Source of the DNA: Aurantibacillus circumpalustris
Lineage (GTDB): Bacteria > Bacteroidota > Bacteroidia > B-17B0 > Aurantibacillaceae
Assembly: GCF_029625215.1 (NCBI RefSeq)
Contig: NZ_CP121197.1
Location: forward strand, 4,030,001 to 4,094,000
Length of the DNA: 64,000 nucleotides
Reading direction: 5' to 3'
Within the stretch, counting starts at the first letter, position 1. The number at the start of each line of letters is the position of its first letter. This document shows positions 1-64,000 of the stretch, one piece after another. The notes below the pieces were generated by a model. The model saw only the letters and a program-made list of their open reading frames with translations, made no database searches and was not told the origin of the DNA. The position numbers were made by a program, and so were the translations under genes.

Positions 1-2938
1 TAAAGGTTCCAACATTGTTATTATTATTAGCCCAATAGCTGACCGAGTATGTATTATCTGCACCGTCAACATAAATCTTTCCAATCCCGGAAGTACCTCC
101 AGTATAATCCCAAACTACGGCCACATGGTGCCACAAACCATCATTAACAGGTGTGGTTCCCAGAATATAGTCATTACCATAGCCAACAAACGAGGGTATT
201 CCAGATGCATCAAGGTACATACACTTCTCCCCTGTTTCCCATGAATTATTGGCATTTGCAAAAACAACGATACCTTGTGAGATTCCGGTTGTTTTTATCC
301 AAGCTTCAATGCTAAAATCGGCCTTACCTAACTCGGTGGAAATTGCACTTGTATTAACGTAATCATCAATCCCATCAAAATTCAATGCATAAGAAGTTCC
401 ATTAGTTGTCAGAGCAAGAGATGTTGTTTGTCCCGCACAAAAACTATTTGAAGATGCAGAGACGGAAATAAAAGGAAGTGAACTAACTTTTATTTGTCTG
501 GAAACTGTATGCGAACATCCTGTAAGTGTATTCATTGCAATAGCTGAATACCTTGTAGTAACCGTTGGTGTTGAGCTTATAGAACTTGTTGTAGAGCCGG
601 TGTTCCATGAAAAAGTATGTGAAGTTCCTGTTATTGTAGCTGATTGAGTAACGGAAGCCCCCATACAAACAAGTGTGTTACCTGTTAAAGAAAGTGTTGG
701 TGAAGGTGTAACAATTACTTGCTGCACTGCTGAGTTTGGGCAACCATAAACATTGTAACCGGTAACCGTATAACTTTGCGTGGTGTTAGGATATGCTGGC
801 ACGTTATCAACAACACTACCTGTCCAGCTATAAGTAGCAGCTCCGTAGCCTTTTAAATTTATTGGTGAGTTCTGGCAAATATTAATAGGTGCTGAAGGCT
901 TAATTTGATATCTGATTACCAAATATGCATTACTGATAAACCCCTGCCAACCACTCCAACCAACAAAATACATTTTAAATGTGTTTGTTCCTCCGTATAC
1001 ATAAGTTGGAAAAGGTGCCGTTGTACTTACAGTATGAGAAGCAATGCTATGATACAAAATCGGAACACCTATTGTTTGATCGGCAACTTGTAGGTTGGCT
1101 CCAGCTCCACTCCCACCCCAGCCTTGATCTACCAAATCACAGGTCAGATCCATCCCAACAATAATCCCTCCTGTTGGCACAGGATCAGCAAAATTGTGAA
1201 CCCAGGCATACCAGTCACTATTTGGAGTTGCGCCATTAGGAATGGCAATCCCAACCGTATAAACAGCTCCGGTTGTTACCACAGGATAAATACTATTAGA
1301 CGTCACTACTATTGGCGTTCTTGCCAAACTCGCACCACAAGTATTTGTTGCTGAGGCATAATAGGTGTAACTGTTAGTAACCGCAGTGCCGCTAGATAGG
1401 GCACCTGTCACATAAGTTGTCCCAGTTCCTAATACGGTTGTACTGGTAGATGTAGAATACCAGGAAATTGGATTGGTATTACTAATTGCGCTTAAAGTGG
1501 CTGAGCTACCCGTGCAGGCATTTTGACCAGAAAAAACAGAGGTATTTATTGGCGCTCCGGCCACACAAGGATTCATTTTCCATAATTCATTCAAATAGCT
1601 AAAATTTGCATTTATATCGTAGCCAACACCACCAAAGAGCCAGAAGTTTCCTGAATTGTCTTTCCAACTCATACGTGAATATCCTGACCCAGGATCATTA
1701 GAAGTAGCTGTAACGCTTGCTGTGCCGTAGTTACCAGCTATTTCATATAATGAGCCTCTTACATAGGCCCATTCATTTGTGGTGCAATTATATTTCCATG
1801 TATCATTTAGTTGCTGCGGGCCACCAAAAGACATGCCTGAACCGCCATGCACATACATATTATCATTTGCATCTGACCAAAGAGAAGAAAGGTGCCTTCC
1901 TCCAGGGGAGGCAGTTAAAGAAGGTACACTTTGAGTTCCAGCTAAAGTTGTTGCATCTTGAGTGTTTGAGCCATTCATCCAAGTCCATTGGCTGGTAGAA
2001 ACATTGAATTTCCATACATCGTTTAAATAACCGATTGAAGAAGATGCGTACCCATAACCTGAATACAACCATAAATTACCACTATTATCTTTCCACGATT
2101 TCGCTCCATATCTTGTTCCAGGCGTGTTTGAGCTATTAGCAATTCCTTTGGTTCCATAGGTTCCAATTTGCGCTGTATTATTTGAACCCTTAACCCATGT
2201 CCATGTATTTCCAACAGGATCATATTTCCATAAATCATTTAAACCATCTGGCCCGCTGGAGCTTCCGAGACCATACCCACTAAAAAGCCATAAATTACCA
2301 CTATTATCTTTCCAACCAGTACTTATTCTCCTTGCTCCTGGCGTGTTTGTTACAGAAGCTACTGCGATGGTACCATAAGATCCATATTGATTGATTGTAC
2401 TGCTTCCACTTACCCATGTCCATTGATTTGAAGCAATATTATATTTCCACAAATCATTTAAATTGTCAACTGACCCAAGCGCGTCATTTCCATAACCTCC
2501 AAACAACCATAAATTTCCACTATTATCAGTCCAAGTTACAGAATGGTACCTACTTCCGGGCATATTAAGTGCCGAAGAAACACCTTTAACGCCATAAATA
2601 CCATTTTGATTGATTGCATTTAAACCATGCATCCATGTCCAGTTATGTGTTGTAGGATCAAATTTCCAGAGATCATTTAACCTACCATTTGCAGCAGATG
2701 ACATGCCATTTCCTCCAAGGAGCCATAAATTACCGCTATTGTCGGTCCAAGTTGCACCTGACTCTCTGGCACCCGGTATATTGGAAACTGCCGGAGTACC
2801 CAGGATCCCATAAACTCCAAAGGCACCGTATGTGTTGGAACCTTTAATCCATGTCCACTCTTGAGCTGAACTACTTAAAGAACAGATGAGCATCACAGAT
2901 AGAATTATTGCCTTGTTAATATGTCTGTTTTTATTCAT
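1..2938 (-). CDS. secreted kelch-repeat / LamG protein, 3' end beyond window
   Basis: The frame is open from an ATG at 2936-2938 to the window edge, so at least 979 residues are seen and the C-terminus is missing. A signal peptide ends near residue 25 (LICSLSSSAQ). Six kelch-like repeats follow to about residue 455, recognisable by NLWLFGGYG-type strands and LNDLWKYD / WTWV motifs; six or seven such blades usually form a beta-propeller. Next come Ig/PKD-like modules with single cysteines (CTGSSATLSA, CQNSPINLKG, CMGASV, CAGQTTSLAL). From about residue 845 there is a LamG/concanavalin-like module (ALNFDGIDDYVNT, FSIEAWIKT, GLWHHVAVVWDYTGG, KIYVDG). This architecture is typical of large Bacteroidota surface proteins; a T9SS sorting tail is expected upstream of base 1 but cannot be seen. 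Function is inferred as adhesion or carbohydrate binding only. Confidence 0.85.
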   Translation of the reverse strand, partial: MNKNRHINKAIILSVMLICSLSSSAQEWTWIKGSNTYGAFGVYGILGTPAVSNIPGARESGATWTDNSGNLWLLGGNGMSSAANGRLNDLWKFDPTTHNWTWMHGLNAINQNGIYGVKGVSSALNMPGSRYHSVTWTDNSGNLWLFGGYGNDALGSVDNLNDLWKYNIASNQWTWVSGSSTINQYGSYGTIAVASVTNTPGARRISTGWKDNSGNLWLFSGYGLGSSSGPDGLNDLWKYDPVGNTWTWVKGSNNTAQIGTYGTKGIANSSNTPGTRYGAKSWKDNSGNLWLYSGYGYASSSIGYLNDVWKFNVSTSQWTWMNGSNTQDATTLAGTQSVPSLTASPGGRHLSSLWSDANDNMYVHGGSGMSFGGPQQLNDTWKYNCTTNEWAYVRGSLYEIAGNYGTASVTATSNDPGSGYSRMSWKDNSGNFWLFGGVGYDINANFSYLNELWKMNPCVAGAPINTSVFSGQNACTGSSATLSAISNTNPISWYSTSTSTTVLGTGTTYVTGALSSGTAVTNSYTYYASATNTCGASLARTPIVVTSNSIYPVVTTGAVYTVGIAIPNGATPNSDWYAWVHNFADPVPTGGIIVGMDLTCDLVDQGWGGSGAGANLQVADQTIGVPILYHSIASHTVSTTAPFPTYVYGGTNTFKMYFVGWSGWQGFISNAYLVIRYQIKPSAPINICQNSPINLKGYGAATYSWTGSVVDNVPAYPNTTQSYTVTGYNVYGCPNSAVQQVIVTPSPTLSLTGNTLVCMGASVTQSATITGTSHTFSWNTGSTTSSISSTPTVTTRYSAIAMNTLTGCSHTVSRQIKVSSLPFISVSASSNSFCAGQTTSLALTTNGTSYALNFDGIDDYVNTSAISTELGKADFSIEAWIKTTGISQGIVVFANANNSWETGEKCMYLDASGIPSFVGYGNDYILGTTPVNDGLWHHVAVVWDYTGGTSGIGKIYVDGADNTYSVSYWANNNNNVGTF

Positions 2939-2980
2939 TTTAAAAAATTGTATAAGATAGTAGTACAAGAACTGAGTACA

Positions 2981-2988
2981 CAAAAATA
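2981..2988 (-). promoter_or_regulatory. -7 box TATTTTTG before the kelch gene
   Basis: An exact match to the Bacteroidota -7 consensus TAnnTTTG reads toward the ATG at 2938 and predicts a leader of about 40 nt. No TTG was found at the usual -33 spacing, so the call rests on the -7 box and position. Confidence 0.45.
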
Positions 2989-3130
2989 TACGTAAATATA
3001 GAAAAAATAGCTTTAAAATATACACCCATTATTAGCTGTATTAAAGTGATGCTAATTGATTTAGCAAGATGACTCTTTAACAATTAATGTGCAGTAATGA
3101 AGTAAAGGAAACGCTGTAAGCACTAGGTTA

Positions 3131-4522
3131 TTAACCTCTTATTATCTCTTTTATATCCGCAATGATTTTTTTCGCAAGACTGTCTGCCGTTGATTCGGTT
3201 TGACTTTCGCTATAAATTCTAATAATAGGTTCGGTATTACTTTTTCTTAAATGAACCCATTCTTTGTTGAATTCTATTTTCACACCATCGATGGTATTTA
3301 CAGGTTGGTTTTTATATTTTTCTTTGATAGCGATTAATACCTTATCCACATCAATTTGCGGAGTTAATTCAATTTTATTTTTTGAAATAAAATAATTTGG
3401 ATAAGTACTGCGAAGCATGGAGACCGATTTTCCGAATTTAGCAAGATGAGTAAGAAAAATAGCAATTCCAACAAGCGCATCTCGACCATAGTGTAACTCA
3501 GGCAAAATAATTCCGCCATTACCTTCACCACCAATTACGGCATTGGTTTCCTTCATTTTTGTAACCACGTTTACCTCACCAACAGCCGATGCTGCATAAC
3601 TTCCATTGCTAGCTTCCGTCACATCTCTTAACGCACGGGTGCTAGAAAGATTGCTAACTGTATTTCCTTTTTTTAGCTTTAAAACATAATCAGCCACAGC
3701 CACCAAAGTATATTCTTCTCCAAACATTTCACCGTCTTCACAAACAAAAGCTAAACGATCAACATCAGGATCAACACTAATTCCGAGATGCGCTTTTTGT
3801 TTTTTAACCGTGTTACTAAGATCGGTTAAATGTTCTGGTAACGGTTCTGGGTTATGTGCAAAATCCCCAGTAGGTTCACCATGTATTATATGAACCTTCT
3901 TAACTCCAAGTTTGGCCAATAAAGCCGGTACTGCAATACTTCCACTAGAATTAATTGCATCTAAAACAATTGAAAAATTTGCGTTTTCAATAGCCTTTAT
4001 ATCAACGTAAGGAAGATTGAGTATTTTTTGAATATGCGTTTCCAGAAAATCAGTATTCACGGAACACTTACCTAATTCAGTAACCTCTGCATAATTAAAC
4101 GCAGATGTTTCAGCCAGTTTTAAAATCTCTTGTCCGACTTCTTCACTTATAAATTCACCTTTTTCATTTAAAAGTTTAAGTGCATTCCATTGTTTTGGAT
4201 TATGGCTTGCTGTTAAAATAATACCACCTTGAGCTTTAAGTTCGGTTACTGCCATTTCAACCGTTGGTGTGGTACTCAATTCAAGATCAATAACATTGAT
4301 TCCCAATCCAATAAGCGTTCCACTAACAATACTGGTTACCATTTGCCCGCTAATACGTGCATCGCGACCAATAATTACAGTTGGATTTTTTGATCCACTG
4401 TTTTTTAAAATCAAGGTTCCGTATGCAGAAGCATACTTCACAATATCTAACGGTGTTAAACCATTATCGGGTTTACCACCAATAGTTCCTCTAATTCCTG
4501 ATATACTTTTAATTAAAGTCAA
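3131..4522 (-). CDS. glmM: phosphoglucosamine mutase (TTG start)
   Basis: 463 residues, the usual size for alpha-D-phosphohexomutases. The catalytic serine loop TASHNP is at residues 104-109 (Ser106), the metal-binding loop DPDVDR at 251-256, the sugar-binding loop GGEGNGG follows near 335, and the phosphate-binding RKSNTEPIIRIYSE is near the C-terminus. The enzyme interconverts glucosamine-6-P and glucosamine-1-P for UDP-GlcNAc and cell-wall synthesis in the cytoplasm. The start codon reads TTG; no in-frame ATG lies between the upstream stop and the conserved N-terminus TLIKSISGIRGT, and a -7 box sits about 20 nt upstream. Some Bacteroidota members of this branch are annotated as phosphomannomutase, so substrate breadth is open. 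It is divergent from the TM2/asnB pair. Confidence 0.92.
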   Translation of the reverse strand: MTLIKSISGIRGTIGGKPDNGLTPLDIVKYASAYGTLILKNSGSKNPTVIIGRDARISGQMVTSIVSGTLIGLGINVIDLELSTTPTVEMAVTELKAQGGIILTASHNPKQWNALKLLNEKGEFISEEVGQEILKLAETSAFNYAEVTELGKCSVNTDFLETHIQKILNLPYVDIKAIENANFSIVLDAINSSGSIAVPALLAKLGVKKVHIIHGEPTGDFAHNPEPLPEHLTDLSNTVKKQKAHLGISVDPDVDRLAFVCEDGEMFGEEYTLVAVADYVLKLKKGNTVSNLSSTRALRDVTEASNGSYAASAVGEVNVVTKMKETNAVIGGEGNGGIILPELHYGRDALVGIAIFLTHLAKFGKSVSMLRSTYPNYFISKNKIELTPQIDVDKVLIAIKEKYKNQPVNTIDGVKIEFNKEWVHLRKSNTEPIIRIYSESQTESTADSLAKKIIADIKEIIRG

Positions 4523-4541
4523 AATATAATTTTTAAGGGTT

Positions 4542-4549
4542 CAAATATA
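4542..4549 (-). promoter_or_regulatory. -7 box TATATTTG before glmM
   Basis: Exact TAnnTTTG on the minus strand, 19 nt before the TTG start of glmM. Predicted leader is about 14 nt. No properly spaced -33 TTG was seen. Confidence 0.5.
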
Positions 4550-4625
4550 GAAAAACAAAAGTAAAAATCTCTTCCTATTTTATAACAAAATCTTCTTTGA
4601 AATCTTCTTGATATTAAGAATTTGA

Positions 4626-4633
4626 TACCTTTG
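4626..4633 (+). promoter_or_regulatory. -7 box TACCTTTG before the TM2 gene
   Basis: Exact TAnnTTTG, 40 nt before the ATG at 4674. A TTG at 4608-4610 lies 15 nt upstream, a little closer than usual for a -33 element. It would drive the TM2-asnB pair. Confidence 0.5.
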
Positions 4634-4673
4634 AAAAACGAATCAAACAAAATAATTAAGATAAAGGCCTGAA

Positions 4674-5123
4674 ATGCGCGTTAAATCAATTTTATTACTT
4701 TTCTGTTTAATTTTTTCTCAAGAATTATTTTGCATAAATAAAATTAACTCAAGTTCCTTTATCGTTTTAGAAAACAAGTTATCACTTTCAAAAGATTTGA
4801 ATTTTGACGCGTTGGATTCCTATTTTACTGAAATAATGGATTTAAATAAGAATCGTCCGACTCCTGTTCTCCGATTTTTTCACTTTAAACATAATAAAAA
4901 CAAAAAATTAACAGCAGCAGCTCTAGCCTTTCCACTTCCTTTTGGCATTGTTGGCCTTCATCGTATTTATCTTGGAACTGCTCCTTATGTGCCGGTTGTT
5001 TACATTGCTAGTTTTGGAGGTGTTCTGGGTTTACTTCCCTTGATTGATTTTTGTTTTATTCTTTTGGAAAAGGATACGGAAAAATTCGTTGACAATAAAA
5101 AAGTTTTTATGTGGGTAAACTAA
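4674..5123 (+). CDS. TM2-domain membrane protein
   Basis: 149 residues. An N-terminal signal or membrane segment (SILLLFCLIFSQELFC) is followed by about 50 polar residues and then a TM2 domain: two hydrophobic segments (AAALAFPLPFGIVGLH and VVYIASFGGVLGLLPLIDF) joined by the hallmark GLHRIYLG loop. TM2 proteins are small inner-membrane proteins of unknown biochemical role; Bacteroidota often have this secreted-leader form. The gene ends 12 nt before asnB on the same strand, so the two are probably cotranscribed, but no functional link is known. Confidence 0.75.
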   Translation: MRVKSILLLFCLIFSQELFCINKINSSSFIVLENKLSLSKDLNFDALDSYFTEIMDLNKNRPTPVLRFFHFKHNKNKKLTAAALAFPLPFGIVGLHRIYLGTAPYVPVVYIASFGGVLGLLPLIDFCFILLEKDTEKFVDNKKVFMWVN

Positions 5124-5135
5124 ACCCATCCTCTT

Positions 5136-7046
5136 ATGTGTGGAATTGCAGGAATAATTTTAAAACAAATTGAAGATACGCACCTTCCTGAAAAGATTGT
5201 TTCCATGAGTAAAATAATTCTTCACCGTGGTCCAGATGGCGAAGGCTTTATTCTTGCAACAGAAAATAATGTTACCCCTTACTCCAATACCGTTCAAACA
5301 TTTTCACGTACGGATTTAAATTATGTTCCAAAAAAAGAAATTCCAAAAGAGTCGCCCGATACTTTTCTAGCTTTTGCACATCGGAGACTTTCAATAATAG
5401 ACCTCAGCGATAGCGGACACCAGCCCATGTGTAACAGTAATTCTAAAAACTGGATTACTTATAACGGCGAAATATACAACTACCTTGAATTAAGAGAAGA
5501 ATTAAAACAACTTGGACATTCCTTTATTTCTGAAAGCGACACTGAAGTTGTGTTAGCTGCATACCAAGAATGGGGATTTGATTGCGTGAAACGTTTCAAT
5601 GGCATGTGGGCTTTTTGTATTTATGATACTGAGAAAAAAATATGTTTTGCATCCCGCGATCGTTTAGGAGTTAAACCTTTTTATTATGTAAACAATAAAC
5701 AGGTCTTCTCTTTTGCAAGTGAGCAAAAAGCGTTTATTAAATCTGGGTTAGTTCCTTTTAAAATTAATAGAAAGGCTCTACATGAATATCTCGTCAATGA
5801 TCTTTTGGAAAGTGAACCCGCTAATTTTTTTGAAGGTGTTTTTGAATTATCACCGGGAACTAATCTAGTTTATGACCTTAACACTAGATCACTAAAAACC
5901 TATAGTTACTATCACCTAAAGGATCATGTTAATCTAAAAAATGATTCTCTGAATGAAAACGAGCTCATTGAAAAAATAAAAACAACTTTTGAAAACTCTG
6001 TCAAGCTTCGTTTACGGAGTGATGTAGAAGTAGGAACCTGTTTAAGCGGAGGTATTGATAGCAGTGCGCTTGCAGTAACGATGGCTGAAATCACTAAACA
6101 ACCTATACACTGTTTTACTTCTGTTTTTCGTTCTGAAACTTTTAACGAAGAACACTTCGCTGACCTGGTTGCAAAACGAATTCATGCTAAACATCATAAA
6201 ATTGAACCGACTTTAGAAAGTTTCGAAAAAGAAGTAGACGCTCTAATTTATTCGCAAGATGTGCCAATATGGAGTACAAGTACTTATGCGCAGTATAAGG
6301 TAATGGAACTTGCGAAACAAAATAAAATAAAAGTTGTACTCGATGGTCAGGGTGCCGATGAGCTTTTTGGCGGGTACCATCACCATTTTACGGCTAAATG
6401 GAATAACCTTTTTCATCGCAACAATTATTTCAAAGCTGTACGTGACATTCAATCTTCTAATAAAACAATTCCTGGATCTTTTGTCTTTTACGCCAAAGAA
6501 CGTTTAAAACACAGTTATCATTTTAATAAGAGTCAGCTTCCATTATTTTTTACGCCCGAATTTCTTGCAAGTTCAGAAGTGAAAAATTCTTACGTTTATT
6601 TTAACGATGTAAACGAACAACTTATGAGCGATATTTATCAAACGCGCTTAAAATCGTTTTTAAAATGTGAAGATCGCTGCGGTATGTGGCACAGTGTGGA
6701 AAGTCGCACCCCGTTTAGTGACGACATTGAATTAATCAACCTATTATTTTCTTTTAACGGAAATAAGAAAATTCAAAATGGCGTTTCTAAATATTTATTA
6801 AGAGAAGCTGTAAAAAACAAATTGCCAGAAGAAATTTATACGCGTTACGATAAGAAAGGCTTTGAAACTCCCATGGAAAAATGGATGTTTGCCTTGCAGC
6901 CTGCAATGTTAAAAGAAATTAAAGCTGCGCAATTTGATTTTGTAAATTATGCTTCACTTAAAAAGTGTGATATCACAAAGCCTTTTCATTATAAAATGCT
7001 TTTTAAATTGTATGTTCTGAGTAAGTGGGTGAAAGCTTTTAATTAG
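5136..7046 (+). CDS. asnB: asparagine synthase (glutamine-hydrolysing)
   Basis: 636 residues, normal for the AsnB family. The N-terminus MCGIAG exposes Cys2, the class II glutamine amidotransferase nucleophile. HRGPDGEG, RRLSIIDLS and YNGEIYNY loops belong to the glutaminase domain. The ATP-pyrophosphatase loop SGGIDSS is at residues 304-310, followed by LDGQGADELFGGYHHH and the late VESRTPF segment of the synthetase domain. It transfers glutamine-derived ammonia to aspartate using ATP. Some family members act in surface-polysaccharide or peptide modification rather than bulk asparagine synthesis; nothing adjacent supports that here. It converges with the PorE-like gene, with only 6 nt between the two stops. 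Confidence 0.93.
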   Translation: MCGIAGIILKQIEDTHLPEKIVSMSKIILHRGPDGEGFILATENNVTPYSNTVQTFSRTDLNYVPKKEIPKESPDTFLAFAHRRLSIIDLSDSGHQPMCNSNSKNWITYNGEIYNYLELREELKQLGHSFISESDTEVVLAAYQEWGFDCVKRFNGMWAFCIYDTEKKICFASRDRLGVKPFYYVNNKQVFSFASEQKAFIKSGLVPFKINRKALHEYLVNDLLESEPANFFEGVFELSPGTNLVYDLNTRSLKTYSYYHLKDHVNLKNDSLNENELIEKIKTTFENSVKLRLRSDVEVGTCLSGGIDSSALAVTMAEITKQPIHCFTSVFRSETFNEEHFADLVAKRIHAKHHKIEPTLESFEKEVDALIYSQDVPIWSTSTYAQYKVMELAKQNKIKVVLDGQGADELFGGYHHHFTAKWNNLFHRNNYFKAVRDIQSSNKTIPGSFVFYAKERLKHSYHFNKSQLPLFFTPEFLASSEVKNSYVYFNDVNEQLMSDIYQTRLKSFLKCEDRCGMWHSVESRTPFSDDIELINLLFSFNGNKKIQNGVSKYLLREAVKNKLPEEIYTRYDKKGFETPMEKWMFALQPAMLKEIKAAQFDFVNYASLKKCDITKPFHYKMLFKLYVLSKWVKAFN

Positions 7047-7052
7047 AAAATT

Positions 7053-9038
7053 CTATTTCCCAATAATTTTAAATTCTGTTCTACGATTTTTTGCTTTGTT
7101 TTCAGGTGTATCGTTTGGTGCTTTTGGCATAGTATCTCCATAGCCTTTGTAGGAAAGTCTTTCAGCAACAATTTTACCTTCGGAAATTAAATAATTATAA
7201 ACGGATTTTGCGCGGTTAGAAGATAAAGTGAGGTTGTTTTTTTTGTCACCGCTGTTATCGGTATGTCCACCCAACTCTACTTTCAAATTCGAATTTTTTG
7301 TAAGAAAAGAAATTAATTTATCCAGTTCTGCTTTACTTTCCGGTTTTAAATCCCATTTATCTACATCAAAGAAAATATTTTTTAATTCCACAATGCTTCC
7401 AACATCAATGGGTTCAAGGGGAATATCCAATTGAAATGGTTTATTAAAATCAGCTTGAATTTCTTTCAAACTAAAGTTATCACTATAAAAGAGGAAACCT
7501 TCTTTACTCACATTTACCAAGTAATTTTTGTTTGCTGTAAGAGTCACAAAAAACTCGCCATTTTTTTGAGAGTAAGATTTTGTTGTTTGCAATTGTGTTT
7601 CAAGGTTTATTAATTCAAAGCTAGCCTCTAAAGGTTCTTTTGTTTTGGCGTTGTAGACTTTACCTTTTACATAGGTGATTTTTTCGGGACGCACATCCGC
7701 AGGTAATTCAAACTGATAAATATCTAACCCTCCATAACCACCTTTTCTTGCACTTGCGAAAAAAGCCAATTTACCTTCTGGATCCACTAACAAACTATTG
7801 TCATCTTCATAACTGTTAATAGGATACCCTAAATTTACAGGCGTACCCCACTCTCCATTCGCCTGGCGCTTTGTCATAAAAATATCTAAGCCACCCATTC
7901 CAGGATGTCCTTCGCTACTAAAGTACAAGGTTTGATTATCAGGGTGAATAAAAACAGACTCTTCCTTATAAGGTGTATTTACTACAGAGGACAATTTAAC
8001 TGCCTCCGAAAATCTCCCGTCCTCTCCAATAACACTATAATAAATATCTTGCTCACGAACGCCACCTCTTACAACATGCCCACGAATAAAATATAAAGTT
8101 TTCCCATCACTACTGAAACTTGGTTGCGTTTCCCAATGACTTGTGTTAATCGAACTTCCTGCATTTCTAGGACGTGTCCACCGTCCATCTATTTTTTGAG
8201 CGTAAAAAATATCACAACTTCCATAACCTTTCCTGTCTGGGGCACTGTATTCTCCAAATTGATTCGCACAGGAAACAAAAAACATTACGTTACCATCTGC
8301 TGAAAGAGTTGGGGCACCTTCATTACCAGGGGTATTAATTTCATAAATAGGTCTTGCTTCCTGCCAAACATCATTTCTTTTTACACTCATAAAAAAATCT
8401 TCATTCTCATTTTGAGGAAAGTCTGGAACCCTTAATCCACGAGTAAACATGAAACTTTTACCATCCGCGGTAACGGCAGGAAAATACTCGTTCAAATCTG
8501 TATTAATTCCTTCGCCAACATTTACAGGAGAAAATTGTTTAGGATTTTTAACCGCCGTAATGCCAAACTCAGCATTTACGAGCATTCTTGCGGCTTTATC
8601 CTTCGTGTCAGGATTTATCCTATCTAAACTTAAAAAAACATCCAAACTTTTTTTAGCCTCTTCATATTGACCTGTAGCTAAAAGTGATTGCGCTAAAAAG
8701 TAAAAACTATAGGTGTAAAATTTTGGATTAATCTCAATTGCTTTTTTAAAATACTCAATTGCTTTGTCATGATGATTTGTTAGCTGATATAAATTTGCTA
8801 ATCCCAAAGCGGCTTCAATAAATTTGTTGTCTTCGTCAAGTGCTTTCAAAAAACTTTTCTCTGCTTGAGCATCATTTTTTACTTCAAAAGCTTTTTTACC
8901 TTCGTTAAGATGTTTGATTGCCTTTTTGTTCGTGCTTGTAAATTGCCCCGGAGGCAAAGAACCTTGCGAAAAACTTATGTTTCCTATAAAAACAAACAAC
9001 AAGATTAAAATTACATTCTTATTTTTTTTAAATCTCAT
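7053..9038 (-). CDS. PorE-like OmpA-family protein (TPR, PD40/WD40-like propeller, regulatory domain, OmpA)
   Basis: 661 residues. A signal peptide (LILLFVFIGNISFSQ) is followed by TPR helices (about 35-155), a PD40/WD40-like propeller with repeated GNVMFF, GKTLYFIRG, NQTLYFSSEG and GKLAFFAS strands (about 175-440), a carboxypeptidase-regulatory-like beta domain (VKGKVYNAKTKEP, about 455-540) and a C-terminal OmpA peptidoglycan-binding domain (FDVDKWDLKPES, LGGHTDNSG, NRAKSVYNYL, NRRTEF). This order matches the T9SS accessory protein PorE, which tethers the secretion machinery to peptidoglycan. PorE is a lipoprotein, and no lipobox cysteine is seen here. The family has many paralogues, so it may be a PorE relative of other function. 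The M61 peptidase gene ends 45 nt upstream and may be cotranscribed. Confidence 0.8.
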   Translation of the reverse strand: MRFKKNKNVILILLFVFIGNISFSQGSLPPGQFTSTNKKAIKHLNEGKKAFEVKNDAQAEKSFLKALDEDNKFIEAALGLANLYQLTNHHDKAIEYFKKAIEINPKFYTYSFYFLAQSLLATGQYEEAKKSLDVFLSLDRINPDTKDKAARMLVNAEFGITAVKNPKQFSPVNVGEGINTDLNEYFPAVTADGKSFMFTRGLRVPDFPQNENEDFFMSVKRNDVWQEARPIYEINTPGNEGAPTLSADGNVMFFVSCANQFGEYSAPDRKGYGSCDIFYAQKIDGRWTRPRNAGSSINTSHWETQPSFSSDGKTLYFIRGHVVRGGVREQDIYYSVIGEDGRFSEAVKLSSVVNTPYKEESVFIHPDNQTLYFSSEGHPGMGGLDIFMTKRQANGEWGTPVNLGYPINSYEDDNSLLVDPEGKLAFFASARKGGYGGLDIYQFELPADVRPEKITYVKGKVYNAKTKEPLEASFELINLETQLQTTKSYSQKNGEFFVTLTANKNYLVNVSKEGFLFYSDNFSLKEIQADFNKPFQLDIPLEPIDVGSIVELKNIFFDVDKWDLKPESKAELDKLISFLTKNSNLKVELGGHTDNSGDKKNNLTLSSNRAKSVYNYLISEGKIVAERLSYKGYGDTMPKAPNDTPENKAKNRRTEFKIIGK

Positions 9039-9083
9039 TCGTTAAATTTTTAAATTAAATACGTTATTTAAATCTATTAAAAA

Positions 9084-10943
9084 TTAAAAAGGTACCCAAC
9101 TTTTTAAAGTTGCCTTTTGTTTATCGGTGGCGTCTTTCATGAGTCCTATTTGGTTTTTGCGTACTATTTTTATTTTTCGAGCGCTCGCACTTACTGATTT
9201 CTGCTTGTACTTTTTCTTGTTGAGGGCTTTAGGACGATAAATCTCAATAGTCACGTTGTCTCCTTCTTTTACTTTGTTATAATAATCTCCAATAACTTCT
9301 TTCACTTCTTCAATCTTAATTTCTATGCCATTTAATTTATAAAGTTCGTCTCCTTTTTTTAAACCTAAGGCTTTACCAAATTCGTCCAAATCACTTGCGT
9401 TCTCAATAAAAAGCCTTCTTGTTGTTTCGTTGTAATTTAAGTCGGGGTTACCTAACGTAAATTCATAAAGTACTGTTTCGTTAGCGAATTCAATTGCAAC
9501 TCTGCCAAGTATATCGGCCATTGGCAATGGTGTTTTGCCCCCAACGTGCTTACGCAGAAATTCGCCAACTTCAGGATACGTGAATTTTTCAATGTCGTTA
9601 AAAAGATCTGCATCGTTAAACGATTTATTCTTACCGTATTTTGTTGCAAGGTCTTTCATTAAGTTTTGTGTTCCATATTCGCCGTTACTTAAATCTCTTA
9701 ATAAAATATCCAGACACATTCCAATAACCGCACCTTTTTCATAAACGTTGGCATACTGCGTGTGAATCTTTTCTTCCAAAACATGTTTACTCATGTAAGT
9801 AAAACTCATCGTATCGTTGTATCCTTCAATGCTATTTTCGTATTTCTGCATCATTACACTCATGTACTGATTGATGTCAATTAAACCAGCTTTCACTTGA
9901 GCATGATGTGCTGCGTATTCTGTCATGCCTTCGTACAACCATAAATGCTCACTCATTTTAGGGTCATTAAAATCAAAATCTCCAATTTCTTTGGCGTGGA
10001 TATTTAATGGCGTAACAATGTGAAAAAATTCATGCGCAGAAACATCGCGAATATTTTGTTGTAATGAAGTACTATCATACTCAGGCATGACATAAAAAGA
10101 TGAATAAGAATGTTCAAGAGCGCCATGAGACCCAGAAAGAGTTGGTCTATCAATAAAGTAAAATAAAAACGCGTATTTATTCACAGGTAATTCTCCACCC
10201 AAATAATCACGCTGCGCATACAAAAGTTCTTTTAACGTAGAAGCAATATAATTAGAAGTAATGAATTTGTTAGGCGAATAACATGAAATCAAAACATTTG
10301 TATTTCCAACTAATATGGTGGATGTATCAGGCACAAAATACATGATTGGCGAATCTGCTAAATCATGGTAATCAAACACACTTAATACATCTTTACTTTC
10401 ACCAATTTTAATATCCGATAAACCTGTTGACGGATAAAAGCCTTTTGGTTTTTCGAATTCTAAAACAAAATTTCTATCTGCTAATCCTTTAATGTAACCA
10501 AACATACTGTGTGTATTGATTGAGAAATTTTTATTTTCTTCAAAATTAGTTCCACCTGGTTCAAATATTATCTTTTCTTTGGTATTGGGAAGATCTGTTT
10601 TATCAAAAGTATCATCCACATCATAAGTAATTTTATCAATCTTAGAAGCCGGCGAGATTTTATAGGTATTCACATCAACTTTTGTCACTTTAATTTCTAC
10701 ACCGCTTTTCCCGCTTACTTTGAAATTGGAAATAAATCTTCCGAAATCATAAACTTCATAGGTTCCGGGCACCATTGCTGGAAACATAAACTCTATTTCA
10801 TCTTGTTTAAGATCAGGTGGTGTAAGAACTACGGAAACCCTGTCGTTGTTCACCTTTGTAAGATTAATAAAATAATGATACGTTTCATCTGCCAATAAAC
10901 TACTTCCACATAAAAGAAGAACTCCTAAAACTATTTTTTTCAT
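9084..10943 (-). CDS. M61-family metallopeptidase with PDZ domain
   Basis: 619 residues with a signal peptide (IVLGVLLLCGSSLLA). The zinc motif HEFFH is at about residues 304-308, and the third-ligand region LWLYEGMTEY follows about 35 residues later, as in glycyl aminopeptidases (M61). The beta-rich N-terminal domain (about 20-270) and a PDZ domain near 500-590 (GLKKGDELYKLNG) complete the usual family layout. It probably trims peptides in the periplasm. The C-terminal KNQIGLMKDATDKQ tail is lysine-rich. It lies directly upstream of the PorE-like gene on the same strand. Assignment to M61 is firm; substrate is unknown. Confidence 0.87.
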   Translation of the reverse strand: MKKIVLGVLLLCGSSLLADETYHYFINLTKVNNDRVSVVLTPPDLKQDEIEFMFPAMVPGTYEVYDFGRFISNFKVSGKSGVEIKVTKVDVNTYKISPASKIDKITYDVDDTFDKTDLPNTKEKIIFEPGGTNFEENKNFSINTHSMFGYIKGLADRNFVLEFEKPKGFYPSTGLSDIKIGESKDVLSVFDYHDLADSPIMYFVPDTSTILVGNTNVLISCYSPNKFITSNYIASTLKELLYAQRDYLGGELPVNKYAFLFYFIDRPTLSGSHGALEHSYSSFYVMPEYDSTSLQQNIRDVSAHEFFHIVTPLNIHAKEIGDFDFNDPKMSEHLWLYEGMTEYAAHHAQVKAGLIDINQYMSVMMQKYENSIEGYNDTMSFTYMSKHVLEEKIHTQYANVYEKGAVIGMCLDILLRDLSNGEYGTQNLMKDLATKYGKNKSFNDADLFNDIEKFTYPEVGEFLRKHVGGKTPLPMADILGRVAIEFANETVLYEFTLGNPDLNYNETTRRLFIENASDLDEFGKALGLKKGDELYKLNGIEIKIEEVKEVIGDYYNKVKEGDNVTIEIYRPKALNKKKYKQKSVSASARKIKIVRKNQIGLMKDATDKQKATLKSWVPF

Positions 10944-11033
10944 TTGTTCATTTTATTATTATTTATTGTCATATAGAATACCCTTCGTCATCTCTTGTTT
11001 GTATTATAACAACCGACGGATATTTCGTAACAA

Positions 11034-12038
11034 CTATTTTATAATCAGACTAAAATTTTTCCACTCGTACTTAAACCAAAAAATTCCAAAAGTTACAACA
11101 GCCAGTATTAGCCAAGTTCCCATTTCTGAATAAGGATCCTGCGCAGTTGTTTCAAAAACAGAATAGGTTTTTATAACAGAGTTTGGAGTAGATACTAAAA
11201 CGCTACTCACAATGTTGTTTGCAAAATGTATGCCAAAGGCTAACTCCAATCCTTCATCAATTAGTGTAATAGCCCCCATAAATAAAGCAAAACCGCAAAA
11301 ATATGTTAACATAATTGGCCAGCCATACGCTTTTACTTCAGGATTACTCATGTGAGCTAAACCAAACAATACAGATGTAAGTATTAACGGTACATAACCG
11401 TTTTTAAACACTTGAGACAAACCTTGTATCAAATAACCTCTAAAAACCACTTCTTCTAAACCAGTTTGAATAGGCATAAACACTACCATAATTAATAGTG
11501 ATATAAAAAAACCTGTATAATTAAATTCAATTCCGCCGCCAAGCGCCTCTTTTCCCTGAATACTAATTTCTGCCGGAAAAAGAAAATATTCAGTAAGTAC
11601 AAGACACACTAATAACAAGCCCCAAACAAAAAAGGCAAACAAAAAACGTTTGTAACGAAATGTTTCATAACCTGTTAAAATACTCGTAAACAGTTTATGA
11701 TGAAAAAACCGCACTCCAACATAAAACCCAATAAAACCAAATACAAACATGCCTAACTCAAGTAATAGAACTATGTTTCGGTCAAGTTTTAAAGCATCTG
11801 CATCGAAGAGTAAATTTGCGTTTTTAGTTATATCTGTCATTGAATATCCATTCTCCATGAGAATATTTACAAGAGGAGAAACAACAGCAGATTGAAAAAG
11901 TAAATAGCCGAAAACAAGAAGTAGAATAGTAAAAACGTACATCCAGCTTTTATTAAAGCCGTGCACTAAACCTGAAATTAAATATAAATTATTAAAAGGA
12001 ATTTTTTTCTGTGGTATATCCTCTGTTGTATCGTCCAT
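11034..12038 (-). CDS. CPBP (CAAX/Abi) family intramembrane metalloprotease
   Basis: 334 residues with about eight hydrophobic segments. The diagnostic glutamate pair and arginine are in GLEEVVFRGY (about residues 193-202), the first histidine in LFGLAHMSNP and the second in FGIHFANN. These residues form the glutamate/histidine active site of the CAAX-protease and bacteriocin-processing family. The N-terminus is cytosolic and polar (MDDTTEDIPQKK). In bacteria the family has been linked to bacteriocin immunity, stress signalling or unknown membrane proteolysis; no toxin-like peptide gene is evident beside it. It is transcribed divergently from the cytochrome peroxidase gene, with 94 nt between the starts. 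Confidence 0.85.
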   Translation of the reverse strand: MDDTTEDIPQKKIPFNNLYLISGLVHGFNKSWMYVFTILLLVFGYLLFQSAVVSPLVNILMENGYSMTDITKNANLLFDADALKLDRNIVLLLELGMFVFGFIGFYVGVRFFHHKLFTSILTGYETFRYKRFLFAFFVWGLLLVCLVLTEYFLFPAEISIQGKEALGGGIEFNYTGFFISLLIMVVFMPIQTGLEEVVFRGYLIQGLSQVFKNGYVPLILTSVLFGLAHMSNPEVKAYGWPIMLTYFCGFALFMGAITLIDEGLELAFGIHFANNIVSSVLVSTPNSVIKTYSVFETTAQDPYSEMGTWLILAVVTFGIFWFKYEWKNFSLIIK

Positions 12039-12068
12039 TCAGCTGGGCTAAAGTCTATAATTTATTCC

Positions 12069-12076
12069 TATTTTTG
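12069..12076 (+). promoter_or_regulatory. -7 box TATTTTTG before the peroxidase gene
   Basis: Exact TAnnTTTG in the divergent region, 56 nt before the ATG at 12133. No -33 TTG at standard spacing. Confidence 0.4.
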
Positions 12077-12132
12077 GAAAACCTAAATGTAGAGTTTTTT
12101 ATTTGAAAGATTGATTAGAACGCGTTAAAAAA

Positions 12133-13092
12133 ATGAAAGTGATATTAAAAACGATTACTGTATTTACACTATTTTCTAGTTGCGTAGAAACAGTAAAAAA
12201 AGAAAAAATAACAACCGAAACTGAACTTGGAGAACGTTTATTTTTTGATCCCATTTTATCACGCGACAGCTCTATAAGTTGCGCCAGTTGTCACAAGCCC
12301 GAGTTTGCCTTTGCCGACAATACCGCCTTAAGCGAAGGGGTGTTTCATCGTTTAGGCACGCGAAACACGCCTAGTGCCATGAATCAGAGCAATCGTAATT
12401 TTTACTTTTGGGATGGAAGGTCGGAAACTTTATCTGAACAAGCTCTTGGCCCAATGGAGAATCATGTTGAAATGGATTTTCCACTTACGCTTAGCATTCG
12501 TAGACTTTTAAAAAACAAAGAATACTTAGAAGCTTTTCAGCATGTTTATGGTAAAGTGCCTTCAAAAGCATTATTAGGACAAGCCATTGCAGCCTACGAA
12601 GAAACGCTTGAAACCGGCAATACTGTTTTTGATAAATACATGAGCGGTGATGATACAACCTTGATGAGTGAAAGCGCAAAACGTGGGTTAAAACTATTCA
12701 ATAAAAAAGGCAAGTGTTTTGATTGCCATTTTGGGGTAGATTTTACTGGAAATGATCGTTTTAAAAACATTGGACTTTATAATGGAAAGAATTTAAATGA
12801 CGAAGGACGTTATACAATAAGTGGAAATAAAAAAGATCTTGGAGCTTTTAAAGTACCTGGTCTGCGCAACATCGCTCAAACTGGACCCTACATGCACAAT
12901 GGACAATTTAAAACCTTAAGGGAAGTAATTGATTATTACGATACGCCCGATAAATTTATTCCTAATTCGATAAACAGAGATAGCTTATTAAATAAACCGC
13001 TTAATTTAAGTGAAGAAGAAAAAAAAGATTTAGAAAACTTTTTATTGAGTTTAAGTGATGAACAGTTTCTAAATAAATCTGCTTCAAAATAA
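12133..13092 (+). CDS. dihaem cytochrome c peroxidase family lipoprotein
   Basis: 319 residues. The leader ends in a lipobox-like FSSC (Cys17), predicting an exported lipoprotein. Two c-type haem motifs are present, CASCH at 50-54 and CFDCH at 195-199, with LGERLFFDPILS and YFWDGRSETLSEQALGPM typical of the bacterial cytochrome c peroxidase/MauG family, and a late PYMHNGQFKTL segment carrying the probable low-potential haem environment. It would reduce hydrogen peroxide in the periplasm using cytochrome electrons. The family also includes MauG-type oxidases, so the exact substrate is not certain. Its stop abuts the convergent cyclase-family gene with no spacer. Confidence 0.88.
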   Translation: MKVILKTITVFTLFSSCVETVKKEKITTETELGERLFFDPILSRDSSISCASCHKPEFAFADNTALSEGVFHRLGTRNTPSAMNQSNRNFYFWDGRSETLSEQALGPMENHVEMDFPLTLSIRRLLKNKEYLEAFQHVYGKVPSKALLGQAIAAYEETLETGNTVFDKYMSGDDTTLMSESAKRGLKLFNKKGKCFDCHFGVDFTGNDRFKNIGLYNGKNLNDEGRYTISGNKKDLGAFKVPGLRNIAQTGPYMHNGQFKTLREVIDYYDTPDKFIPNSINRDSLLNKPLNLSEEEKKDLENFLLSLSDEQFLNKSASK

Positions 13093-13845
13093 TTAAAACA
13101 CTTTATAAAGTATAGGTTTACTTGGGCTCGCGTCGTTTTCAAAAGGTGCAATCTGTAAATTTAAAATATAAGTACCATCTTCAATTTCGTTTGGCACATA
13201 TATGAACTCAGTAATTGTTTTGTGTAATTGAGCGTCTTGTGGGTAATTCCAAAACGCGTGATGCGCTTCTAATTTTCCACCATCCGATTCTTTATCAATG
13301 CTTGGCATGTCTATTAATAAATGAACAACTCCTAACTCGTTTAAAAAATCAATTGCTTCTTTTAATACATAGGGTGGATTAGTGTTACTATAATTTACTG
13401 TTAATTTATTTAAGCCATTGCTGAGTGTTCTTATTACTATCGCTTCTGGCTTTCCTCTTTCTGAAAGCAATGTTTCCAATTGTTTTCGTGTGATAACAAA
13501 ATCTCCTGAATCTAATACCTGAGGTAAAACAGTTATTACTTCAGCTACAAACATAAAGCGATTCAGATTTTTATTTATCGTATAAAACTCTTTACTGATA
13601 TGTCCCACGCATTCTGTATGCGTTCCATTTCCATGAGGATTAAATTTAATGTTTCTAAAATTTACGCTTCCACCCTGGTTCACATCGCCAATCCAATCAC
13701 CCATTACCACAGGTTCAAGCGACATAGGTTCTACATACCAAGCACTAACACAAGATTTATCTGCTACTAGAGGAATGGAAATATCGATTGGTTTAAAAAA
13801 ATCAATTTTATATTCTTTACCAGCATGAAATATAGTCGCTATCAT
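13093..13845 (-). CDS. cyclase-family (kynurenine formamidase-like) metal-dependent hydrolase
   Basis: 250 residues. The family motif appears as HGNGTHTECVGH, a variant of HxGTHxDxPxH that binds metal in the cyclase/KynB superfamily, here with Glu in place of the usual Asp and Val-Gly in place of the x-Pro part. A late LLIDMPSIDKESDGG and HHAFWNYP segment agrees with the family fold. Members hydrolyse N-formylkynurenine, isatin or related amides, and many are uncharacterised. No tryptophan-degradation genes flank it, so a kynurenine role is not supported. ATG start at 13845; the gene lies 49 nt downstream of thyA on the same strand. Confidence 0.78.
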   Translation of the reverse strand: MIATIFHAGKEYKIDFFKPIDISIPLVADKSCVSAWYVEPMSLEPVVMGDWIGDVNQGGSVNFRNIKFNPHGNGTHTECVGHISKEFYTINKNLNRFMFVAEVITVLPQVLDSGDFVITRKQLETLLSERGKPEAIVIRTLSNGLNKLTVNYSNTNPPYVLKEAIDFLNELGVVHLLIDMPSIDKESDGGKLEAHHAFWNYPQDAQLHKTITEFIYVPNEIEDGTYILNLQIAPFENDASPSKPILYKVF

Positions 13846-13894
13846 ATGTGTTTGTAATTTATAAGGTGCTATTAATCTAGTATAGTATTAATCA

Positions 13895-14689
13895 CTACAC
13901 CGCTACCGCTGCTTTAATATGAGGATGAGGGTCGTAATTTTCTAATTGAAAGTCCTCGAATTTAAAATCAAAAATAGACTTAACATCTGGATTAATATTC
14001 ATTATCGGGAGGGTTCTTAGGTCACGTGTTAACTGAAGTTTTGCCTGATCAATGTGATTCGAATAAAGATGTGCGTCTCCAAGCGTATGAATAAATTCAC
14101 CTGCTTGCAGTCCGCATACCTGCGCCACCATCATTGTTAATAGCGCGTAGGAAGCTATATTAAAAGGTACTCCTAAAAAAATATCTGCGCTGCGTTGATA
14201 AAGCTGGCAACTTAATTTTCCATCTGCTACATAAAACTGAAAAAAAGCGTGGCAAGGCGGTAATTTCATATTATTTATTTCTGCTACGTTCCAGGCACTT
14301 ACAATTAGTCGTCGTGAATCAGGATTTTTTTTAATCATATCAATCACTTGCGTAATCTGATCAATATGTCCACCATTAGGCAAAGGCCAGCTGCGCCATT
14401 GCGATCCATATACCGGGCCCAGATTTCCATTTTCATCGGCCCAATCATCCCAAATACTTACACCATTGTCTTTAAGGTATTTAATATTGGTATCGCCCAT
14501 TAGAAACCATAACAACTCATGTATTATACTTTTGGTATGAAGTTTTTTAGTGGTTAATAAGGGAAACCCTTCCTGCAAATTAAAACGCATTTGGTAACCG
14601 AATACACTAATTGTTCCTGTACCCGTTCTATCGGTTTTTGTTGCCCCCACGTTTAAAACGTGTTGCATGAGATCGTGGTATTGTTTCAT
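13895..14689 (-). CDS. thyA: thymidylate synthase
   Basis: 264 residues, the same length as the Escherichia coli enzyme. The catalytic cysteine lies in [12 protein letters not shown] at residue 146, the folate/nucleotide-binding RTGTGT loop is at 21-26, and [10 protein letters not shown] and [17 protein letters not shown] are intact. It methylates dUMP to dTMP using methylene-tetrahydrofolate. A dihydrofolate reductase gene often follows thyA but is not adjacent here; the next gene downstream is the cyclase-family hydrolase. Confidence 0.97.
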
Positions 14690-14715
14690 AATAATTTGTA
14701 GGTATAAAAATAAAA

Positions 14716-14743
14716 AATCCCCTTGTCATAAGGCAAGGGGATT
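14716..14743 (-). terminator. intrinsic terminator after the gliding-type protein gene
   Basis: Arms AATCCCCTTG (14716-14725) and CAAGGGGATT (14734-14743) form a 10-bp GC-containing stem with an 8-nt loop. Read on the minus strand, it is followed by a T-rich run, as expected for the end of the 14766-17726 transcript. Confidence 0.8.
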
Positions 14744-14765
14744 ATCAAAAGTTATAATTTTTTGT

Positions 14766-17726
14766 TTATTTTATGATTGTTACATATCCGGTATATTCTT
14801 TGCGACCTTCTCCATTTAATCCTACAACACGAATAAGATAAATGTATGTTGCGTCTTTTGCAAATTGGCCGCCAACCTTACCGTTCCAACCATGATTAAT
14901 GTCTTTTGTCGTAAAAACATTTATACCCGCTCTATTAAAAATATCCAATGTATAACCTTCCACTTTCATTCCAGTACCTTTAGGAATGAAAATATCATTC
15001 ACACCATCATCATTTGGAGTAAACGAATTAGGAATAAATATCTGCAATTCATCAATTACTTTTACAATGCTAAACACTGTATCAATACAACCATGCTGAT
15101 TAGTACTTACAAGCACAACCGGATACTCGCCATAACTTGGGTATTTACGTGTTGGGTTTTTAATATCAACAGTATAATTAACACTTGGGGAACTTGTAGT
15201 ATTGGTATCCCCTGGGGTAAAACCTCCAAGAAAACTCCAGTTATATGAAGTCATAGGTTCTGTTTTAGAAGAAGGATAAAAAACTATTTCATCATTTGTA
15301 GTTGGTGGCTCAGGACTCCAAGTTACTTCTGAATTAGGACTCGGGAATGACGTTATTGGGTATGGATATTTATATGATCCACTGCAGCCATTTTTACCTT
15401 TAGAGTATACAGTTAAAGTATAAGTACCAGCTTTTAAAGGATAATTTTCTATTATCGAATCGGTTTGCACGACTAAACCAGTTCCAAAATCATAGGTAGT
15501 GATAAAGGCTTCGGTTTGAGTTTGACTATTTAAATTAAGTTTTAAAGGCTCACATCCAAAATAACGTTCCAATTCGAGCTTTGGTTCAGGAGGTTGCTTT
15601 ACAGTTACATCAAAAGAATGTCCAATCGTATAATTAGGGCAAGCTATATCGTGCACCATTAAATTATAATTTAACGAACCAAGAGGCACTGCATATTGTT
15701 TCGGTATAGTTGGAGACTCCAAATAAAGAGACGGATTCCAGGTATAAGCGTAGTTCTGACTTCCGCCAATAGCAGCACCTTCTAAAAAGATTGTGTCCCC
15801 TTTACAAATAGTTCTATCAAAAGGTGTTAAAGAAAATTGAATTGGTGTTAACACAACTAATTCGGTTTCACCATAAGACTCACAAGGGCCTAGCGCAACA
15901 ACCAGCGTATACGTTCCTGAATTATTGGGCTGAGCCGAATTTAAAATAAGGTCTTTATTATTGGAAGTATAACCAGTTGAACTTGTCCAGGTATAGCTCG
16001 TTGCTCCGGCTGGACCTTCCACAGTAACAGGTGTATTATAACAAAGCTGTTGACGCGGATCGAGGCTAAAATGCAATACAGGATTTACGACTAATTCTAG
16101 AGTATTTGTGTTAGAACAGACTAAATTACTGCCACCACCAAAATAAGCCGTCACGGTATAGATACCATTTGCATTCGCGTCAGGATAATACACCCAGGCA
16201 TTTCCATTCTGAGTAGGTACTGTATAATTATTTGGGCCAACCCATAAGTATTGATTTGCGCCATTGGCTAAGGCTTGCAAAAAAGCATTGTTTGGTGAAC
16301 ACACTTGAGTAGGCGGTATAACAGAAACAGTATTTACTGGAACCACATTTAATTGAACTGAGCTTGAAGCCGAGCATTGCTGACCAACGCCAAAATACAC
16401 GGTTAAAAACTGAGTACCAGAAGCGCTTACAGGGGTATTAAAAACTGAATATGTCATTGGGAAGTTAGGATAAGTAGCTGGCACAGTTCCTGTAAACAAA
16501 GGTCCTGACCAAACATGGGAAGTAGGGTTTGATGCACCAGATCCCGAAAATGTTAGTTGCTGATTTTCACACACAGACGGTGGCATAGTAATTAATGGGG
16601 CAGAAACTGGAATGATAGAAACGTTAACAGAGTCTTTTGTTGAACAAGTTATAAATGCGCCCTGAAAAATAGCAGTTACTATATATTTACCAGACATTAA
16701 AGGCACCGCAGAATTAAGCACCGGATTAGCTATAGAAGACGAAAAACCGGGTCCATTCCATAACCAAGCGGTTGCACCACCCGCACTGGCTGATAAATTC
16801 AAATTAGCCCCTTGACAAATTGTACCAGATGGCGACGCCGAAACCGCGACGGGATTTGTTGCAACTATTGATATGGATGTTGAGGCCGTATAAGGACAAA
16901 AAAGTCCATTGAAAGGTTGATACACTTTTACTTTATACACACCAGCCGTTGTGGGTGTTATGTTGCAAATTTGATGGTTAAAAGCTGTCGCTCCATTAAT
17001 ATCAGCACCAAACTGATCGATCCATTGGTAATTAACTCCACCAGGCAAATTAGCAGTCAATGTAATGCAGGACGTAGGAAATTGAGCAGCGGTAGGTTCA
17101 CAAGTATTTACAGGAGCGCTAATATTTATAGGTAAAATTGGTGATACGCTTATTGGAGTTGAGCCAGTTAGTGTACAGCCGTTTACAACTGTAGTAACAG
17201 TAACATTTGGCCCCCAGTTCGGCAGAGCACCGGGAATTGTAATTACAGGCGAGCCAGATGTAAAAGTAGGTCCTGCTCCAGCCCCCGTATAACTGTATGT
17301 ATTTCCTCCAATTGGTGCATTAATAACAATGTTGGTTCCACTACAAAAAAACTGATTGCTTGAAAGAGCCATTGCGGGGGGAGGAATTACGGTTAAGGAA
17401 AACGTAGCCGTATTAGTAACCGGTACTGATAGGGCACTTCCTGCTCCAACAAGTGTATATTGAATTGAAGTTAATACAGGACTGCAATTAGAAATCGTAA
17501 AAGAGCTGCTGCCTCCCCAACTTGCCGTTGGGGGGCCACCTACCACCGCAGGAGGCACATACAAAGAATAAGTAATATTGCTCACATTGTTCCAGTTAGC
17601 AGTAGCTGTTTGAGTTTGACAGGGACATGATGAGTAATTTGGAACGGTTAACTGTCCATAAGACGTTTGTTTAAAAAGAAACGTCAAGAACAAAATGACT
17701 AGAAATTTATTAAGATGTATTTTCAT
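14766..17726 (-). CDS. T9SS-secreted Ig/PKD-repeat protein with gliding-type (type B) C-terminal domain
   Basis: 986 residues with a signal peptide (FLVILFLTFLFKQTSYGQ). The body is a chain of about eight Ig/PKD-like beta modules, each with cysteine landmarks such as FCSGTNIVINAP, ICQGANLNLSAS, VCENQQLTFSGSG and ICKGDTIFLEGA, then a PKD-like module with YNWSFLGGFTPGD. The last 90 residues are the type B sorting domain: IPNSFTPNDDGVND, LDIFNRAGINVF, HGWNGK, GTYIYLI-like and YTGYVTIIK. Such proteins are exported by the type IX system and kept at the surface or released. A role in adhesion or gliding is inferred from the class. It carries its own promoter and terminator. Confidence 0.88.
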   Translation of the reverse strand: MKIHLNKFLVILFLTFLFKQTSYGQLTVPNYSSCPCQTQTATANWNNVSNITYSLYVPPAVVGGPPTASWGGSSSFTISNCSPVLTSIQYTLVGAGSALSVPVTNTATFSLTVIPPPAMALSSNQFFCSGTNIVINAPIGGNTYSYTGAGAGPTFTSGSPVITIPGALPNWGPNVTVTTVVNGCTLTGSTPISVSPILPINISAPVNTCEPTAAQFPTSCITLTANLPGGVNYQWIDQFGADINGATAFNHQICNITPTTAGVYKVKVYQPFNGLFCPYTASTSISIVATNPVAVSASPSGTICQGANLNLSASAGGATAWLWNGPGFSSSIANPVLNSAVPLMSGKYIVTAIFQGAFITCSTKDSVNVSIIPVSAPLITMPPSVCENQQLTFSGSGASNPTSHVWSGPLFTGTVPATYPNFPMTYSVFNTPVSASGTQFLTVYFGVGQQCSASSSVQLNVVPVNTVSVIPPTQVCSPNNAFLQALANGANQYLWVGPNNYTVPTQNGNAWVYYPDANANGIYTVTAYFGGGSNLVCSNTNTLELVVNPVLHFSLDPRQQLCYNTPVTVEGPAGATSYTWTSSTGYTSNNKDLILNSAQPNNSGTYTLVVALGPCESYGETELVVLTPIQFSLTPFDRTICKGDTIFLEGAAIGGSQNYAYTWNPSLYLESPTIPKQYAVPLGSLNYNLMVHDIACPNYTIGHSFDVTVKQPPEPKLELERYFGCEPLKLNLNSQTQTEAFITTYDFGTGLVVQTDSIIENYPLKAGTYTLTVYSKGKNGCSGSYKYPYPITSFPSPNSEVTWSPEPPTTNDEIVFYPSSKTEPMTSYNWSFLGGFTPGDTNTTSSPSVNYTVDIKNPTRKYPSYGEYPVVLVSTNQHGCIDTVFSIVKVIDELQIFIPNSFTPNDDGVNDIFIPKGTGMKVEGYTLDIFNRAGINVFTTKDINHGWNGKVGGQFAKDATYIYLIRVVGLNGEGRKEYTGYVTIIK

Positions 17727-17776
17727 ATGTGAGCCAAAAATTTAAATCTAATTTTTCTCAGATTTTAATATTACTA

Positions 17777-17784
17777 CAAAGATA
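17777..17784 (-). promoter_or_regulatory. -7 box TATCTTTG before the gliding-type gene
   Basis: Exact TAnnTTTG on the minus strand, 50 nt before the ATG at 17726, giving a leader of about 45 nt. Confidence 0.5.
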
Positions 17785-18142
17785 CGAAAAATACAAGCGG
17801 AAATTTAACATTTCACTGGTTGAAAAGCTATTTTCACTCAATTAAAGGCTTAATTTGTAAATACAGGTTTGTTAATAACCACTTTATTTCTGGAACCGAA
17901 AATGATCAATTATTGCGTACGAAAAAAGGATGTTTTCTACTTTTTTTTAAAGTCAATATTATGAGCATTAAGTACCCACTTCCTTTGGCGGATTTCCTCA
18001 AAGTAAGCGCGCCAATGTGAGTAATACCACTCATACTTTTTTTATTTTGGAGGCTTGAGATAACATACTCCAAACTAGCTGTTTTCAAATATTGCAGCAA
18101 TAAAATCAGACTGATTTTCACTATTAATAACAATCGTTTTAA

Positions 18143-18150
18143 TAATTTTG
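18143..18150 (+). promoter_or_regulatory. -7 box TAATTTTG before rmlA
   Basis: Exact TAnnTTTG, 27 nt before the rmlA ATG. It probably drives rmlA, the polyprenyl synthase and the thioesterase together. Confidence 0.5.
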
Positions 18151-18177
18151 TAACTTCGTTTTTTTTAATCAAATTTT

Positions 18178-19047
18178 ATGAAGGGAATTATTTTGGCAGG
18201 CGGATCGGGCACACGCTTACATCCACTTACATTGGCAATGAGCAAACAAATGATGCCAATTTATGACAAACCGATGATTTATTATCCTTTGTCTGTGCTT
18301 TTGATGGCAGGTATTAACGAGGTGTTGATTATTTCTACACCGCACGATCTTCCTCATTTTGAACGTTTATTGGGAAATGGCGAAAGTTTAGGGTGTAAAT
18401 TTACCTACGCCGTTCAAGAAATTCCAAACGGACTCGCACAAGCATTTGTAATCGGCGAAAAATTTATTGGAAAAGATAAAGTTGCGCTGATTCTTGGTGA
18501 TAATATTTTTTACGGCGTTGGTTTAGGCAGCGCTTTAAAACAGATAAATAATCCTGTTGGCGGCGTTGTATTTGCCTACCACGTTAGTGATCCTGAACGC
18601 TATGGTGTTGTTGAGTTTGATAAAAAAAACAATGTACTTTCCATTGAAGAAAAACCAAGTGAACCAAAATCAAATTACGCGGTACCCGGTTTATATTTTT
18701 ACGATAACGAAGTTGTAAAGATTGCTAAAAATTTAAAACCTAGTCCGAGAGGTGAATACGAAATTACCGATGTAAACAAAGAATATTTAAAACAAGGTAA
18801 ATTAAAGGTTTCCATTATGGATAGAGGCACAGCTTGGTTAGATACAGGCACTTTTCCGTCTCTAATGCAAGCTGGTCAATTTGTCCAGGTAATTGAAGAA
18901 CGTCAAGGTTTAAAGATTGGATGCATTGAAGAAATTGCCTTTAATATGGGTTACATAAACAAAGAACAGCTCATTACAATAGCTCAACCACTCACCAAAA
19001 GTGGTTATGGCAATTATTTATTAGAAGTGGCTAAGAACTCGAAATAG
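18178..19047 (+). CDS. rmlA: glucose-1-phosphate thymidylyltransferase
   Basis: 289 residues, the normal length for RmlA/RfbA. The nucleotide-binding [11 protein letters not shown] is at residues 8-18, followed by [56 protein letters not shown] and [11 protein letters not shown]. It joins glucose-1-P and dTTP into dTDP-glucose, the first step to dTDP-rhamnose and related sugars for surface polysaccharide. The rmlB, rmlC and rmlD genes are not adjacent, so the rest of the pathway must lie elsewhere. Six nucleotides separate it from the polyprenyl synthase, suggesting one transcript. Confidence 0.95.
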
Positions 19048-19053
19048 TTTATT

Positions 19054-20034
19054 GTGAAAGACTACGCTGCCTTATTAAAATTATTCTCCGAGCATATAGA
19101 TAAACATACGTCTTCCTTATCAGAAAAACATCCAGCGGAGTTATATCAACCAGAGGCATACATTTTATCTTTGGGCGGTAAACGTGTGAGACCGCTTCTT
19201 GCTTTAATTGCTTGCGATCTTTTTGATGCAGTGGCGCAAAAGGCATTGGACGTAGCTTTGGCAGTGGAGTTATTCCATAACTTTTCCCTTGTACACGATG
19301 ATATTTTAGATGCAGCGCCATTACGTAGAAACAAAGCCACTGTACATGTAAAATGGAATCACAACATTGCTATTTTAAGTGGCGATGTAATGTTGGTAAA
19401 AGCATTTCAGTGTTTGGAATCCTATGAATCAACTATTTTTAAATCACTCAGTATTCTCTTTAATAAGACTGCAATTGAGGTGTGTGAAGGACAGCAACTG
19501 GATATGAACTTTGAAAAATCGGACACCGTCACTGTTGAAGATTATCTTGACATGATAACACTGAAAACAGCGGTTTTATTAGGTTGCAGTTTAAAAATGG
19601 GGGCTATTACGGCAGAAGCCGGTGAAAAAGATCAAGAGAATTTGTATGAATTTGGCAAACATCTAGGAATTTCGTTTCAATTGTTAGATGATCTTCTAGA
19701 TGCCTTTGCTGTTGATACAGAAAAATTCGGTAAACAAATTGGCGGAGATATTCTTGCGAATAAAAAAACATTTTTGCTTCTCAAAGCAATTGAATTAGCA
19801 AACCCGAAACAACACAAAGAAATTGCAACAGTTTTATCACTGAGCCATCCTGAAGAAAAAATTAAAAGAATGTTATCTATTTTTAACGAACTAAATATTA
19901 AACAGATGTGTGAAGAGGAAGCTGATAAACACACACGTATTGCTATTGATTGTCTTGAAAAAATTAATGCTCCAAAATTAAAAATTGAGAGTCTAAAACA
20001 TTTTGCATTAGAGTTATTGAACCGTCAGATTTAA
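19054..20034 (+). CDS. trans-isoprenyl diphosphate synthase (GTG start)
   Basis: 326 residues. The first aspartate-rich motif is in LVHDDILDAAPLRRNKAT and the second in QLLDDLLDAF; GGKRVRPLLALIACD and HNFSLVHDD are also typical of trans-prenyltransferases. It elongates allylic diphosphates with isopentenyl diphosphate. Length and motifs fit the polyprenyl (octaprenyl or farnesyl/geranylgeranyl) group, but chain length cannot be read reliably, so no symbol is given. The start is GTG at 19054, six nt after the rmlA stop. Its TAA overlaps the ATG of the thioesterase by one base, indicating translational coupling. Confidence 0.88.
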   Translation: MKDYAALLKLFSEHIDKHTSSLSEKHPAELYQPEAYILSLGGKRVRPLLALIACDLFDAVAQKALDVALAVELFHNFSLVHDDILDAAPLRRNKATVHVKWNHNIAILSGDVMLVKAFQCLESYESTIFKSLSILFNKTAIEVCEGQQLDMNFEKSDTVTVEDYLDMITLKTAVLLGCSLKMGAITAEAGEKDQENLYEFGKHLGISFQLLDDLLDAFAVDTEKFGKQIGGDILANKKTFLLLKAIELANPKQHKEIATVLSLSHPEEKIKRMLSIFNELNIKQMCEEEADKHTRIAIDCLEKINAPKLKIESLKHFALELLNRQI

Positions 20035-20456
20035 TGAATTACCAAGATTATAAACATATCATTCCCATACAAATTCGTTTTTGTGATATTGATAAATTAA
20101 ATCATGTAAACAATTCGGTTTATCATAATTACATTGAACTCGGACGCGTAACGTATTTTAAAGATGTGCTTAAAGATGAAGTCAACTGGAGCGAAAATGG
20201 ATTTATACTTGGGCGGACAGAAATTGATCATGTAAAACAAGTTCACCTCAACGACGATATTTACTGCTGTACTAAAGTATTAAGTTTTGGCAATAAGAGT
20301 ATTCGTTTTAAGAATTCCATTGTAAAAAAAGTCAATAACGAATTTATAGAATGTGCTAAGGTTATTGGAATTTTGGTTGCAATGGACTATGTTACAAATA
20401 CAAGTATTACGGTTCCTCCAATATGGAAGGAACTAATGGAAACTTTTGAAAAGTAA
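20034..20456 (+). CDS. hot-dog acyl-CoA thioesterase (YbgC/4HBT-like)
   Basis: 140 residues. The N-terminal IRFCDIDKLNHVNNSVYHNY is the hot-dog thioesterase active-site signature, with the catalytic Asp and the HVNN turn, and a helix follows. Single-domain proteins of this type hydrolyse acyl-CoA or act in lipid, phenylacetate or menaquinone metabolism. The one-base overlap with the prenyl synthase hints at isoprenoid or quinone metabolism, but this is inference only. It converges with the membrane-anchored receiver gene across about 80 nt that hold no clear terminator. Confidence 0.82.
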   Translation: MNYQDYKHIIPIQIRFCDIDKLNHVNNSVYHNYIELGRVTYFKDVLKDEVNWSENGFILGRTEIDHVKQVHLNDDIYCCTKVLSFGNKSIRFKNSIVKKVNNEFIECAKVIGILVAMDYVTNTSITVPPIWKELMETFEK

Positions 20457-20538
20457 CCTATTTAGAATTAAAATTCGTCTGTAAAAATAGTTCGTATTTT
20501 GTTTTTCTTCACATGTGTTTTTCTTGTACGACGCGATC

Positions 20539-21030
20539 TTAGTACATTGCTTTCATCACCACAAATACAATAATACCCATACTAACAAAGGTTGTTAAAA
20601 AGGCTGCCATAAATTTAGAAACTCCGAATTCCTTAACCAAAATTCTAATGGGGGCAGTTAGCAAATGGTAAATTTTATCTTTAATTCTTTTTGCCGAACC
20701 CTTTCCTTTTACAACATAATCCGTGGCACCATTTCTAAATGATTCAATTGCTACGGCAATATCTTTGTTGGCAGAAAGCATGATGACTTCTGTTTTGGGA
20801 TTAATTGCCTTTATTTCTTTTAAAATCTGCAAACCGTTTTTACCTTTTAGAGCATAATCCATTATCACAAAGTCGGTGCTTGAATTTATTTCTTTTAAAC
20901 AAGTCTCGCCATCATTAAAAGCGGTTATATAAAAAGATGTTCCAAACCTGTTTTGAAGATAGTTTTTTAGGTTATTGGCCGTAATCACACTAGCGTCAAC
21001 TATAAATAAATTTTTCGTGTTTGTTTCCAT
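20539..21030 (-). CDS. response-regulator receiver domain with C-terminal membrane anchor
   Basis: 163 residues from the chosen ATG at 21030. A receiver fold fills residues 7-125: the acidic site is reduced (IVDASV, a single Asp where two are usual), the phospho-acceptor is Asp58 in VIMDYALKGKNG, the switch serine is in MLSANKD and the conserved lysine in YVVKGK. No DNA-binding or enzyme domain follows. Instead the last 24 residues (about 140-163, MAAFLTTFVSMGIIVFVVMK) form one transmembrane helix. An in-frame ATG 39 nt upstream exists, but AAGGAG stands 9 nt before the chosen start, an unusually good ribosome site for this genome. A membrane-tethered receiver may act as a phosphate sink or local protein switch. 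Confidence 0.8.
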   Translation of the reverse strand: METNTKNLFIVDASVITANNLKNYLQNRFGTSFYITAFNDGETCLKEINSSTDFVIMDYALKGKNGLQILKEIKAINPKTEVIMLSANKDIAVAIESFRNGATDYVVKGKGSAKRIKDKIYHLLTAPIRILVKEFGVSKFMAAFLTTFVSMGIIVFVVMKAMY

Positions 21031-21550
21031 GATTTTTTGCTCCTTAATTTTGATATAGATTTGGTTCATTTCTTATGACAAAGATCAAATTCGTTTGAAG
21101 TAAACTGTTATAAAACGATTCTTTAATGTTATATATTTCACTTATTCAGGGGAGGAGATTTTGTATGGAGGCAGTCGGCATGGACCACTATCGACTTACG
21201 ACTATCAAATAAACCATATAAGAAACATAAGGCCACATAAGAAGGACTGCGGGCGGTATACGGCAGCAGTTGGCGGTTGGTAATATTCAACCACGGAGGC
21301 ACTAAGGACACAATGGAACACTGATAGCAGGTGGTAGATTTTACAACTATAAACGAAAAAATAAACCATATAAGAAACATAAGGGAACATAAGTAGGACA
21401 GGAAGCAGTTGGCAGTATTCAGTTGGCAAAGGGCAATCGCGACTATTGCTAAAAACTATCGACTTATGACTATTAACATTTCTTTAGAAAGCATTGATTG
21501 TATTAGCTTAAACCTTAGCGGATTTATTTCATCTAAAAAGAAAAATCACT
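21031..21550. repeat. intergenic region with duplicated degenerate modules
   Basis: No credible gene is present. A 41-nt module (21207-21247 and 21359-21399, 3 mismatches) begins AAATAAACCATATAAGAAAC. A second module, ACTATCGACTTACGACTATC (21187-21206), recurs at 21455-21474 as ACTATCGACTTATGACTATT. A third, around GCAGTTGGC, recurs at 21267 and 21404. The modules are direct repeats in a similar order, suggesting a segment duplicated and then degraded. Confidence 0.7.
21040..21045 (-). promoter_or_regulatory. Shine-Dalgarno site AAGGAG deciding the receiver start
   Basis: AAGGAG on the minus strand lies 9 nt before the ATG at 21030. A near -7 box (GATCTTTG, one mismatch) lies upstream near 21082, which would leave only a few leader bases before the alternative ATG at 21069, so the downstream start is preferred. 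Confidence 0.6.
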
Positions 21551-22015
21551 ATGAAAAAATCAATTTTAGCCATTTGCCTTGTTGCATCGATGACAATTAA
21601 ACTGGAGGCACAAACTCTAAATGCAGATCCTGCAAAAACTTCAGAAAGAGTTGAACGAAAACAATTATCACCTGAAGAACGCGCTAAGAAGGACGCGGAA
21701 AGAGCAGAGAAAAAACTAGCGTTGACTGGTGATCAAAAAACAAAATGGGAACAGGCTTCGTTAAATAGGGTTAAAGCCAACGAACCTCTTAGAGAAAAAA
21801 TGAAGGGTTGCACCACACCTGATGAAAGAAAAGAGATTCACACTCAAATGCGCCTAAACAAAACCAGTTTTAATACAACGGTTACGGCCATGTTGACTCC
21901 TGATCAAAAAGCCAAGTGGGGGCAAGAAAAAAAGAATCATCAAGAGAGACGAAAAAATCACATGAAAGGTCACAAAGGTGATAAGACTCCTTTGGAACAA
22001 AACAGTACAAAGTAA
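21551..22015 (+). CDS. secreted LTxxQ-motif (Spy/CpxP-like) protein
   Basis: 154 residues with a signal peptide (MKKSILAICLVASMTIKLEA). The mature part is highly charged and helical. LALTGDQKTKW and AMLTPDQKAKW are two LTxxQ-type motifs, the marker of the Spy/CpxP periplasmic chaperone-like family; they are spaced about 55 residues apart as in that family. The tail is Lys/His-rich (HQERRKNHMKGHKGDK). A periplasmic stress or metal-related role is inferred from the family only. Its stop lies in the loop of a hairpin shared with the converging ArsC-like gene. Confidence 0.7.
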   Translation: MKKSILAICLVASMTIKLEAQTLNADPAKTSERVERKQLSPEERAKKDAERAEKKLALTGDQKTKWEQASLNRVKANEPLREKMKGCTTPDERKEIHTQMRLNKTSFNTTVTAMLTPDQKAKWGQEKKNHQERRKNHMKGHKGDKTPLEQNSTK

Positions 22016-22023
22016 GTACTGTT
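22001..22023. terminator. bidirectional hairpin between converging genes
   Basis: Arms AACAGTAC (22001-22008) and GTACTGTT (22016-22023) are perfect and separated by 7 nt. The loop holds the stop codon of the LTxxQ gene, and the end of the ArsC-like gene begins at 22023. On the plus strand it is followed by TATTTTGTT. Confidence 0.5.
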
Positions 22024-22373
22024 TATTTTGTTAAGCTCTCTTTAGCAGCTTGAACATTGGCTTTGCTATTACCAATAAAAATTTTTCCTTTTGTTATAAT
22101 AACTGGTCTTTTCAGAAAAGTGTACTCTGAAAGGATCAGTTTTTTAAATTCTGCTTCTGAAGATGGCTTAGGGTCTAATGTTTTATATTTCAATGCTACC
22201 CGACTGAACAAAGCTTCATAAGAACCGCTGAGATCCTTCATTTCCTCTATTTGAGTCTTGCTAATCGTTTCCGTTTTTATATCCTGAAAAACAAACTTTT
22301 TTTCCTTTAATTTAAGTTCATCAATAATTCTGGCACAGGTGCTGCAGCTTGATAAGTAATAGATTTTATTCAT
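22023..22373 (-). CDS. ArsC/Spx-family thioredoxin-fold protein
   Basis: 116 residues, a normal length for the ArsC/Spx/YffB family. The N-terminal beta strand IYYLSSCSTCARI carries a CxxC pair (Cys9, Cys12). LKRPVIITKGKIFIG near the C-terminus holds the conserved arginine region of ArsC proteins. The family includes arsenate reductases, the RNA-polymerase-binding regulator Spx and small oxidoreductases; no arsenical resistance genes are adjacent, so an arsenate role is not supported. No Shine-Dalgarno site is visible. Confidence 0.8.
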   Translation of the reverse strand: MNKIYYLSSCSTCARIIDELKLKEKKFVFQDIKTETISKTQIEEMKDLSGSYEALFSRVALKYKTLDPKPSSEAEFKKLILSEYTFLKRPVIITKGKIFIGNSKANVQAAKESLTK

Positions 22374-22470
22374 TTTTTAGAATTTTTTATGAAAGTATAA
22401 ATATCATTTAAGAAGACAAATAAAAAGGAAATTTGTTTAAAGGGTTAAAGACTATTTCAAGAATATAATA

Positions 22471-22497
22471 AAAGCCTACCTTCGAATTGGTAAGTCT
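22471..22497 (-). terminator. probable terminator after the TPR-caspase gene
   Basis: On the minus strand AAGACTTACC pairs imperfectly with GGTAGGCTT across a 7-nt loop and is followed by TTTATTATATT. It lies about 35 nt after the stop of the caspase gene. Confidence 0.4.
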
Positions 22498-22532
22498 TAT
22501 CGAGATCAATTTGGCTTCTGATTGAACTGTGT

Positions 22533-24863
22533 CTAGTTCTTAATAAAAAACCAGGTACCTCCTTCATCGTCTAAATCTTTTATTCTTCCAAATTTAGGAT
22601 TTTGTCCGCCGTTTTTAGAAAGTGTGTAAGTTACCTTTTTTACAATTTTATCAATGGAGATGCATGATTCTGAATTATTGTTTAGTGATGATACCAAACC
22701 TCTGCTGAAATAAGAATTATCGGCAGCAAGCTCAAAACCCGCTGAAGTAAACACTTGTGCTGACCTGGACCGAGTAAGTTCTTTATTATCACATTTTTTC
22801 TCCTCGTCATTAGAACCTCTCATGGCCATTAAAAAAGTAGCACCCGATTCACAGGCATCTGTAATTACAAGTAAGTGTGTAAGTTTATTTGTATAGGATT
22901 GCATGGCCACACGTAAAGCGTTAATGCCATAATAACTAAACTCGTCGTCTGATTTTCCATCAACCGGAATCCAATAACCTGTAGGACTTACATATTTACC
23001 ATGACCCGCATAATAGATCATTAGGGAAGTAACATTATTATTTTTAATCTCCTCGCGAAGTTCGATGGAAAAAAACTTATCCATTTCTACTTTACTTAGA
23101 TTTTTTTTGGTGATAATTTTCGTAATCTTATAATTAGCGAGCGCTGAAGTCATTGCTAGCACGTCTTTTGCTGGACCTTCTAAAGAAGAAAATTCATAGT
23201 ACTGACTGTTCTCAATAAAAACAACCCAGGTATTTCCCATAGGATTATTTTTCGTAGCGGTTACTCCATTCCTATTAAGTCGGTAGGTTTGAAGGTTTTC
23301 GTTGCCATGAATGTCTTTTACAGCAAGAGAAATTGTTTCTTTATTTTCGATTTTTAAATTGATAGTAAATTCTGGATTGAGTAAAGTATTATCAAAAGAA
23401 GCCAGCATTCCATCGAAGGTAACTGACGCGATTAAACTTGCATCTACAATTTTTCCTTTGATAAACAGATTTGTTCCGTCAAGTTCTAAATTTATTTCAT
23501 TCTCCAGCGTAGTAACCGGAACCTCAATTTTAATTTCAGGTTTATCCCTTTCAATTTTTTCAAATGCAAAGTGAACCAGTTCTGTATTATCATATATATC
23601 TGTTGCTTTGATATTTAAATATTCAGCTGATGCAACATCATCAATAATTATTTTGAATTCAGGATTTAAAGAATCTTTTACATAGTTAACGCGCCCGAAA
23701 CTTACATCTATATTTTTAATTAAACTTGCATCTTTTACTCTTCCAATTATAGTAAATTGGTTTTCTTCTAAAGTAATTTTTATAGTATTATTTTCAGCAA
23801 TAATCGAAGTGAGCTCTATTACAGGCTTATTACTTTCCTGTCCTAATTTAAAAATCTTAGCCTGCGCATTTGCAAGAACGTCGTCATTTACACCCGGAAA
23901 AAGGACCACTTTTTTATAATCCTTTATAGCTTCTTTTGGTTTTTGCACTTGCTCGTAGGCATAAGCTCTATCAATATACGTTTCTAAATCATTTTTGTTT
24001 TTAGCAAGTATCGTTGTATAGTCACTTATTGCATTATTAAACTGATCCATAGTTTCATAATATTTTGCTCTTTTTTTGTAATCACCAATATCAGAATCTA
24101 TCACTATTGCTTTGGTAATATCGTTTAAAGCATTTTGATAATCCAGTTTGCTAGCATAAATTGAGCTACGTGCAGATAAAGCACGAACGTTATTTTCATC
24201 CATACTAAGCAGTGCGTTGCAATTAACCATTGCCTCATCAAATTTTCTGAGCTTTTGAAGTACAAATACCAAATTACCCATAGCGGCAACGTTTTTCGCT
24301 TTGGCGTTAATTGATAATTTATAAAACTTCTCTGCTTCATTCCATTTATTTAAACTATCAAACATGAGCGCATGGTTAAAATAATGCTCGGCAGATTTTT
24401 CAATATCAATTGCCATTTGAGTAACTTCAAGACCAAAGTCAAAGGCTTTAACTTCCACGGTTACTTTAATTTCTGCCTCTATCGCCTCTTTGTATGACTT
24501 ATCAATATGTAAGGCTTTCCTAAGCATGTCATCGGCCTCAATATAATTTTGAAGGTCTATAAGAACTCTTCCAGCATTATAACAACTTGTTTTTTCGGTT
24601 GGTTTAAGATCGTAAACCTTCTTAAAATCATCAACAGCTTCTTGTTTTTTCCCCGTTTTCTCATAACAAAAGGCACGATGGGTGTAGGCTTTTATATATA
24701 CAGGATCTAATTCAATGGCCTTTGAATATTCCAAAATAGCCAAGTCAAACTCTCCTGTTTTCTCCAATTTTTCACCCGCATCAAATAGTTTTTTTGAGGA
24801 CTGCGAAAAAATAGAAAGAGAAAAGGAGACAAGGGTAGCAATTATAAGCAACCTAAAGGTCAT
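22533..24863 (-). CDS. secreted TPR protein with C-terminal caspase-like (C14) protease domain
   Basis: 776 residues from the chosen ATG at 24863. A signal peptide (LLIIATLVSFSLSIFSQ) is followed by about nine TPR repeats (about 25-330; AILEYSKAIELDPVYIKAYT is the clearest) and two or three beta-strand regions (about 340-500). The caspase-like domain starts near residue 520. The catalytic dyad is His in MIYYAGHGK (about 621) and Cys in VITDACESG (about 671). Bacterial caspase-like proteins take part in regulated proteolysis, defence or programmed death. An in-frame TTG 33 nt upstream is not used as start because it forms the -33 box of the promoter. A T9SS tail is absent. Confidence 0.88.
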   Translation of the reverse strand: MTFRLLIIATLVSFSLSIFSQSSKKLFDAGEKLEKTGEFDLAILEYSKAIELDPVYIKAYTHRAFCYEKTGKKQEAVDDFKKVYDLKPTEKTSCYNAGRVLIDLQNYIEADDMLRKALHIDKSYKEAIEAEIKVTVEVKAFDFGLEVTQMAIDIEKSAEHYFNHALMFDSLNKWNEAEKFYKLSINAKAKNVAAMGNLVFVLQKLRKFDEAMVNCNALLSMDENNVRALSARSSIYASKLDYQNALNDITKAIVIDSDIGDYKKRAKYYETMDQFNNAISDYTTILAKNKNDLETYIDRAYAYEQVQKPKEAIKDYKKVVLFPGVNDDVLANAQAKIFKLGQESNKPVIELTSIIAENNTIKITLEENQFTIIGRVKDASLIKNIDVSFGRVNYVKDSLNPEFKIIIDDVASAEYLNIKATDIYDNTELVHFAFEKIERDKPEIKIEVPVTTLENEINLELDGTNLFIKGKIVDASLIASVTFDGMLASFDNTLLNPEFTINLKIENKETISLAVKDIHGNENLQTYRLNRNGVTATKNNPMGNTWVVFIENSQYYEFSSLEGPAKDVLAMTSALANYKITKIITKKNLSKVEMDKFFSIELREEIKNNNVTSLMIYYAGHGKYVSPTGYWIPVDGKSDDEFSYYGINALRVAMQSYTNKLTHLLVITDACESGATFLMAMRGSNDEEKKCDNKELTRSRSAQVFTSAGFELAADNSYFSRGLVSSLNNNSESCISIDKIVKKVTYTLSKNGGQNPKFGRIKDLDDEGGTWFFIKN

Positions 24864-24866
24864 GGG

Positions 24867-24896
24867 CAAATATAAATAAAGTTTGATAAATATCAA
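24867..24896 (-). promoter_or_regulatory. full -33/-7 promoter immediately before the caspase ATG
   Basis: TTG (24896-24894), a 19-nt spacer and TATATTTG (24874-24867) reproduce the Bacteroidota promoter exactly. The -7 box ends 3 nt before the ATG at 24863, so transcription should start at or next to the A of the ATG, predicting a leaderless or nearly leaderless mRNA. Confidence 0.65.
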
Positions 24897-25001
24897 TCAC
24901 TCGGTTTTTATTTAGGATCAACCATTCTCTTTCAAAAGGTGTCTATTAGAGCCTTAAAACACATATAAGTTTTAGCTGGCCTCACTGAAAACAGCCATCC
25001 A

Positions 25002-25080
25002 CCTCACGGTTTCCGCAATTCTAACATTTCATTATTTACGGTGTTTTAAAACGAGCGCTGTTGCTGCAACTTTGTATCGT
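25002..25080 (+). promoter_or_regulatory. promoter/operator block A (copy 1 of a shared control region)
   Basis: Conserved blocks in order are CCTCACGGTTT (25002-25012), TTTCAT (25027-25032), GTGTTTT (25041-25047), GCTGTT (25057-25062), TGCAACTTTGT and TCGT (to 25080). The 41 nt at 25040-25080 match 25563-25603 at 28 positions without gaps. CAACTTTG is one base off the -7 consensus. CTGAAAA precedes both copies. It controls the 25110 gene. Confidence 0.6.
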
Positions 25081-25109
25081 ACTCTAGTATTCATTTAAAA
25101 ACAAATAAC

Positions 25110-25502
25110 ATGAAAAATTTAATGACCTTAATAGCAGTGGCTTCGATGTTGATCAGCTATAATGCTTTTGCTCAGACTACCGAGATAAGTTCGGTGATTT
25201 CTGTAAGTATATCAAACGAGGAGAACAGTCATAGTTTAATGTGGACAACCCAAAAAGAAGTCAACAGCAGCTACTTTATAGTGGAACGCTCGACAGACCA
25301 GGTAAACTATGTTACTATTAACAGAGTAAAGGCAGCTGGATATTCGCTTCTTAATAGAAGCTATGAGATTGAAGACACTGATGCAGATGCTAGTTTTTAT
25401 TATTACCGAGTAGTATTGGTAAGCATGGAGGGTGAAAGAACTGCTTCTATAGCAGTAAAAGCTTACGACGAGGTTGAACACAGCTTGGTGGCAGAAAAAT
25501 AG
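25110..25502 (+). CDS. small secreted fibronectin-III-like protein
   Basis: 130 residues. A signal peptide (LIAVASMLISYNAFAQ) is followed by one Fn3-like beta domain (about 30-120): LMWTTQKEVNSSYFIVERS, TDQVNYVTINRV, YEIEDTDADASFYYYRVVL. In Bacteroidota this module normally sits just before a T9SS sorting tail at the end of long secreted proteins; here it stands alone, and no YPNP tail follows. It could be a short exported binding protein or a cell-surface component. It shares control sequences with the next gene and lies upstream of the sensor-regulator pair. Confidence 0.65.
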   Translation: MKNLMTLIAVASMLISYNAFAQTTEISSVISVSISNEENSHSLMWTTQKEVNSSYFIVERSTDQVNYVTINRVKAAGYSLLNRSYEIEDTDADASFYYYRVVLVSMEGERTASIAVKAYDEVEHSLVAEK

Positions 25503-25523
25503 ACCTTCTGCTGAAAAACGAAC

Positions 25524-25603
25524 CCTCACGGTTTTCAGGGATAAGCGTTTTTCATGGTTAATAGTGTTTTTTGAGTCTAGCTGTTAGTGCAATTTTGTCT
25601 CGT
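25524..25603 (+). promoter_or_regulatory. promoter/operator block B (copy 2 of the shared control region)
   Basis: Same block order as copy 1: CCTCACGGTTT (25524-25534), TTTCAT (25550-25555), GTGTTTT (25564-25570), GCTGTT (25580-25585), TGCAATTTTGT and TCGT. Within it, CGGTTTTCAGGG (25529) and CGTTTTTCATGG (25546) form a direct repeat with 17-nt spacing, suggesting tandem regulator sites. It lies ahead of the 25693 gene and, by continuity, the kinase and regulator genes. Confidence 0.6.
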
Positions 25604-25692
25604 AATAATTTGCAGTACTAAGTAAATATTCTTAATTCTGTTTACTATTACAAACTGAGAACTTATTTATTAATCATTAAAAAATTAAAATC

Positions 25693-26127
25693 ATGGGACA
25701 TGGAGAAGTACTAAACGTAGTAAATCTTAAAGTAATTAGCTGGGATAAGGAATCGCAAGCTGACGGAACATATAATTACACTTATACCTTTTCGGTCACT
25801 CTGCTTGAAGATTATCCGGATCCTAGTTTTGGTTCGAATAATCTCAGTGCTGTTATAGCACAAGACGACAATAGCGATCCAGACAAAGTACATTACGAAT
25901 TATTCGTATCCTATGAGCACGACATCCCTACAACATTGCCTCCAGGAGGATTTCATGAACATACTGAAGGGTACAAGACCCATCACCTCACCTATATCGA
26001 TTATTCAAATAATCTAGATATCAATAAAGGTGCCGTTACTTTTATGGGTTCAAATTTCGATGCCCAAGGAAAAAAAGTACGCGCTAAAAGTAGCACTAAT
26101 GTCGGACAACCACTAGATCAAAAGTAA
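25693..26127 (+). CDS. orphan 144-residue protein
   Basis: No recognised family. There is no signal peptide or membrane segment, although the N-terminus (MGHGEVLNVVNLKVISW) is typical of a soluble beta-strand protein. Aromatic and acidic stretches (YNYTYTFSVTLLEDYPD, DDNSDPDKVHYELFVSYEH) alternate with loops, and a histidine-rich piece GGFHEHTEGYKTHHLTY could bind metal. The composition suggests an all-beta domain. It lies 29 nt upstream of the TPR histidine kinase and downstream of control block B, so it may belong to that regulatory operon or be its target. Confidence 0.6.
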   Translation: MGHGEVLNVVNLKVISWDKESQADGTYNYTYTFSVTLLEDYPDPSFGSNNLSAVIAQDDNSDPDKVHYELFVSYEHDIPTTLPPGGFHEHTEGYKTHHLTYIDYSNNLDINKGAVTFMGSNFDAQGKKVRAKSSTNVGQPLDQK

Positions 26128-26156
26128 AAGCTGTTGCTAAAGAGTACCCTATATCT

Positions 26157-28097
26157 ATGCGTAAAATAAATTATAAAACATTTTTATTATCAATCTGCTG
26201 TTTTGTTTCAATAGCCTATGCGCAGAATATAAAGGATAGTCTTTACATAGAGAGTATTCTGACGAAATCTAAGACTCTTGACTCCGGTAATCTTGATTCT
26301 TCCAGAATACTTAATGCAGAAGCTTTTTTACTTTCAAAAAAATATAATTACAAAAGAGGGATTTGTAAATCATTAAGTCTTTCGGGAAACCATCTTTATC
26401 TTCGTGGAAGTTATGATTCGGCCAAGTTGTCACTTTTCGAAGCCATAAACCTTGGAACAAAAATAAACACTCCTACTATTGTAGCTGAATCATACAAGTA
26501 CCTTGGGTCAGTTTACGAATCAATTGGTAAAAAAGATTCCGCCTTCTTTTTATTCTATAAGGCATTAAAATTGTTTGAAGAGAATCGCGATTCTCTGGGT
26601 ATTAGTGAGGTATTCACAGTACTAGCGCAATCAAGTTTTAATTATGGAGAGACGATTCAAGCCTTGAATTTTTTATCAAAAGCAGAAAAAATAGTTAGCA
26701 GGAATCAGGATTTATCTGCACTATCCATTATCTATAGAACGTACGGTATGATTTATTACCAAAGTGATAAGTACAACAAAGCGATTCACTATTTATTGAA
26801 AAGCAAAGCAATAGATGAATCACTTAGGAATGAAAGAGCGGTTGCAATCAATTTAAATATACTTGGTGCTTGCTACGAGGCTTTGGACGAAGATGCAGAA
26901 GCAATGGACTGTTACAAAAGCGCTTTGAACTATTATAATGTTCATGGCTTAAAAAATTGGGCGGGCGAAATTCTTTTTAACATAGGTGTATTTTTTTATA
27001 ACCGCGACAAAGAAGATAGTGCTGTACATTATTTTGAAAAAGCTCTGTTAGCGTTGGAAGTGCAAGAAAGCAATGCAATGGTATTAAAAGTTTTACCCCT
27101 TCTCTCTGAATCACACAGCATATTAGGGAATTACCGCAGGGCCTACGAAACGCATGTAAAATATTCAAAACTCAATGAAAGCTTATTAAACAAAGAAAAA
27201 ATAAAACAAATTGCGGAAGTACGCACCAAGTATGAAACAGAAAAAAAAGAACAACAAATAACACTTCTTAATGAACAGAATAAAAGTAAAGCTGCTCAAC
27301 GTAATTTTTTTATTGCCGGAAGCATCATATTAATACTGATTCTGTTTGGCCTTAGTTTTTATTATAGACAACGTAATAAACTTGCACGAAAGAATGAACA
27401 AATTGCGAAGGAAAAAATCTCAAGCCTTTTAAAAGAACAAGAAATTAAATCTTACGACGCCATGATTGAAGGCCAGGAAGAGGAGCGAAAACGTATTGCG
27501 ACTGATCTACACGACAGGCTTGGAAGCATGCTTTCGACTGTAAAAATATTATTCGGAAACCTTAACGAGAAAATAGATATTCATCAGGCGGACAATCAGA
27601 AACAGTACGATAAAGCCAGCAGTCTTTTAGATGAAGCTGTTTTGGAAGTACGGCGCATCGCTCAAAATTTAAGTACCGGCATGGTGATTACTTTTGGATT
27701 AATTCCAGCACTCGAGGAATTGTGCGAAAGTATAACAGAAAGCAAGATTCTGAAATGTAAATTTTTGTGTTACGGAATTGAAGAACGGATGGAACAACAT
27801 ATTGAGATCGGCGTTTTTAGAATGATGCAGGAAATCGTGAACAATGTATTAAAACACGCAAAAGCAAAAAATCTTACCATTCAATTAAACAGAACTGAAG
27901 ATTCTATTGCAGTTACAGTTGAAGACAATGGTGTTGGCTTTGATTTGAAAGAGAAAAGTAAGGGCATGGGTTTAAAAAATTTGGAAGGGCGTGCCTATAA
28001 AATGGGCGGTACTTACAATATAGACTCTAAGCCCGGACATGGAACCATATCAATAATCGAAATACCTTTAACACATGATACGAGTACTAATAGCTGA
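26157..28097 (+). CDS. TPR-containing sensor histidine kinase (HisKA_3 type)
   Basis: 646 residues. A signal peptide (FLLSICCFVSIAYAQ) and a string of TPR repeats (about 70-345, e.g. YDSAKLSLFEAINLG, YNKAIHYLLKSKAID) form the sensor. A coiled region precedes one transmembrane helix (FFIAGSIILILILFGLSFYY, about 382-401). The kinase core is of the NarX/DesK class: EERKRIATDLHDRLGSML with phospho-His about 452, then EIVNNVLKHAKAKN, VEDNGVGFD and GMGLKNLEGRA for ATP binding. Ligand is unknown. Its last 23 nt overlap the start of the response regulator, so the pair is translationally coupled. Confidence 0.92.
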   Translation: MRKINYKTFLLSICCFVSIAYAQNIKDSLYIESILTKSKTLDSGNLDSSRILNAEAFLLSKKYNYKRGICKSLSLSGNHLYLRGSYDSAKLSLFEAINLGTKINTPTIVAESYKYLGSVYESIGKKDSAFFLFYKALKLFEENRDSLGISEVFTVLAQSSFNYGETIQALNFLSKAEKIVSRNQDLSALSIIYRTYGMIYYQSDKYNKAIHYLLKSKAIDESLRNERAVAINLNILGACYEALDEDAEAMDCYKSALNYYNVHGLKNWAGEILFNIGVFFYNRDKEDSAVHYFEKALLALEVQESNAMVLKVLPLLSESHSILGNYRRAYETHVKYSKLNESLLNKEKIKQIAEVRTKYETEKKEQQITLLNEQNKSKAAQRNFFIAGSIILILILFGLSFYYRQRNKLARKNEQIAKEKISSLLKEQEIKSYDAMIEGQEEERKRIATDLHDRLGSMLSTVKILFGNLNEKIDIHQADNQKQYDKASSLLDEAVLEVRRIAQNLSTGMVITFGLIPALEELCESITESKILKCKFLCYGIEERMEQHIEIGVFRMMQEIVNNVLKHAKAKNLTIQLNRTEDSIAVTVEDNGVGFDLKEKSKGMGLKNLEGRAYKMGGTYNIDSKPGHGTISIIEIPLTHDTSTNS

Positions 28098-28716
28098 CGA
28101 TCATCAAATGTTCATAGATGGGATAAAATCTCTGCTCGTGAATAATAAACGCATCCAAATTATTGGCGAAGCTCATAACGGTTTTGAGGTTACCGAATTT
28201 GTAAACAAACAAAAGGTAGATCTTATTTTATTGGACATGAGTATGCCGGTGATGGACGGCATGGAAGCGATGAAAATTGTAAAACAAAAATTTCCCGACC
28301 TTAAAATAATTATGTTGACCATGTTTAGTACCCGCGACCAGATTGAAAAATTGTTGCGCGCTGGGGCTGATGGTTATGTTTTGAAAAACACTGGCAAGGA
28401 AGAATTAGTACTTGCCATTGAAACAGTGATGAAAGGCGAATCTTTTTTCAGCAAGGAAGTAACTGAACAGATTATGGCTGGCATTCAGAAGAAAAAGGTG
28501 GCGAATAGAAACGCCATGATTGTAGAACTAACAGAACGTGAAAAGGATGTACTCAAATTGATTGTAAAAGAGCATACCACACAGGAGATAGCGGAGAAGC
28601 TGTTTATTAGCACCAATACTGTGGAAACGCATAGGAAGAATTTGGTAAGTAAATTGAACGTAAGAAATGTAGCTGGCTTAGTAAAATACGCTTTGCAGAA
28701 TGGACTGGATGAGTAA
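28075..28716 (+). CDS. NarL/FixJ-type response regulator
   Basis: 213 residues. The receiver has VLIADDH, phospho-acceptor Asp54 in LILLDMSMPVMDG, MLTMFS and VLKNTG. The C-terminal LuxR-type helix-turn-helix reads LTEREKDVLKLIVKEHTT, QEIAEKLFISTNTVETH, RKNLVSKLNV. It is the cognate partner of the overlapping TPR kinase. The duplicated control blocks upstream of 25110 and 25693 are plausible binding sites, because tandem sites near promoters suit this family; this is inference. Confidence 0.93.
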   Translation: MIRVLIADDHQMFIDGIKSLLVNNKRIQIIGEAHNGFEVTEFVNKQKVDLILLDMSMPVMDGMEAMKIVKQKFPDLKIIMLTMFSTRDQIEKLLRAGADGYVLKNTGKEELVLAIETVMKGESFFSKEVTEQIMAGIQKKKVANRNAMIVELTEREKDVLKLIVKEHTTQEIAEKLFISTNTVETHRKNLVSKLNVRNVAGLVKYALQNGLDE

Positions 28717-28954
28717 CAAGAGAAAAAATGAGTAGAGAAAATCTAAATAATTTAGTGCTTTTACCAAGGAAAATTATGGTTAGTTTATCCGGTAATTTAG
28801 TTAATTTAGCTGGTCTCCTACAATTTCTGTTTTTTATAGTATTAAAAGAATTTGTTTCTCATAAAATCCTTGAATCTTGCCCTGATTAGCTTACCTGTAC
28901 TCTAAATTAGTAGACAAGTGCAACACATAATGAATAAAAATTATCACACATGCT

Positions 28955-31900
28955 ATGAAAAATAAAATAAATACAATTTCCACGGGTGCGTTTAGCACTC
29001 AAATGAATGCCAGTAAAAGGAAAAATTTAATGGGTATGACGAAACTCTTCTTACTTACCTTCTCTCTTTTTGGCCTTGCTGCAAACGCCCAATGCACGCG
29101 ATCATCGCAAACCGTGGGCGTGGCAGGATTTTCACCAGGCCAAGTCGATTATACCTCCATAGCCATAGACGGCAGCGGGACGCCTTATGTGGTGTACTCC
29201 GATGTTGCCAACAGCAGCAAAGCCACCGTAAAAAAATTTAACGGCAGTGCTTGGGTTACTGTTGGCTCGGCAGGCTTTTCGACAGGGCAAGCCGCTTACA
29301 CTGCCATAGCCATAGACGGCAGCGGTACGCCTTATGTGGTGTACTCCGATGTTGCCAACAGCAGCAAAGCCACCGTGATGAAATTTAACGGCAGTGCTTG
29401 GGTTACTGTTGGCTCGGCAGGCTTTTCGGCAGGGCAAGCCGCTTACACTTCCATAGCCATTGACGGCAGCGGTACGCCTTATGTAGCATATTCAGACTTT
29501 AGCAACAACCTATATGCCACCGTGATGAAATTTAACGGCAGCTCCTGGGTACTTGTTGGCTCACAGGGATTTTCGGGTGCGCAAGCCTATTACACTTCCA
29601 TAGCCATAAACGGCAGCGGAACACCTTATGTGGTATTCAAAGACTGGGGCATCGTTGGCAAGGCTTCTGTGATGCAATTTAATGGCAGCTCCTGGGTACT
29701 TGTTGGCTCACAGGGATTTTCGGGTGCGGAATCTGATTACACAAATATAGCCATAGATGGCGGCGGTACGCCTTATGTGGTATATCTTGACAAGACCTAC
29801 TACAAAGCCAACGTAATGAAATTTAACGGCAGTACTTGGGTTAACGTTGGCTCTACAAATTTTTCAGCAGGAATTGCCTATTACACCCAGATAGCTATAG
29901 ACGGCAGCGGAACGCCTTATGTTGTTTACTCGGACAATACCAACAGCGACAAAGCTACTGTAATGAAATTTAACGGCAGTACTTGGGTTAACGTTAGCTC
30001 GGCAGGTTTTTCAGCAGGAACTGCCTATTACACTTCCATAGCCATTGACGGCAGCGGAACGCCTTATGTGGTGTATTCAGATTATGGCAACAGCCAAAAA
30101 GCTACTGTTGTGAATTTTCCTTACACATTGCCACCTGTAAGCGTAAACAGCGCAACAATATGTTCTGGCAAGAGCGCTACGCTTACGCCAGGTGGCGCAA
30201 GTACCTATACCATTACGGGTGGAGCGTTTACGGTAAGTCCGGGTACAACAACTTCTTATACGGTTACTGGCTCAGATGTTAGTGGTTGCACCAATACTGC
30301 TGTGGCAACGGTTTCGGTAAAAGCAAGCCCAACAGTTTCAATTAACAGCGCAACAATATGTTCAGGCCAACCGGTAACACTTACTCCAGGAGGAGCAAGT
30401 ACTTATACTATTAGCGGTGGTACGTTTATAGTGAGTCCTGTGAACACCAGTACTTATTCGGTTACGGGCACGGCAACAAATGCTTGCGTATCGTCAAACA
30501 CGGCGGTGGCAAGTGTATTGGTAAACACCACGCCCACCGTGGTAATAACAAACACAACAATATGTTCTGGTAATTCATTTAGTATAGTTCCAACTGGAGC
30601 CATTAGCTATACTTATCAAGGGGGTAGCGCTTTGGTAAGTCCACTGACCACAACAAATTATACGGTTCAAGGCTCAAGCGGTTCAGGTTGTGTTTCTAAT
30701 GTTGTTACTTGTAGCGTTACGGTAAACGCTTCACCAAATGTTACTATTACACCAAGCAGCACCGTTATTTGTTCTGCCAATACTGTTTCACTGACAGCAG
30801 GTGGGGCGGTCAGTTATTTATGGAGCAATAACAGTACCACTTTAAGCACAGCTAATCCTTTTATAACCGGTCCAAATGCAAATTTTACACGAACGGTTAC
30901 CGGAACTGCCGTTAATGGTTGCACGAATCAGGCCGTGCAAACTATCTTGGTGAATACTTCGCCAACTGTAAGTATAGCTTTTACGGGTAGCGTTATTTGC
31001 TCAGGCAAAACAAGCACCCTTACCGCCAGCGGTGCTAATACTTATGTATGGGTAAGCGGTCCTTCTGCGGCAGCAAATCCTGTGAGCCCAAATTCAACTA
31101 CTATTTATACTGTTACCGGAACTAATTCAGCTGGAGGCTGCACTGATGTTGCTACTCAAAATATTATAGTAAATCCATCACCGACTGTCAATATCTCTGT
31201 CACAAACGGTACGATTTGTTCGGGCAATACCACCACACTTACAGCCAGTGGTGCCAACTCCTATGTATGGACAAGCGGACCTTCCACTCCAGCAAATGCA
31301 GTGAATCCTACTTCCACAACAATTTATACTGTTACTGGAACCAACACAGTTGGTAGTTGTACAAATACAGCTACACAAAACATTGTAGTGAATGCTACAC
31401 CAACCCTTAACATTGCTTATACGAGCAGTGTGATTTGCTCAGGCAAAACAACAACACTTACGGCCAGTGGCGCCAATACTTACGCTTGGGCAAGCGGACC
31501 TTCCACAGCTGCAAATCCTGTGAGTCCAAACGCAAACGCAACTTATACCGTAACAGGCACTAACACAGCAGGCAGTTGTACAAGCACAGCTACACAAAGT
31601 GTTGCAGTGAATGCTTCACCAACTCTTAACATTGCTTTTACAAGCAGCGTGATTTGTTCAAGTAAAACAACTACTCTCACTGCCAGCGGTGCTAATTCCT
31701 ATGTATGGGCAAGCGGACCTTCAACAGCTTCAAGCGCTGTGAGTCCAAACGCTACAACCATTTATACTGTAACTGGAACAAACACCATTGGCAGTTGTAC
31801 AAACGCCGCAACGCAGAGTGTTGTCGTTAATCCTACACCGACGCTTAACATTGCCTATACTAGCAGTGTGATTTGTTTAGGTAATACCACAACCCTCACA

Positions 31901-34231
31901 GCAAGTGGTGCAAATACTTTTGTTTGGGCTAGCGGTCCTTCAACGGCTGCAAATCCTGTGAATCCAACCGCAACAACAATATACACTGTTACCGGAACTA
32001 ACACAGCAGGTAGTTGTACAAATACCGCCACACAGAGTATTGTAGTAAATAACTTGCCAACAGTTAGCATTGTAGCAAGCAGCACAGTAGTGTGTTCTGT
32101 TAATTCAGCCACACTAACGGCCGGTGGGGCCGCAACTTACACCTGGAGTAATGCTTTAGGTAATAATACAATTGTCACAGTATCTTCAACCAGCAACTAT
32201 ACACGAACCGTAATAGGATCTGCTGCAAATGGTTGTACTAATTCTGCTTCACAAAGCATGGTGGTTAATGCTACTCCGACCATAAACATTGCAGCAACTA
32301 ATACGGTTATTTGTTCGGGTAACACGACAACACTCACAGCGAGTGGCGCGAATACCTTCTCTTGGTCAAACGCGATTACTTCATCAACAAATGTGGTGAG
32401 TCCAATCGTTACAACGGTTTATAACATTTCAGGAACTACCACCGCATCGGGTTGTACCAATACTGCATTACAAACTATTTCAGTAAATGCTACACCAGTT
32501 TTAACAGTTACTCCTGTGTCATCCACAATTTGTTCTGGAGACGCAAGTAATCTTTTAGCCAGTGGAGCAATAAATTATACCTGGACGAATGGTCCTTTAA
32601 CGGCAGGGTTTGCAGCTAATCCAACCACTACAAGCGTTTATACCGTAACAGGTGAAACAGCAGGTTGTGAAGGACTTGCTTCGCTTACGGTTAACGTGAA
32701 TCAAAATCCAACACTAACGGTTAACAGCGGTACGGTTTGTACTGGAAATAGTTTTACTATTAGTGCAAGTGGTGCAAATTCTTACTCTTGGAGCAATGGT
32801 GCAAGTAGTTCAAGTATTAACGTTTCCCCGCCAACAAATACCGTATACATAGTAATAGGTACGGGTATTAATAATTGTACGAGTACTGCCACTTCAACAC
32901 TCGTTGTAGCAAACAATCTTGTTGTAAACATTGTTCCAAGTAGCACAGCAGTTTGTGCAGGAGCCTCTGTGACTTTAACAGCAAACGGAGGAAATACATT
33001 CTTATGGAACAATTCAACTACAAGTTCAAGTATTGTATTGAATCCAACGACTGCAAGTACGTATTCTGTTATTGGTTCGTCAGGGCCTTCGTGCAGTAAT
33101 ACTGCTTCTCAATTAATTTCGATTAACCCTTCCCCTACTCTTACAGTTAGCGGTATTAATTTTATTTGTTCGGGTGTTACTAGTATATTAACAGCAGGTG
33201 GAGCAAATTCTTATACCTGGAATACCGGAGCCAATACCACTACAATCAGCGTTACACCAGCTGTAACATCAACCTATACTGTTACTGGAAGTAACTCATT
33301 TAATTGCACAAATACGGCACAGTATCAAGTGCAAACCACACCAGTTGTGACACCAACAATTTGTTTAGTGACTGTGGACAGTGCCAGTATTAATAATGAA
33401 ATTTATTGGGATAAGGCTTCTTATCCTGAAGCAGATACGTTTATTGTTTATAGAGAGTCGAGTGCTGCGTTTTATTCTGTGATTGCGCGACTATCAAAAA
33501 ACGCGCTTGGAAGTTATGTGGATACTAACCGCAGTATTGGCCCAAACAATGGTAATCCAAATTATTCTTCTTACAAATACAAAATTCAGTTCAGAGATAC
33601 TTGCGGGAATTTAAGTCAGATCAGTGATTACCACAAAACCATTTTTATTCAGGATAACCAAACTGGAAATTTTACTTGGAATTACTATAACATTGGCGGA
33701 GTTGATCAACAAAGTGTAAATTATGTTTTATACAGACGTAATGTATTATCTGGCGTTACAACAAGTGTTGGTGGAACTTCTGGCACAGCCTTCACGGATC
33801 CACAATACAGCGCGCTTGCAACAGCTGGCAATGTAAAATGGTTTACTGGCATGAGTGGCTTTTCCTGCGATCCGAATGCAAGGCTTTCCAGCACTACCGC
33901 ACAAACAATCAGTACTACAAAAAGCAACGTAAGTAATGAAAAACAATTTCCAGTAGTAACCATTGGTTTAAATGAAAACAGCTCCAAAATTGCTCAACTA
34001 AGTGTTTATCCAAACCCAGTTGAAAATCAATTAACACTCGATTTTGGTAAGACTGAAGTGAAGTTGAATCTTGAATTGATTGATGTTACAGGACGTTTGA
34101 TTAGTAAAGAAGTGATTAACGGAAATAAATTTTATTTAAGTACAAGTGATTTAACCAATGGAATTTATTTTATAAAGCTTTACGAGAGTCACAAACTATT
34201 AAACACGCAAAAGATTATTGTGCAGCATTAA
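28955..34231 (+). CDS. giant T9SS-secreted protein A: seven-repeat head plus Ig-like stalk
   Basis: 1758 residues. The start is uncertain: ATG 28955 gives a long polar leader, whereas the internal Met28 gives a compact signal peptide (TKLFLLTFSLFGLAANAQ). Seven repeats of about 49 residues follow (GFSAGQAAYTSIAIDGSGT, PYVVYSD, KATVMKFNGSAWVTVGS), a likely seven-bladed propeller. Fifteen Ig-like modules of about 75 residues come next, each with two cysteines (VICSGKTTTLTASGANTYV ... GSCTNTATQ), then two Fn3-like modules (IYWDKASYPEADTFIVYRES). The last 75 residues are a type A sorting domain (LSVYPNPVENQLTLDFG ... NGIYFIKL). The 3' half aligns gaplessly with protein B. Function is inferred as a surface-exposed adhesin or filament. 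Confidence 0.9.
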   Translation: MKNKINTISTGAFSTQMNASKRKNLMGMTKLFLLTFSLFGLAANAQCTRSSQTVGVAGFSPGQVDYTSIAIDGSGTPYVVYSDVANSSKATVKKFNGSAWVTVGSAGFSTGQAAYTAIAIDGSGTPYVVYSDVANSSKATVMKFNGSAWVTVGSAGFSAGQAAYTSIAIDGSGTPYVAYSDFSNNLYATVMKFNGSSWVLVGSQGFSGAQAYYTSIAINGSGTPYVVFKDWGIVGKASVMQFNGSSWVLVGSQGFSGAESDYTNIAIDGGGTPYVVYLDKTYYKANVMKFNGSTWVNVGSTNFSAGIAYYTQIAIDGSGTPYVVYSDNTNSDKATVMKFNGSTWVNVSSAGFSAGTAYYTSIAIDGSGTPYVVYSDYGNSQKATVVNFPYTLPPVSVNSATICSGKSATLTPGGASTYTITGGAFTVSPGTTTSYTVTGSDVSGCTNTAVATVSVKASPTVSINSATICSGQPVTLTPGGASTYTISGGTFIVSPVNTSTYSVTGTATNACVSSNTAVASVLVNTTPTVVITNTTICSGNSFSIVPTGAISYTYQGGSALVSPLTTTNYTVQGSSGSGCVSNVVTCSVTVNASPNVTITPSSTVICSANTVSLTAGGAVSYLWSNNSTTLSTANPFITGPNANFTRTVTGTAVNGCTNQAVQTILVNTSPTVSIAFTGSVICSGKTSTLTASGANTYVWVSGPSAAANPVSPNSTTIYTVTGTNSAGGCTDVATQNIIVNPSPTVNISVTNGTICSGNTTTLTASGANSYVWTSGPSTPANAVNPTSTTIYTVTGTNTVGSCTNTATQNIVVNATPTLNIAYTSSVICSGKTTTLTASGANTYAWASGPSTAANPVSPNANATYTVTGTNTAGSCTSTATQSVAVNASPTLNIAFTSSVICSSKTTTLTASGANSYVWASGPSTASSAVSPNATTIYTVTGTNTIGSCTNAATQSVVVNPTPTLNIAYTSSVICLGNTTTLTASGANTFVWASGPSTAANPVNPTATTIYTVTGTNTAGSCTNTATQSIVVNNLPTVSIVASSTVVCSVNSATLTAGGAATYTWSNALGNNTIVTVSSTSNYTRTVIGSAANGCTNSASQSMVVNATPTINIAATNTVICSGNTTTLTASGANTFSWSNAITSSTNVVSPIVTTVYNISGTTTASGCTNTALQTISVNATPVLTVTPVSSTICSGDASNLLASGAINYTWTNGPLTAGFAANPTTTSVYTVTGETAGCEGLASLTVNVNQNPTLTVNSGTVCTGNSFTISASGANSYSWSNGASSSSINVSPPTNTVYIVIGTGINNCTSTATSTLVVANNLVVNIVPSSTAVCAGASVTLTANGGNTFLWNNSTTSSSIVLNPTTASTYSVIGSSGPSCSNTASQLISINPSPTLTVSGINFICSGVTSILTAGGANSYTWNTGANTTTISVTPAVTSTYTVTGSNSFNCTNTAQYQVQTTPVVTPTICLVTVDSASINNEIYWDKASYPEADTFIVYRESSAAFYSVIARLSKNALGSYVDTNRSIGPNNGNPNYSSYKYKIQFRDTCGNLSQISDYHKTIFIQDNQTGNFTWNYYNIGGVDQQSVNYVLYRRNVLSGVTTSVGGTSGTAFTDPQYSALATAGNVKWFTGMSGFSCDPNARLSSTTAQTISTTKSNVSNEKQFPVVTIGLNENSSKIAQLSVYPNPVENQLTLDFGKTEVKLNLELIDVTGRLISKEVINGNKFYLSTSDLTNGIYFIKLYESHKLLNTQKIIVQH

Positions 34232-34285
34232 TGAGATTTGGTTTTACTAGATGGATTATGGAACATGCAATGATAGAATCACTTT

Positions 34286-34322
34286 GAATAAAAATTGCAG
34301 CAAAATGCTGCAATTTTTATTC
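34286..34322 (+). terminator. strong intrinsic terminator after giant gene A
   Basis: A perfect 17-bp stem, GAATAAAAATTGCAGCA (34286-34302) against its complement (34306-34322), with a 3-nt AAA loop and a T-rich 3' arm. It separates gene A from the peptide and gene B. Confidence 0.85.
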
Positions 34323-34433
34323 TAAATTTATGTGCCTTAAATTATAAAAATTGATTCCTATTATGGCACTTATCAAAATTGTACAAAAATAAAATAACCG
34401 CACTCATAAACAACACACATCAACAAAACAACA

Positions 34434-34598
34434 ATGAAAAATAAAATTATCCTCATCGCGGTTTTCTTCTGCAGCATCGCTAATCTAAACGCCGTTTTAC
34501 CCGGAAATCCAAGTAAAACAAAGGCAACTAAAAGCAAAAAAGCAAAAAACAATTTACAAGGCTTCGATCATTTATTGCAAAATCCAATAAAAAAATAA
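34434..34598 (+). CDS. 54-residue secreted basic peptide
   Basis: ATG at 34434 to TAA at 34596-34598. A signal peptide (IILIAVFFCSIANLNA) is followed by a 34-residue basic tail (PSKTKATKSKKAKNN, then LQGFDHLLQNPIKK). The stop lies 5 nt before the ATG of giant protein B, so the two are very likely cotranscribed. The combination of an intact signal peptide and tight linkage makes it a credible gene. It matches no family I know; a chaperone, processing or signalling role for the giant protein is speculation. Confidence 0.6.
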   Translation: MKNKIILIAVFFCSIANLNAVLPGNPSKTKATKSKKAKNNLQGFDHLLQNPIKK

Positions 34599-34603
34599 TT
34601 TAA

Positions 34604-37600
34604 ATGAAAACAATTTATTCAAACATTATCCTTTTTATTTTATCACTGACGCAATTAAACGCCCAGAACTTTGCCTGGGTTAAAGAGTTTGGGGGTTCGG
34701 TTGCAACATCTTCTTGCAAAAAAACACTCATTGATGCCTCAGGTAATATTTATACAACAGGATCTTTTGCCGGTGCGGTTGATTTTGATCCAGGTCCAGG
34801 AACATTCACGCTATATTCTGCAACTGGTGATGGTTTTGTAAGCAAATTAGATGCGTCTGGGAATTTTGTTTGGGCGAAGGCTATGGGTGGGTTTAATACA
34901 AGTATTGCTGTTGATGTTTCTGGCAATGTATACACAACGGGTATTTATACTGGCACTGTTGACCTTGATCCTGGAATTGGCACATTCACAGTAAATTCAG
35001 TCGGATTATATGATTTTTTTATAAGGAAATTAGATGTGTCTGGAAATTTTGTTTGGGGGAAAAGTATTGGAGGATCATCAAATGATGAAGGGAATAGCGT
35101 AGCGGTTGATAATTCAGGAAACGTTTATACCACGGGGTATTTTAGAGATGTTGTTGACTTTGACCCAGGTGCTGGCACATTCACGCTCAACTCTATTGGT
35201 GGAACTGATGATGTTTTCATAAGTAAATTAGATGCTTCTGGGAATTTTGTTTGGGTTAAATCTATGGGGAGTGGATTTGGTGATGTTGCAAATTCCATCA
35301 GTATAGATGGCTCGGGGAATATATATACTACAGGGTATTACGGAGGTACTGCCGACTTTGACCCAGGCGTAGGAACGTATGTACTTAGCCCTTCGTCTGG
35401 AGGTGATATTTTTGTCAGTAAATTAAACGCTGCAGGTAATTTTGTTTGGGCTAAATCCATGGGGGGTGCTGGTGGCGATAGGGCTTATGAAATAACTTTG
35501 GATGCCTCTGGGAACGTTTACACCACTGGATATTATGGCTATGGTGCCGATTTTGACCCAGGCCCGGGAACATTCACTCTTGGCGGGGGTAGTTGTATTT
35601 TTGTAAGCAAATTAGATGTCACTGGAAATTTTGTTTGGGCTAAATCTTTGGGGGGCACCTTAGGTGATATAGGATACTCCATTTCAACAGACGCTTCCGG
35701 CAATGTTTACACCACTGGATTCTTTTCCGGCGTTAGTGACTTCGATCCCGGTGCAGGAACTTTCACTCTCGCTTCAGTCGGAGGAAACTCAAATAGTGAT
35801 ATTTTCGTAAGCAAATTAAGTGCGGCGGGTAATTTTGTTTGGGCTCAAGCGATGGGCGGTACAGGGGTTGATTATGGTAATTCAATTGCTTTAGACCCCG
35901 TTGGCAATGTATATACCTCAGGAGATTATGCGAGTTATGACATTGACTTTGATCCCGGCGTAGGTACATACACACTAAGTTATGGAGGAAATACAAAAGG
36001 TTATATTCATAAAATGTCTTGCGTTCAACCAACAATTACGGTAAATAGCGGCTTAGTTTGTTCGGGGAAAATATTCACAATAGCACCAAGCGGTGCAAGC
36101 ACTTATACAGTATCGGGAAATAACTTCACCGTAAACCCAGTTTCACAAACCGCTTATTCGGTAACGGGTACAAGTACAACGGGTTGCGTGAGCAGTAATA
36201 CCGCGGTTTCCACTGTTTCAATAAACGCTTTACCTGCTGTCAATATTATCACGAGCACCACGATGGTTTGTTCTGCTAATTCAGTAACGCTTACAGCCGG
36301 TGGAGCATTATCCTACACCTGGAGTAACGCTTTAGGAAACAATACGGTCGTGACTGTATCTTCCTCTAGTAATTACACGAGAACAGTTGCAGGAATTGCA
36401 GCAAATGGTTGTACGAATTCGGCCTCACAAACTATTTCAGTAATACCTTCGCCCACAGTTACCATCGTTCCCAGTAGCACTGCGATTTGTTCTGCCGATA
36501 ATGTTACACTTACAGCTAGCGGAGCTTCAACATATACCTGGAGTAATGCATTAGGAAACAGCGCCGTAGTATCAACCGGACCAAATGCGAATTTTACGCG
36601 CTCTGTTACTGGCACAGCTGTAAATGGCTGTACCGAGCAGGCTGTACAAACAATATCTGTAAATACATCTCCTGTGTTAACCATAACACCCAGCAGCGCC
36701 TCAATCTGTTCAGGCCAATCAGTTACTCTCACTGCAAGCGGCGCGAACTCGTATGTGTGGACGGGCGGACCTTCAACGGCTGCAAGTATAGTCACTCCAA
36801 CTGCAACAACCGTTTATACAGTAACGGGAACCAATACAACGGGAGGTTGCACTGATGTTGCTACTCAGGTCATAACGGTTAATGCTACACCCAACGTAAG
36901 CATTGCATTTACAAGCAGTGTGATTTGTTCAGGGAAAACTACAACCCTCACCGCGAGTGGTGCTAATACTTATGTCTGGACAAGCGGATCTACTACGTCT
37001 ATTAGTGCAGTGAGTCCATCTGCTACAACTATTTATACCGTAACCGGAACTACAACAGCGTCAGGATGCACAGATACTGCTGTACAAAGCATTGTAGTGA
37101 ATGCTAACCCGACAGTAAACATTGCTTTTACCAGCAGTGTGATTTGTTCTGGTAAAACTACAACACTCACAGCTAGCGGCGCCAACACCTATATATGGAC
37201 AAGTGGACCTTCCACTGCGGCAAATCCTGTGAGTCCAACTTCATCGTTTAATTACACGGTCACTGGAACCAACACAGCTGGCAGTTGCACAAGTACCGCC
37301 ACGCAAAGCGTTTTAGTGAATGCATCGCCAACGGTCAATATTGCTTTCACAAGCAGCACAATTTGTTCAGGCAATACCACCACACTCACAGCCAGCGGTG
37401 CTAATTCATATATATGGACGAGCGGACCTTCTGCACCTGCAAATGCGGTGAATCCTACTTCCACAACAATTTATACTGTTACTGGAACCAACACAGTTGG
37501 TAGTTGTACAAATACAGCTACACAAAACATTGTAGTGAATGCTACACCAACCCTTAACATTGCTTATACGAGCAGTGTGATTTGCTCAGGCAAAACAACA

Positions 37601-40381
37601 ACACTTACGGCCAGTGGCGCCAATACTTACGCTTGGGCAAGCGGACCTTCTGCGGCCGCAAATTCTGTGAATCCAAATGCAAATACAACTTATACCGTAA
37701 CTGGAACCAACACAGCGGGCAGTTGCACAAGCACAGCCACTCAAAGTGTTGTAGTAAATGCATCTCCAACACTTAACATTGCTTTTACCAGTAGCGTAAT
37801 TTGTTCAAGTAAAACAACTACACTTACTGCAAGTGGTGCCAATTCTTATGTATGGACAAGTGGACCTTCTACAGCTTCAAGCGCGGTGAATCCAAACGCT
37901 ACAACCATTTATACTGTAACAGGAACAAACACCATTGGTAGCTGTACAAATACAGCAACACAAAGTGTTTTAGTAAATCCTACACCTACGCTTAACATTG
38001 CGTATACAAGCAGTGTGATTTGTTTAGGGAATACAAGCACACTTACTGCAAGTGGTGCTAATACGTTTGTTTGGGTGAATGGACCTTCTACAGCTGTGAG
38101 TGCTGTGAATCCAACCGCAACAACAATATACACTGTTACCGGAACTAACACAGCAGGTAGTTGTACAAATACCGCCACACAGAGTATTATAGTAAATAGC
38201 TTGCCAATAATTACCATAGTACCGAGCAGCACAGCGGTTTGTTCAGCTAATTCAGCTACACTCACTGCGGGAGGTGCTGCAACATATACCTGGAGTAATG
38301 CTTTAGGAACCAATACAAGTGTTACAGTATCTTCAGCCAGCAACTATACGCGAACCGTAATAGGATCAGCCGCAAACGGTTGTACCAATTCTGCTTCACA
38401 AAGCATGGTGGTTAATGCTACTCCGACCATAAACATTGGAGCAACTAGCACCGTTATTTGTTCGGGCACTAGCGCAACACTCACAGCGAGTGGCGCAAAT
38501 ACCTTCTCTTGGTCAAACGCGATTACTTCATCAACAAATGTGGTGAGTCCAATCGTTACAACGGTTTATAACATTTCAGGAACTACCACCGCATCGGGTT
38601 GTACCAATACTGCATTACAAACTATTTCAGTAAATGCTACACCAGTTTTAACAGTTACTCCTGTGTCATCCACAATTTGTTCTGGAGACGCAAGTAATCT
38701 TTTAGCCAGTGGAGCAACAAATTATACCTGGACGAATGGTCCTTTAACGGCAGGGTTTGCAGCTAATCCAACCACTACAAGCGTTTATACCGTAACAGGT
38801 GAAACAGCGGGTTGTGAAGGACTTGCTTCGCTTACGGTTAACGTGAATCAAAATCCAACACTAACGGTTAATAGCGGTACGGTTTGTACTGGAAATAGTT
38901 TTACTATTAGTGCAAGTGGTGCAAATTCTTACTCTTGGAGCAATGGTGCAAGTAGTTCAAGTATTAACGTTTCCCCGCCAACAAATACCGTATACATAGT
39001 AATAGGTACGGGTATTAATAATTGTACGAGTACTGCCACTTCAACACTCGTTGTAGCAAACAATCTTGTTGTAAACATTGTTCCAAGTAGCACAGCAGTT
39101 TGTGCAGGAGCCTCTGTGACTTTAACAGCAAACGGAGGAAATACATTCTTATGGAGCAATTCAACTACAAGTTCAAGTATTGTATTGAATCCAACGACTG
39201 CAAGTACGTATTCTGTTATTGGTTCGTCAGGGCCTTCGTGCAGTAATACTGCTTCTCAATTAATTTCGATTAACCCTTCCCCTACTCTTACAATTAGCGG
39301 TATTAATTTTATTTGTTCGGGTGTTACTAGTATATTAACTGCTGGTGGCGCAAATTCTTATACCTGGAATACAGGAGCTAATACTACTACAATCAGTGTT
39401 ACACCCACTGTAACTTCTACTTACACTGTTAGTGGAAGCAATTCTTTTAATTGTACCAACACTGCTATTTATCAAGTCCAAACAACACCAGTTGTAACTC
39501 CTACAATTTGTTTAGTGACTGTGGACAGCGCCAGTATTAATAATGAAATTTATTGGGATAAATCATCTTATCCTGAAGCAGATACATTTATTGTTTATAG
39601 AGAATCAAGTGCTGCGTTTTACTCTGTGATTGCACGCCTATTAAAAAATGCCCTTGGAAGTTATGCAGACACTAACCGCAGTATAGGACCAAACAACGGT
39701 AATCCAAATTACTCTTCTTATAAATACAAAATTCAGTTCAGAGACACTTGTGGGAATTTAAGTCCGATGAGTGATTACCACAAAACCATTTTTATTCAAG
39801 ATAATCTAACTGGTAACTTTACCTGGAATTATTATAATATTGGAGGAGTTGATCAACAGAGTGTAAATTATGTATTATACAGACGCAATGTATTATCAGG
39901 GGTTACAACCAGTGTTGGTGGAACTTCTGGTACAGCCTTCACTGATCCACAATACAGCGCTCTGGCAACAGCCGGCAATGTAAAATGGTTTACTGGCATG
40001 AGTGGCTTTGCTTGCGATCCGAATGCCAGGCTTTCAGGCACTACCGCTCAAACAATCAGCACGACAAAAAGCAATGTGAGCAATGAAAAACAATTTCCTG
40101 TTGTAACCATTGGTTTAAATGAAAACAGCGCTAAAGTCGCTCTACTAAGCATTTATCCAAACCCAGTTCAAAGTGAATTAACGCTTGACTTTGGTAAAAC
40201 GGAAGTGAAGTTGAATCTTGAATTGATAGATGTTACGGGACGATTGATTGGTAAGGACCAAATAAATGGTAATAAATTTTATTTAAGTACCGACCATATT
40301 AAAAATGGAATTTATTTTATAACATTGTATGAGAATAACAAACTTATAAACACACAAAAAATCATTGTCCAGCATCAATAA
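34604..40381 (+). CDS. giant T9SS-secreted protein B: SBBP-like head plus Ig-like stalk
   Basis: 1925 residues. A signal peptide (IILFILSLTQLNAQ) is followed by seven SBBP-like propeller repeats of about 60 residues (DASGNVYTTGYF, VDFDPGAGTFTL, FVSKLDASGNFVWAKSMGG). DxDPGxG motifs resemble calcium-binding loops. Sixteen Ig-like modules with paired cysteines follow, then the same Fn3-like module and type A sorting tail as protein A (LSIYPNPVQSELTLDFG). Modules 7-16 align with modules 6-15 of protein A without gaps. The head differs completely from that of A, so the two proteins share a stalk and anchor but present different propellers. The downstream SpoIIE gene overlaps its 3' end by 17 nt. 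Confidence 0.92.
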   Translation: MKTIYSNIILFILSLTQLNAQNFAWVKEFGGSVATSSCKKTLIDASGNIYTTGSFAGAVDFDPGPGTFTLYSATGDGFVSKLDASGNFVWAKAMGGFNTSIAVDVSGNVYTTGIYTGTVDLDPGIGTFTVNSVGLYDFFIRKLDVSGNFVWGKSIGGSSNDEGNSVAVDNSGNVYTTGYFRDVVDFDPGAGTFTLNSIGGTDDVFISKLDASGNFVWVKSMGSGFGDVANSISIDGSGNIYTTGYYGGTADFDPGVGTYVLSPSSGGDIFVSKLNAAGNFVWAKSMGGAGGDRAYEITLDASGNVYTTGYYGYGADFDPGPGTFTLGGGSCIFVSKLDVTGNFVWAKSLGGTLGDIGYSISTDASGNVYTTGFFSGVSDFDPGAGTFTLASVGGNSNSDIFVSKLSAAGNFVWAQAMGGTGVDYGNSIALDPVGNVYTSGDYASYDIDFDPGVGTYTLSYGGNTKGYIHKMSCVQPTITVNSGLVCSGKIFTIAPSGASTYTVSGNNFTVNPVSQTAYSVTGTSTTGCVSSNTAVSTVSINALPAVNIITSTTMVCSANSVTLTAGGALSYTWSNALGNNTVVTVSSSSNYTRTVAGIAANGCTNSASQTISVIPSPTVTIVPSSTAICSADNVTLTASGASTYTWSNALGNSAVVSTGPNANFTRSVTGTAVNGCTEQAVQTISVNTSPVLTITPSSASICSGQSVTLTASGANSYVWTGGPSTAASIVTPTATTVYTVTGTNTTGGCTDVATQVITVNATPNVSIAFTSSVICSGKTTTLTASGANTYVWTSGSTTSISAVSPSATTIYTVTGTTTASGCTDTAVQSIVVNANPTVNIAFTSSVICSGKTTTLTASGANTYIWTSGPSTAANPVSPTSSFNYTVTGTNTAGSCTSTATQSVLVNASPTVNIAFTSSTICSGNTTTLTASGANSYIWTSGPSAPANAVNPTSTTIYTVTGTNTVGSCTNTATQNIVVNATPTLNIAYTSSVICSGKTTTLTASGANTYAWASGPSAAANSVNPNANTTYTVTGTNTAGSCTSTATQSVVVNASPTLNIAFTSSVICSSKTTTLTASGANSYVWTSGPSTASSAVNPNATTIYTVTGTNTIGSCTNTATQSVLVNPTPTLNIAYTSSVICLGNTSTLTASGANTFVWVNGPSTAVSAVNPTATTIYTVTGTNTAGSCTNTATQSIIVNSLPIITIVPSSTAVCSANSATLTAGGAATYTWSNALGTNTSVTVSSASNYTRTVIGSAANGCTNSASQSMVVNATPTINIGATSTVICSGTSATLTASGANTFSWSNAITSSTNVVSPIVTTVYNISGTTTASGCTNTALQTISVNATPVLTVTPVSSTICSGDASNLLASGATNYTWTNGPLTAGFAANPTTTSVYTVTGETAGCEGLASLTVNVNQNPTLTVNSGTVCTGNSFTISASGANSYSWSNGASSSSINVSPPTNTVYIVIGTGINNCTSTATSTLVVANNLVVNIVPSSTAVCAGASVTLTANGGNTFLWSNSTTSSSIVLNPTTASTYSVIGSSGPSCSNTASQLISINPSPTLTISGINFICSGVTSILTAGGANSYTWNTGANTTTISVTPTVTSTYTVSGSNSFNCTNTAIYQVQTTPVVTPTICLVTVDSASINNEIYWDKSSYPEADTFIVYRESSAAFYSVIARLLKNALGSYADTNRSIGPNNGNPNYSSYKYKIQFRDTCGNLSPMSDYHKTIFIQDNLTGNFTWNYYNIGGVDQQSVNYVLYRRNVLSGVTTSVGGTSGTAFTDPQYSALATAGNVKWFTGMSGFACDPNARLSGTTAQTISTTKSNVSNEKQFPVVTIGLNENSAKVALLSIYPNPVQSELTLDFGKTEVKLNLELIDVTGRLIGKDQINGNKFYLSTDHIKNGIYFITLYENNKLINTQKIIVQHQ

Positions 40382-43300
40382 AAATAGCTTTTCGTGTACG
40401 GCTTCTTGTACAATCTTCCTGTTTTTATTTCTCATTACAAAGGTTTACTCCCAAAGGGGTGAACCTTTTGTGCAAAACTACCTCCCAAAAACTTACGAAG
40501 CTGCTGCAACTAATTTCGGTGTCACACAGAATAATGATGGACTTATTTTTGTAGCCAACGTTAACGGTATCCTTATATTTGACGGTATAACCTGGGACAG
40601 ATGTTATACAAAGAATCAAGCGGCGATCACATCCATCGCCAAAACATCAAAAGGTGAAATAGCAGTAGGCACAATTGATGGAGACATTGGCTTTGTTTCT
40701 AAAAACAAAACTGGTACGTTTAAATACCATTCGCTTTTAGACTCAATACCAGAAAATAAACGCCCGCATGAAATTATTCGACAAATTGTAACGATTGGAA
40801 AAAGCACCTATTTTCTTTCTTCTGACAAACTGATTGAATACACCGCCGGTAACATAAAATTATTTGAGCCAAAGGAAAGTTTCCATGCCCGATTGCTTGT
40901 AATGGGAAAGCATTTGTTCGTCTCTGAAATAAACAAACACTTTTCAGTTTTAATAAATGGAAAATTGGTGCCCATAGAAAACACAGAGAATTTGTCCAGC
41001 GAAAAATTCTTTTATTGTTATCCGCTTTCAGCTTCCAATTACGCAGTTGGATTCAGAAACATTGGCACATATATAGCTCTTTACGATTCTTTATCTCCAA
41101 CTACAACACGATTCGAAAAAAAGGAAAGTCCTTGTGATAAAGAACTTTTAATGGCTAACGCTAATAATGGGTGTTTGTTAAGTAATGGAAACTACATTGT
41201 TACCACAAATCTAAAAGGCGCTTTTGAAATTAATAAAGATTTGCAAATCATTTACCGTTATAATTCTAGTAACGGGATTTACGACGATAATATTAAATCG
41301 GCTTTTGAGGACGTGAACGGTAATTTATGGTTGAGTTTATATTACGGCGTTTCGTTTGTAGAAATAAATTCAAATTTGTTTAAATACTCCCGCAGCAACG
41401 GTATAACGGGTGTTGTTCAGTCAGCGGCCTATTACAAAGATGAATTGTTTATTGCAACTGACAAAGGAGTTCAAGTATACAATCGGGAACAAGAAAAGTT
41501 TGTGAGTTTTCGCGATTTCAATAAACAAACCTGGTTTCTTTATCCTCACAAAAACAAATTATTTATTGCCAGTGATAAAGGGTTATTTATTTACGATAAT
41601 AAAACCATATCCAAATTAAGCGAAAACAAAACACTTTGCCTTCTGAGTGATCCTTATCAGCCAGACATGCTTTATGCTGGAACTGACCAAGGATTAGAAA
41701 TATATTGGATAAAAAATAATCAGGTTACGCTGGTAACCACTTATCAACTAAATAGAGAAATTAGCAGTCTCGCGTACGATTCACGCAACAATATCTATTT
41801 TACAAGCAGCAGTCAAGATGTTTTTTTCTTAAATAGCAGGAAATCGTTTGAACTCGATTCTATTAAAGACAAGTCTGAATTGGTGAGTGGGAATGTTGAA
41901 TATTTTGTTTTTTCTTATAAAGGAAGATTATTGTTAGGCGCATACGGTGGAATTTATTCTCTAAGAGCAACACATAATGGAGACTACAAATTTATTCGCG
42001 ACCCAGTATACTGGCCTCTTACTAAAAATTCTCAAATCTTTAGAGCCTCTCAATTTGGAAATAATTTAATTTGTTATCAAAAATATAGAGATCGTACAAA
42101 AAATAAAGCGGTTGAAAAAATAACGCTTATGGAGCGAACTGCTGACTCTAAGAAAATAAGAACCATAAAAATTAATCATCTTGGTGATTTAACTCCAAAT
42201 TTAATTACATACGACAGTCTAACAAAAGCTGTTTTTATCTGCAGCAACGAAGGTTTGTATATTCTCACAGATGGGCATGGAAGCGAGCTGAAAAAATTCA
42301 ATTTGTTTTTAAGGAGGCTACAAAGTAAAACTGATACAATTATTGAAAATTCATCCACCTTATCAGATAAGATTCAAATTACCTATGAACAAAATGACAT
42401 TAGCGCTCTAATAGGATTTACAAGTTATGAAACCAGTAGCGCAGAATTCTGTTATAAGCTTGAAGGCAAAGACGAAAGTTTTAGTAAATGGACGAAAGAA
42501 AGTAAACTTACATTCAGTAATCTTCGTGAAAAAGATTATGTTTTAAAAATTAAAGCAAGAACCGAATTAGAGGATATAGAATACACACTAGATATTCCCT
42601 TTAGAATACTACCCCCGTGGTACCGTTCCTTATTTGCGTATGTTGTTTACATTATTTTATTTATTAGTTTTATTTATTACGTAGTAAAATTGAATAGTAA
42701 GCGTCTTATAGCGCTTAATAAAAAACTAGAACAAACTATTGAAGAGAGAACCAGTACTATTTCTGCACAAAAAGAAGAACTCGAACACAAACAAACAGAA
42801 ATCTTAGATAGCATTAACTATGCGCAAAGGATTCAAAGAGCTTTATTAGCAAGCGATAAAATTTTAAAAGAAAATTTGCCCGATTATTTTGTTTTCTTTC
42901 AGCCCAAAGATGTAGTAAGTGGCGACTTTTATTGGGCATCCCTTTTATCTAATAATCTTTTTGCGCTTGTAACGGCAGATAGCACAGGACATGGCGTACC
43001 AGGTGCCATTATGAGCATGCTTAATATTTCCTGTTTAAAAGAATCGGTAGAAGCTGAAAAATTAACCACGCCCAATAATATTTTAAACCATACCCGTAGA
43101 AAAGTCATTGAAACACTTGCCAATGATGGCAGTGCAGAAGGCGGAAAAGATGGCATGGATTGTAGTTTGGTTGCTTTTGATTTTAATAATAACCAGATAC
43201 AAATTGCAGCGGCAAATAATCCTGTTTGGATAATACGCAATGTCTCTTCGAGTAGCGAAGCGTATCGAGAAGTAATTGAAATAAAACCAGACAAAATGCC

Positions 43301-43577
43301 GGTTGGCAAACACGACAAGGATCAAGAATCGTTTAGTTTAAAAACAGTGGATATTTTAAAAGGCGATCTTATTTACACCTTAACCGACGGTTTCCCCGAT
43401 CAGTTTGGTGGAGACAATGGGAAAAAATTTATGAGTAAAAAATTAAAAGAACTTTTGCTCTCCATCTCACATTTAAGCATGCTTGAACAAAAGAATAGTT
43501 TGACTAATATTTTCGATAAGTGGAAAGGCGATTTGGAGCAGGTGGACGATGTTTGTTTAATTGGAATAAAAGTGTGA
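40365..43577 (+). CDS. Y_Y_Y-domain receptor with SpoIIE phosphatase (TTG start)
   Basis: 1070 residues. The TTG start at 40365 overlaps the stop of giant gene B by 17 nt; no in-frame ATG or GTG lies before the signal peptide (TIFLFLFLITKVYSQ), so translational coupling is likely. A long two-component-type propeller (GIYDDNIKSAFEDVNGNLWL is a clear Reg_prop repeat) is followed by a Y_Y_Y domain (about 690-745), one transmembrane helix (about 752-772), a coiled coil and a SpoIIE/PP2C phosphatase with ADSTGHGVPGAIMS near 871 and YTLTDGFPDQFGG. It resembles hybrid receptors without kinase or DNA-binding parts; output is phosphoprotein dephosphorylation. The short gene end is copied just downstream. 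Confidence 0.92.
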   Translation: MSSINKNSFSCTASCTIFLFLFLITKVYSQRGEPFVQNYLPKTYEAAATNFGVTQNNDGLIFVANVNGILIFDGITWDRCYTKNQAAITSIAKTSKGEIAVGTIDGDIGFVSKNKTGTFKYHSLLDSIPENKRPHEIIRQIVTIGKSTYFLSSDKLIEYTAGNIKLFEPKESFHARLLVMGKHLFVSEINKHFSVLINGKLVPIENTENLSSEKFFYCYPLSASNYAVGFRNIGTYIALYDSLSPTTTRFEKKESPCDKELLMANANNGCLLSNGNYIVTTNLKGAFEINKDLQIIYRYNSSNGIYDDNIKSAFEDVNGNLWLSLYYGVSFVEINSNLFKYSRSNGITGVVQSAAYYKDELFIATDKGVQVYNREQEKFVSFRDFNKQTWFLYPHKNKLFIASDKGLFIYDNKTISKLSENKTLCLLSDPYQPDMLYAGTDQGLEIYWIKNNQVTLVTTYQLNREISSLAYDSRNNIYFTSSSQDVFFLNSRKSFELDSIKDKSELVSGNVEYFVFSYKGRLLLGAYGGIYSLRATHNGDYKFIRDPVYWPLTKNSQIFRASQFGNNLICYQKYRDRTKNKAVEKITLMERTADSKKIRTIKINHLGDLTPNLITYDSLTKAVFICSNEGLYILTDGHGSELKKFNLFLRRLQSKTDTIIENSSTLSDKIQITYEQNDISALIGFTSYETSSAEFCYKLEGKDESFSKWTKESKLTFSNLREKDYVLKIKARTELEDIEYTLDIPFRILPPWYRSLFAYVVYIILFISFIYYVVKLNSKRLIALNKKLEQTIEERTSTISAQKEELEHKQTEILDSINYAQRIQRALLASDKILKENLPDYFVFFQPKDVVSGDFYWASLLSNNLFALVTADSTGHGVPGAIMSMLNISCLKESVEAEKLTTPNNILNHTRRKVIETLANDGSAEGGKDGMDCSLVAFDFNNNQIQIAAANNPVWIIRNVSSSSEAYREVIEIKPDKMPVGKHDKDQESFSLKTVDILKGDLIYTLTDGFPDQFGGDNGKKFMSKKLKELLLSISHLSMLEQKNSLTNIFDKWKGDLEQVDDVCLIGIKV

Positions 43578-43644
43578 AACAAACGGAGGAGTTTATCCTG
43601 AGCTTGCCGAAGGAACGTTTGTTTAATTGGGATAAAAGTGTGAA
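43551..43644 (+). repeat. REP-like insert between 28-bp direct repeats
   Basis: The last coding bases of the SpoIIE gene plus 1 nt (43551-43578) recur at 43617-43644 with one mismatch. Between them lie 38 nt containing the motif CCTGAGCTTGCCGAAGGAAC, which resembles a widely scattered bacterial repeat (CCTGAGCTTGTCGAAGG, known from memory). The arrangement looks like an insertion flanked by a target duplication. Confidence 0.7.
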
Positions 43645-43795
43645 GCGACTCAACAAACTTTCCCTCTCTGTGCAACTCCTTTACTCTGTTAACTCTGTGT
43701 TAAAGATAGCACCAAAAACGTGATTTTACACCTAAGGCATAATTTAAACGATGAAAGGTAAAGTACCTTTATCGAATTATTTTTAAATTTAAAGT

Positions 43796-44461
43796 GTGAT
43801 CCAACTATCCCAGATCAGGAAATCCTATCAGCTTGCAGATGCTTCCTTTCCTGTATTGAAAGGCATTGACCTACACATAAAAGAAGGCGAATTCGTATCC
43901 ATTATGGGTTCTTCGGGTTCAGGAAAATCAACGCTTCTAAATATATTAGGCATCCTTGATAATTACGATTCAGGTAATTACAAACTTAATAATACCTTAA
44001 TAAAAGACCTTTCTCAAAAAAAATCCGCACAGTTACGCAACCAGTTTTTGGGATTTGTGTTTCAATCTTTCAATTTATTATCCTTTAAAAACGCCATGGA
44101 GAATGTTGCGCTGCCTTTGTATTATCAAAAGGTATCCCGCAAAGAAAGAAACAGAAGAGCTTTAGAATACCTTGATAAAATGGGTTTGCGAGAATGGGCA
44201 AATCATTTACCTAGTGAGTTAAGTGGTGGCCAAAAGCAAAGAGTTGCCATCGCACGTGCCCTAATTGCTGATCCTAAAGTTATTTTTGCAGATGAACCAA
44301 CAGGAGCGCTCGATTCACAAACATCGATTGAAGTGATGGATATTTTTAAAGACATTAACAAACAAGGCAAAACCATTGTAATTGTGACACATGAAAATGA
44401 CATAGCTGCAATGACGCATAGAACGATTAGGCTGAAGGATGGACTGATACTTGATAATTGA
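43796..44461 (+). CDS. MacB/LolD-type ABC transporter ATPase (GTG start)
   Basis: 221 residues. Walker A is [11 protein letters not shown], the signature [15 protein letters not shown] and Walker [14 protein letters not shown]-loop [13 protein letters not shown]. The family powers either lipoprotein release (LolD) or macrolide/enterotoxin and antimicrobial efflux (MacB). Followed by two FtsX-like permeases and a MacA-like adaptor, it fits the MacAB-type efflux layout. Start GTG at 43796 is chosen because it precedes [13 protein letters not shown] near-consensus -7 box (TACCTTTA) occurs about 25 nt upstream. Confidence 0.93.
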
Positions 44462-44539
44462 CAATTTTTTGGATTGACAATTTACAATTGGCGTTTTTCA
44501 ATCGTAAATTTCAAAATTGTAAATCGTAAATAATAAAAG
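44462..44539. repeat. AT-rich palindromic spacer within the ABC operon
   Basis: This 78-nt gap contains near-repeats GACAATTT (44460 region), GACAATTTACAATT and, in inverted form, AAAATTGTAAATCGTAAA. The two halves can pair into an imperfect hairpin. Similar AT-rich intergenic repeats appear elsewhere in this window only as different modules. Confidence 0.5.
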
Positions 44540-45769
44540 ATGTTCGACATAGACAAATGGCAAGAAATATTTGGTACAATTAAAAAGAACATGCTTCGTA
44601 CCATACTAACTGCATTTAGTGTGGCTTGGGGGATTTTTATTCTAATCGTATTATTGGCTGCTGGTCAGGGATTAAGAAACGGCGCACAATCGCAATTTGG
44701 AAACGATGCCGCGAATAGCATATGGATAAATGGTGGTCAAACCTCAATACCCTTTGAAGGTTACAAACCAGGAAAACAAATTCAACTTACAAACAACGAT
44801 TTTTATTACATAAAGAATGACGTAAATGATGTTGACAACACCTCAGCTGTTTACAAAGGCTGGGAAAGTAAAGTGTTATCCTATAAAAAAGAACATGTTG
44901 CTTTTACATTCCGACCAGTGGCTCCTGATCATAACAAACTAGAAAGAGCTAAATTAATAGCTGGGCGTTTTATAAATGAAATTGATTTTAAAGAATTTAG
45001 AAAAGTATGTGCGATTGGCTTACCTGTTAAAGAAGCTTTGTTTAAAGACGAAGATCCTTTAAATAAGTTTATTGATGCGGCAGGTACACAATACAAAGTG
45101 GTTGGTGTATTCAACGATCCTGGAAGGGGCGATAACGATCGAATTTATGTCCCACTATTAACAGCCCAGCGCATCAACGGTGGTAAGGATTATGTAAATA
45201 CCATTTGGGCAAGTACCGGGAATGCCAGCATTGAAAGGAGTCAGCAAATGTCAGAAGAAATACGCCAACATCTTTCAAAAAAATATCATTTCGATCCTAA
45301 AGACCTTAACGCTGTTGGCATCTACAATAACAACATAGAGTACAAGCGTATTATGGGAATGCTGGATGGCATAAAAATTTTTGTATTTATTATTGGTGTA
45401 CTTACTCTAATTGCCGGTGTTGTGGGCGTTAGTAACATCATGATGATCATTGTGAAAGAACGCACCAGAGAAATTGGTGTGCGAAAAGCGCTTGGTGCAA
45501 CACCCTACTCTATTGTTTCACTTATTATTCAAGAGTCTATTTTTATAACCTTTGTTGCAGGTTACGTTGGTTTGATGTTGGGAATTGGATTAGTAGAGTT
45601 AATGCGCTATTTGAAAGTAGAAGGTGATTTTTTTAAAAATCCCGAAGTAGACATTAGTATTGCAATTTCGGCTGTTATACTGATCATTATTGCAGGAGCA
45701 TTGGCAGGGTTGTTTCCTGCCATTAAGGCTGCGCGAGTAGAACCTATTCATGCATTAAGAGAAGATTAA
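44540..45769 (+). CDS. MacB-type FtsX-fold ABC permease 1
   Basis: 409 residues. An N-terminal membrane helix (MLRTILTAFSVAWGIFILIVLLAAG) is followed by a periplasmic MacB_PCD domain (about 45-275) and three C-terminal helices of the FtsX domain with IMMIIVKERTREIGVRKALGA, the conserved cytoplasmic coupling segment, and ARVEPIHALRED at the end. The ATPase is a separate protein upstream, so this is the split form of MacB. The stop directly abuts the ATG of the second permease. Confidence 0.93.
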   Translation: MFDIDKWQEIFGTIKKNMLRTILTAFSVAWGIFILIVLLAAGQGLRNGAQSQFGNDAANSIWINGGQTSIPFEGYKPGKQIQLTNNDFYYIKNDVNDVDNTSAVYKGWESKVLSYKKEHVAFTFRPVAPDHNKLERAKLIAGRFINEIDFKEFRKVCAIGLPVKEALFKDEDPLNKFIDAAGTQYKVVGVFNDPGRGDNDRIYVPLLTAQRINGGKDYVNTIWASTGNASIERSQQMSEEIRQHLSKKYHFDPKDLNAVGIYNNNIEYKRIMGMLDGIKIFVFIIGVLTLIAGVVGVSNIMMIIVKERTREIGVRKALGATPYSIVSLIIQESIFITFVAGYVGLMLGIGLVELMRYLKVEGDFFKNPEVDISIAISAVILIIIAGALAGLFPAIKAARVEPIHALRED

Positions 45770-47023
45770 ATGATTTTCGAAAAAGATAGCTGGCAAGAAA
45801 TTTTTGCAACCATTCGTAAAAATAAATTACGAACGGCTCTTACTATGCTTGGTGTTTTTTGGGGCATTTTTATGCTGGTGATTATGCTTGGGTCGGGTAA
45901 CGGCCTAAGGAACGGCATTCTCAAAGGATTTGGAGGAACCGCCACCAATAGTTTTTTTTGTTGGGCGCAACAAACCAGCAAAGCTTATAAAGGTTATAAA
46001 CCAGGCAGACGTTATAATTTTAATACATCTGATGTAGAAGCACTAAAAAAACTTCCGGAGCTCGACATTGTTCATCCCATGATTCAACTCGGCGGACATG
46101 ATGAAGCAAACAATGTTATTCGGGGATTAAAAACAGTTGCTTGTGAAATACTAGCAAATTACCCTAACTACTCGCACATAAACGAAATTAAATTAGAAAA
46201 AGGTCGTTTTGTAAACGATATAGATATTGAAGAAAAAAGGAAAATTTGCGTGATCGGTCAACGGGTTGCAGAAGTACTTTTTAAAAAAGACGAAAACATT
46301 ATTGGTGAATACATTCGAATTAACGGCGTCTATTTTAAAATAGTCGGATTAACCCTCTCTACAGGAAGTGGGAACGAAGCGCGTGAGCAAGCACAACGTA
46401 TTTTTATACCTTTCACCACTTTTTCAAACGCATTTAACTATGGAGACATGGTAGGTTGGTTTGCTGTAAAAGTGAAGACTGGCATTTCTGCAGAGGACGC
46501 TGAAAAAAAAGTTATTTCCATTTTAAAAGAACGGCATAAAGTTGCTCCCGAAGATTTAAAAGCTATAGGCCATTGGAACATGTCGGTAGAGTTCAATAAA
46601 CTAAATGGTTTGTTCACTGGCATTCGATTACTCATTTGGTTTGTAGGCGCTGGCACCCTATTAGCAGGCGTTATTGGCATTAGTAACATTATGCTGATTG
46701 TTGTGAAAGAACGCACAAAAGAAATTGGAGTTAAGCGCGCACTTGGAGCTGTTCCTATGCAAATTATCGGACAAGTTTTATTAGAATCCATTTTCTTAAC
46801 TGCTATTTCTGGGTATTTTGGTTTAATATCCGGTATTGGGTTGTTAGAGTTATTAGACTCCGCTATCGGAAATTCTTCAGATACTTTCTTAAATCCAACA
46901 GTTGATCTTTCAGTGGCTTTAACAGCGTTAACCATATTAATCATCAGTGGTGCTTTTGCAGGTTTAATACCCGCCAACAAGGCCGTATCTATTAAACCTG
47001 TAGAAGCATTAAGAAGTGAATAG
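45770..47023 (+). CDS. MacB-type FtsX-fold ABC permease 2
   Basis: 417 residues with the same design as permease 1: an N-terminal helix (LRTALTMLGVFWGIFMLVIML), a periplasmic domain (about 45-285) and three C-terminal helices with LIVVKERTKEIGVKRALGA. It starts one base after the stop of permease 1 and probably arose by tandem duplication. The two permeases may form a heterodimer with one ATPase type, as described for other two-permease transporters. Its end lies 111 nt before the adaptor gene, and that gap contains a perfect palindrome. Confidence 0.92.
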   Translation: MIFEKDSWQEIFATIRKNKLRTALTMLGVFWGIFMLVIMLGSGNGLRNGILKGFGGTATNSFFCWAQQTSKAYKGYKPGRRYNFNTSDVEALKKLPELDIVHPMIQLGGHDEANNVIRGLKTVACEILANYPNYSHINEIKLEKGRFVNDIDIEEKRKICVIGQRVAEVLFKKDENIIGEYIRINGVYFKIVGLTLSTGSGNEAREQAQRIFIPFTTFSNAFNYGDMVGWFAVKVKTGISAEDAEKKVISILKERHKVAPEDLKAIGHWNMSVEFNKLNGLFTGIRLLIWFVGAGTLLAGVIGISNIMLIVVKERTKEIGVKRALGAVPMQIIGQVLLESIFLTAISGYFGLISGIGLLELLDSAIGNSSDTFLNPTVDLSVALTALTILIISGAFAGLIPANKAVSIKPVEALRSE

Positions 47024-47076
47024 TGATTTTAAAACTAAAAATAAATGAAATCATAATTAATACTAATACAAATGAC

Positions 47077-47098
47077 GATAAAGAACATGTTCTTTATC
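47077..47098. promoter_or_regulatory. 22-bp perfect palindrome before the adaptor gene
   Basis: GATAAAGAACA (47077-47087) is followed directly by its exact reverse complement (47088-47098). With no loop it is unlikely to be a good RNA hairpin, so a dimeric regulator binding site is the best reading. It lies 37 nt before the ATG of the adaptor gene. Confidence 0.6.
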
Positions 47099-47134
47099 TT
47101 TAACCAACAAATTTTCAAATCATAAACTGAATTT

Positions 47135-48241
47135 ATGCTTAAAAAAATAAGAAATATCATTCTACTCACCTTACTAGTCTTCGGTTTTATCTGGACGTTC
47201 TATTTTCTTTATCAGAAATCACAGAAGGCTCCTGTTGAATTTAAAACAGTGAATCCTTTTGACACAACTGTCATCAAAAAAACAGTGGCAACCGGCTCTG
47301 TTACTCCGCGTCGGGAAGTAAATATGAAATCTCAGGTCAGTGGGATTATTGAAAAGTTATATGTGGTGGCTGGGCAGCAAATAAAACAAGGCGATGTGAT
47401 TGCGAAAATTAAAATCATTCCAAATATGCTTAATCTGGCAAATGCAGAAAACAGAGTGGCGGCAGCACAAGTAAATTATGATAACGCGAAATTAGAATAC
47501 GATCGCAGCAAAACTTTATTTGACCAAAGTGTTATTTCGAAATCTGATTTTCAAACGGTTGATCTTCGCATAAAATCTAACCTTACTGAATTGGAAGCTG
47601 CAAAAAATCAATTGCAAATTATTAAAGACGGTGTTTCAAATGCAAGCGGTTCAGTTTCTAATACGCTTGTGAAATCAACAATCACAGGCATGGCGCTTGA
47701 TGTTCCAGTAAAAGAAGGTAGTCAGGTTATAGAAAGCAACACGTTTAATGAAGGAACTACTATTGCTTCTGTAGCAAATATGGGTGAAATGATTTTTGAA
47801 GGAAAATTAGATGAAAGCGAAGTCGGAAAAGTAAAAATAGGTATGGACATTGTTTTAACCGTTGGAGCAATTGATAAAGAAAGCTTTAGTGCCAAATTAG
47901 AATACATAGCTCCCAAAGGAATTACTGAGAACGGTGCCATTCAGTTTTTAATTCGTGCATCGATCAGTAAAGACAATAGTGCTTTTCTTCGCGCTGGCTA
48001 TAGCGCAAATGCTGACATTATTCTGGCTAAAAAAGAAAAAGTTTTGGCTATTCCAGAAAGTGTTTTACAATTTGATAAAGAAAAAACATTTGTAGAAATA
48101 GAAACTGCTAATAAGAGTTTCGAAAAACATTTTATTAAAACCGGTTTGTCAGATGGCATTAATATTGAGGTTGTGGAAGGGCTTAAGAAAACAGATAAAA
48201 TTAAAATTCCAACTTTGGACGGACCAAAGGATGAAGATTAA
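47135..48241 (+). CDS. MacA-like HlyD-family periplasmic adaptor
   Basis: 368 residues. An N-terminal membrane anchor (IILLTLLVFGFIWTFYFLY) is followed by paired lipoyl half-motifs (VNMKSQVSGIIEKLYVVAG and TGMALDVPVKEG), an alpha-hairpin coiled coil (about 95-165, RVAAAQVNYDNAKLEYDRS) and beta-barrel domains (EVGKVKIGMDIVLTV). This is the membrane-fusion component that links an inner-membrane MacB-type transporter to an outer-membrane TolC-like channel; the channel gene is not in the window. The shared operon and gene order support membership of the same efflux pump, though the palindrome upstream may give separate control. Confidence 0.9.
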   Translation: MLKKIRNIILLTLLVFGFIWTFYFLYQKSQKAPVEFKTVNPFDTTVIKKTVATGSVTPRREVNMKSQVSGIIEKLYVVAGQQIKQGDVIAKIKIIPNMLNLANAENRVAAAQVNYDNAKLEYDRSKTLFDQSVISKSDFQTVDLRIKSNLTELEAAKNQLQIIKDGVSNASGSVSNTLVKSTITGMALDVPVKEGSQVIESNTFNEGTTIASVANMGEMIFEGKLDESEVGKVKIGMDIVLTVGAIDKESFSAKLEYIAPKGITENGAIQFLIRASISKDNSAFLRAGYSANADIILAKKEKVLAIPESVLQFDKEKTFVEIETANKSFEKHFIKTGLSDGINIEVVEGLKKTDKIKIPTLDGPKDED

Positions 48242-48266
48242 AATCTGTTTCATTAATGATGCAGTT

Positions 48267-49610
48267 TTACTTTATCTTAATTAATTCCAACGCCCTTTCT
48301 AATTCAAGATCATTATTATTTAGAAGATCGGTAATTTTATAATTGACAATAACATCAGGCAATGTGCCATGACCGGACTTAGTGCAGGTATTGAAATTCC
48401 ATTTAAACAAAGGAAACTTAACGCTTAATTTCGAATTAGGAAGCGAAAGTTTACTTATCATTCCTCCTCCAATAGCGTATTCTGAGCCACCTGTTTCCTC
48501 ACCAATAAAAATCGATTTTGTTTTGTGCTTTAATACAGAAGCCACATAAGCTGCACTTGAGAATGTTCCCCCATTTATTAGTACATAAATGTTTCCTTTA
48601 AACGTATTCTTTTTTTGAGGCTTTACTTTAAAGTAATAACTTTTCATTAAACTATCTCTCATTATAAATTGATTACTGATAATGAGACCATGAGCTCCTC
48701 TAAAATACGCTTTGTGTTTAAAAGGACTTATTTTCTTATCAAGATAATAAACATGCGTTGTATCAATTAAATAAGAAAGTAGCACAGATCCTATGTTACC
48801 ATTTCCTCCTCCATTGTTTCTCAGATCTATAATTAAATTTTCAACATTATTTTTCGCGCAAAACTTAAAACAGGTTTTAATCGTTGACTTTCTTTCGTCA
48901 AAATTGGGGATCGAAAGTAAAACCGTACTTGTGTTACTCTCAAGGCTTTCAAAAGTGGGTGGAGACTCATCTAAAACCGGCTTTGTGTAATTTGTAGGGA
49001 AATTAATCTTAAACGTTCCTCTATTAGTTTCAAATACAATAGAATCTGGATAATTCAAAAATTCGTTCAAATAATAATTGAATTTGTTTTGAAGTCGGTA
49101 TTTCTGATAGGTTAAATTGTCTCCTTCAGAGCTCGTTAAGTGGTAAACAAATTTAATAAAGTCTGCGCACGATGATTGATTCAGTGCAGTTATAAGCGCC
49201 CCTTTATAGTTTTGATTCAAATCGCCATAAACCTTTTGAATGTATATGGAATCTCTAATAACAGAAATATCAAAAGGTAAATCCTTAATAAATTTTAAAC
49301 GAAGAGACGAAAAGATACTTGGGTAAATGTAAGTATGTCCGCAACCAATAACATTAATCAGCTCACTCAGCGATTTATGAAAATCTGATAAAGTCTGCCC
49401 TTTAGAAATTTGTTTTTCAAGTTTTAAAGAGAGTGTTTCAAATTCAAACATAGAAGCGTTCAAACCAAAAAGCGGATGATTTTCTATTAAAGATGTTTTT
49501 AGAATTTCATAATCCCTTAGCAGACTATCGCCATTTAACAGGCGTTGCTCTTGGCTCAGAAGTTGAAGATGAAAAAAAATGAAGACAGTTACTAAATTAA
49601 CTAATTTCAC
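48267..49610 (-). CDS. secreted S41-family (tricorn/CtpA-like) protease (GTG start)
   Basis: 447 residues from the GTG at 49610, which gives a clean signal peptide (KLVNLVTVFIFFHLQLLSQ). The longer TTG start at 49652 lies inside a strong terminator stem, so it is rejected. The N-terminal region has VIGCGHTYI, and the S41 core reads NLIIDLRNNGGGNGNIGS, INGGTFSSAAYVAS with the probable catalytic serine, and FIGEETGGSEYAIGGG, then GHGTLPDVIV. Family members are usually processing or degradative proteases of the periplasm. A PDZ domain is not obvious. It is a convergent neighbour of the MacA-like gene. Confidence 0.85.
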   Translation of the reverse strand: MKLVNLVTVFIFFHLQLLSQEQRLLNGDSLLRDYEILKTSLIENHPLFGLNASMFEFETLSLKLEKQISKGQTLSDFHKSLSELINVIGCGHTYIYPSIFSSLRLKFIKDLPFDISVIRDSIYIQKVYGDLNQNYKGALITALNQSSCADFIKFVYHLTSSEGDNLTYQKYRLQNKFNYYLNEFLNYPDSIVFETNRGTFKINFPTNYTKPVLDESPPTFESLESNTSTVLLSIPNFDERKSTIKTCFKFCAKNNVENLIIDLRNNGGGNGNIGSVLLSYLIDTTHVYYLDKKISPFKHKAYFRGAHGLIISNQFIMRDSLMKSYYFKVKPQKKNTFKGNIYVLINGGTFSSAAYVASVLKHKTKSIFIGEETGGSEYAIGGGMISKLSLPNSKLSVKFPLFKWNFNTCTKSGHGTLPDVIVNYKITDLLNNNDLELERALELIKIK

Positions 49611-49633
49611 TAACAATTTTTTACACTTTAATG

Positions 49634-49674
49634 AAAATAAAACCCGATTCAAAAATTGAATCGGGTTTTATTTT
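49634..49674 (-). terminator. strong terminator after the 266-residue secreted protein gene
   Basis: Perfect 19-bp stem, AAAATAAAACCCGATTCAA (49634-49652) against its complement (49656-49674), with a 3-nt loop. On the minus strand its 3' arm ends in a TTTTATTTT run. It ends the 49687-50487 gene and overlaps the rejected TTG start of the S41 gene. Confidence 0.85.
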
Positions 49675-49686
49675 GGATGATAAAAT

Positions 49687-50487
49687 TTATTTACTTTTTG
49701 CTTCGTCAATTTTAAACTCTAAAACAATCGGATCTAATTTAACAGGCTCGGCTTCTACAAAAGTGTTACGCCAAACGATCAATAAATTAATTAATTGCAT
49801 ATCGGTAGTTTTACCGCCTTGCATACGATCCCAACGAAGAGAAATTTTTTCACTTTCACCCTTAGCCACCAATACTGGACTAGCAGTTGATTTTGCATTT
49901 GCAATTTCTGTACCATCAGGTAACTTAATAGCAGCCCTTCCTGGATGAATGACACCAATCTTGTCACCTGTATAACGACACTCAAACTTCACTGCCGTTT
50001 TATCCGTTTCCTTTTTTAAATCAGTCATGTTGCAGGTAAAACCTCCTACCTTAAATTCATTTTGCGAAGGAGGTAATTGAAAATCAGTAGCTGCAACAGA
50101 ATTTGATGTAGTAGAAACTTTATAAATACCGTTCACCTCAAAAGTATAATCTGTTACCATAAATTCAGTTCCTTTTACATCAATAACTCTGTTATCCGTC
50201 TCAGTTGGCGGTATTACCAAAGGTTTTTCTTTTGGAATATAGTCTTTACCGTTAGCCTTTAATTTACTCTCGTCGGCTTTGTACAGTAAAATTTCGTCGC
50301 TATTATTTCTAATCTTAAGATTAAATTTTGCGAATTGAGCGGTTGAAAAAACACTCTTAGCTGTAATACTTGCTTCCTTACACTCTCCTGCAGTTTCAAC
50401 ATAAACAATTTTTTCATACTTTTTTTGCCCCTTAACAGTGCTCATGGCCAATGCTAAAATGGCAATCACAATTATTCCTTTTTTCAT
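49687..50487 (-). CDS. secreted protein of unknown function
   Basis: 266 residues with a signal peptide (IVIAILALAMSTVKG). The mature part looks all-beta, with two halves: FAKFNLKIRNNSDEILLYK and later VKFECRYTGDKIGVIHPGR, resembling Ig-like or DUF4352-type domains that respond to calcium or surfaces, but no family can be named with confidence. Two cysteines (Cys36 and one in FTCNMTDL) may pair. It has its own -7 box and strong terminator, so it is a single-gene unit. No T9SS tail is present, so a periplasmic location is likely. Confidence 0.7.
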   Translation of the reverse strand: MKKGIIVIAILALAMSTVKGQKKYEKIVYVETAGECKEASITAKSVFSTAQFAKFNLKIRNNSDEILLYKADESKLKANGKDYIPKEKPLVIPPTETDNRVIDVKGTEFMVTDYTFEVNGIYKVSTTSNSVAATDFQLPPSQNEFKVGGFTCNMTDLKKETDKTAVKFECRYTGDKIGVIHPGRAAIKLPDGTEIANAKSTASPVLVAKGESEKISLRWDRMQGGKTTDMQLINLLIVWRNTFVEAEPVKLDPIVLEFKIDEAKSK

Positions 50488-50504
50488 GTTGTTAAATTTT
50501 AAAA

Positions 50505-50512
50505 CAAATTTA
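50505..50512 (-). promoter_or_regulatory. -7 box TAAATTTG before the 266-residue protein gene
   Basis: Exact TAnnTTTG on the minus strand, 17 nt before the ATG at 50487. Confidence 0.5.
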
Positions 50513-50605
50513 GTAAATGTATTTAAATGGAAAAATTGAGATTCTGAGAGTTCTAAATCTGTCTAGACATATTAAAAATATCATAAATCCGTAAAAATCA
50601 TTTAT

Positions 50606-50647
50606 GTAACTAAAAAGTTACGTATATTTGTGTAATATTTTAGTTAC
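50606..50647 (+). promoter_or_regulatory. promoter with flanking inverted-repeat operator of the arsR-type gene
   Basis: GTAACTAAAA (50606-50615) and its exact complement TTTTAGTTAC (50638-50647) flank the -7 box TATATTTG (50623-50630). A third half-site AGTTAC at 50616-50621 makes a tight inverted repeat with the first (4-nt gap). A dimer bound here would block the promoter, as expected for self-repression by the ArsR-type protein encoded just downstream. Confidence 0.65.
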
Positions 50648-50659
50648 CTATAAAAATGT

Positions 50660-50998
50660 ATGATGAAACTTTTAAAAACCGATCCTTTTCAGGCAGTAGC
50701 CGATAGTAATAGAAGAGAAATTCTTCATCTGCTTTCAAAAGAGAATTACAGCATTAATTCGCTGGTAAACAATTTCGACATGAGTCGCCCTGCCGTTTCA
50801 AAACACATTAAAATTTTGAATAAAGCGGGTTTTATATCGATTAAAGACGTTGGCCGTGAACGTATTTGCAGTTTAAAAAAGGAGGGCTTTAAAGATTTAC
50901 AACATTGGATGAACTTCTTTGATAAATTCTGGAATTCTAAACTCGATTTACTTGGTGACTTCCTGCATACAACACAAAAAACAACTCCTAAAAAATAA
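50660..50998 (+). CDS. ArsR-family winged-helix transcription repressor
   Basis: 112 residues. The winged helix reads RREILHLLSKENYSINSLV, then the recognition helix FDMSRPAVSKHIKILNKAG and wing VGRERICSLKK. No CxC or other metal-site cysteines typical of metal-sensing members are present, so it belongs to the non-metal ArsR group that controls SRPBCC partners. Two starts are possible (ATG at 50660 and 50663). It overlaps no gene; the SRPBCC gene begins 4 nt after its stop, forming the common repressor-plus-SRPBCC pair. Confidence 0.9.
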   Translation: MMKLLKTDPFQAVADSNRREILHLLSKENYSINSLVNNFDMSRPAVSKHIKILNKAGFISIKDVGRERICSLKKEGFKDLQHWMNFFDKFWNSKLDLLGDFLHTTQKTTPKK

Positions 50999-51002
50999 TA
51001 CC

Positions 51003-51434
51003 ATGACTCAAACACAACCCTACTCGATTGAAAGAGTTTACAACGCAAGCGTTTCTAAGGTATGGAAGGCTATTACAGACAAAAACGAGATGAAACACTG
51101 GTATTTCGATCTCAAAGAATTTAGGGCGGAGATCGGCTTCGAATTTCAATTCACTGGAACAGGTAGCAAAGGCGAAAACTATCTTCATCTTTGCAAAGTG
51201 GTGGATGTGATACCTCAAAAAAAACTCTCCTATACCTGGTGCTACGACGGCTTGCCCGGTGAGTCGTTAGTAAGCTTTGAGCTTTTCAAAGAAGGTGAAA
51301 AAACCCGCGTGAAACTTACACACAAAGGAATTGAAAGCTTCGCCTCCAACAATCAAGACTTCGCAAAAGAGAGTTTTATGGCTGGATGGACTGAAATTAT
51401 TGGGAAAAATCTTAAAAACTTTGTAGAAAAATAA
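51003..51434 (+). CDS. SRPBCC (AHSA1-like) ligand-binding protein
   Basis: 143 residues from ATG 51003. A longer in-frame reading from 50919 would overlap the repressor and lacks support, whereas MTQTQPYSIERVYNASVSK is the normal family start. FNASVSKVWKAITD-like opening, FDLKEFRAEIGFEFQFTG and the closing SFMAGWTEIIGKNLKNF helix are typical of the AHSA1 branch of START/SRPBCC proteins, which bind hydrophobic ligands in a long cavity. The ligand is unknown. Together with the repressor 4 nt upstream it forms a two-gene sensor-type cassette. Confidence 0.88.
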   Translation: MTQTQPYSIERVYNASVSKVWKAITDKNEMKHWYFDLKEFRAEIGFEFQFTGTGSKGENYLHLCKVVDVIPQKKLSYTWCYDGLPGESLVSFELFKEGEKTRVKLTHKGIESFASNNQDFAKESFMAGWTEIIGKNLKNFVEK

Positions 51435-51648
51435 ATTTAATCATACTCTAATAAGAACGATCAAAGCACTGTAAGAGTATTCGTTAAGCAACCAGGTGGA
51501 CACACTTTTATCGTTGCATCTGAGCCTGAATGATAGTTAGTACAAACAGTCGGTTTCGTAAAGCTGAATTTAACAGTTAAATTTTACCTGTGAATGTTTA
51601 AAAGTTTCTATATTTAGGGCTGATTAAACAAACTCTAACAGAATTTAA

Positions 51649-52545
51649 ATGAAAAACAAAACAACTCTAACTAGTGGTATTAAAAAATTAACTTTATTTA
51701 TTGTAATCCTTTTCATTGGATTAAATGTACTTGCGCAAGACACCTTGCATTTGGTTTATCATCATACCCAAATTAAGCCACACGATACAACTGAAGTAAA
51801 AATTGACAATTGGCTAAAAAAGCTGAATGGAAAACATCAAGACGTTAATGTTATAGCCTACTATCACAAGTTAGAATTTAAAAAGTTTTCACAAGAACGT
51901 TGTGATGAGTTGTTTTTAATTCTTAATAGAAAAGCAAGAGCAGCATTAACTATTGAATCTATCGGACCAAAAAAAGGAGAAGACTCACAAAGGACTACTG
52001 TTGATATAATTTATAAACCAACCATTAATTTGGCAGAAGTTGCTGCTGCCAAAAAAGCAGAAGAGGAAAAAGCAAAAGCAGAAGCGGAAGCAGAGAAAAA
52101 AGCAAATGCAGAGAAAAAAGAAAAAGAAAAAGCAGAAAAAGCTGAAAAGGATAGAATAGAAAAGGAAAAGAAAGATGCTGAAAAAGCTGAAAAAGACAAA
52201 ATAGAGAAAGCTGAAAAAGAAAAGAAAGATGCTGAGAAAGCTGAAAAAGACAAAATAGAAAAGGCTGAAAAAGAAAAGAAAGACGCTGAAAAAGAAATGA
52301 CTGAAAAAGCAGAAAAGGAAAAAAAAGATGCTGAGAAGGGAGAAAAAGAAAAGAAAGAAGACGTGAAAGAGAAGGTAGAAAAAGAGAAGAAGGAGTCTAA
52401 AAAAGAGGAAGAAGTAAAAGAAGAAAAGAAAGAGAAAGCTGAAAAAGTGAAGAAAGAGTCCAAAAAAGATGAAGAAGTGAAAGAAGAAAAGAAAGAGAAA
52501 GCTGAAAAGGAAAAAAAGTCCAAAAAAGACAGTGATAAGAAGTAA
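51649..52545 (+). CDS. secreted protein with Lys/Glu-rich charged tail
   Basis: 298 residues. A signal peptide (LFIVILFIGLNVLAQ) precedes a compact domain of about 95 residues (LHLVYHHTQIKPHDTTEVK, VNVIAYYHKLEFKKFSQER), whose spacing (VIAYYH, SQERCDEL) suggests an OmpA-like fold without the usual motifs. From about residue 125 the rest is almost only Lys, Glu and Ala with repeated KEKKDAEKAEKDKIEK units, a predicted long charged helix. The DNA there repeats in 42- to 60-nt steps, so it is prone to length change. Function unknown. A terminator follows. Confidence 0.75.
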   Translation: MKNKTTLTSGIKKLTLFIVILFIGLNVLAQDTLHLVYHHTQIKPHDTTEVKIDNWLKKLNGKHQDVNVIAYYHKLEFKKFSQERCDELFLILNRKARAALTIESIGPKKGEDSQRTTVDIIYKPTINLAEVAAAKKAEEEKAKAEAEAEKKANAEKKEKEKAEKAEKDRIEKEKKDAEKAEKDKIEKAEKEKKDAEKAEKDKIEKAEKEKKDAEKEMTEKAEKEKKDAEKGEKEKKEDVKEKVEKEKKESKKEEEVKEEKKEKAEKVKKESKKDEEVKEEKKEKAEKEKKSKKDSDKK

Positions 52546-52565
52546 CTAAAATCAGTGAAATATAC

Positions 52566-52600
52566 AAAAGGAGACATAAATTATGTCTCCTTTTTTTTTT
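52566..52600 (+). terminator. strong intrinsic terminator
   Basis: AAAAGGAGACATAA pairs with TTATGTCTCCTTTT and is followed by a run of ten or more T, 20 nt after the stop of the Lys/Glu-rich gene. Confidence 0.9.
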
Positions 52601-52628
52601 ACCTTTAATAAAATTCAAACACCTAAGC

Positions 52629-53636
52629 ATGAGACAATTTTACAGTTTATTTTTCTCCATTCTTTTTTTTACCCTTAACTCACAAACACTTACACAAAGT
52701 TTTAATGAACCTGTTGTTGGCGATATTGATAAGTTATACCGATTAGATACCTCGGCCTACACGAGTGGTTTACCTGTAAACACAACCGGTAACACCTGTA
52801 TTTGGAATTACTCAAATTTACTTGGTTCTTTTCCTTTAGTTGTTGATTCGTTTGTTGCACCTAGCGCAGCTATTGGCGCCACTGCAAACCCAGGCACCAC
52901 CTTTGCCCAACATCGCGATTTACTATACACCTTTTATAAATCTACGACAAGCCCCTCGCAAACAGAATTGTTAGGTGCCTACTCTCCATCATTAACGCTC
53001 ACCTTTACCAATTCAGCTATCATAGCAACGTACCCGGTAAACTTCGGCTATAATTTAGCCGACCCAGTGAGTGGCAGTTTTAAATACAATACAACCACAG
53101 GTGCTTGCAACGGCAATATTACCATTTCAGCTCCTGGATCAGGTACCATTAACTTTCCCAACAACATCAGTATACCAAATGTATTGTGTCTTAAAAGTGT
53201 AGAAATATTGACGCTAAGCGTGGGTATTGCTCCACTAGGAACTTTCAAGCAAACTATCTACAACTATTATATGCCAGGAAAAAAATTTCCAATCTTAAAT
53301 ATTAATTACACAACCTATGGACTTCTAGGTAATCCACCAACTACCACAGCATACATTTATGGTAGCAACAATTATTATGTTGCCGTTGGAATTGATAAAA
53401 ACACTTTATCAAAAGAAGATTACCGCGTTTATCCAAATCCTTTTCACGAACGCTTGTATTTGACGACGGAAAATAAAAATGAAAATGAGTTTTTGCTTTA
53501 CTCTTTAAATGGAAAGTTGCTGGCGCAAGAAAAATCTTTGGATAATTTGAAGACTGAAAATTTAGATGCGGGGATTTACATTCTGGAAATTAAAAATGAA
53601 TCTGGGACGTATCATCAGAAAATAATTAAAGAGTAA
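52629..53636 (+). CDS. T9SS-secreted protein with type A sorting tail
   Basis: 335 residues. A signal peptide (YSLFFSILFFTLNSQ) is followed by about 220 residues of beta-rich sequence without a recognised family (TCIWNYSNLLGSFPLVVDSF, GSGTINFPNNISIPNVLCLK). The last 75 residues are a type A sorting domain (YRVYPNPFHERLYL, FLLYSLNGKLLAQEKS, LDAGIYILEIKNESG). It therefore probably goes to the cell surface through the type IX system. It starts 29 nt after a strong terminator, so it needs its own promoter; TACCTTTA at 52600 is one base off the -7 consensus. Confidence 0.85.
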   Translation: MRQFYSLFFSILFFTLNSQTLTQSFNEPVVGDIDKLYRLDTSAYTSGLPVNTTGNTCIWNYSNLLGSFPLVVDSFVAPSAAIGATANPGTTFAQHRDLLYTFYKSTTSPSQTELLGAYSPSLTLTFTNSAIIATYPVNFGYNLADPVSGSFKYNTTTGACNGNITISAPGSGTINFPNNISIPNVLCLKSVEILTLSVGIAPLGTFKQTIYNYYMPGKKFPILNINYTTYGLLGNPPTTTAYIYGSNNYYVAVGIDKNTLSKEDYRVYPNPFHERLYLTTENKNENEFLLYSLNGKLLAQEKSLDNLKTENLDAGIYILEIKNESGTYHQKIIKE

Positions 53637-53713
53637 GAGATTCCAGATTCTCATCTATAAGATTAACAATTAACGCTCTCTTAAAACAATTTTAGAAAAT
53701 TTTTATTTTTTTA

Positions 53714-53815
53714 GGGCGCCCGGGCGGGCTGTCGCTACTCGCTCTTCATGTTTGCCCTTCGGGACAATCATGAAGGAGCTCAAACAGGCCGCTCCATCCC
53801 TGGCGCAGAGCCGAA
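53714..53815 (+). repeat. structured GC-rich non-coding element, copy 1
   Basis: Sequence landmarks are GGGCGCCCGGGC, GGGCTGTCGCTACTC, a strong hairpin at 53741-53780 (GCTCTTCATG paired with CATGAAGGAGC), then AGGCCGCTCCATCCCTGGCG. It is GC-rich in an AT-rich genome and shares its landmark order with 59871-60073. Confidence 0.7.
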
Positions 53816-53909
53816 GTATCTAGAAACCGACTTTTTACGTTGCCAATATTAAATATTCAAGCCAAACATAGCTTAAATAGTGATTGAATTTCATAAAACA
53901 CGTTCGAAG

Positions 53910-54017
53910 TTTACCTGTAAAATAGGCATAACATTCTGATTTTAAGCGCCAAATAGGCAGGTAAAATATTTAAAATACGCCGTAATTACCGTTAATACAC
54001 ATTGGAACAAAATGTGT
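53910..54017 (+). promoter_or_regulatory. inverted repeats upstream of clpB
   Basis: TTTACCTG (53910-53917) and CAGGTAAA (53958-53965) are perfect complements, each adjacent to an AAATAGGC copy. ACACATT (53997-54003) and AATGTGT (54011-54017) flank a 7-nt spacer 24 nt before the ATG. Either could be a heat-shock operator or leader structure. Confidence 0.35.
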
Positions 54018-54040
54018 TGTACTTAAGTAAATTAACACTT

Positions 54041-56650
54041 ATGAACTTAAACAATTATACCATCAAATCGCAGGAGGCAATTCAACAAGCCGTTCAACTT
54101 GTTACCAATAATGGTCAGCAAGCCATAGAACCTGCACATATTTTAAGAGGGATTTTAGAAGTAGATGAAAACGTTACTCCTTTTATACTTAAAAAATTAA
54201 ATGTCAATCCCGCTTCTTTTACTAAAATGATAGAAAGCGTTATTCAATCTTATCCAAAAGTAAGCGGTGGTCAGCCTCATTTATCAACCGCCTCAAACAA
54301 GGCTTTAGCTAAAGCTTCAACGTATTTAAAAGAATACAACGACGAATTTGTTTCCATCGAACATTTGCTTCTTGGTTTGTTGCACGCAGGCGACAGCACT
54401 TCCAACCTCATGAAAGATGCAGGTTTAAAAGAAAAGGAAATGAAAGCTGCAATTACCGAACTTCGCAAAGGAGAGCGCGTTACCAGTCAATCGCAAGAAG
54501 AAACTTATAATTCATTAAACAAGTTTGCAATTAATTTAAATCAGCAAGCGCAAAACGGCAAATTAGATCCGGTTATTGGTAGAGATGAAGAAATTCGCCG
54601 CGTCTTACAAATCTTATCACGTCGTACAAAAAACAATCCCATTTTAGTGGGTGAGCCTGGTGTTGGTAAAACAGCCATTGCCGAAGGTTTGGCACATCGA
54701 ATTATTGCGGGTGATGTTCCTGAAAATTTAAAAACCAAACAAGTGTTTTCACTCGACATGGGTGCTTTAATTGCCGGCGCTAAATACAAAGGTGAATTTG
54801 AAGAACGTCTAAAGTCCGTTGTGAAAGAAGTGATTGGAGCGGCTGGAGAAATAATTTTATTTATTGATGAAATCCATACACTAGTTGGTGCTGGTGGCGG
54901 TGGCGAAGGTGCCATGGATGCCGCAAACATTTTAAAACCGGCTCTTGCGCGTGGAGAACTCAGAGCCATTGGTGCAACCACTTTAAATGAATATCAAAAG
55001 TATTTTGAAAAAGATAAAGCACTTGAACGTCGTTTTCAAAAAGTAATGGTTGATGAACCTGATACCGAAGATGCGATATCCATTTTACGTGGAATTAAAG
55101 AAAAATATGAAACGCATCACCATGTGCGTATTAAAGACGAAGCAATTATTGCTGCGGTAGAATTATCGCAACGTTACATCAACGATCGATTTCTACCAGA
55201 TAAAGCAATTGATTTAATGGATGAAGCCGCTTCTAAATTAAGAATGCAAATTAACTCCATGCCAATTGAATTGGATGAAGTGGAACGTAAAATAATGCAC
55301 GTTGAAATTGAACGTGAAGCAATTAAACGCGAGAACGCCGACGGAAAAGTAAAAGAACTCGATAAAGAAATTGCTGAACTACAAGATAAACGCACTGCCT
55401 TAAGAGCACGTTGGCAATCAGAAAAAGAAATGATTGAAAAAGTTCAGAAAATAAAAACGGAAATTGAAGACTTAAAAGTACAGGCGAATAATCTTGAAAA
55501 ACAAGGTGATTACGGTCGAGTAGCAGAAATTCGTTATGGCAAGATTAAAGATGCTGAAGCAAAATTAGAGGAGTTTGAAAAAAATCTTCAAACGGCAAAA
55601 GAGAGTGGATCGCAACTTTTAAAAGAAGAAGTAGATAGTGAAGACATTGCATCCGTTATTAGTGCATGGACTGGGATTCCCGTTAAAAGCATGTTGCAAA
55701 GCGAAAAAGATAAACTATTACATTTAGAAGAAGAACTTCACAAACGTGTGGTTGGTCAGCACGAAGCCATTGAAAGTATTTCAGACGCAGTTAGAAGAAG
55801 TCGCGCCGGATTGCAAGATGCAAAGCGTCCTATTGGTTCTTTTATCTTTTTAGGAACAACGGGTGTTGGTAAAACGGAATTAGCAAAGGCATTAGCGGAC
55901 TTTTTATTTAATAATGAAAATGCGATGACGCGTATTGATATGAGTGAGTATCAGGAACGTCATGCCGTAAGCCGTTTAATAGGATCGCCTCCGGGTTATG
56001 TGGGTTATGAAGAAGGGGGACAATTAACCGAAGCCGTAAGAAGAAAACCATACAGTGTTGTGTTGTTAGATGAAATCGAAAAAGCGCATCCCGATGTATT
56101 CAATATTCTTTTACAAGTATTGGATGACGGTCGCTTAACAGATAACAAAGGTCGTACCGTGAATTTTAAAAACACAATCATTATTATGACAAGTAATATT
56201 GGTTCACATTTAATTCAGGAAAATTATGATAAAATGACCGATGACAATCGTGATGAAGTGTTTGCGAAAACCAAAACGGAGGTGTATGACTTATTGAAAA
56301 AAACGATCAGACCAGAGTTTTTAAATCGTATTGATGAAGTGATTATGTTTGAACCACTTTCTAGAAACAATGTTTCGGAGATCGTGAAAATTCAATTCGA
56401 AGCACTTCGCAAACAATTAGCTGAAAAAGATTTTAAAATTACTGCTACCGAAGAAGCCTTAGATTGGTTGTCGCAATTGGGTTATGACCCTCAATTCGGT
56501 GCAAGACCTGTAAAAAGGGTGATGCAAAAACAAGTCTTAAATGAATTATCGAAACAATTGCTTGCCGGAACGGTAAACAAAGACAATGAAATTATTTTAG
56601 ACATGTTTGATAATAAGTTGGTGTTTAGAAATCAGTCGGTAGCGGTGTAA
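54041..56650 (+). CDS. clpB: ATP-dependent disaggregase ClpB
   Basis: 869 residues from the ATG at 54041. A TTG 39 nt upstream is in frame, but the conserved N-terminus ([18 protein letters not shown]) begins at the ATG. An N-terminal Clp repeat domain is followed by two AAA+ modules: Walker A1 GEPGVGKT (204-211) and Walker A2 GTTGVGKT (605-612). A long coiled-coil middle domain lies between them (about 400-525, [18 protein letters not shown]). These are the hallmarks of the ClpB/Hsp104 group, which dissolves protein aggregates with DnaK. The length is near the usual 860. Confidence 0.96.
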
Positions 56651-57151
56651 ATTACCGCTCCTATTTAACCACAGAGATTCTGAGGAGTTCGGCGCAGAGT
56701 ACAAAGAGTTTTTAATTTCTTCGTGCCACTCTGAGCCTTCTCCGCGGTACTCTGTGGTTCCTGTTCTATTTAATCACGGAGTTTTTCTAAATTCCCTCAG
56801 TGTCTCAGTATCTGCGTGTTGAATAGTGCTTGTTTTTACCAAAAAGTTAAAGGGCTAAAGGAGGTGTATGCAAAACATAACCACATAGGGCCATAGGATC
56901 AACTAAATGCCAATAACATAGAGACACATAGATTTGAAGCTTCGCTTCAATTCGATAGCTTTCGGAACTATGTTTCCTTAAAATCACTTTAATATTATTC
57001 AATAAGCCTATGTTTCTTCTATGTGGTTTAATTAATAACAGTTTTCATAGTTCTGTGAGCTAGTCCAATAGTTATTGACCACTTACAAATAAAATAGCAC
57101 CACATAATTCAAACCAAAAAACTATCCTTACCTTTGCTGTAACGATATAAA
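56651..57151. repeat. intergenic region built from long imperfect inverted repeats
   Basis: No gene. AACCACAGAG near 56667 pairs imperfectly with CTCTGTGGTT near 56750, and the arms continue for about 35 nt with interruptions. A second pair, AACCACATAGGGCCATAGG (from 56879) and CCTATGTTTCTTCTATGTGG (57007-57026), flanks the second part. A TAATCACGGAG segment near 56774 resembles the first arm. Confidence 0.55.
57129..57136 (+). promoter_or_regulatory. -7 box TACCTTTG before the lipoprotein gene
   Basis: Exact TAnnTTTG, 15 nt before the ATG at 57152, so the leader is short (about 10 nt). Confidence 0.5.
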
Positions 57152-57910
57152 ATGAAACGAATTTTAACTGCCCTTCTTTGCCTTGTTACTTTATTTTCCT
57201 GTAAAAAAGAAGAACCAAAAGAACCACCTCCGCTTCCTCCAGTAGTAAATACAGGTGATATAAGTGGAAAGGTGACACATTACGATCAGTTTGGAACAGC
57301 TTACACTAGCAATTTAAATACAACAACCGTAAGTATTGAAGGATATGGTTTTTCAACTGTTACCGATGCGCTTGGTAGTTACACATTAAGTGGTGTTACT
57401 AGCAATACCTATACGCTTGTTTTTAACAAACCCGGTTGCGGTTTAATTAAAAAACAAAAACTTATTTATACGCTTGGAGATACCGTAAAGTATGATATTT
57501 CTGTAGCCGACATCCCGACCTTTTCACTTGACATGGTTTATGCGAAAGATACATCTTGGTTTAATGGGACATTAAAAGGTATTTATTACGGCGCCTCTGC
57601 TTCAGTACAAAATAAAAAAGCAATGGTTGTTGCCATATTTGGAAAAACGCAAAATTTGGATATCGATTTTCCGGCAACCTACTTAAATTATGTGACGGCT
57701 TCACGTGCCGATACCAGCGATTTTAAACGTTTCTTCTCCTACTCTCTGCTAAAAGACACGTATAACTTTAAAAAAGATTCGATTGTGTACATGAGAATTT
57801 ATCCTGTTTCTACACTTGGTTCGAGTTATTACGATAGTAAATTTAATACACCTGTATTTACTGCCCATGGTATAGCCTACCCCACTCTACTTTCACTTTA
57901 TGTGCAGTAA
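57152..57910 (+). CDS. lipoprotein with carboxypeptidase-regulatory-like domain
   Basis: 252 residues. The leader (LTALLCLVTLFSC) ends in a lipobox with Cys17, followed by KKEEPKEPPPLPP, a proline-rich linker. A carboxypeptidase-regulatory-like (CarboxypepD_reg) domain spans about 35-125 (GDISGKVTHYDQFG, TDALGSYTLSGVTSNTYTL). The rest shows alternating beta strands without a recognised family. This beta-sandwich type is common in Bacteroidota outer-membrane receptors and surface lipoproteins. Function is unknown. It stands between an intergenic repeat and the ABC exporter gene and has its own promoter. Confidence 0.78.
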   Translation: MKRILTALLCLVTLFSCKKEEPKEPPPLPPVVNTGDISGKVTHYDQFGTAYTSNLNTTTVSIEGYGFSTVTDALGSYTLSGVTSNTYTLVFNKPGCGLIKKQKLIYTLGDTVKYDISVADIPTFSLDMVYAKDTSWFNGTLKGIYYGASASVQNKKAMVVAIFGKTQNLDIDFPATYLNYVTASRADTSDFKRFFSYSLLKDTYNFKKDSIVYMRIYPVSTLGSSYYDSKFNTPVFTAHGIAYPTLLSLYVQ

Positions 57911-57999
57911 ATAATTATAGTTTTAACTTACTCCATTAAAGCGCTTGCATTATTTAACATTAGTCGTATTTTTTCAAATGAGATCGAAGTAAATCTTTC

Positions 58000-58007
58000 T
58001 AACTTTG
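58000..58007 (+). promoter_or_regulatory. -7 box TAACTTTG before the ABC exporter
   Basis: Exact TAnnTTTG, 16 nt before the ATG at 58024. Confidence 0.5.
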
Positions 58008-58023
58008 CTCCTCATTTTATTTT

Positions 58024-59808
58024 ATGAAAATACTCTTAACTTATCTTAAACAACATAAGAAACTCTTAATCATTGCGCTTATCCTTGCAACAATTAATCA
58101 GTGTTTCTCTCTTTGCGATTCTATTATTACGGGTAAATTGATCAATAAATTTGGTCAACCACACGAAACCGAAGGGACTTATTTTTGGAAGCTTGGTGCC
58201 GACATGAATGATTTTATCAAGAACATTTCTGTTTTTCTAGGATTATCTATTGGAGCTGCCATGATGTCGCGTATTGCCAAAAATTTCCAGGATTATTTTA
58301 CAAACATCGTCATTCAACGCACAGGTGCACAAATGTACACTGACGGTATTAAAAAAGCTCTTTCATTACCCTACAAAGATTTTGAAGATCAACGCAGTGG
58401 TGAAACTTTAGGCAAACTTCAAAAAGTAAAAACAGACACCGAAAAATTTGTAAACCTTTTTATCACGCTAGTTTTTCAATCTTTAATCGGTGTTATTTTT
58501 GTTTTCATTTACGCCATTAATATTCACTGGCTATTGGGCCCCTTGTATTTAGCTACCGTTCCTATTATTGCAAGTATCAGTTCATTTTTAGGAAAAAAAA
58601 TAAAAACCATTTCCAAGCAAATTTTAGGTGAAACAACCGCGCTTGCTGGTGCTACAACTGAATCGTTAAGAAACATAGAATTGGTAAAAAGTCTTGGACT
58701 CGTTGAACAAGAAGAGAAACGTTTGAATACAACAACTCTAAAAATTCTAGGTCTGGAATTAAAAAAAGTACGCTTTATTCGTTCGTTAAGTTTTATACAA
58801 GGTACGACAGTGCATTTGGTAAGAACAGGACTAATTTTCGCTTTGTATTGTTTTGTATTTCAAGGTGTGATAAAGGTTGGAGATTTAATCACCTTGATGT
58901 TTTTCTCCTTCTTCATTTTTAATCCTTTACAGGAATTAGGGAATGTAATTGCCGTATACAACGAAACAAAAGTAAGTATGGATAATTTTGCCAAGCTTAT
59001 TAACGCTGAATCAGAAGTTGTCCCGGTAAGTCCTTCAAAACTTGGTGAAATTGAACACGTACACTTTCAGGATGTTTCTTTTGGTCACAATGTTGACAAA
59101 GGCTATGCTGTAAAAAACATTAATTTAAATATTAAAAAGGGTGAAACCATTGCCTTTGTTGGTCCGAGCGGTAGTGGCAAAACAACGCTAGTGAAACTTT
59201 TATTGGGACTTTACCAACCAAACAAAGGAAAAGTGTTGTACAATAACATTGAATCCACAAAAATAAATCTAACGGAGTTGCGCATGCAGCTGGGTTTGGT
59301 TTCTCAAGATTCACAATTGTTTAGTGGTACAATTAAAGATAATTTACTGTTTGTTCGTCCTAATGCAACAGATGACGAATTACTGGAAGTATTAAGAAAA
59401 GCAGCTTGTCACACTATTTTAAACCGTGCTGGAAATGGCATTTACGCTACGATTGGTGAAGGTGGTATAAAATTAAGCGGTGGTGAAAAACAACGTTTGT
59501 CTATTGCACGCGCTTTATTGAGAAATCCTAAATTATTAATTTTTGATGAGGCTACATCAGCACTTGATTCTATTACTGAAGAAGAAATATCGGAAACCAT
59601 GCGTGCTTTGAGTGCAACAAAATCGCAGATTACAATTTTGATTGCGCACCGTTTGTCTACCATTATGCATGCTGATACTATTTATGTTTTAGAGCAAGGC
59701 GGTATGGTTGAAAAAGGTAAACACGAAGATTTGCTGGCTGAAAAGGGTTTGTACTATGCGATGTGGAGACAGCAGATTGGCGAAAGAAAAAAAGAAGCGG
59801 TCGTTTAG
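58024..59808 (+). CDS. ABC exporter, fused permease and ATPase (MsbA-like type)
   Basis: 594 residues. The N-terminal half holds six membrane helices (LLIIALILATINQCFSL to LITLMFFSFFIF), and the C-terminal half the ATPase: Walker A GPSGSGKTTL, Q-loop VSQDSQLFSG, signature KLSGGEKQRLSIARALL, Walker B LLIFDEATSALD and IAHRLSTI. This is the one-protein exporter architecture of MsbA/LmrA-type transporters, active as a homodimer. Substrate could be lipid, peptide or drug; nothing adjacent narrows it. It is preceded by a good -7 box and followed by the second structured repeat. Confidence 0.93.
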   Translation: MKILLTYLKQHKKLLIIALILATINQCFSLCDSIITGKLINKFGQPHETEGTYFWKLGADMNDFIKNISVFLGLSIGAAMMSRIAKNFQDYFTNIVIQRTGAQMYTDGIKKALSLPYKDFEDQRSGETLGKLQKVKTDTEKFVNLFITLVFQSLIGVIFVFIYAINIHWLLGPLYLATVPIIASISSFLGKKIKTISKQILGETTALAGATTESLRNIELVKSLGLVEQEEKRLNTTTLKILGLELKKVRFIRSLSFIQGTTVHLVRTGLIFALYCFVFQGVIKVGDLITLMFFSFFIFNPLQELGNVIAVYNETKVSMDNFAKLINAESEVVPVSPSKLGEIEHVHFQDVSFGHNVDKGYAVKNINLNIKKGETIAFVGPSGSGKTTLVKLLLGLYQPNKGKVLYNNIESTKINLTELRMQLGLVSQDSQLFSGTIKDNLLFVRPNATDDELLEVLRKAACHTILNRAGNGIYATIGEGGIKLSGGEKQRLSIARALLRNPKLLIFDEATSALDSITEEEISETMRALSATKSQITILIAHRLSTIMHADTIYVLEQGGMVEKGKHEDLLAEKGLYYAMWRQQIGERKKEAVV

Positions 59809-60191
59809 TTTTAATCAATCCCTACTTTTCCGGTCTCACTAACTCACATTCTTATTCTTTAGATTCTTTTGGGCGTGCCCCCATGAAGTAAAAAGGCTGT
59901 TCAAATCATACTGCAAGCCTTTTACCTCATGGGGTCGGCCTGTTCGTTATAGCCGTCTTGTAAGGCTTAAGCGAGTTAAAAAGTCACGTACGGGGTCTTT
60001 GTTCCAAAGCCTCCGTCGCTTCACCTCGCTAAAGCCTTACTTCACCGGGCTACCACTTCCATGCCTCACGCGGTATCTCGTTAGTCAGACTTTCAAAAAA
60101 TCGGGTTGACTTTTCCTTATATAAAAGCAGTCGATCCTTTAAGTTCTGCAATCAAGTATAATTAGATTAATCAAACCTTATAAATTAAGGT
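59809..60191. other. 383-nt region holding the second structured element
   Basis: Almost the whole region is taken by the GC-rich element at 59871-60073. The remaining bases are AT-rich and have no recognisable features. Confidence 0.6.
59871..60073 (+). repeat. structured GC-rich non-coding element, copy 2
   Basis: GGGCGTG starts it, hairpin 1 (CCCCATGAAGTAAAAAGGCT at 59879-59898 against the complement ending near 59934) follows, then TCGGCCTGTTCGTTATAGCC, then hairpin 2 (GTAAGGCTTAAGCGAG from 59960, paired with CTCGCTAAAGCCTTAC at 60025-60040), and finally GGGCTACCACTTCCATGCC and CACGCGG. It has the same order of fixed landmarks as copy 1, with larger variable hairpins. Confidence 0.75.
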
Positions 60192-61337
60192 CTACAAATG
60201 ATGAACCAACTCATTACAAATAAACTCTGCTGCTTTTCCATCACCATAAAGTTTTGGAAATTTAAGGTCAGTTTTTGAATTTAGTTTTTCAAAGGCATCT
60301 TTAATGCGGCTTTCATCTGCATCGGTAACAATGGCAGCGCCACATTCCACAAGCTCTACCCATTCTGTTTCAGGACGTAAAATCACACAAGGCTTTTCAA
60401 AATAAAACGCTTCTTTCTGAACTCCACCGCTATCGGTCATTACAAGTTTACAGTTTTTTTCAAGCGCCACCATTTCTAAAAATGATGCCGGCTCCGTAAT
60501 TTTAAATTTTGTATTTGTTTTAATCTTTGCATACAAATCCTTGTCCAGGTTTGTTTCAATGAGTTTAGCAGTTCTAGGATGCAAAGGCAAAACAACTTCT
60601 AAATTATGTTTCACCGAAATATCTTGTAGTGATTTAAAAAGTGAATTTAAACGCAGTGGTTCATCTGTATTATTATTGCGATGAATGGTTGCGAGAATAA
60701 ATTTATTTTTTTTAAGTTTCAATTTTTCAAGAATGTTTGTTTTACTTTCTGAAACCGAACTAAAATAAAGACTGTTATCGTACATCACATCTCCGCAATG
60801 GTAAATCTTAGGATTATCGGCCGTAAAAGGTGCTACTGCGTTTTTATTAAACCCTTCTTTTACCAAATTATCAAATCCTGTTTTAGTCGGCGAAAATAAA
60901 AACGTACTTACGTGATCACACATAATTCGATTCACTTCTTCAGGCATGGCCTTGCTGTATGAGCGCAAACCTGCTTCAATATGAACAACAGGAACATGAA
61001 TTTTACTCGCGGCAATGGCTCCCGCCAAAGTAGAATTGGTATCTCCATAAAGTACAATGGCATTTGGTTGTTCTTTTACTAGCACTTCTTCAATACCTGC
61101 TAACATAATGGCGGTTTGTTTTCCGTGATTACCACTTCCGACATTTAAATTATAATTCGGCGCAGGAATTCCTAGTTCATCAAAAAACACCTGACTCATA
61201 TTAGCGTCATAATGTTGTCCGGTGTGAACAATGATTTCTTGTAGTTGTGAACTGAAATTATTTTTAATGGCTCTGCTCAATGCTGCAGCTTTAATAATTT
61301 GTGGGCGGGCACCGATGATTGTAACAAGTTTTAGCAT
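60192..61337 (-). CDS. wecB: UDP-N-acetylglucosamine 2-epimerase (non-hydrolysing)
   Basis: 381 residues, typical for WecB/MnaA. IIGARPQIIKAAALSRAI, HTGQHYDANMS, VYGD-type LYGDTNSTLA, HIEAGLRSYSKAMPEEVNR and TDSGGVQKEAF with RPETEWVE near the C-terminus are the family signature. It converts UDP-GlcNAc to UDP-ManNAc for surface polysaccharide. Some members act on other UDP-amino sugars. It has its own promoter and is not linked to the upstream membrane protein gene by strand spacing (about 90 nt apart). Confidence 0.95.
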   Translation of the reverse strand: MLKLVTIIGARPQIIKAAALSRAIKNNFSSQLQEIIVHTGQHYDANMSQVFFDELGIPAPNYNLNVGSGNHGKQTAIMLAGIEEVLVKEQPNAIVLYGDTNSTLAGAIAASKIHVPVVHIEAGLRSYSKAMPEEVNRIMCDHVSTFLFSPTKTGFDNLVKEGFNKNAVAPFTADNPKIYHCGDVMYDNSLYFSSVSESKTNILEKLKLKKNKFILATIHRNNNTDEPLRLNSLFKSLQDISVKHNLEVVLPLHPRTAKLIETNLDKDLYAKIKTNTKFKITEPASFLEMVALEKNCKLVMTDSGGVQKEAFYFEKPCVILRPETEWVELVECGAAIVTDADESRIKDAFEKLNSKTDLKFPKLYGDGKAAEFICNELVHHL

Positions 61338-61353
61338 AATAGAATTAGTCCTG

Positions 61354-61361
61354 CAAATATA
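61354..61361 (-). promoter_or_regulatory. -7 box TATATTTG before wecB
   Basis: Exact TAnnTTTG on the minus strand, 16 nt before the wecB ATG. Confidence 0.5.
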
Positions 61362-61428
61362 CCTTCTATTTTTTTACTAGAAAACTTAAGTCTAGTACTT
61401 ATTATAGACTTGATTTGCCGATTTCCGC

Positions 61429-61797
61429 TTAATATCTACTTCTTGCAAAAAAAGCACTGCAAACTATTCCAGCAATTAAAATTTCACTCAGGCGCAATAG
61501 ATAAGAGAAAGTGAGGATTGGAGTTAAGGCGTAAAAAAATGTCAGGATCAAATATGAAAAAACCAGGGTAACAAGAGCTGTATACAAGGAGGAAGAAAAC
61601 ACATGAAAATAATTACTTTCAAGATCTGACACGCACATATAAACAGAAATAACCATGCAAACCAAAGCAGGAAGGCACATCAAATAACTTCCATTGTGAG
61701 TTAATTTTATCAACGCAATACTAAATAATGCGCCCATTGCTCCCCATAGCAAGCCAGCTTTTAGCGTTAGGTTGATTTTAAAAAGTATTTCATTCAT
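61429..61797 (-). CDS. small four-helix membrane protein of unknown function
   Basis: 122 residues with four hydrophobic segments (GLLWGAMGALFSIALIKL, YLMCLPALVCMVISVYMC, YTALVTLVFSYLILTFFYAL, ILIAGIVCSAFFA). The last residues are basic. No family is recognised with confidence; it resembles DUF-type membrane proteins of this phylum. It begins 6 nt after the phosphoesterase stop and is very likely in the same transcript. Confidence 0.6.
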   Translation of the reverse strand: MNEILFKINLTLKAGLLWGAMGALFSIALIKLTHNGSYLMCLPALVCMVISVYMCVSDLESNYFHVFSSSLYTALVTLVFSYLILTFFYALTPILTFSYLLRLSEILIAGIVCSAFFARSRY

Positions 61798-61803
61798 AAT
61801 TTT

Positions 61804-62790
61804 TTAGTTAATCTTGCTTATCAGGGCCGCATCTTTAACGTCATAATAATTGACTTCGCGCGCTACTTTCCCATCTTCAAAAAAATTCATCATAGAAAAA
61901 GAAGGCGGAAACTGATGATGATTGCCCTTCCACCAAGAACCACTCACCGCACCATTACAAAAATAATCCACACCCAAATAGTTAACATGGTCAATCATAT
62001 GAATATGTCCGCTTAAACATGCCTTAACATTTGGATACCGATAAAACAAATTTGTAAGCTCTGCTGCGTCGCCGTGTAATAAATTATCAGGCACAGTTCT
62101 ATGTTTTTTATTACTAAATGTTGTATCAAATAAAGTACATATTGCAAGAATAGGTACGTGAGATACAATGCAAATAAAAAAATCTGGTGGTGTATCTTTT
62201 AGTTCTTCCTCCAACCAAATCATTTGCACGCTGTCTAACCTCGCAGAATAACCGGGAATAGAATTTTTACATTGAATACTATCTAATACTATAAACTTCC
62301 ACTTACCTTTTGTAAAAGAATAATAAGGCTTGCTGATAGAATACTCATCCATAGCCCTAAATTTACTTTCTGCCTCTGAACATTTTGCAACTGGCCAACC
62401 AACTAAATCGTGATTACCAATACAATGTTTAACAGTAATTGAATTATCGCTCTTTAATAGAGCATGAAATAATTCCCATTGCTTGTTAACTTTTTCTTTT
62501 GAAAAGGTTAAAGCAGAATTCATAATCGCATCGCCGCCATTAATGATAAGATCAGGTTTATGTGGCAAAGAATTTACAGCATTTAAACAAGATGCAAAGC
62601 CGCGTTCTGGTTCTAAACCATTTTGAATATGAATATCTGTGAGATGCGCTACTCGCAAAGGTTCAGGCGAAAATAGTTTGCCATCGTTTCCACTAAAAGG
62701 AATGGACGTAGCATTAAGTTCAGAAATTAAGACTCCTATTGAAGCAAGTCCAACGAGCTTAAGAAATTTTTTTCGGTTTAATGTTTCCAT
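61804..62790 (-). CDS. exported calcineurin-like metallophosphoesterase
   Basis: 328 residues. The five metal-binding motifs are present in order: HLTDIH (48-53), NGGDAI, GNHDLVG, VSHVP and GHIHMIDH. The N-terminus has NRKKFLKLVGLASIGV, a Tat-like leader with an Arg-Lys pair in place of Arg-Arg, so export by the Tat pathway is possible but not certain. Family members hydrolyse phosphomonoesters or phosphodiesters; the substrate is unknown. The membrane protein gene follows 6 nt downstream. A good -7 box lies 28 nt upstream. Confidence 0.88.
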   Translation of the reverse strand: METLNRKKFLKLVGLASIGVLISELNATSIPFSGNDGKLFSPEPLRVAHLTDIHIQNGLEPERGFASCLNAVNSLPHKPDLIINGGDAIMNSALTFSKEKVNKQWELFHALLKSDNSITVKHCIGNHDLVGWPVAKCSEAESKFRAMDEYSISKPYYSFTKGKWKFIVLDSIQCKNSIPGYSARLDSVQMIWLEEELKDTPPDFFICIVSHVPILAICTLFDTTFSNKKHRTVPDNLLHGDAAELTNLFYRYPNVKACLSGHIHMIDHVNYLGVDYFCNGAVSGSWWKGNHHQFPPSFSMMNFFEDGKVAREVNYYDVKDAALISKIN

Positions 62791-62818
62791 GCGATTGCGT
62801 TATTTGTTTTTATTGATA

Positions 62819-62826
62819 CAAACATA
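62819..62826 (-). promoter_or_regulatory. -7 box TATGTTTG before the phosphoesterase gene
   Basis: Exact TAnnTTTG on the minus strand. A TTG (plus-strand CAA at 62842-62844) lies 15 nt further upstream, slightly closer than usual. Confidence 0.5.
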
Positions 62827-62994
62827 CCAGTGCACATTTATCAAATTATTAAGCCTATGTTACCGCAGATGATCTTATGAACTTGTAATTGTTTATGACG
62901 AAAAAAAGTAAAAAATTGACGGAGCCATTCCATTCAAAAAAATCATACCACTATGTGCTTATAATTGTTATTTTTAATCTACAGATCTAATACC

Positions 62995-64000
62995 ATGAAA
63001 AACAACATTTTTATTCTTTTATTCCTCACTTCTTCTTTACTAAACAGTCAGGTAAGTACATTTTCTTTTAACATCAACGGCACCATTCCAAACGGTATGT
63101 TACAAGCACTCACTTTGGCAGGACAGAAATGGAGTAATCACATCCAAATAGACATTCCGATTAAGGTAAACGTGTTTACGGTTAACGCCTCTTTCTTGCC
63201 TTTTTCGGCCATCACGCTCGCAAATGGTAGAAAGAATTTTAGCAATGCACCCTATTCCAATATTTTATATACAACTGCATTAGCCAATCAGCTTGCTGGA
63301 ACCGAAGTGAATAGCGGCGAGTACGATATGGATATTTATTTCAATTTAGCTACCTCGTTTTATTTTGGAACCAGCAAACCTTCTTTTTCGCAAATGGATT
63401 TTATTTCAACAGCGATGCACGAAATAGGTCACGGTTTAGGTTTTTACAGTGATGGCAATGTAGATGGTTCTGGAAAAGGCTCATTCGGTAATGTACCACC
63501 GAGTGCTATTTTCCCCTTAACGGCCTCCTTTCCATGGAGGGGACAAGATAGTGTTCCAAGTATTTACGACACTTACATCACAAAAAGTTCAGGTAACAAG
63601 TTAATAACTTCGGCAGCATTTGACTCATTTGATTTAGGAGATAGTATAAATAACGGGCCTTTATATTTTAGCGGCCCCATGTTCGCAAATCCTTCTCACT
63701 CAAATACTCCAGTGCGTGTATCTGGTGGAACCGGAAGTTTTTCATTCGGTGAAGATTTGTTACACATTCACAACTCTTATGCGAAGACTATTATGTCCTA
63801 TTATTGGGGAAATGGAGATACTGTTAGAATTCCAGCCCCTTGGGAAATGGGTATTTTAAGAGAAATTGGTTGGAATCCATTATTAGTTGGAGTAAAAGAA
63901 ATTAATCGTTCTGTTGGGATACAGATTTTTCCTAATCCTGCAAGCGAAGTAATAACAGTAAGTGGGCAACAATTAAAACAAGTTGATTTGTGCAATCTTG
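62995..64000 (+). CDS. T9SS-secreted metzincin-like metalloprotease, 3' end beyond window
   Basis: The frame is open from ATG 62995 to the window end (335 residues seen). A signal peptide (IFILLFLTSSLLNSQ) precedes a protease domain with STAMHEIGHGLGFYSD, an HExxHxxGF zinc site at about residues 142-150. A downstream SYAKTIMSYYWG segment may hold the Met-turn found in metzincins. A type A sorting domain begins near residue 310 (IQIFPNPASEVITVSG), so only its last part is missing. It is probably a cell-surface or released protease. The family cannot be fixed between the matrixin-like and other metzincin groups without a search. Confidence 0.85.
   Translation, partial: MKNNIFILLFLTSSLLNSQVSTFSFNINGTIPNGMLQALTLAGQKWSNHIQIDIPIKVNVFTVNASFLPFSAITLANGRKNFSNAPYSNILYTTALANQLAGTEVNSGEYDMDIYFNLATSFYFGTSKPSFSQMDFISTAMHEIGHGLGFYSDGNVDGSGKGSFGNVPPSAIFPLTASFPWRGQDSVPSIYDTYITKSSGNKLITSAAFDSFDLGDSINNGPLYFSGPMFANPSHSNTPVRVSGGTGSFSFGEDLLHIHNSYAKTIMSYYWGNGDTVRIPAPWEMGILREIGWNPLLVGVKEINRSVGIQIFPNPASEVITVSGQQLKQVDLCNL

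Follow-up and report, generated by a model that had tools for sequence, protein, structure and literature searches.

Twin promoter-like blocks with paired palindromic sites at a TPR-kinase/NarL-type regulator locus of Aurantibacillus circumpalustris, and their recurrence in other Bacteroidota

The window analyzed here is a stretch of 64,000 nucleotides of Aurantibacillus circumpalustris (contig NZ_CP121197.1, positions 4,030,001 to 4,094,000 of the forward strand), and all coordinates are counted from its first letter. Within the window, two similar upstream blocks, referred to as copy 1 and copy 2, precede gene 1 and gene 2, and gene 2 is followed by the genes of a TPR histidine kinase and a NarL-type response regulator. 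The features of the locus are as follows.

25004..25018, + strand: putative operator site A of copy 1, TCACGGTTTCCGCAA, placed by alignment and geometry; one T shorter than in relatives
25029..25043, + strand: putative operator site B of copy 1, TCATTATTTACGGTG, placed by alignment and geometry; 25 nt after A
25067..25074, + strand: -7 box of copy 1, CAACTTTG; 38 nt after the start of B
25110..25502, + strand: gene 1, 130 aa, with a signal-peptide-like start; predicted Ig/Fn3-like beta-sandwich
25526..25541, + strand: putative operator site A of copy 2, TCACGGTTTTCAGGGA, placed by alignment and geometry
25552..25566, + strand: putative operator site B of copy 2, TCATGGTTAATAGTG, placed by alignment and geometry; 26 nt after A
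25590..25597, + strand: -7 box of copy 2, CAATTTTG; 38 nt after the start of B
25693..26127, + strand: gene 2, 144 aa, no recognised family
26157..28097, + strand: TPR histidine kinase (TPR, HisKA_3, HATPase_c)
28075..28716, + strand: NarL-type response regulator (Response_reg, GerE), proposed activator of both copies
28609..28641, + strand: codons of regulator residues 179-189 (STNTVETHRKN), the start of the recognition helix, including Asn181

The kinase matched TPR_12 (7e-17), HisKA_3 (1.7e-10) and HATPase_c (1.2e-12), all above the Pfam cut-offs, and the regulator, whose gene adjoins that of the kinase, matched Response_reg (3.5e-27) and GerE (2.3e-18); by domains and adjacency, the two form a TPR histidine kinase/NarL-family two-component system. 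A gap of 29 nt separates gene 2 from the kinase gene, and the kinase and regulator reading frames overlap by 23 nt. The gene 1 product is predicted to be an Ig/Fn3-like beta-sandwich, based on a structure model (mean pLDDT 65.9) with Foldseek matches of modest score to Ig/Fn3 folds, and it shares 39-47% identity with proteins in three congeneric genomes. For gene 2, no signal peptide was visible by eye, no family scored above cut-off, and comparison with the gene 2-like proteins of relatives gave no convincing homology (hhalign probability 2%). Judged by eye, the products of genes 1 and 2 are unlike each other, as originally predicted. The locus is flanked by a gene on the - strand, divergent from gene 1 (22533-24896), for a protein that combines TPRs with a caspase-like domain (Peptidase_C14, 1.6e-14), and by a gene directly after the regulator (28955-34231) for a 1758-aa secreted-type repeat protein whose end resembles a sorting domain by eye.

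The original prediction had listed words shared in the same order by the regions upstream of genes 1 and 2, and all of them were found in place: CCTCACGGTTT is present at 25002 and 25524, GTGTTTT at 25041 and 25564, and TGCAAyTTTGTnTCGTA at 25065 and 25588. The 41-nt ends of these regions (25041-25081 and 25564-25604) do align without a gap, with 29 identities instead of the 28 that had been counted, and none of 1000 base-shuffled upstream pairs reached this number (best 28, mean 22.7). Furthermore, gapped local alignment of the upstream regions gave a score of 62, compared to at most 55 in 2000 shuffled pairs, and the composite pattern CACGGTTTN{35,65}GCAAYTTTG had two matches in the single-contig genome of 4.6 Mb and none in the reversed control. 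By itself, CCTCACGGTTTTC (up to two mismatches) was not enriched in the genome, with 82 matches versus 98 in the reversed control, and was ruled out as a regulon marker. The direct repeat that had been pointed out in copy 2, CGGTTTTCAGGG / CGTTTTTCATGG, exists (25529 and 25546; 17 nt apart); however, it is not the repeat that relatives keep, which consists of TCACGG (25526) and TCATGG (25552), 26 nt apart.

Alignment of the blocks revealed that site A reads TC(A/C)C(G/T)GTTTTCCGTGA in the better-kept members, and that the site is an imperfect 16-bp palindrome with TCACGG-N4-CCGTGA as its best-kept form. Site B, TCA(T/G/C)GG...GTG, lies 26 nt after A (25 nt in copy 1), and is followed by GTGTTTT and then by the -7 box. 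The comparison of geometry covered 11 promoters (four congeneric genomes contributed seven, and three other genomes four), with the -7 boxes chosen by eye and the congeneric distances partly selected by the search profiles. The A-to-B distance was 26 nt in eight promoters, 25 in one and 23 in two, with the value of 26 in L155, L164 and G022:C73 fixed beforehand by the search pattern; the distance from B to the -7 box, which the pattern left free for L155, L164, L181 and L182, was 38 nt in eight and 39 nt in three. Another place, G062:C344, was left out because it is cut by the end of its contig. The -7 box ended in TTTG in 10/11 promoters, the exception being G022:C73 (TAGTATTG), and in relatives it ranged from the consensus forms TAGTTTTG and TATCTTTG to CACCTTTG.

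Sigma-A promoters of Flavobacteria carry TTG at -33, whereas the -33 place of the blocks reads GTGTTT, with no TTG. Activators that touch RNA polymerase are usually centred near -42 or -68. The accessible text of a study on Flavobacterium psychrophilum gives TAnnTTTG as the -7 consensus and maps the box at -12 to -5 (PMC9723704); both copies depart from this consensus, because they keep its TTTG but begin with CA in place of TA (CAACTTTG, CAATTTTG), and the box is thus off consensus as predicted. With the -7 box placed at -12 to -5, site B would be centred near -42 and site A near -68, and the predicted transcription starts would fall near 25079 (copy 1) and 25602 (copy 2). Since the -7 box is off consensus and TTG is absent at -33, such a promoter should need help.

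A search for gene 1 in 60 relatives returned G022 (3.4e-26) and G009 (4.9e-24) as the best two genomes, with the next at 8.4e-13. In both, the block precedes gene 1, which is followed by another reading frame at the place of gene 2 and by the start of a TPR kinase (the full kinase in G022). A profile, R1, was built from four blocks (the window pair, G022 and G009) and used to search 40 congeneric genomes. One strong new place was found, G062:C83 (8.6e-13), below which lie gene 1, a reading frame at the gene 2 place and the contig end, together with a truncated second place in the same genome (2.3e-6). Two weak places also kept the geometry, a divergent copy in G009 (0.0046) and G022:C73 (0.014); G032:C44 (0.001) and G060:C21 (0.003) scored better than the G009 divergent copy but were rejected, as both are inside long reading frames. 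Over the 72-nt block, the first promoters of the four genomes (copy 1 of the window, G022, G009 and G062) had a mean pairwise identity of 0.74, whereas the preceding 40 nt reached 0.25 and the following 30 nt 0.49, indicating that the block is a conserved promoter. No block was found between gene 1 and the second reading frame in G022, G009 or G062, and copy 2 is an extra block that, among the four genomes, is present only in the window genome. The single palindrome (at most one mismatch) was not enriched in the 40 congeneric genomes (18 places listed, with a higher sum in the reversed-control columns), and the strict motif GTGTTTTN{6,12}GCTGTTGCNGCAAYTTTG, found in 3/40 of them, was set aside. 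Altogether, the twin blocks are real and are more than a local duplication.

Outside the genus, 84,980 species genomes were scanned with the pattern CGGTTTTCCGTGAN10TCANGG, which yielded 19 stretches, 11 from Bacteroidota, three of these being the known G022/G062 contigs; later counts leave out the eight non-Bacteroidota stretches and L158. At four loci from Flavobacteriaceae or Polaribacter (L155, L156, L169 and L172), two or three tandem sites stand directly before a NarL-type regulator gene, and a TPR kinase gene comes after it, with a lipoprotein gene between the two in three of the loci. A spacing-free exact pattern, applied to 395 genomes from the class and 397 from a single family, matched only in G170 and G724, with no control match among the matches listed, and exact tandem sites are therefore rare; in each of these two genomes, one cluster precedes a regulator-(lipoprotein)-TPR kinase operon. 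In total, six regulator-kinase operons outside the genus have TCACGG sites directly before the regulator gene. A second profile, R2, matched in 24 other genomes, and seven of these loci were read: L128 and L152, both from G170, are true tandem operator sequences, and L126, L127, L129, L130 and L154 were discarded as lying inside long reading frames. In a member of the Cyclobacteriaceae (L166), the sites precede the gene of a 1643-aa secreted-type protein; no -7 box was found at the expected distance, and this locus was left out of the 11 promoters. TPR-kinase/NarL pairs were frequent among the genomes looked at.

The regulators of these operons were also compared. In the recognition helix, Asn directly precedes TVET in 8/8 operator-linked regulators, which represent about two lineages, and in 0/34 other NarL-type matches of the genus (30 loci and 4 second matches); congeneric sisters carry Tyr at this position. 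The co-occurrence of operator and regulator is partly linkage, because both are in one operon. When the operator label was mapped on a maximum-likelihood tree built from 38 regulators, 2 changes sufficed to explain it, versus 7.4 for shuffled labels (0/500 as low), and both operator-linked groups fall in one 11-row clade (94/92), joined by three regulators without the label. Within the genus, a single close full-length relative of the window regulator was found, in G009 (74%; next 52%); in G022, the gene of a similar regulator is cut off by the contig end within its first 61 codons. Over the full length, the window regulator is closer to its congeneric sisters (identity 0.47-0.51) than to the Flavobacteriaceae regulators (0.36-0.40). 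The order is reversed in the DNA-binding domain, with 0.45-0.53 for the sisters versus 0.51-0.60 for the operator-linked Flavobacteriaceae, in a comparison for which regulator extraction was incomplete (3/21 further loci). The G021 regulator, however, has a DNA-binding domain 0.75 identical to that of the window regulator, yet lacks a TCACGG operator before its kinase operon; a palindrome downstream of this regulator (L218) departs from the geometry and was set aside.

From the sequences, conservation, geometry and recurrence computed here, we infer binding, activation, the sign of the feedback and the start sites as follows. Each block would be an activator-dependent sigma-A promoter with two operator sites, B at the -33 region and A further upstream. 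The TPR kinase would sense a signal and the NarL-type regulator would be phosphorylated, whereupon regulator dimers would occupy both sites and recruit RNA polymerase; copy 1 would drive gene 1, and copy 2 would drive gene 2, the kinase and the regulator, forming a positive feedback loop. NarL-family dimers activate at palindromes. The blocks look like promoters that need an activator, in agreement with the original prediction. The adjacent regulator, which had been named as the candidate to bind both copies, is still the best one, because beyond the genus, too, TPR-kinase/NarL operons are preceded by this operator, which also clusters in the regulator tree. The operon's own regulator thus probably switches the operon on through paired sites at a fixed distance from the promoter box, and we consider this scheme of twin promoters under one regulator likely as a whole.

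It is rather unlikely, but deserves weighing, that the sites belong to another transcription factor encoded elsewhere and that the operon's own regulator binds a different site, such as ACCCCAT..ATGGGT. At six promoters (L156, L161, L169, L172, L179 and L180), the B place holds ACCCCATAAATGGGTATTG, a palindrome of this ACCCCAT..ATGGGT type, with TCACGG sites located upstream of it; three congeneric sister systems, one with ACCCCATTATTGGGTATTG and two with partial forms, all lack TCACGG sites. The B place can therefore hold another palindrome, and the combination of both palindromes in six promoters, the sister systems without TCACGG sites and the operators before genes that do not adjoin a regulator would all suit an outside factor. 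However, no ACCCCAT palindrome is present in the window blocks or in the related congeneric blocks, the TCACGG sites of the six operons beyond the genus stand directly before the regulator gene, and the recognition-helix Asn goes with the operator, all of which favor the operon's own regulator. As a separate observation, ACCCCAT..ATGGGTATTG, running into the -33 TTG, was seen before several TPR-kinase/NarL operons and other genes (L215:3580-3667, L216 and L217, and the six promoters named above), perhaps serving as operator for a sister group of regulators.

It is very improbable that copy 2 is a decaying duplicate without function and that copy 1 is the only working promoter. Such decay would fit the lack of a block between gene 1 and gene 2 in three relatives, as well as the right half of copy 2, which departs from the palindrome; nevertheless, copy 2 keeps TCACGG, TCATGG, GTGTTTT, the distances of 26 and 38 nt and TTTG, over the block it is nearer to the G022 promoter (0.72) than it is to copy 1 (0.63), and the lost base is in copy 1, not copy 2. 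Finally, it is scarcely credible that terminator hairpins or a dispersed repeat account for the palindromes: although TCACGG-TTTT-CCGTGA could fold as a 6-bp stem with a 4-nt loop and copy 2 starts 22 nt past the stop of gene 1, a terminator scan of 24850-26200 found none in either block, the upstream gene is divergent in both the window and G022, and the composite has only two genome copies, unlike a REP-like repeat.

A genome-wide regulon of small secreted proteins, as originally suggested, was not borne out: only two copies were found in the genome, and no signal peptide is visible by eye in gene 2. No third copy was found in the window genome by the composite pattern or by either profile: R2 gave none beyond the two at E 0.02, and the next best R1 match had an E of 0.11. 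In G009, the divergent copy (L119:1743-2448) precedes the gene of a 153-aa protein matching PF05526 (6.9e-22), and in G022, the second target (C73; L122:1955-3136) lies downstream of a C39-like peptidase gene and encodes a protein that belongs to no known family. PF05526 is the Rhodococcus equi virulence-associated protein family, which we did not expect in Bacteroidota. The leaders of these G022 (L122) and G009 (L119:1900-1990) targets look alike by eye, AAAAGCC.(A/T)ATGAGTA.GAAAAAAATA, whereas the proteins do not. Further targets in G170 are a 70-aa HTH_3 protein (L180:3546-3908) and a lipoprotein-like protein of more than 470 aa (L128:1500-3038) with the mixed site ACCCCATTTTCCGTGATTG. At L182:2739-2935 (G724) and L164:2460-2655, - strand, tandem sites and a TAnnTTTG box lie between a TonB-type receptor gene and a convergent fabH-like gene; the units are at most ~130 nt long and end, by eye, in a terminator-like hairpin, and this short unit is a candidate small RNA or tiny peptide gene. 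The putative operators of L164 and L166 are far from any regulator gene seen. Overall, the target sets are small and mixed, and not simply small secreted proteins.

More tentatively, and with somewhat less than even confidence, a subgroup of TPR-kinase/NarL systems across Bacteroidota might share one undescribed operator code, consisting of tandem TCACGG-N4-CCGTGA sites with the proximal site 38-39 nt before the -7 box and an Asn-marked recognition helix, each system amplifying itself and driving a few rapidly evolving surface or secreted proteins, plus a short RNA in two of the genomes. If true, operators would be predictable from sequence for many orphan two-component systems. The conserved site of fixed geometry provides a testable operator, a short target list and a candidate specificity residue, making the signal and function of TPR-kinase/NarL systems approachable with reporters and binding assays.

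VraR and NarL operators differ from TCACGG-N4-CCGTGA. Alignments with VraR (5.9e-37) and NarL (1.1e-30) cover almost all of the window regulator; however, its Asn181 aligns with Lys in VraR and with Ser in NarL. The best NCBIfam match of both window proteins was MctS/MctR, at 119.3 bits for the kinase and 188.7 bits for the regulator, and the pair are not members of these families because the scores are below the equivalog cut-offs (700 and 300, respectively). In the literature searched, mostly papers outside subscription, no published operator of this kind was found, and the three papers, out of 5.39 million, that contain operator words were all unrelated by title. The FimS model matches kinase residues 276-424, but with 58 bits versus an NCBIfam equivalog cut-off of 600, and the available text of PMC1974823 names no FimR operator sequence, the terms 'binding site' and 'consensus' being absent from it. 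Nevertheless, FimS/FimR of Porphyromonas gingivalis is the nearest studied system found: like the window pair, it is a sensor kinase and response regulator of Bacteroidota, and according to that same text FimR binds and activates the mfa1 promoter directly (PMC1974823).
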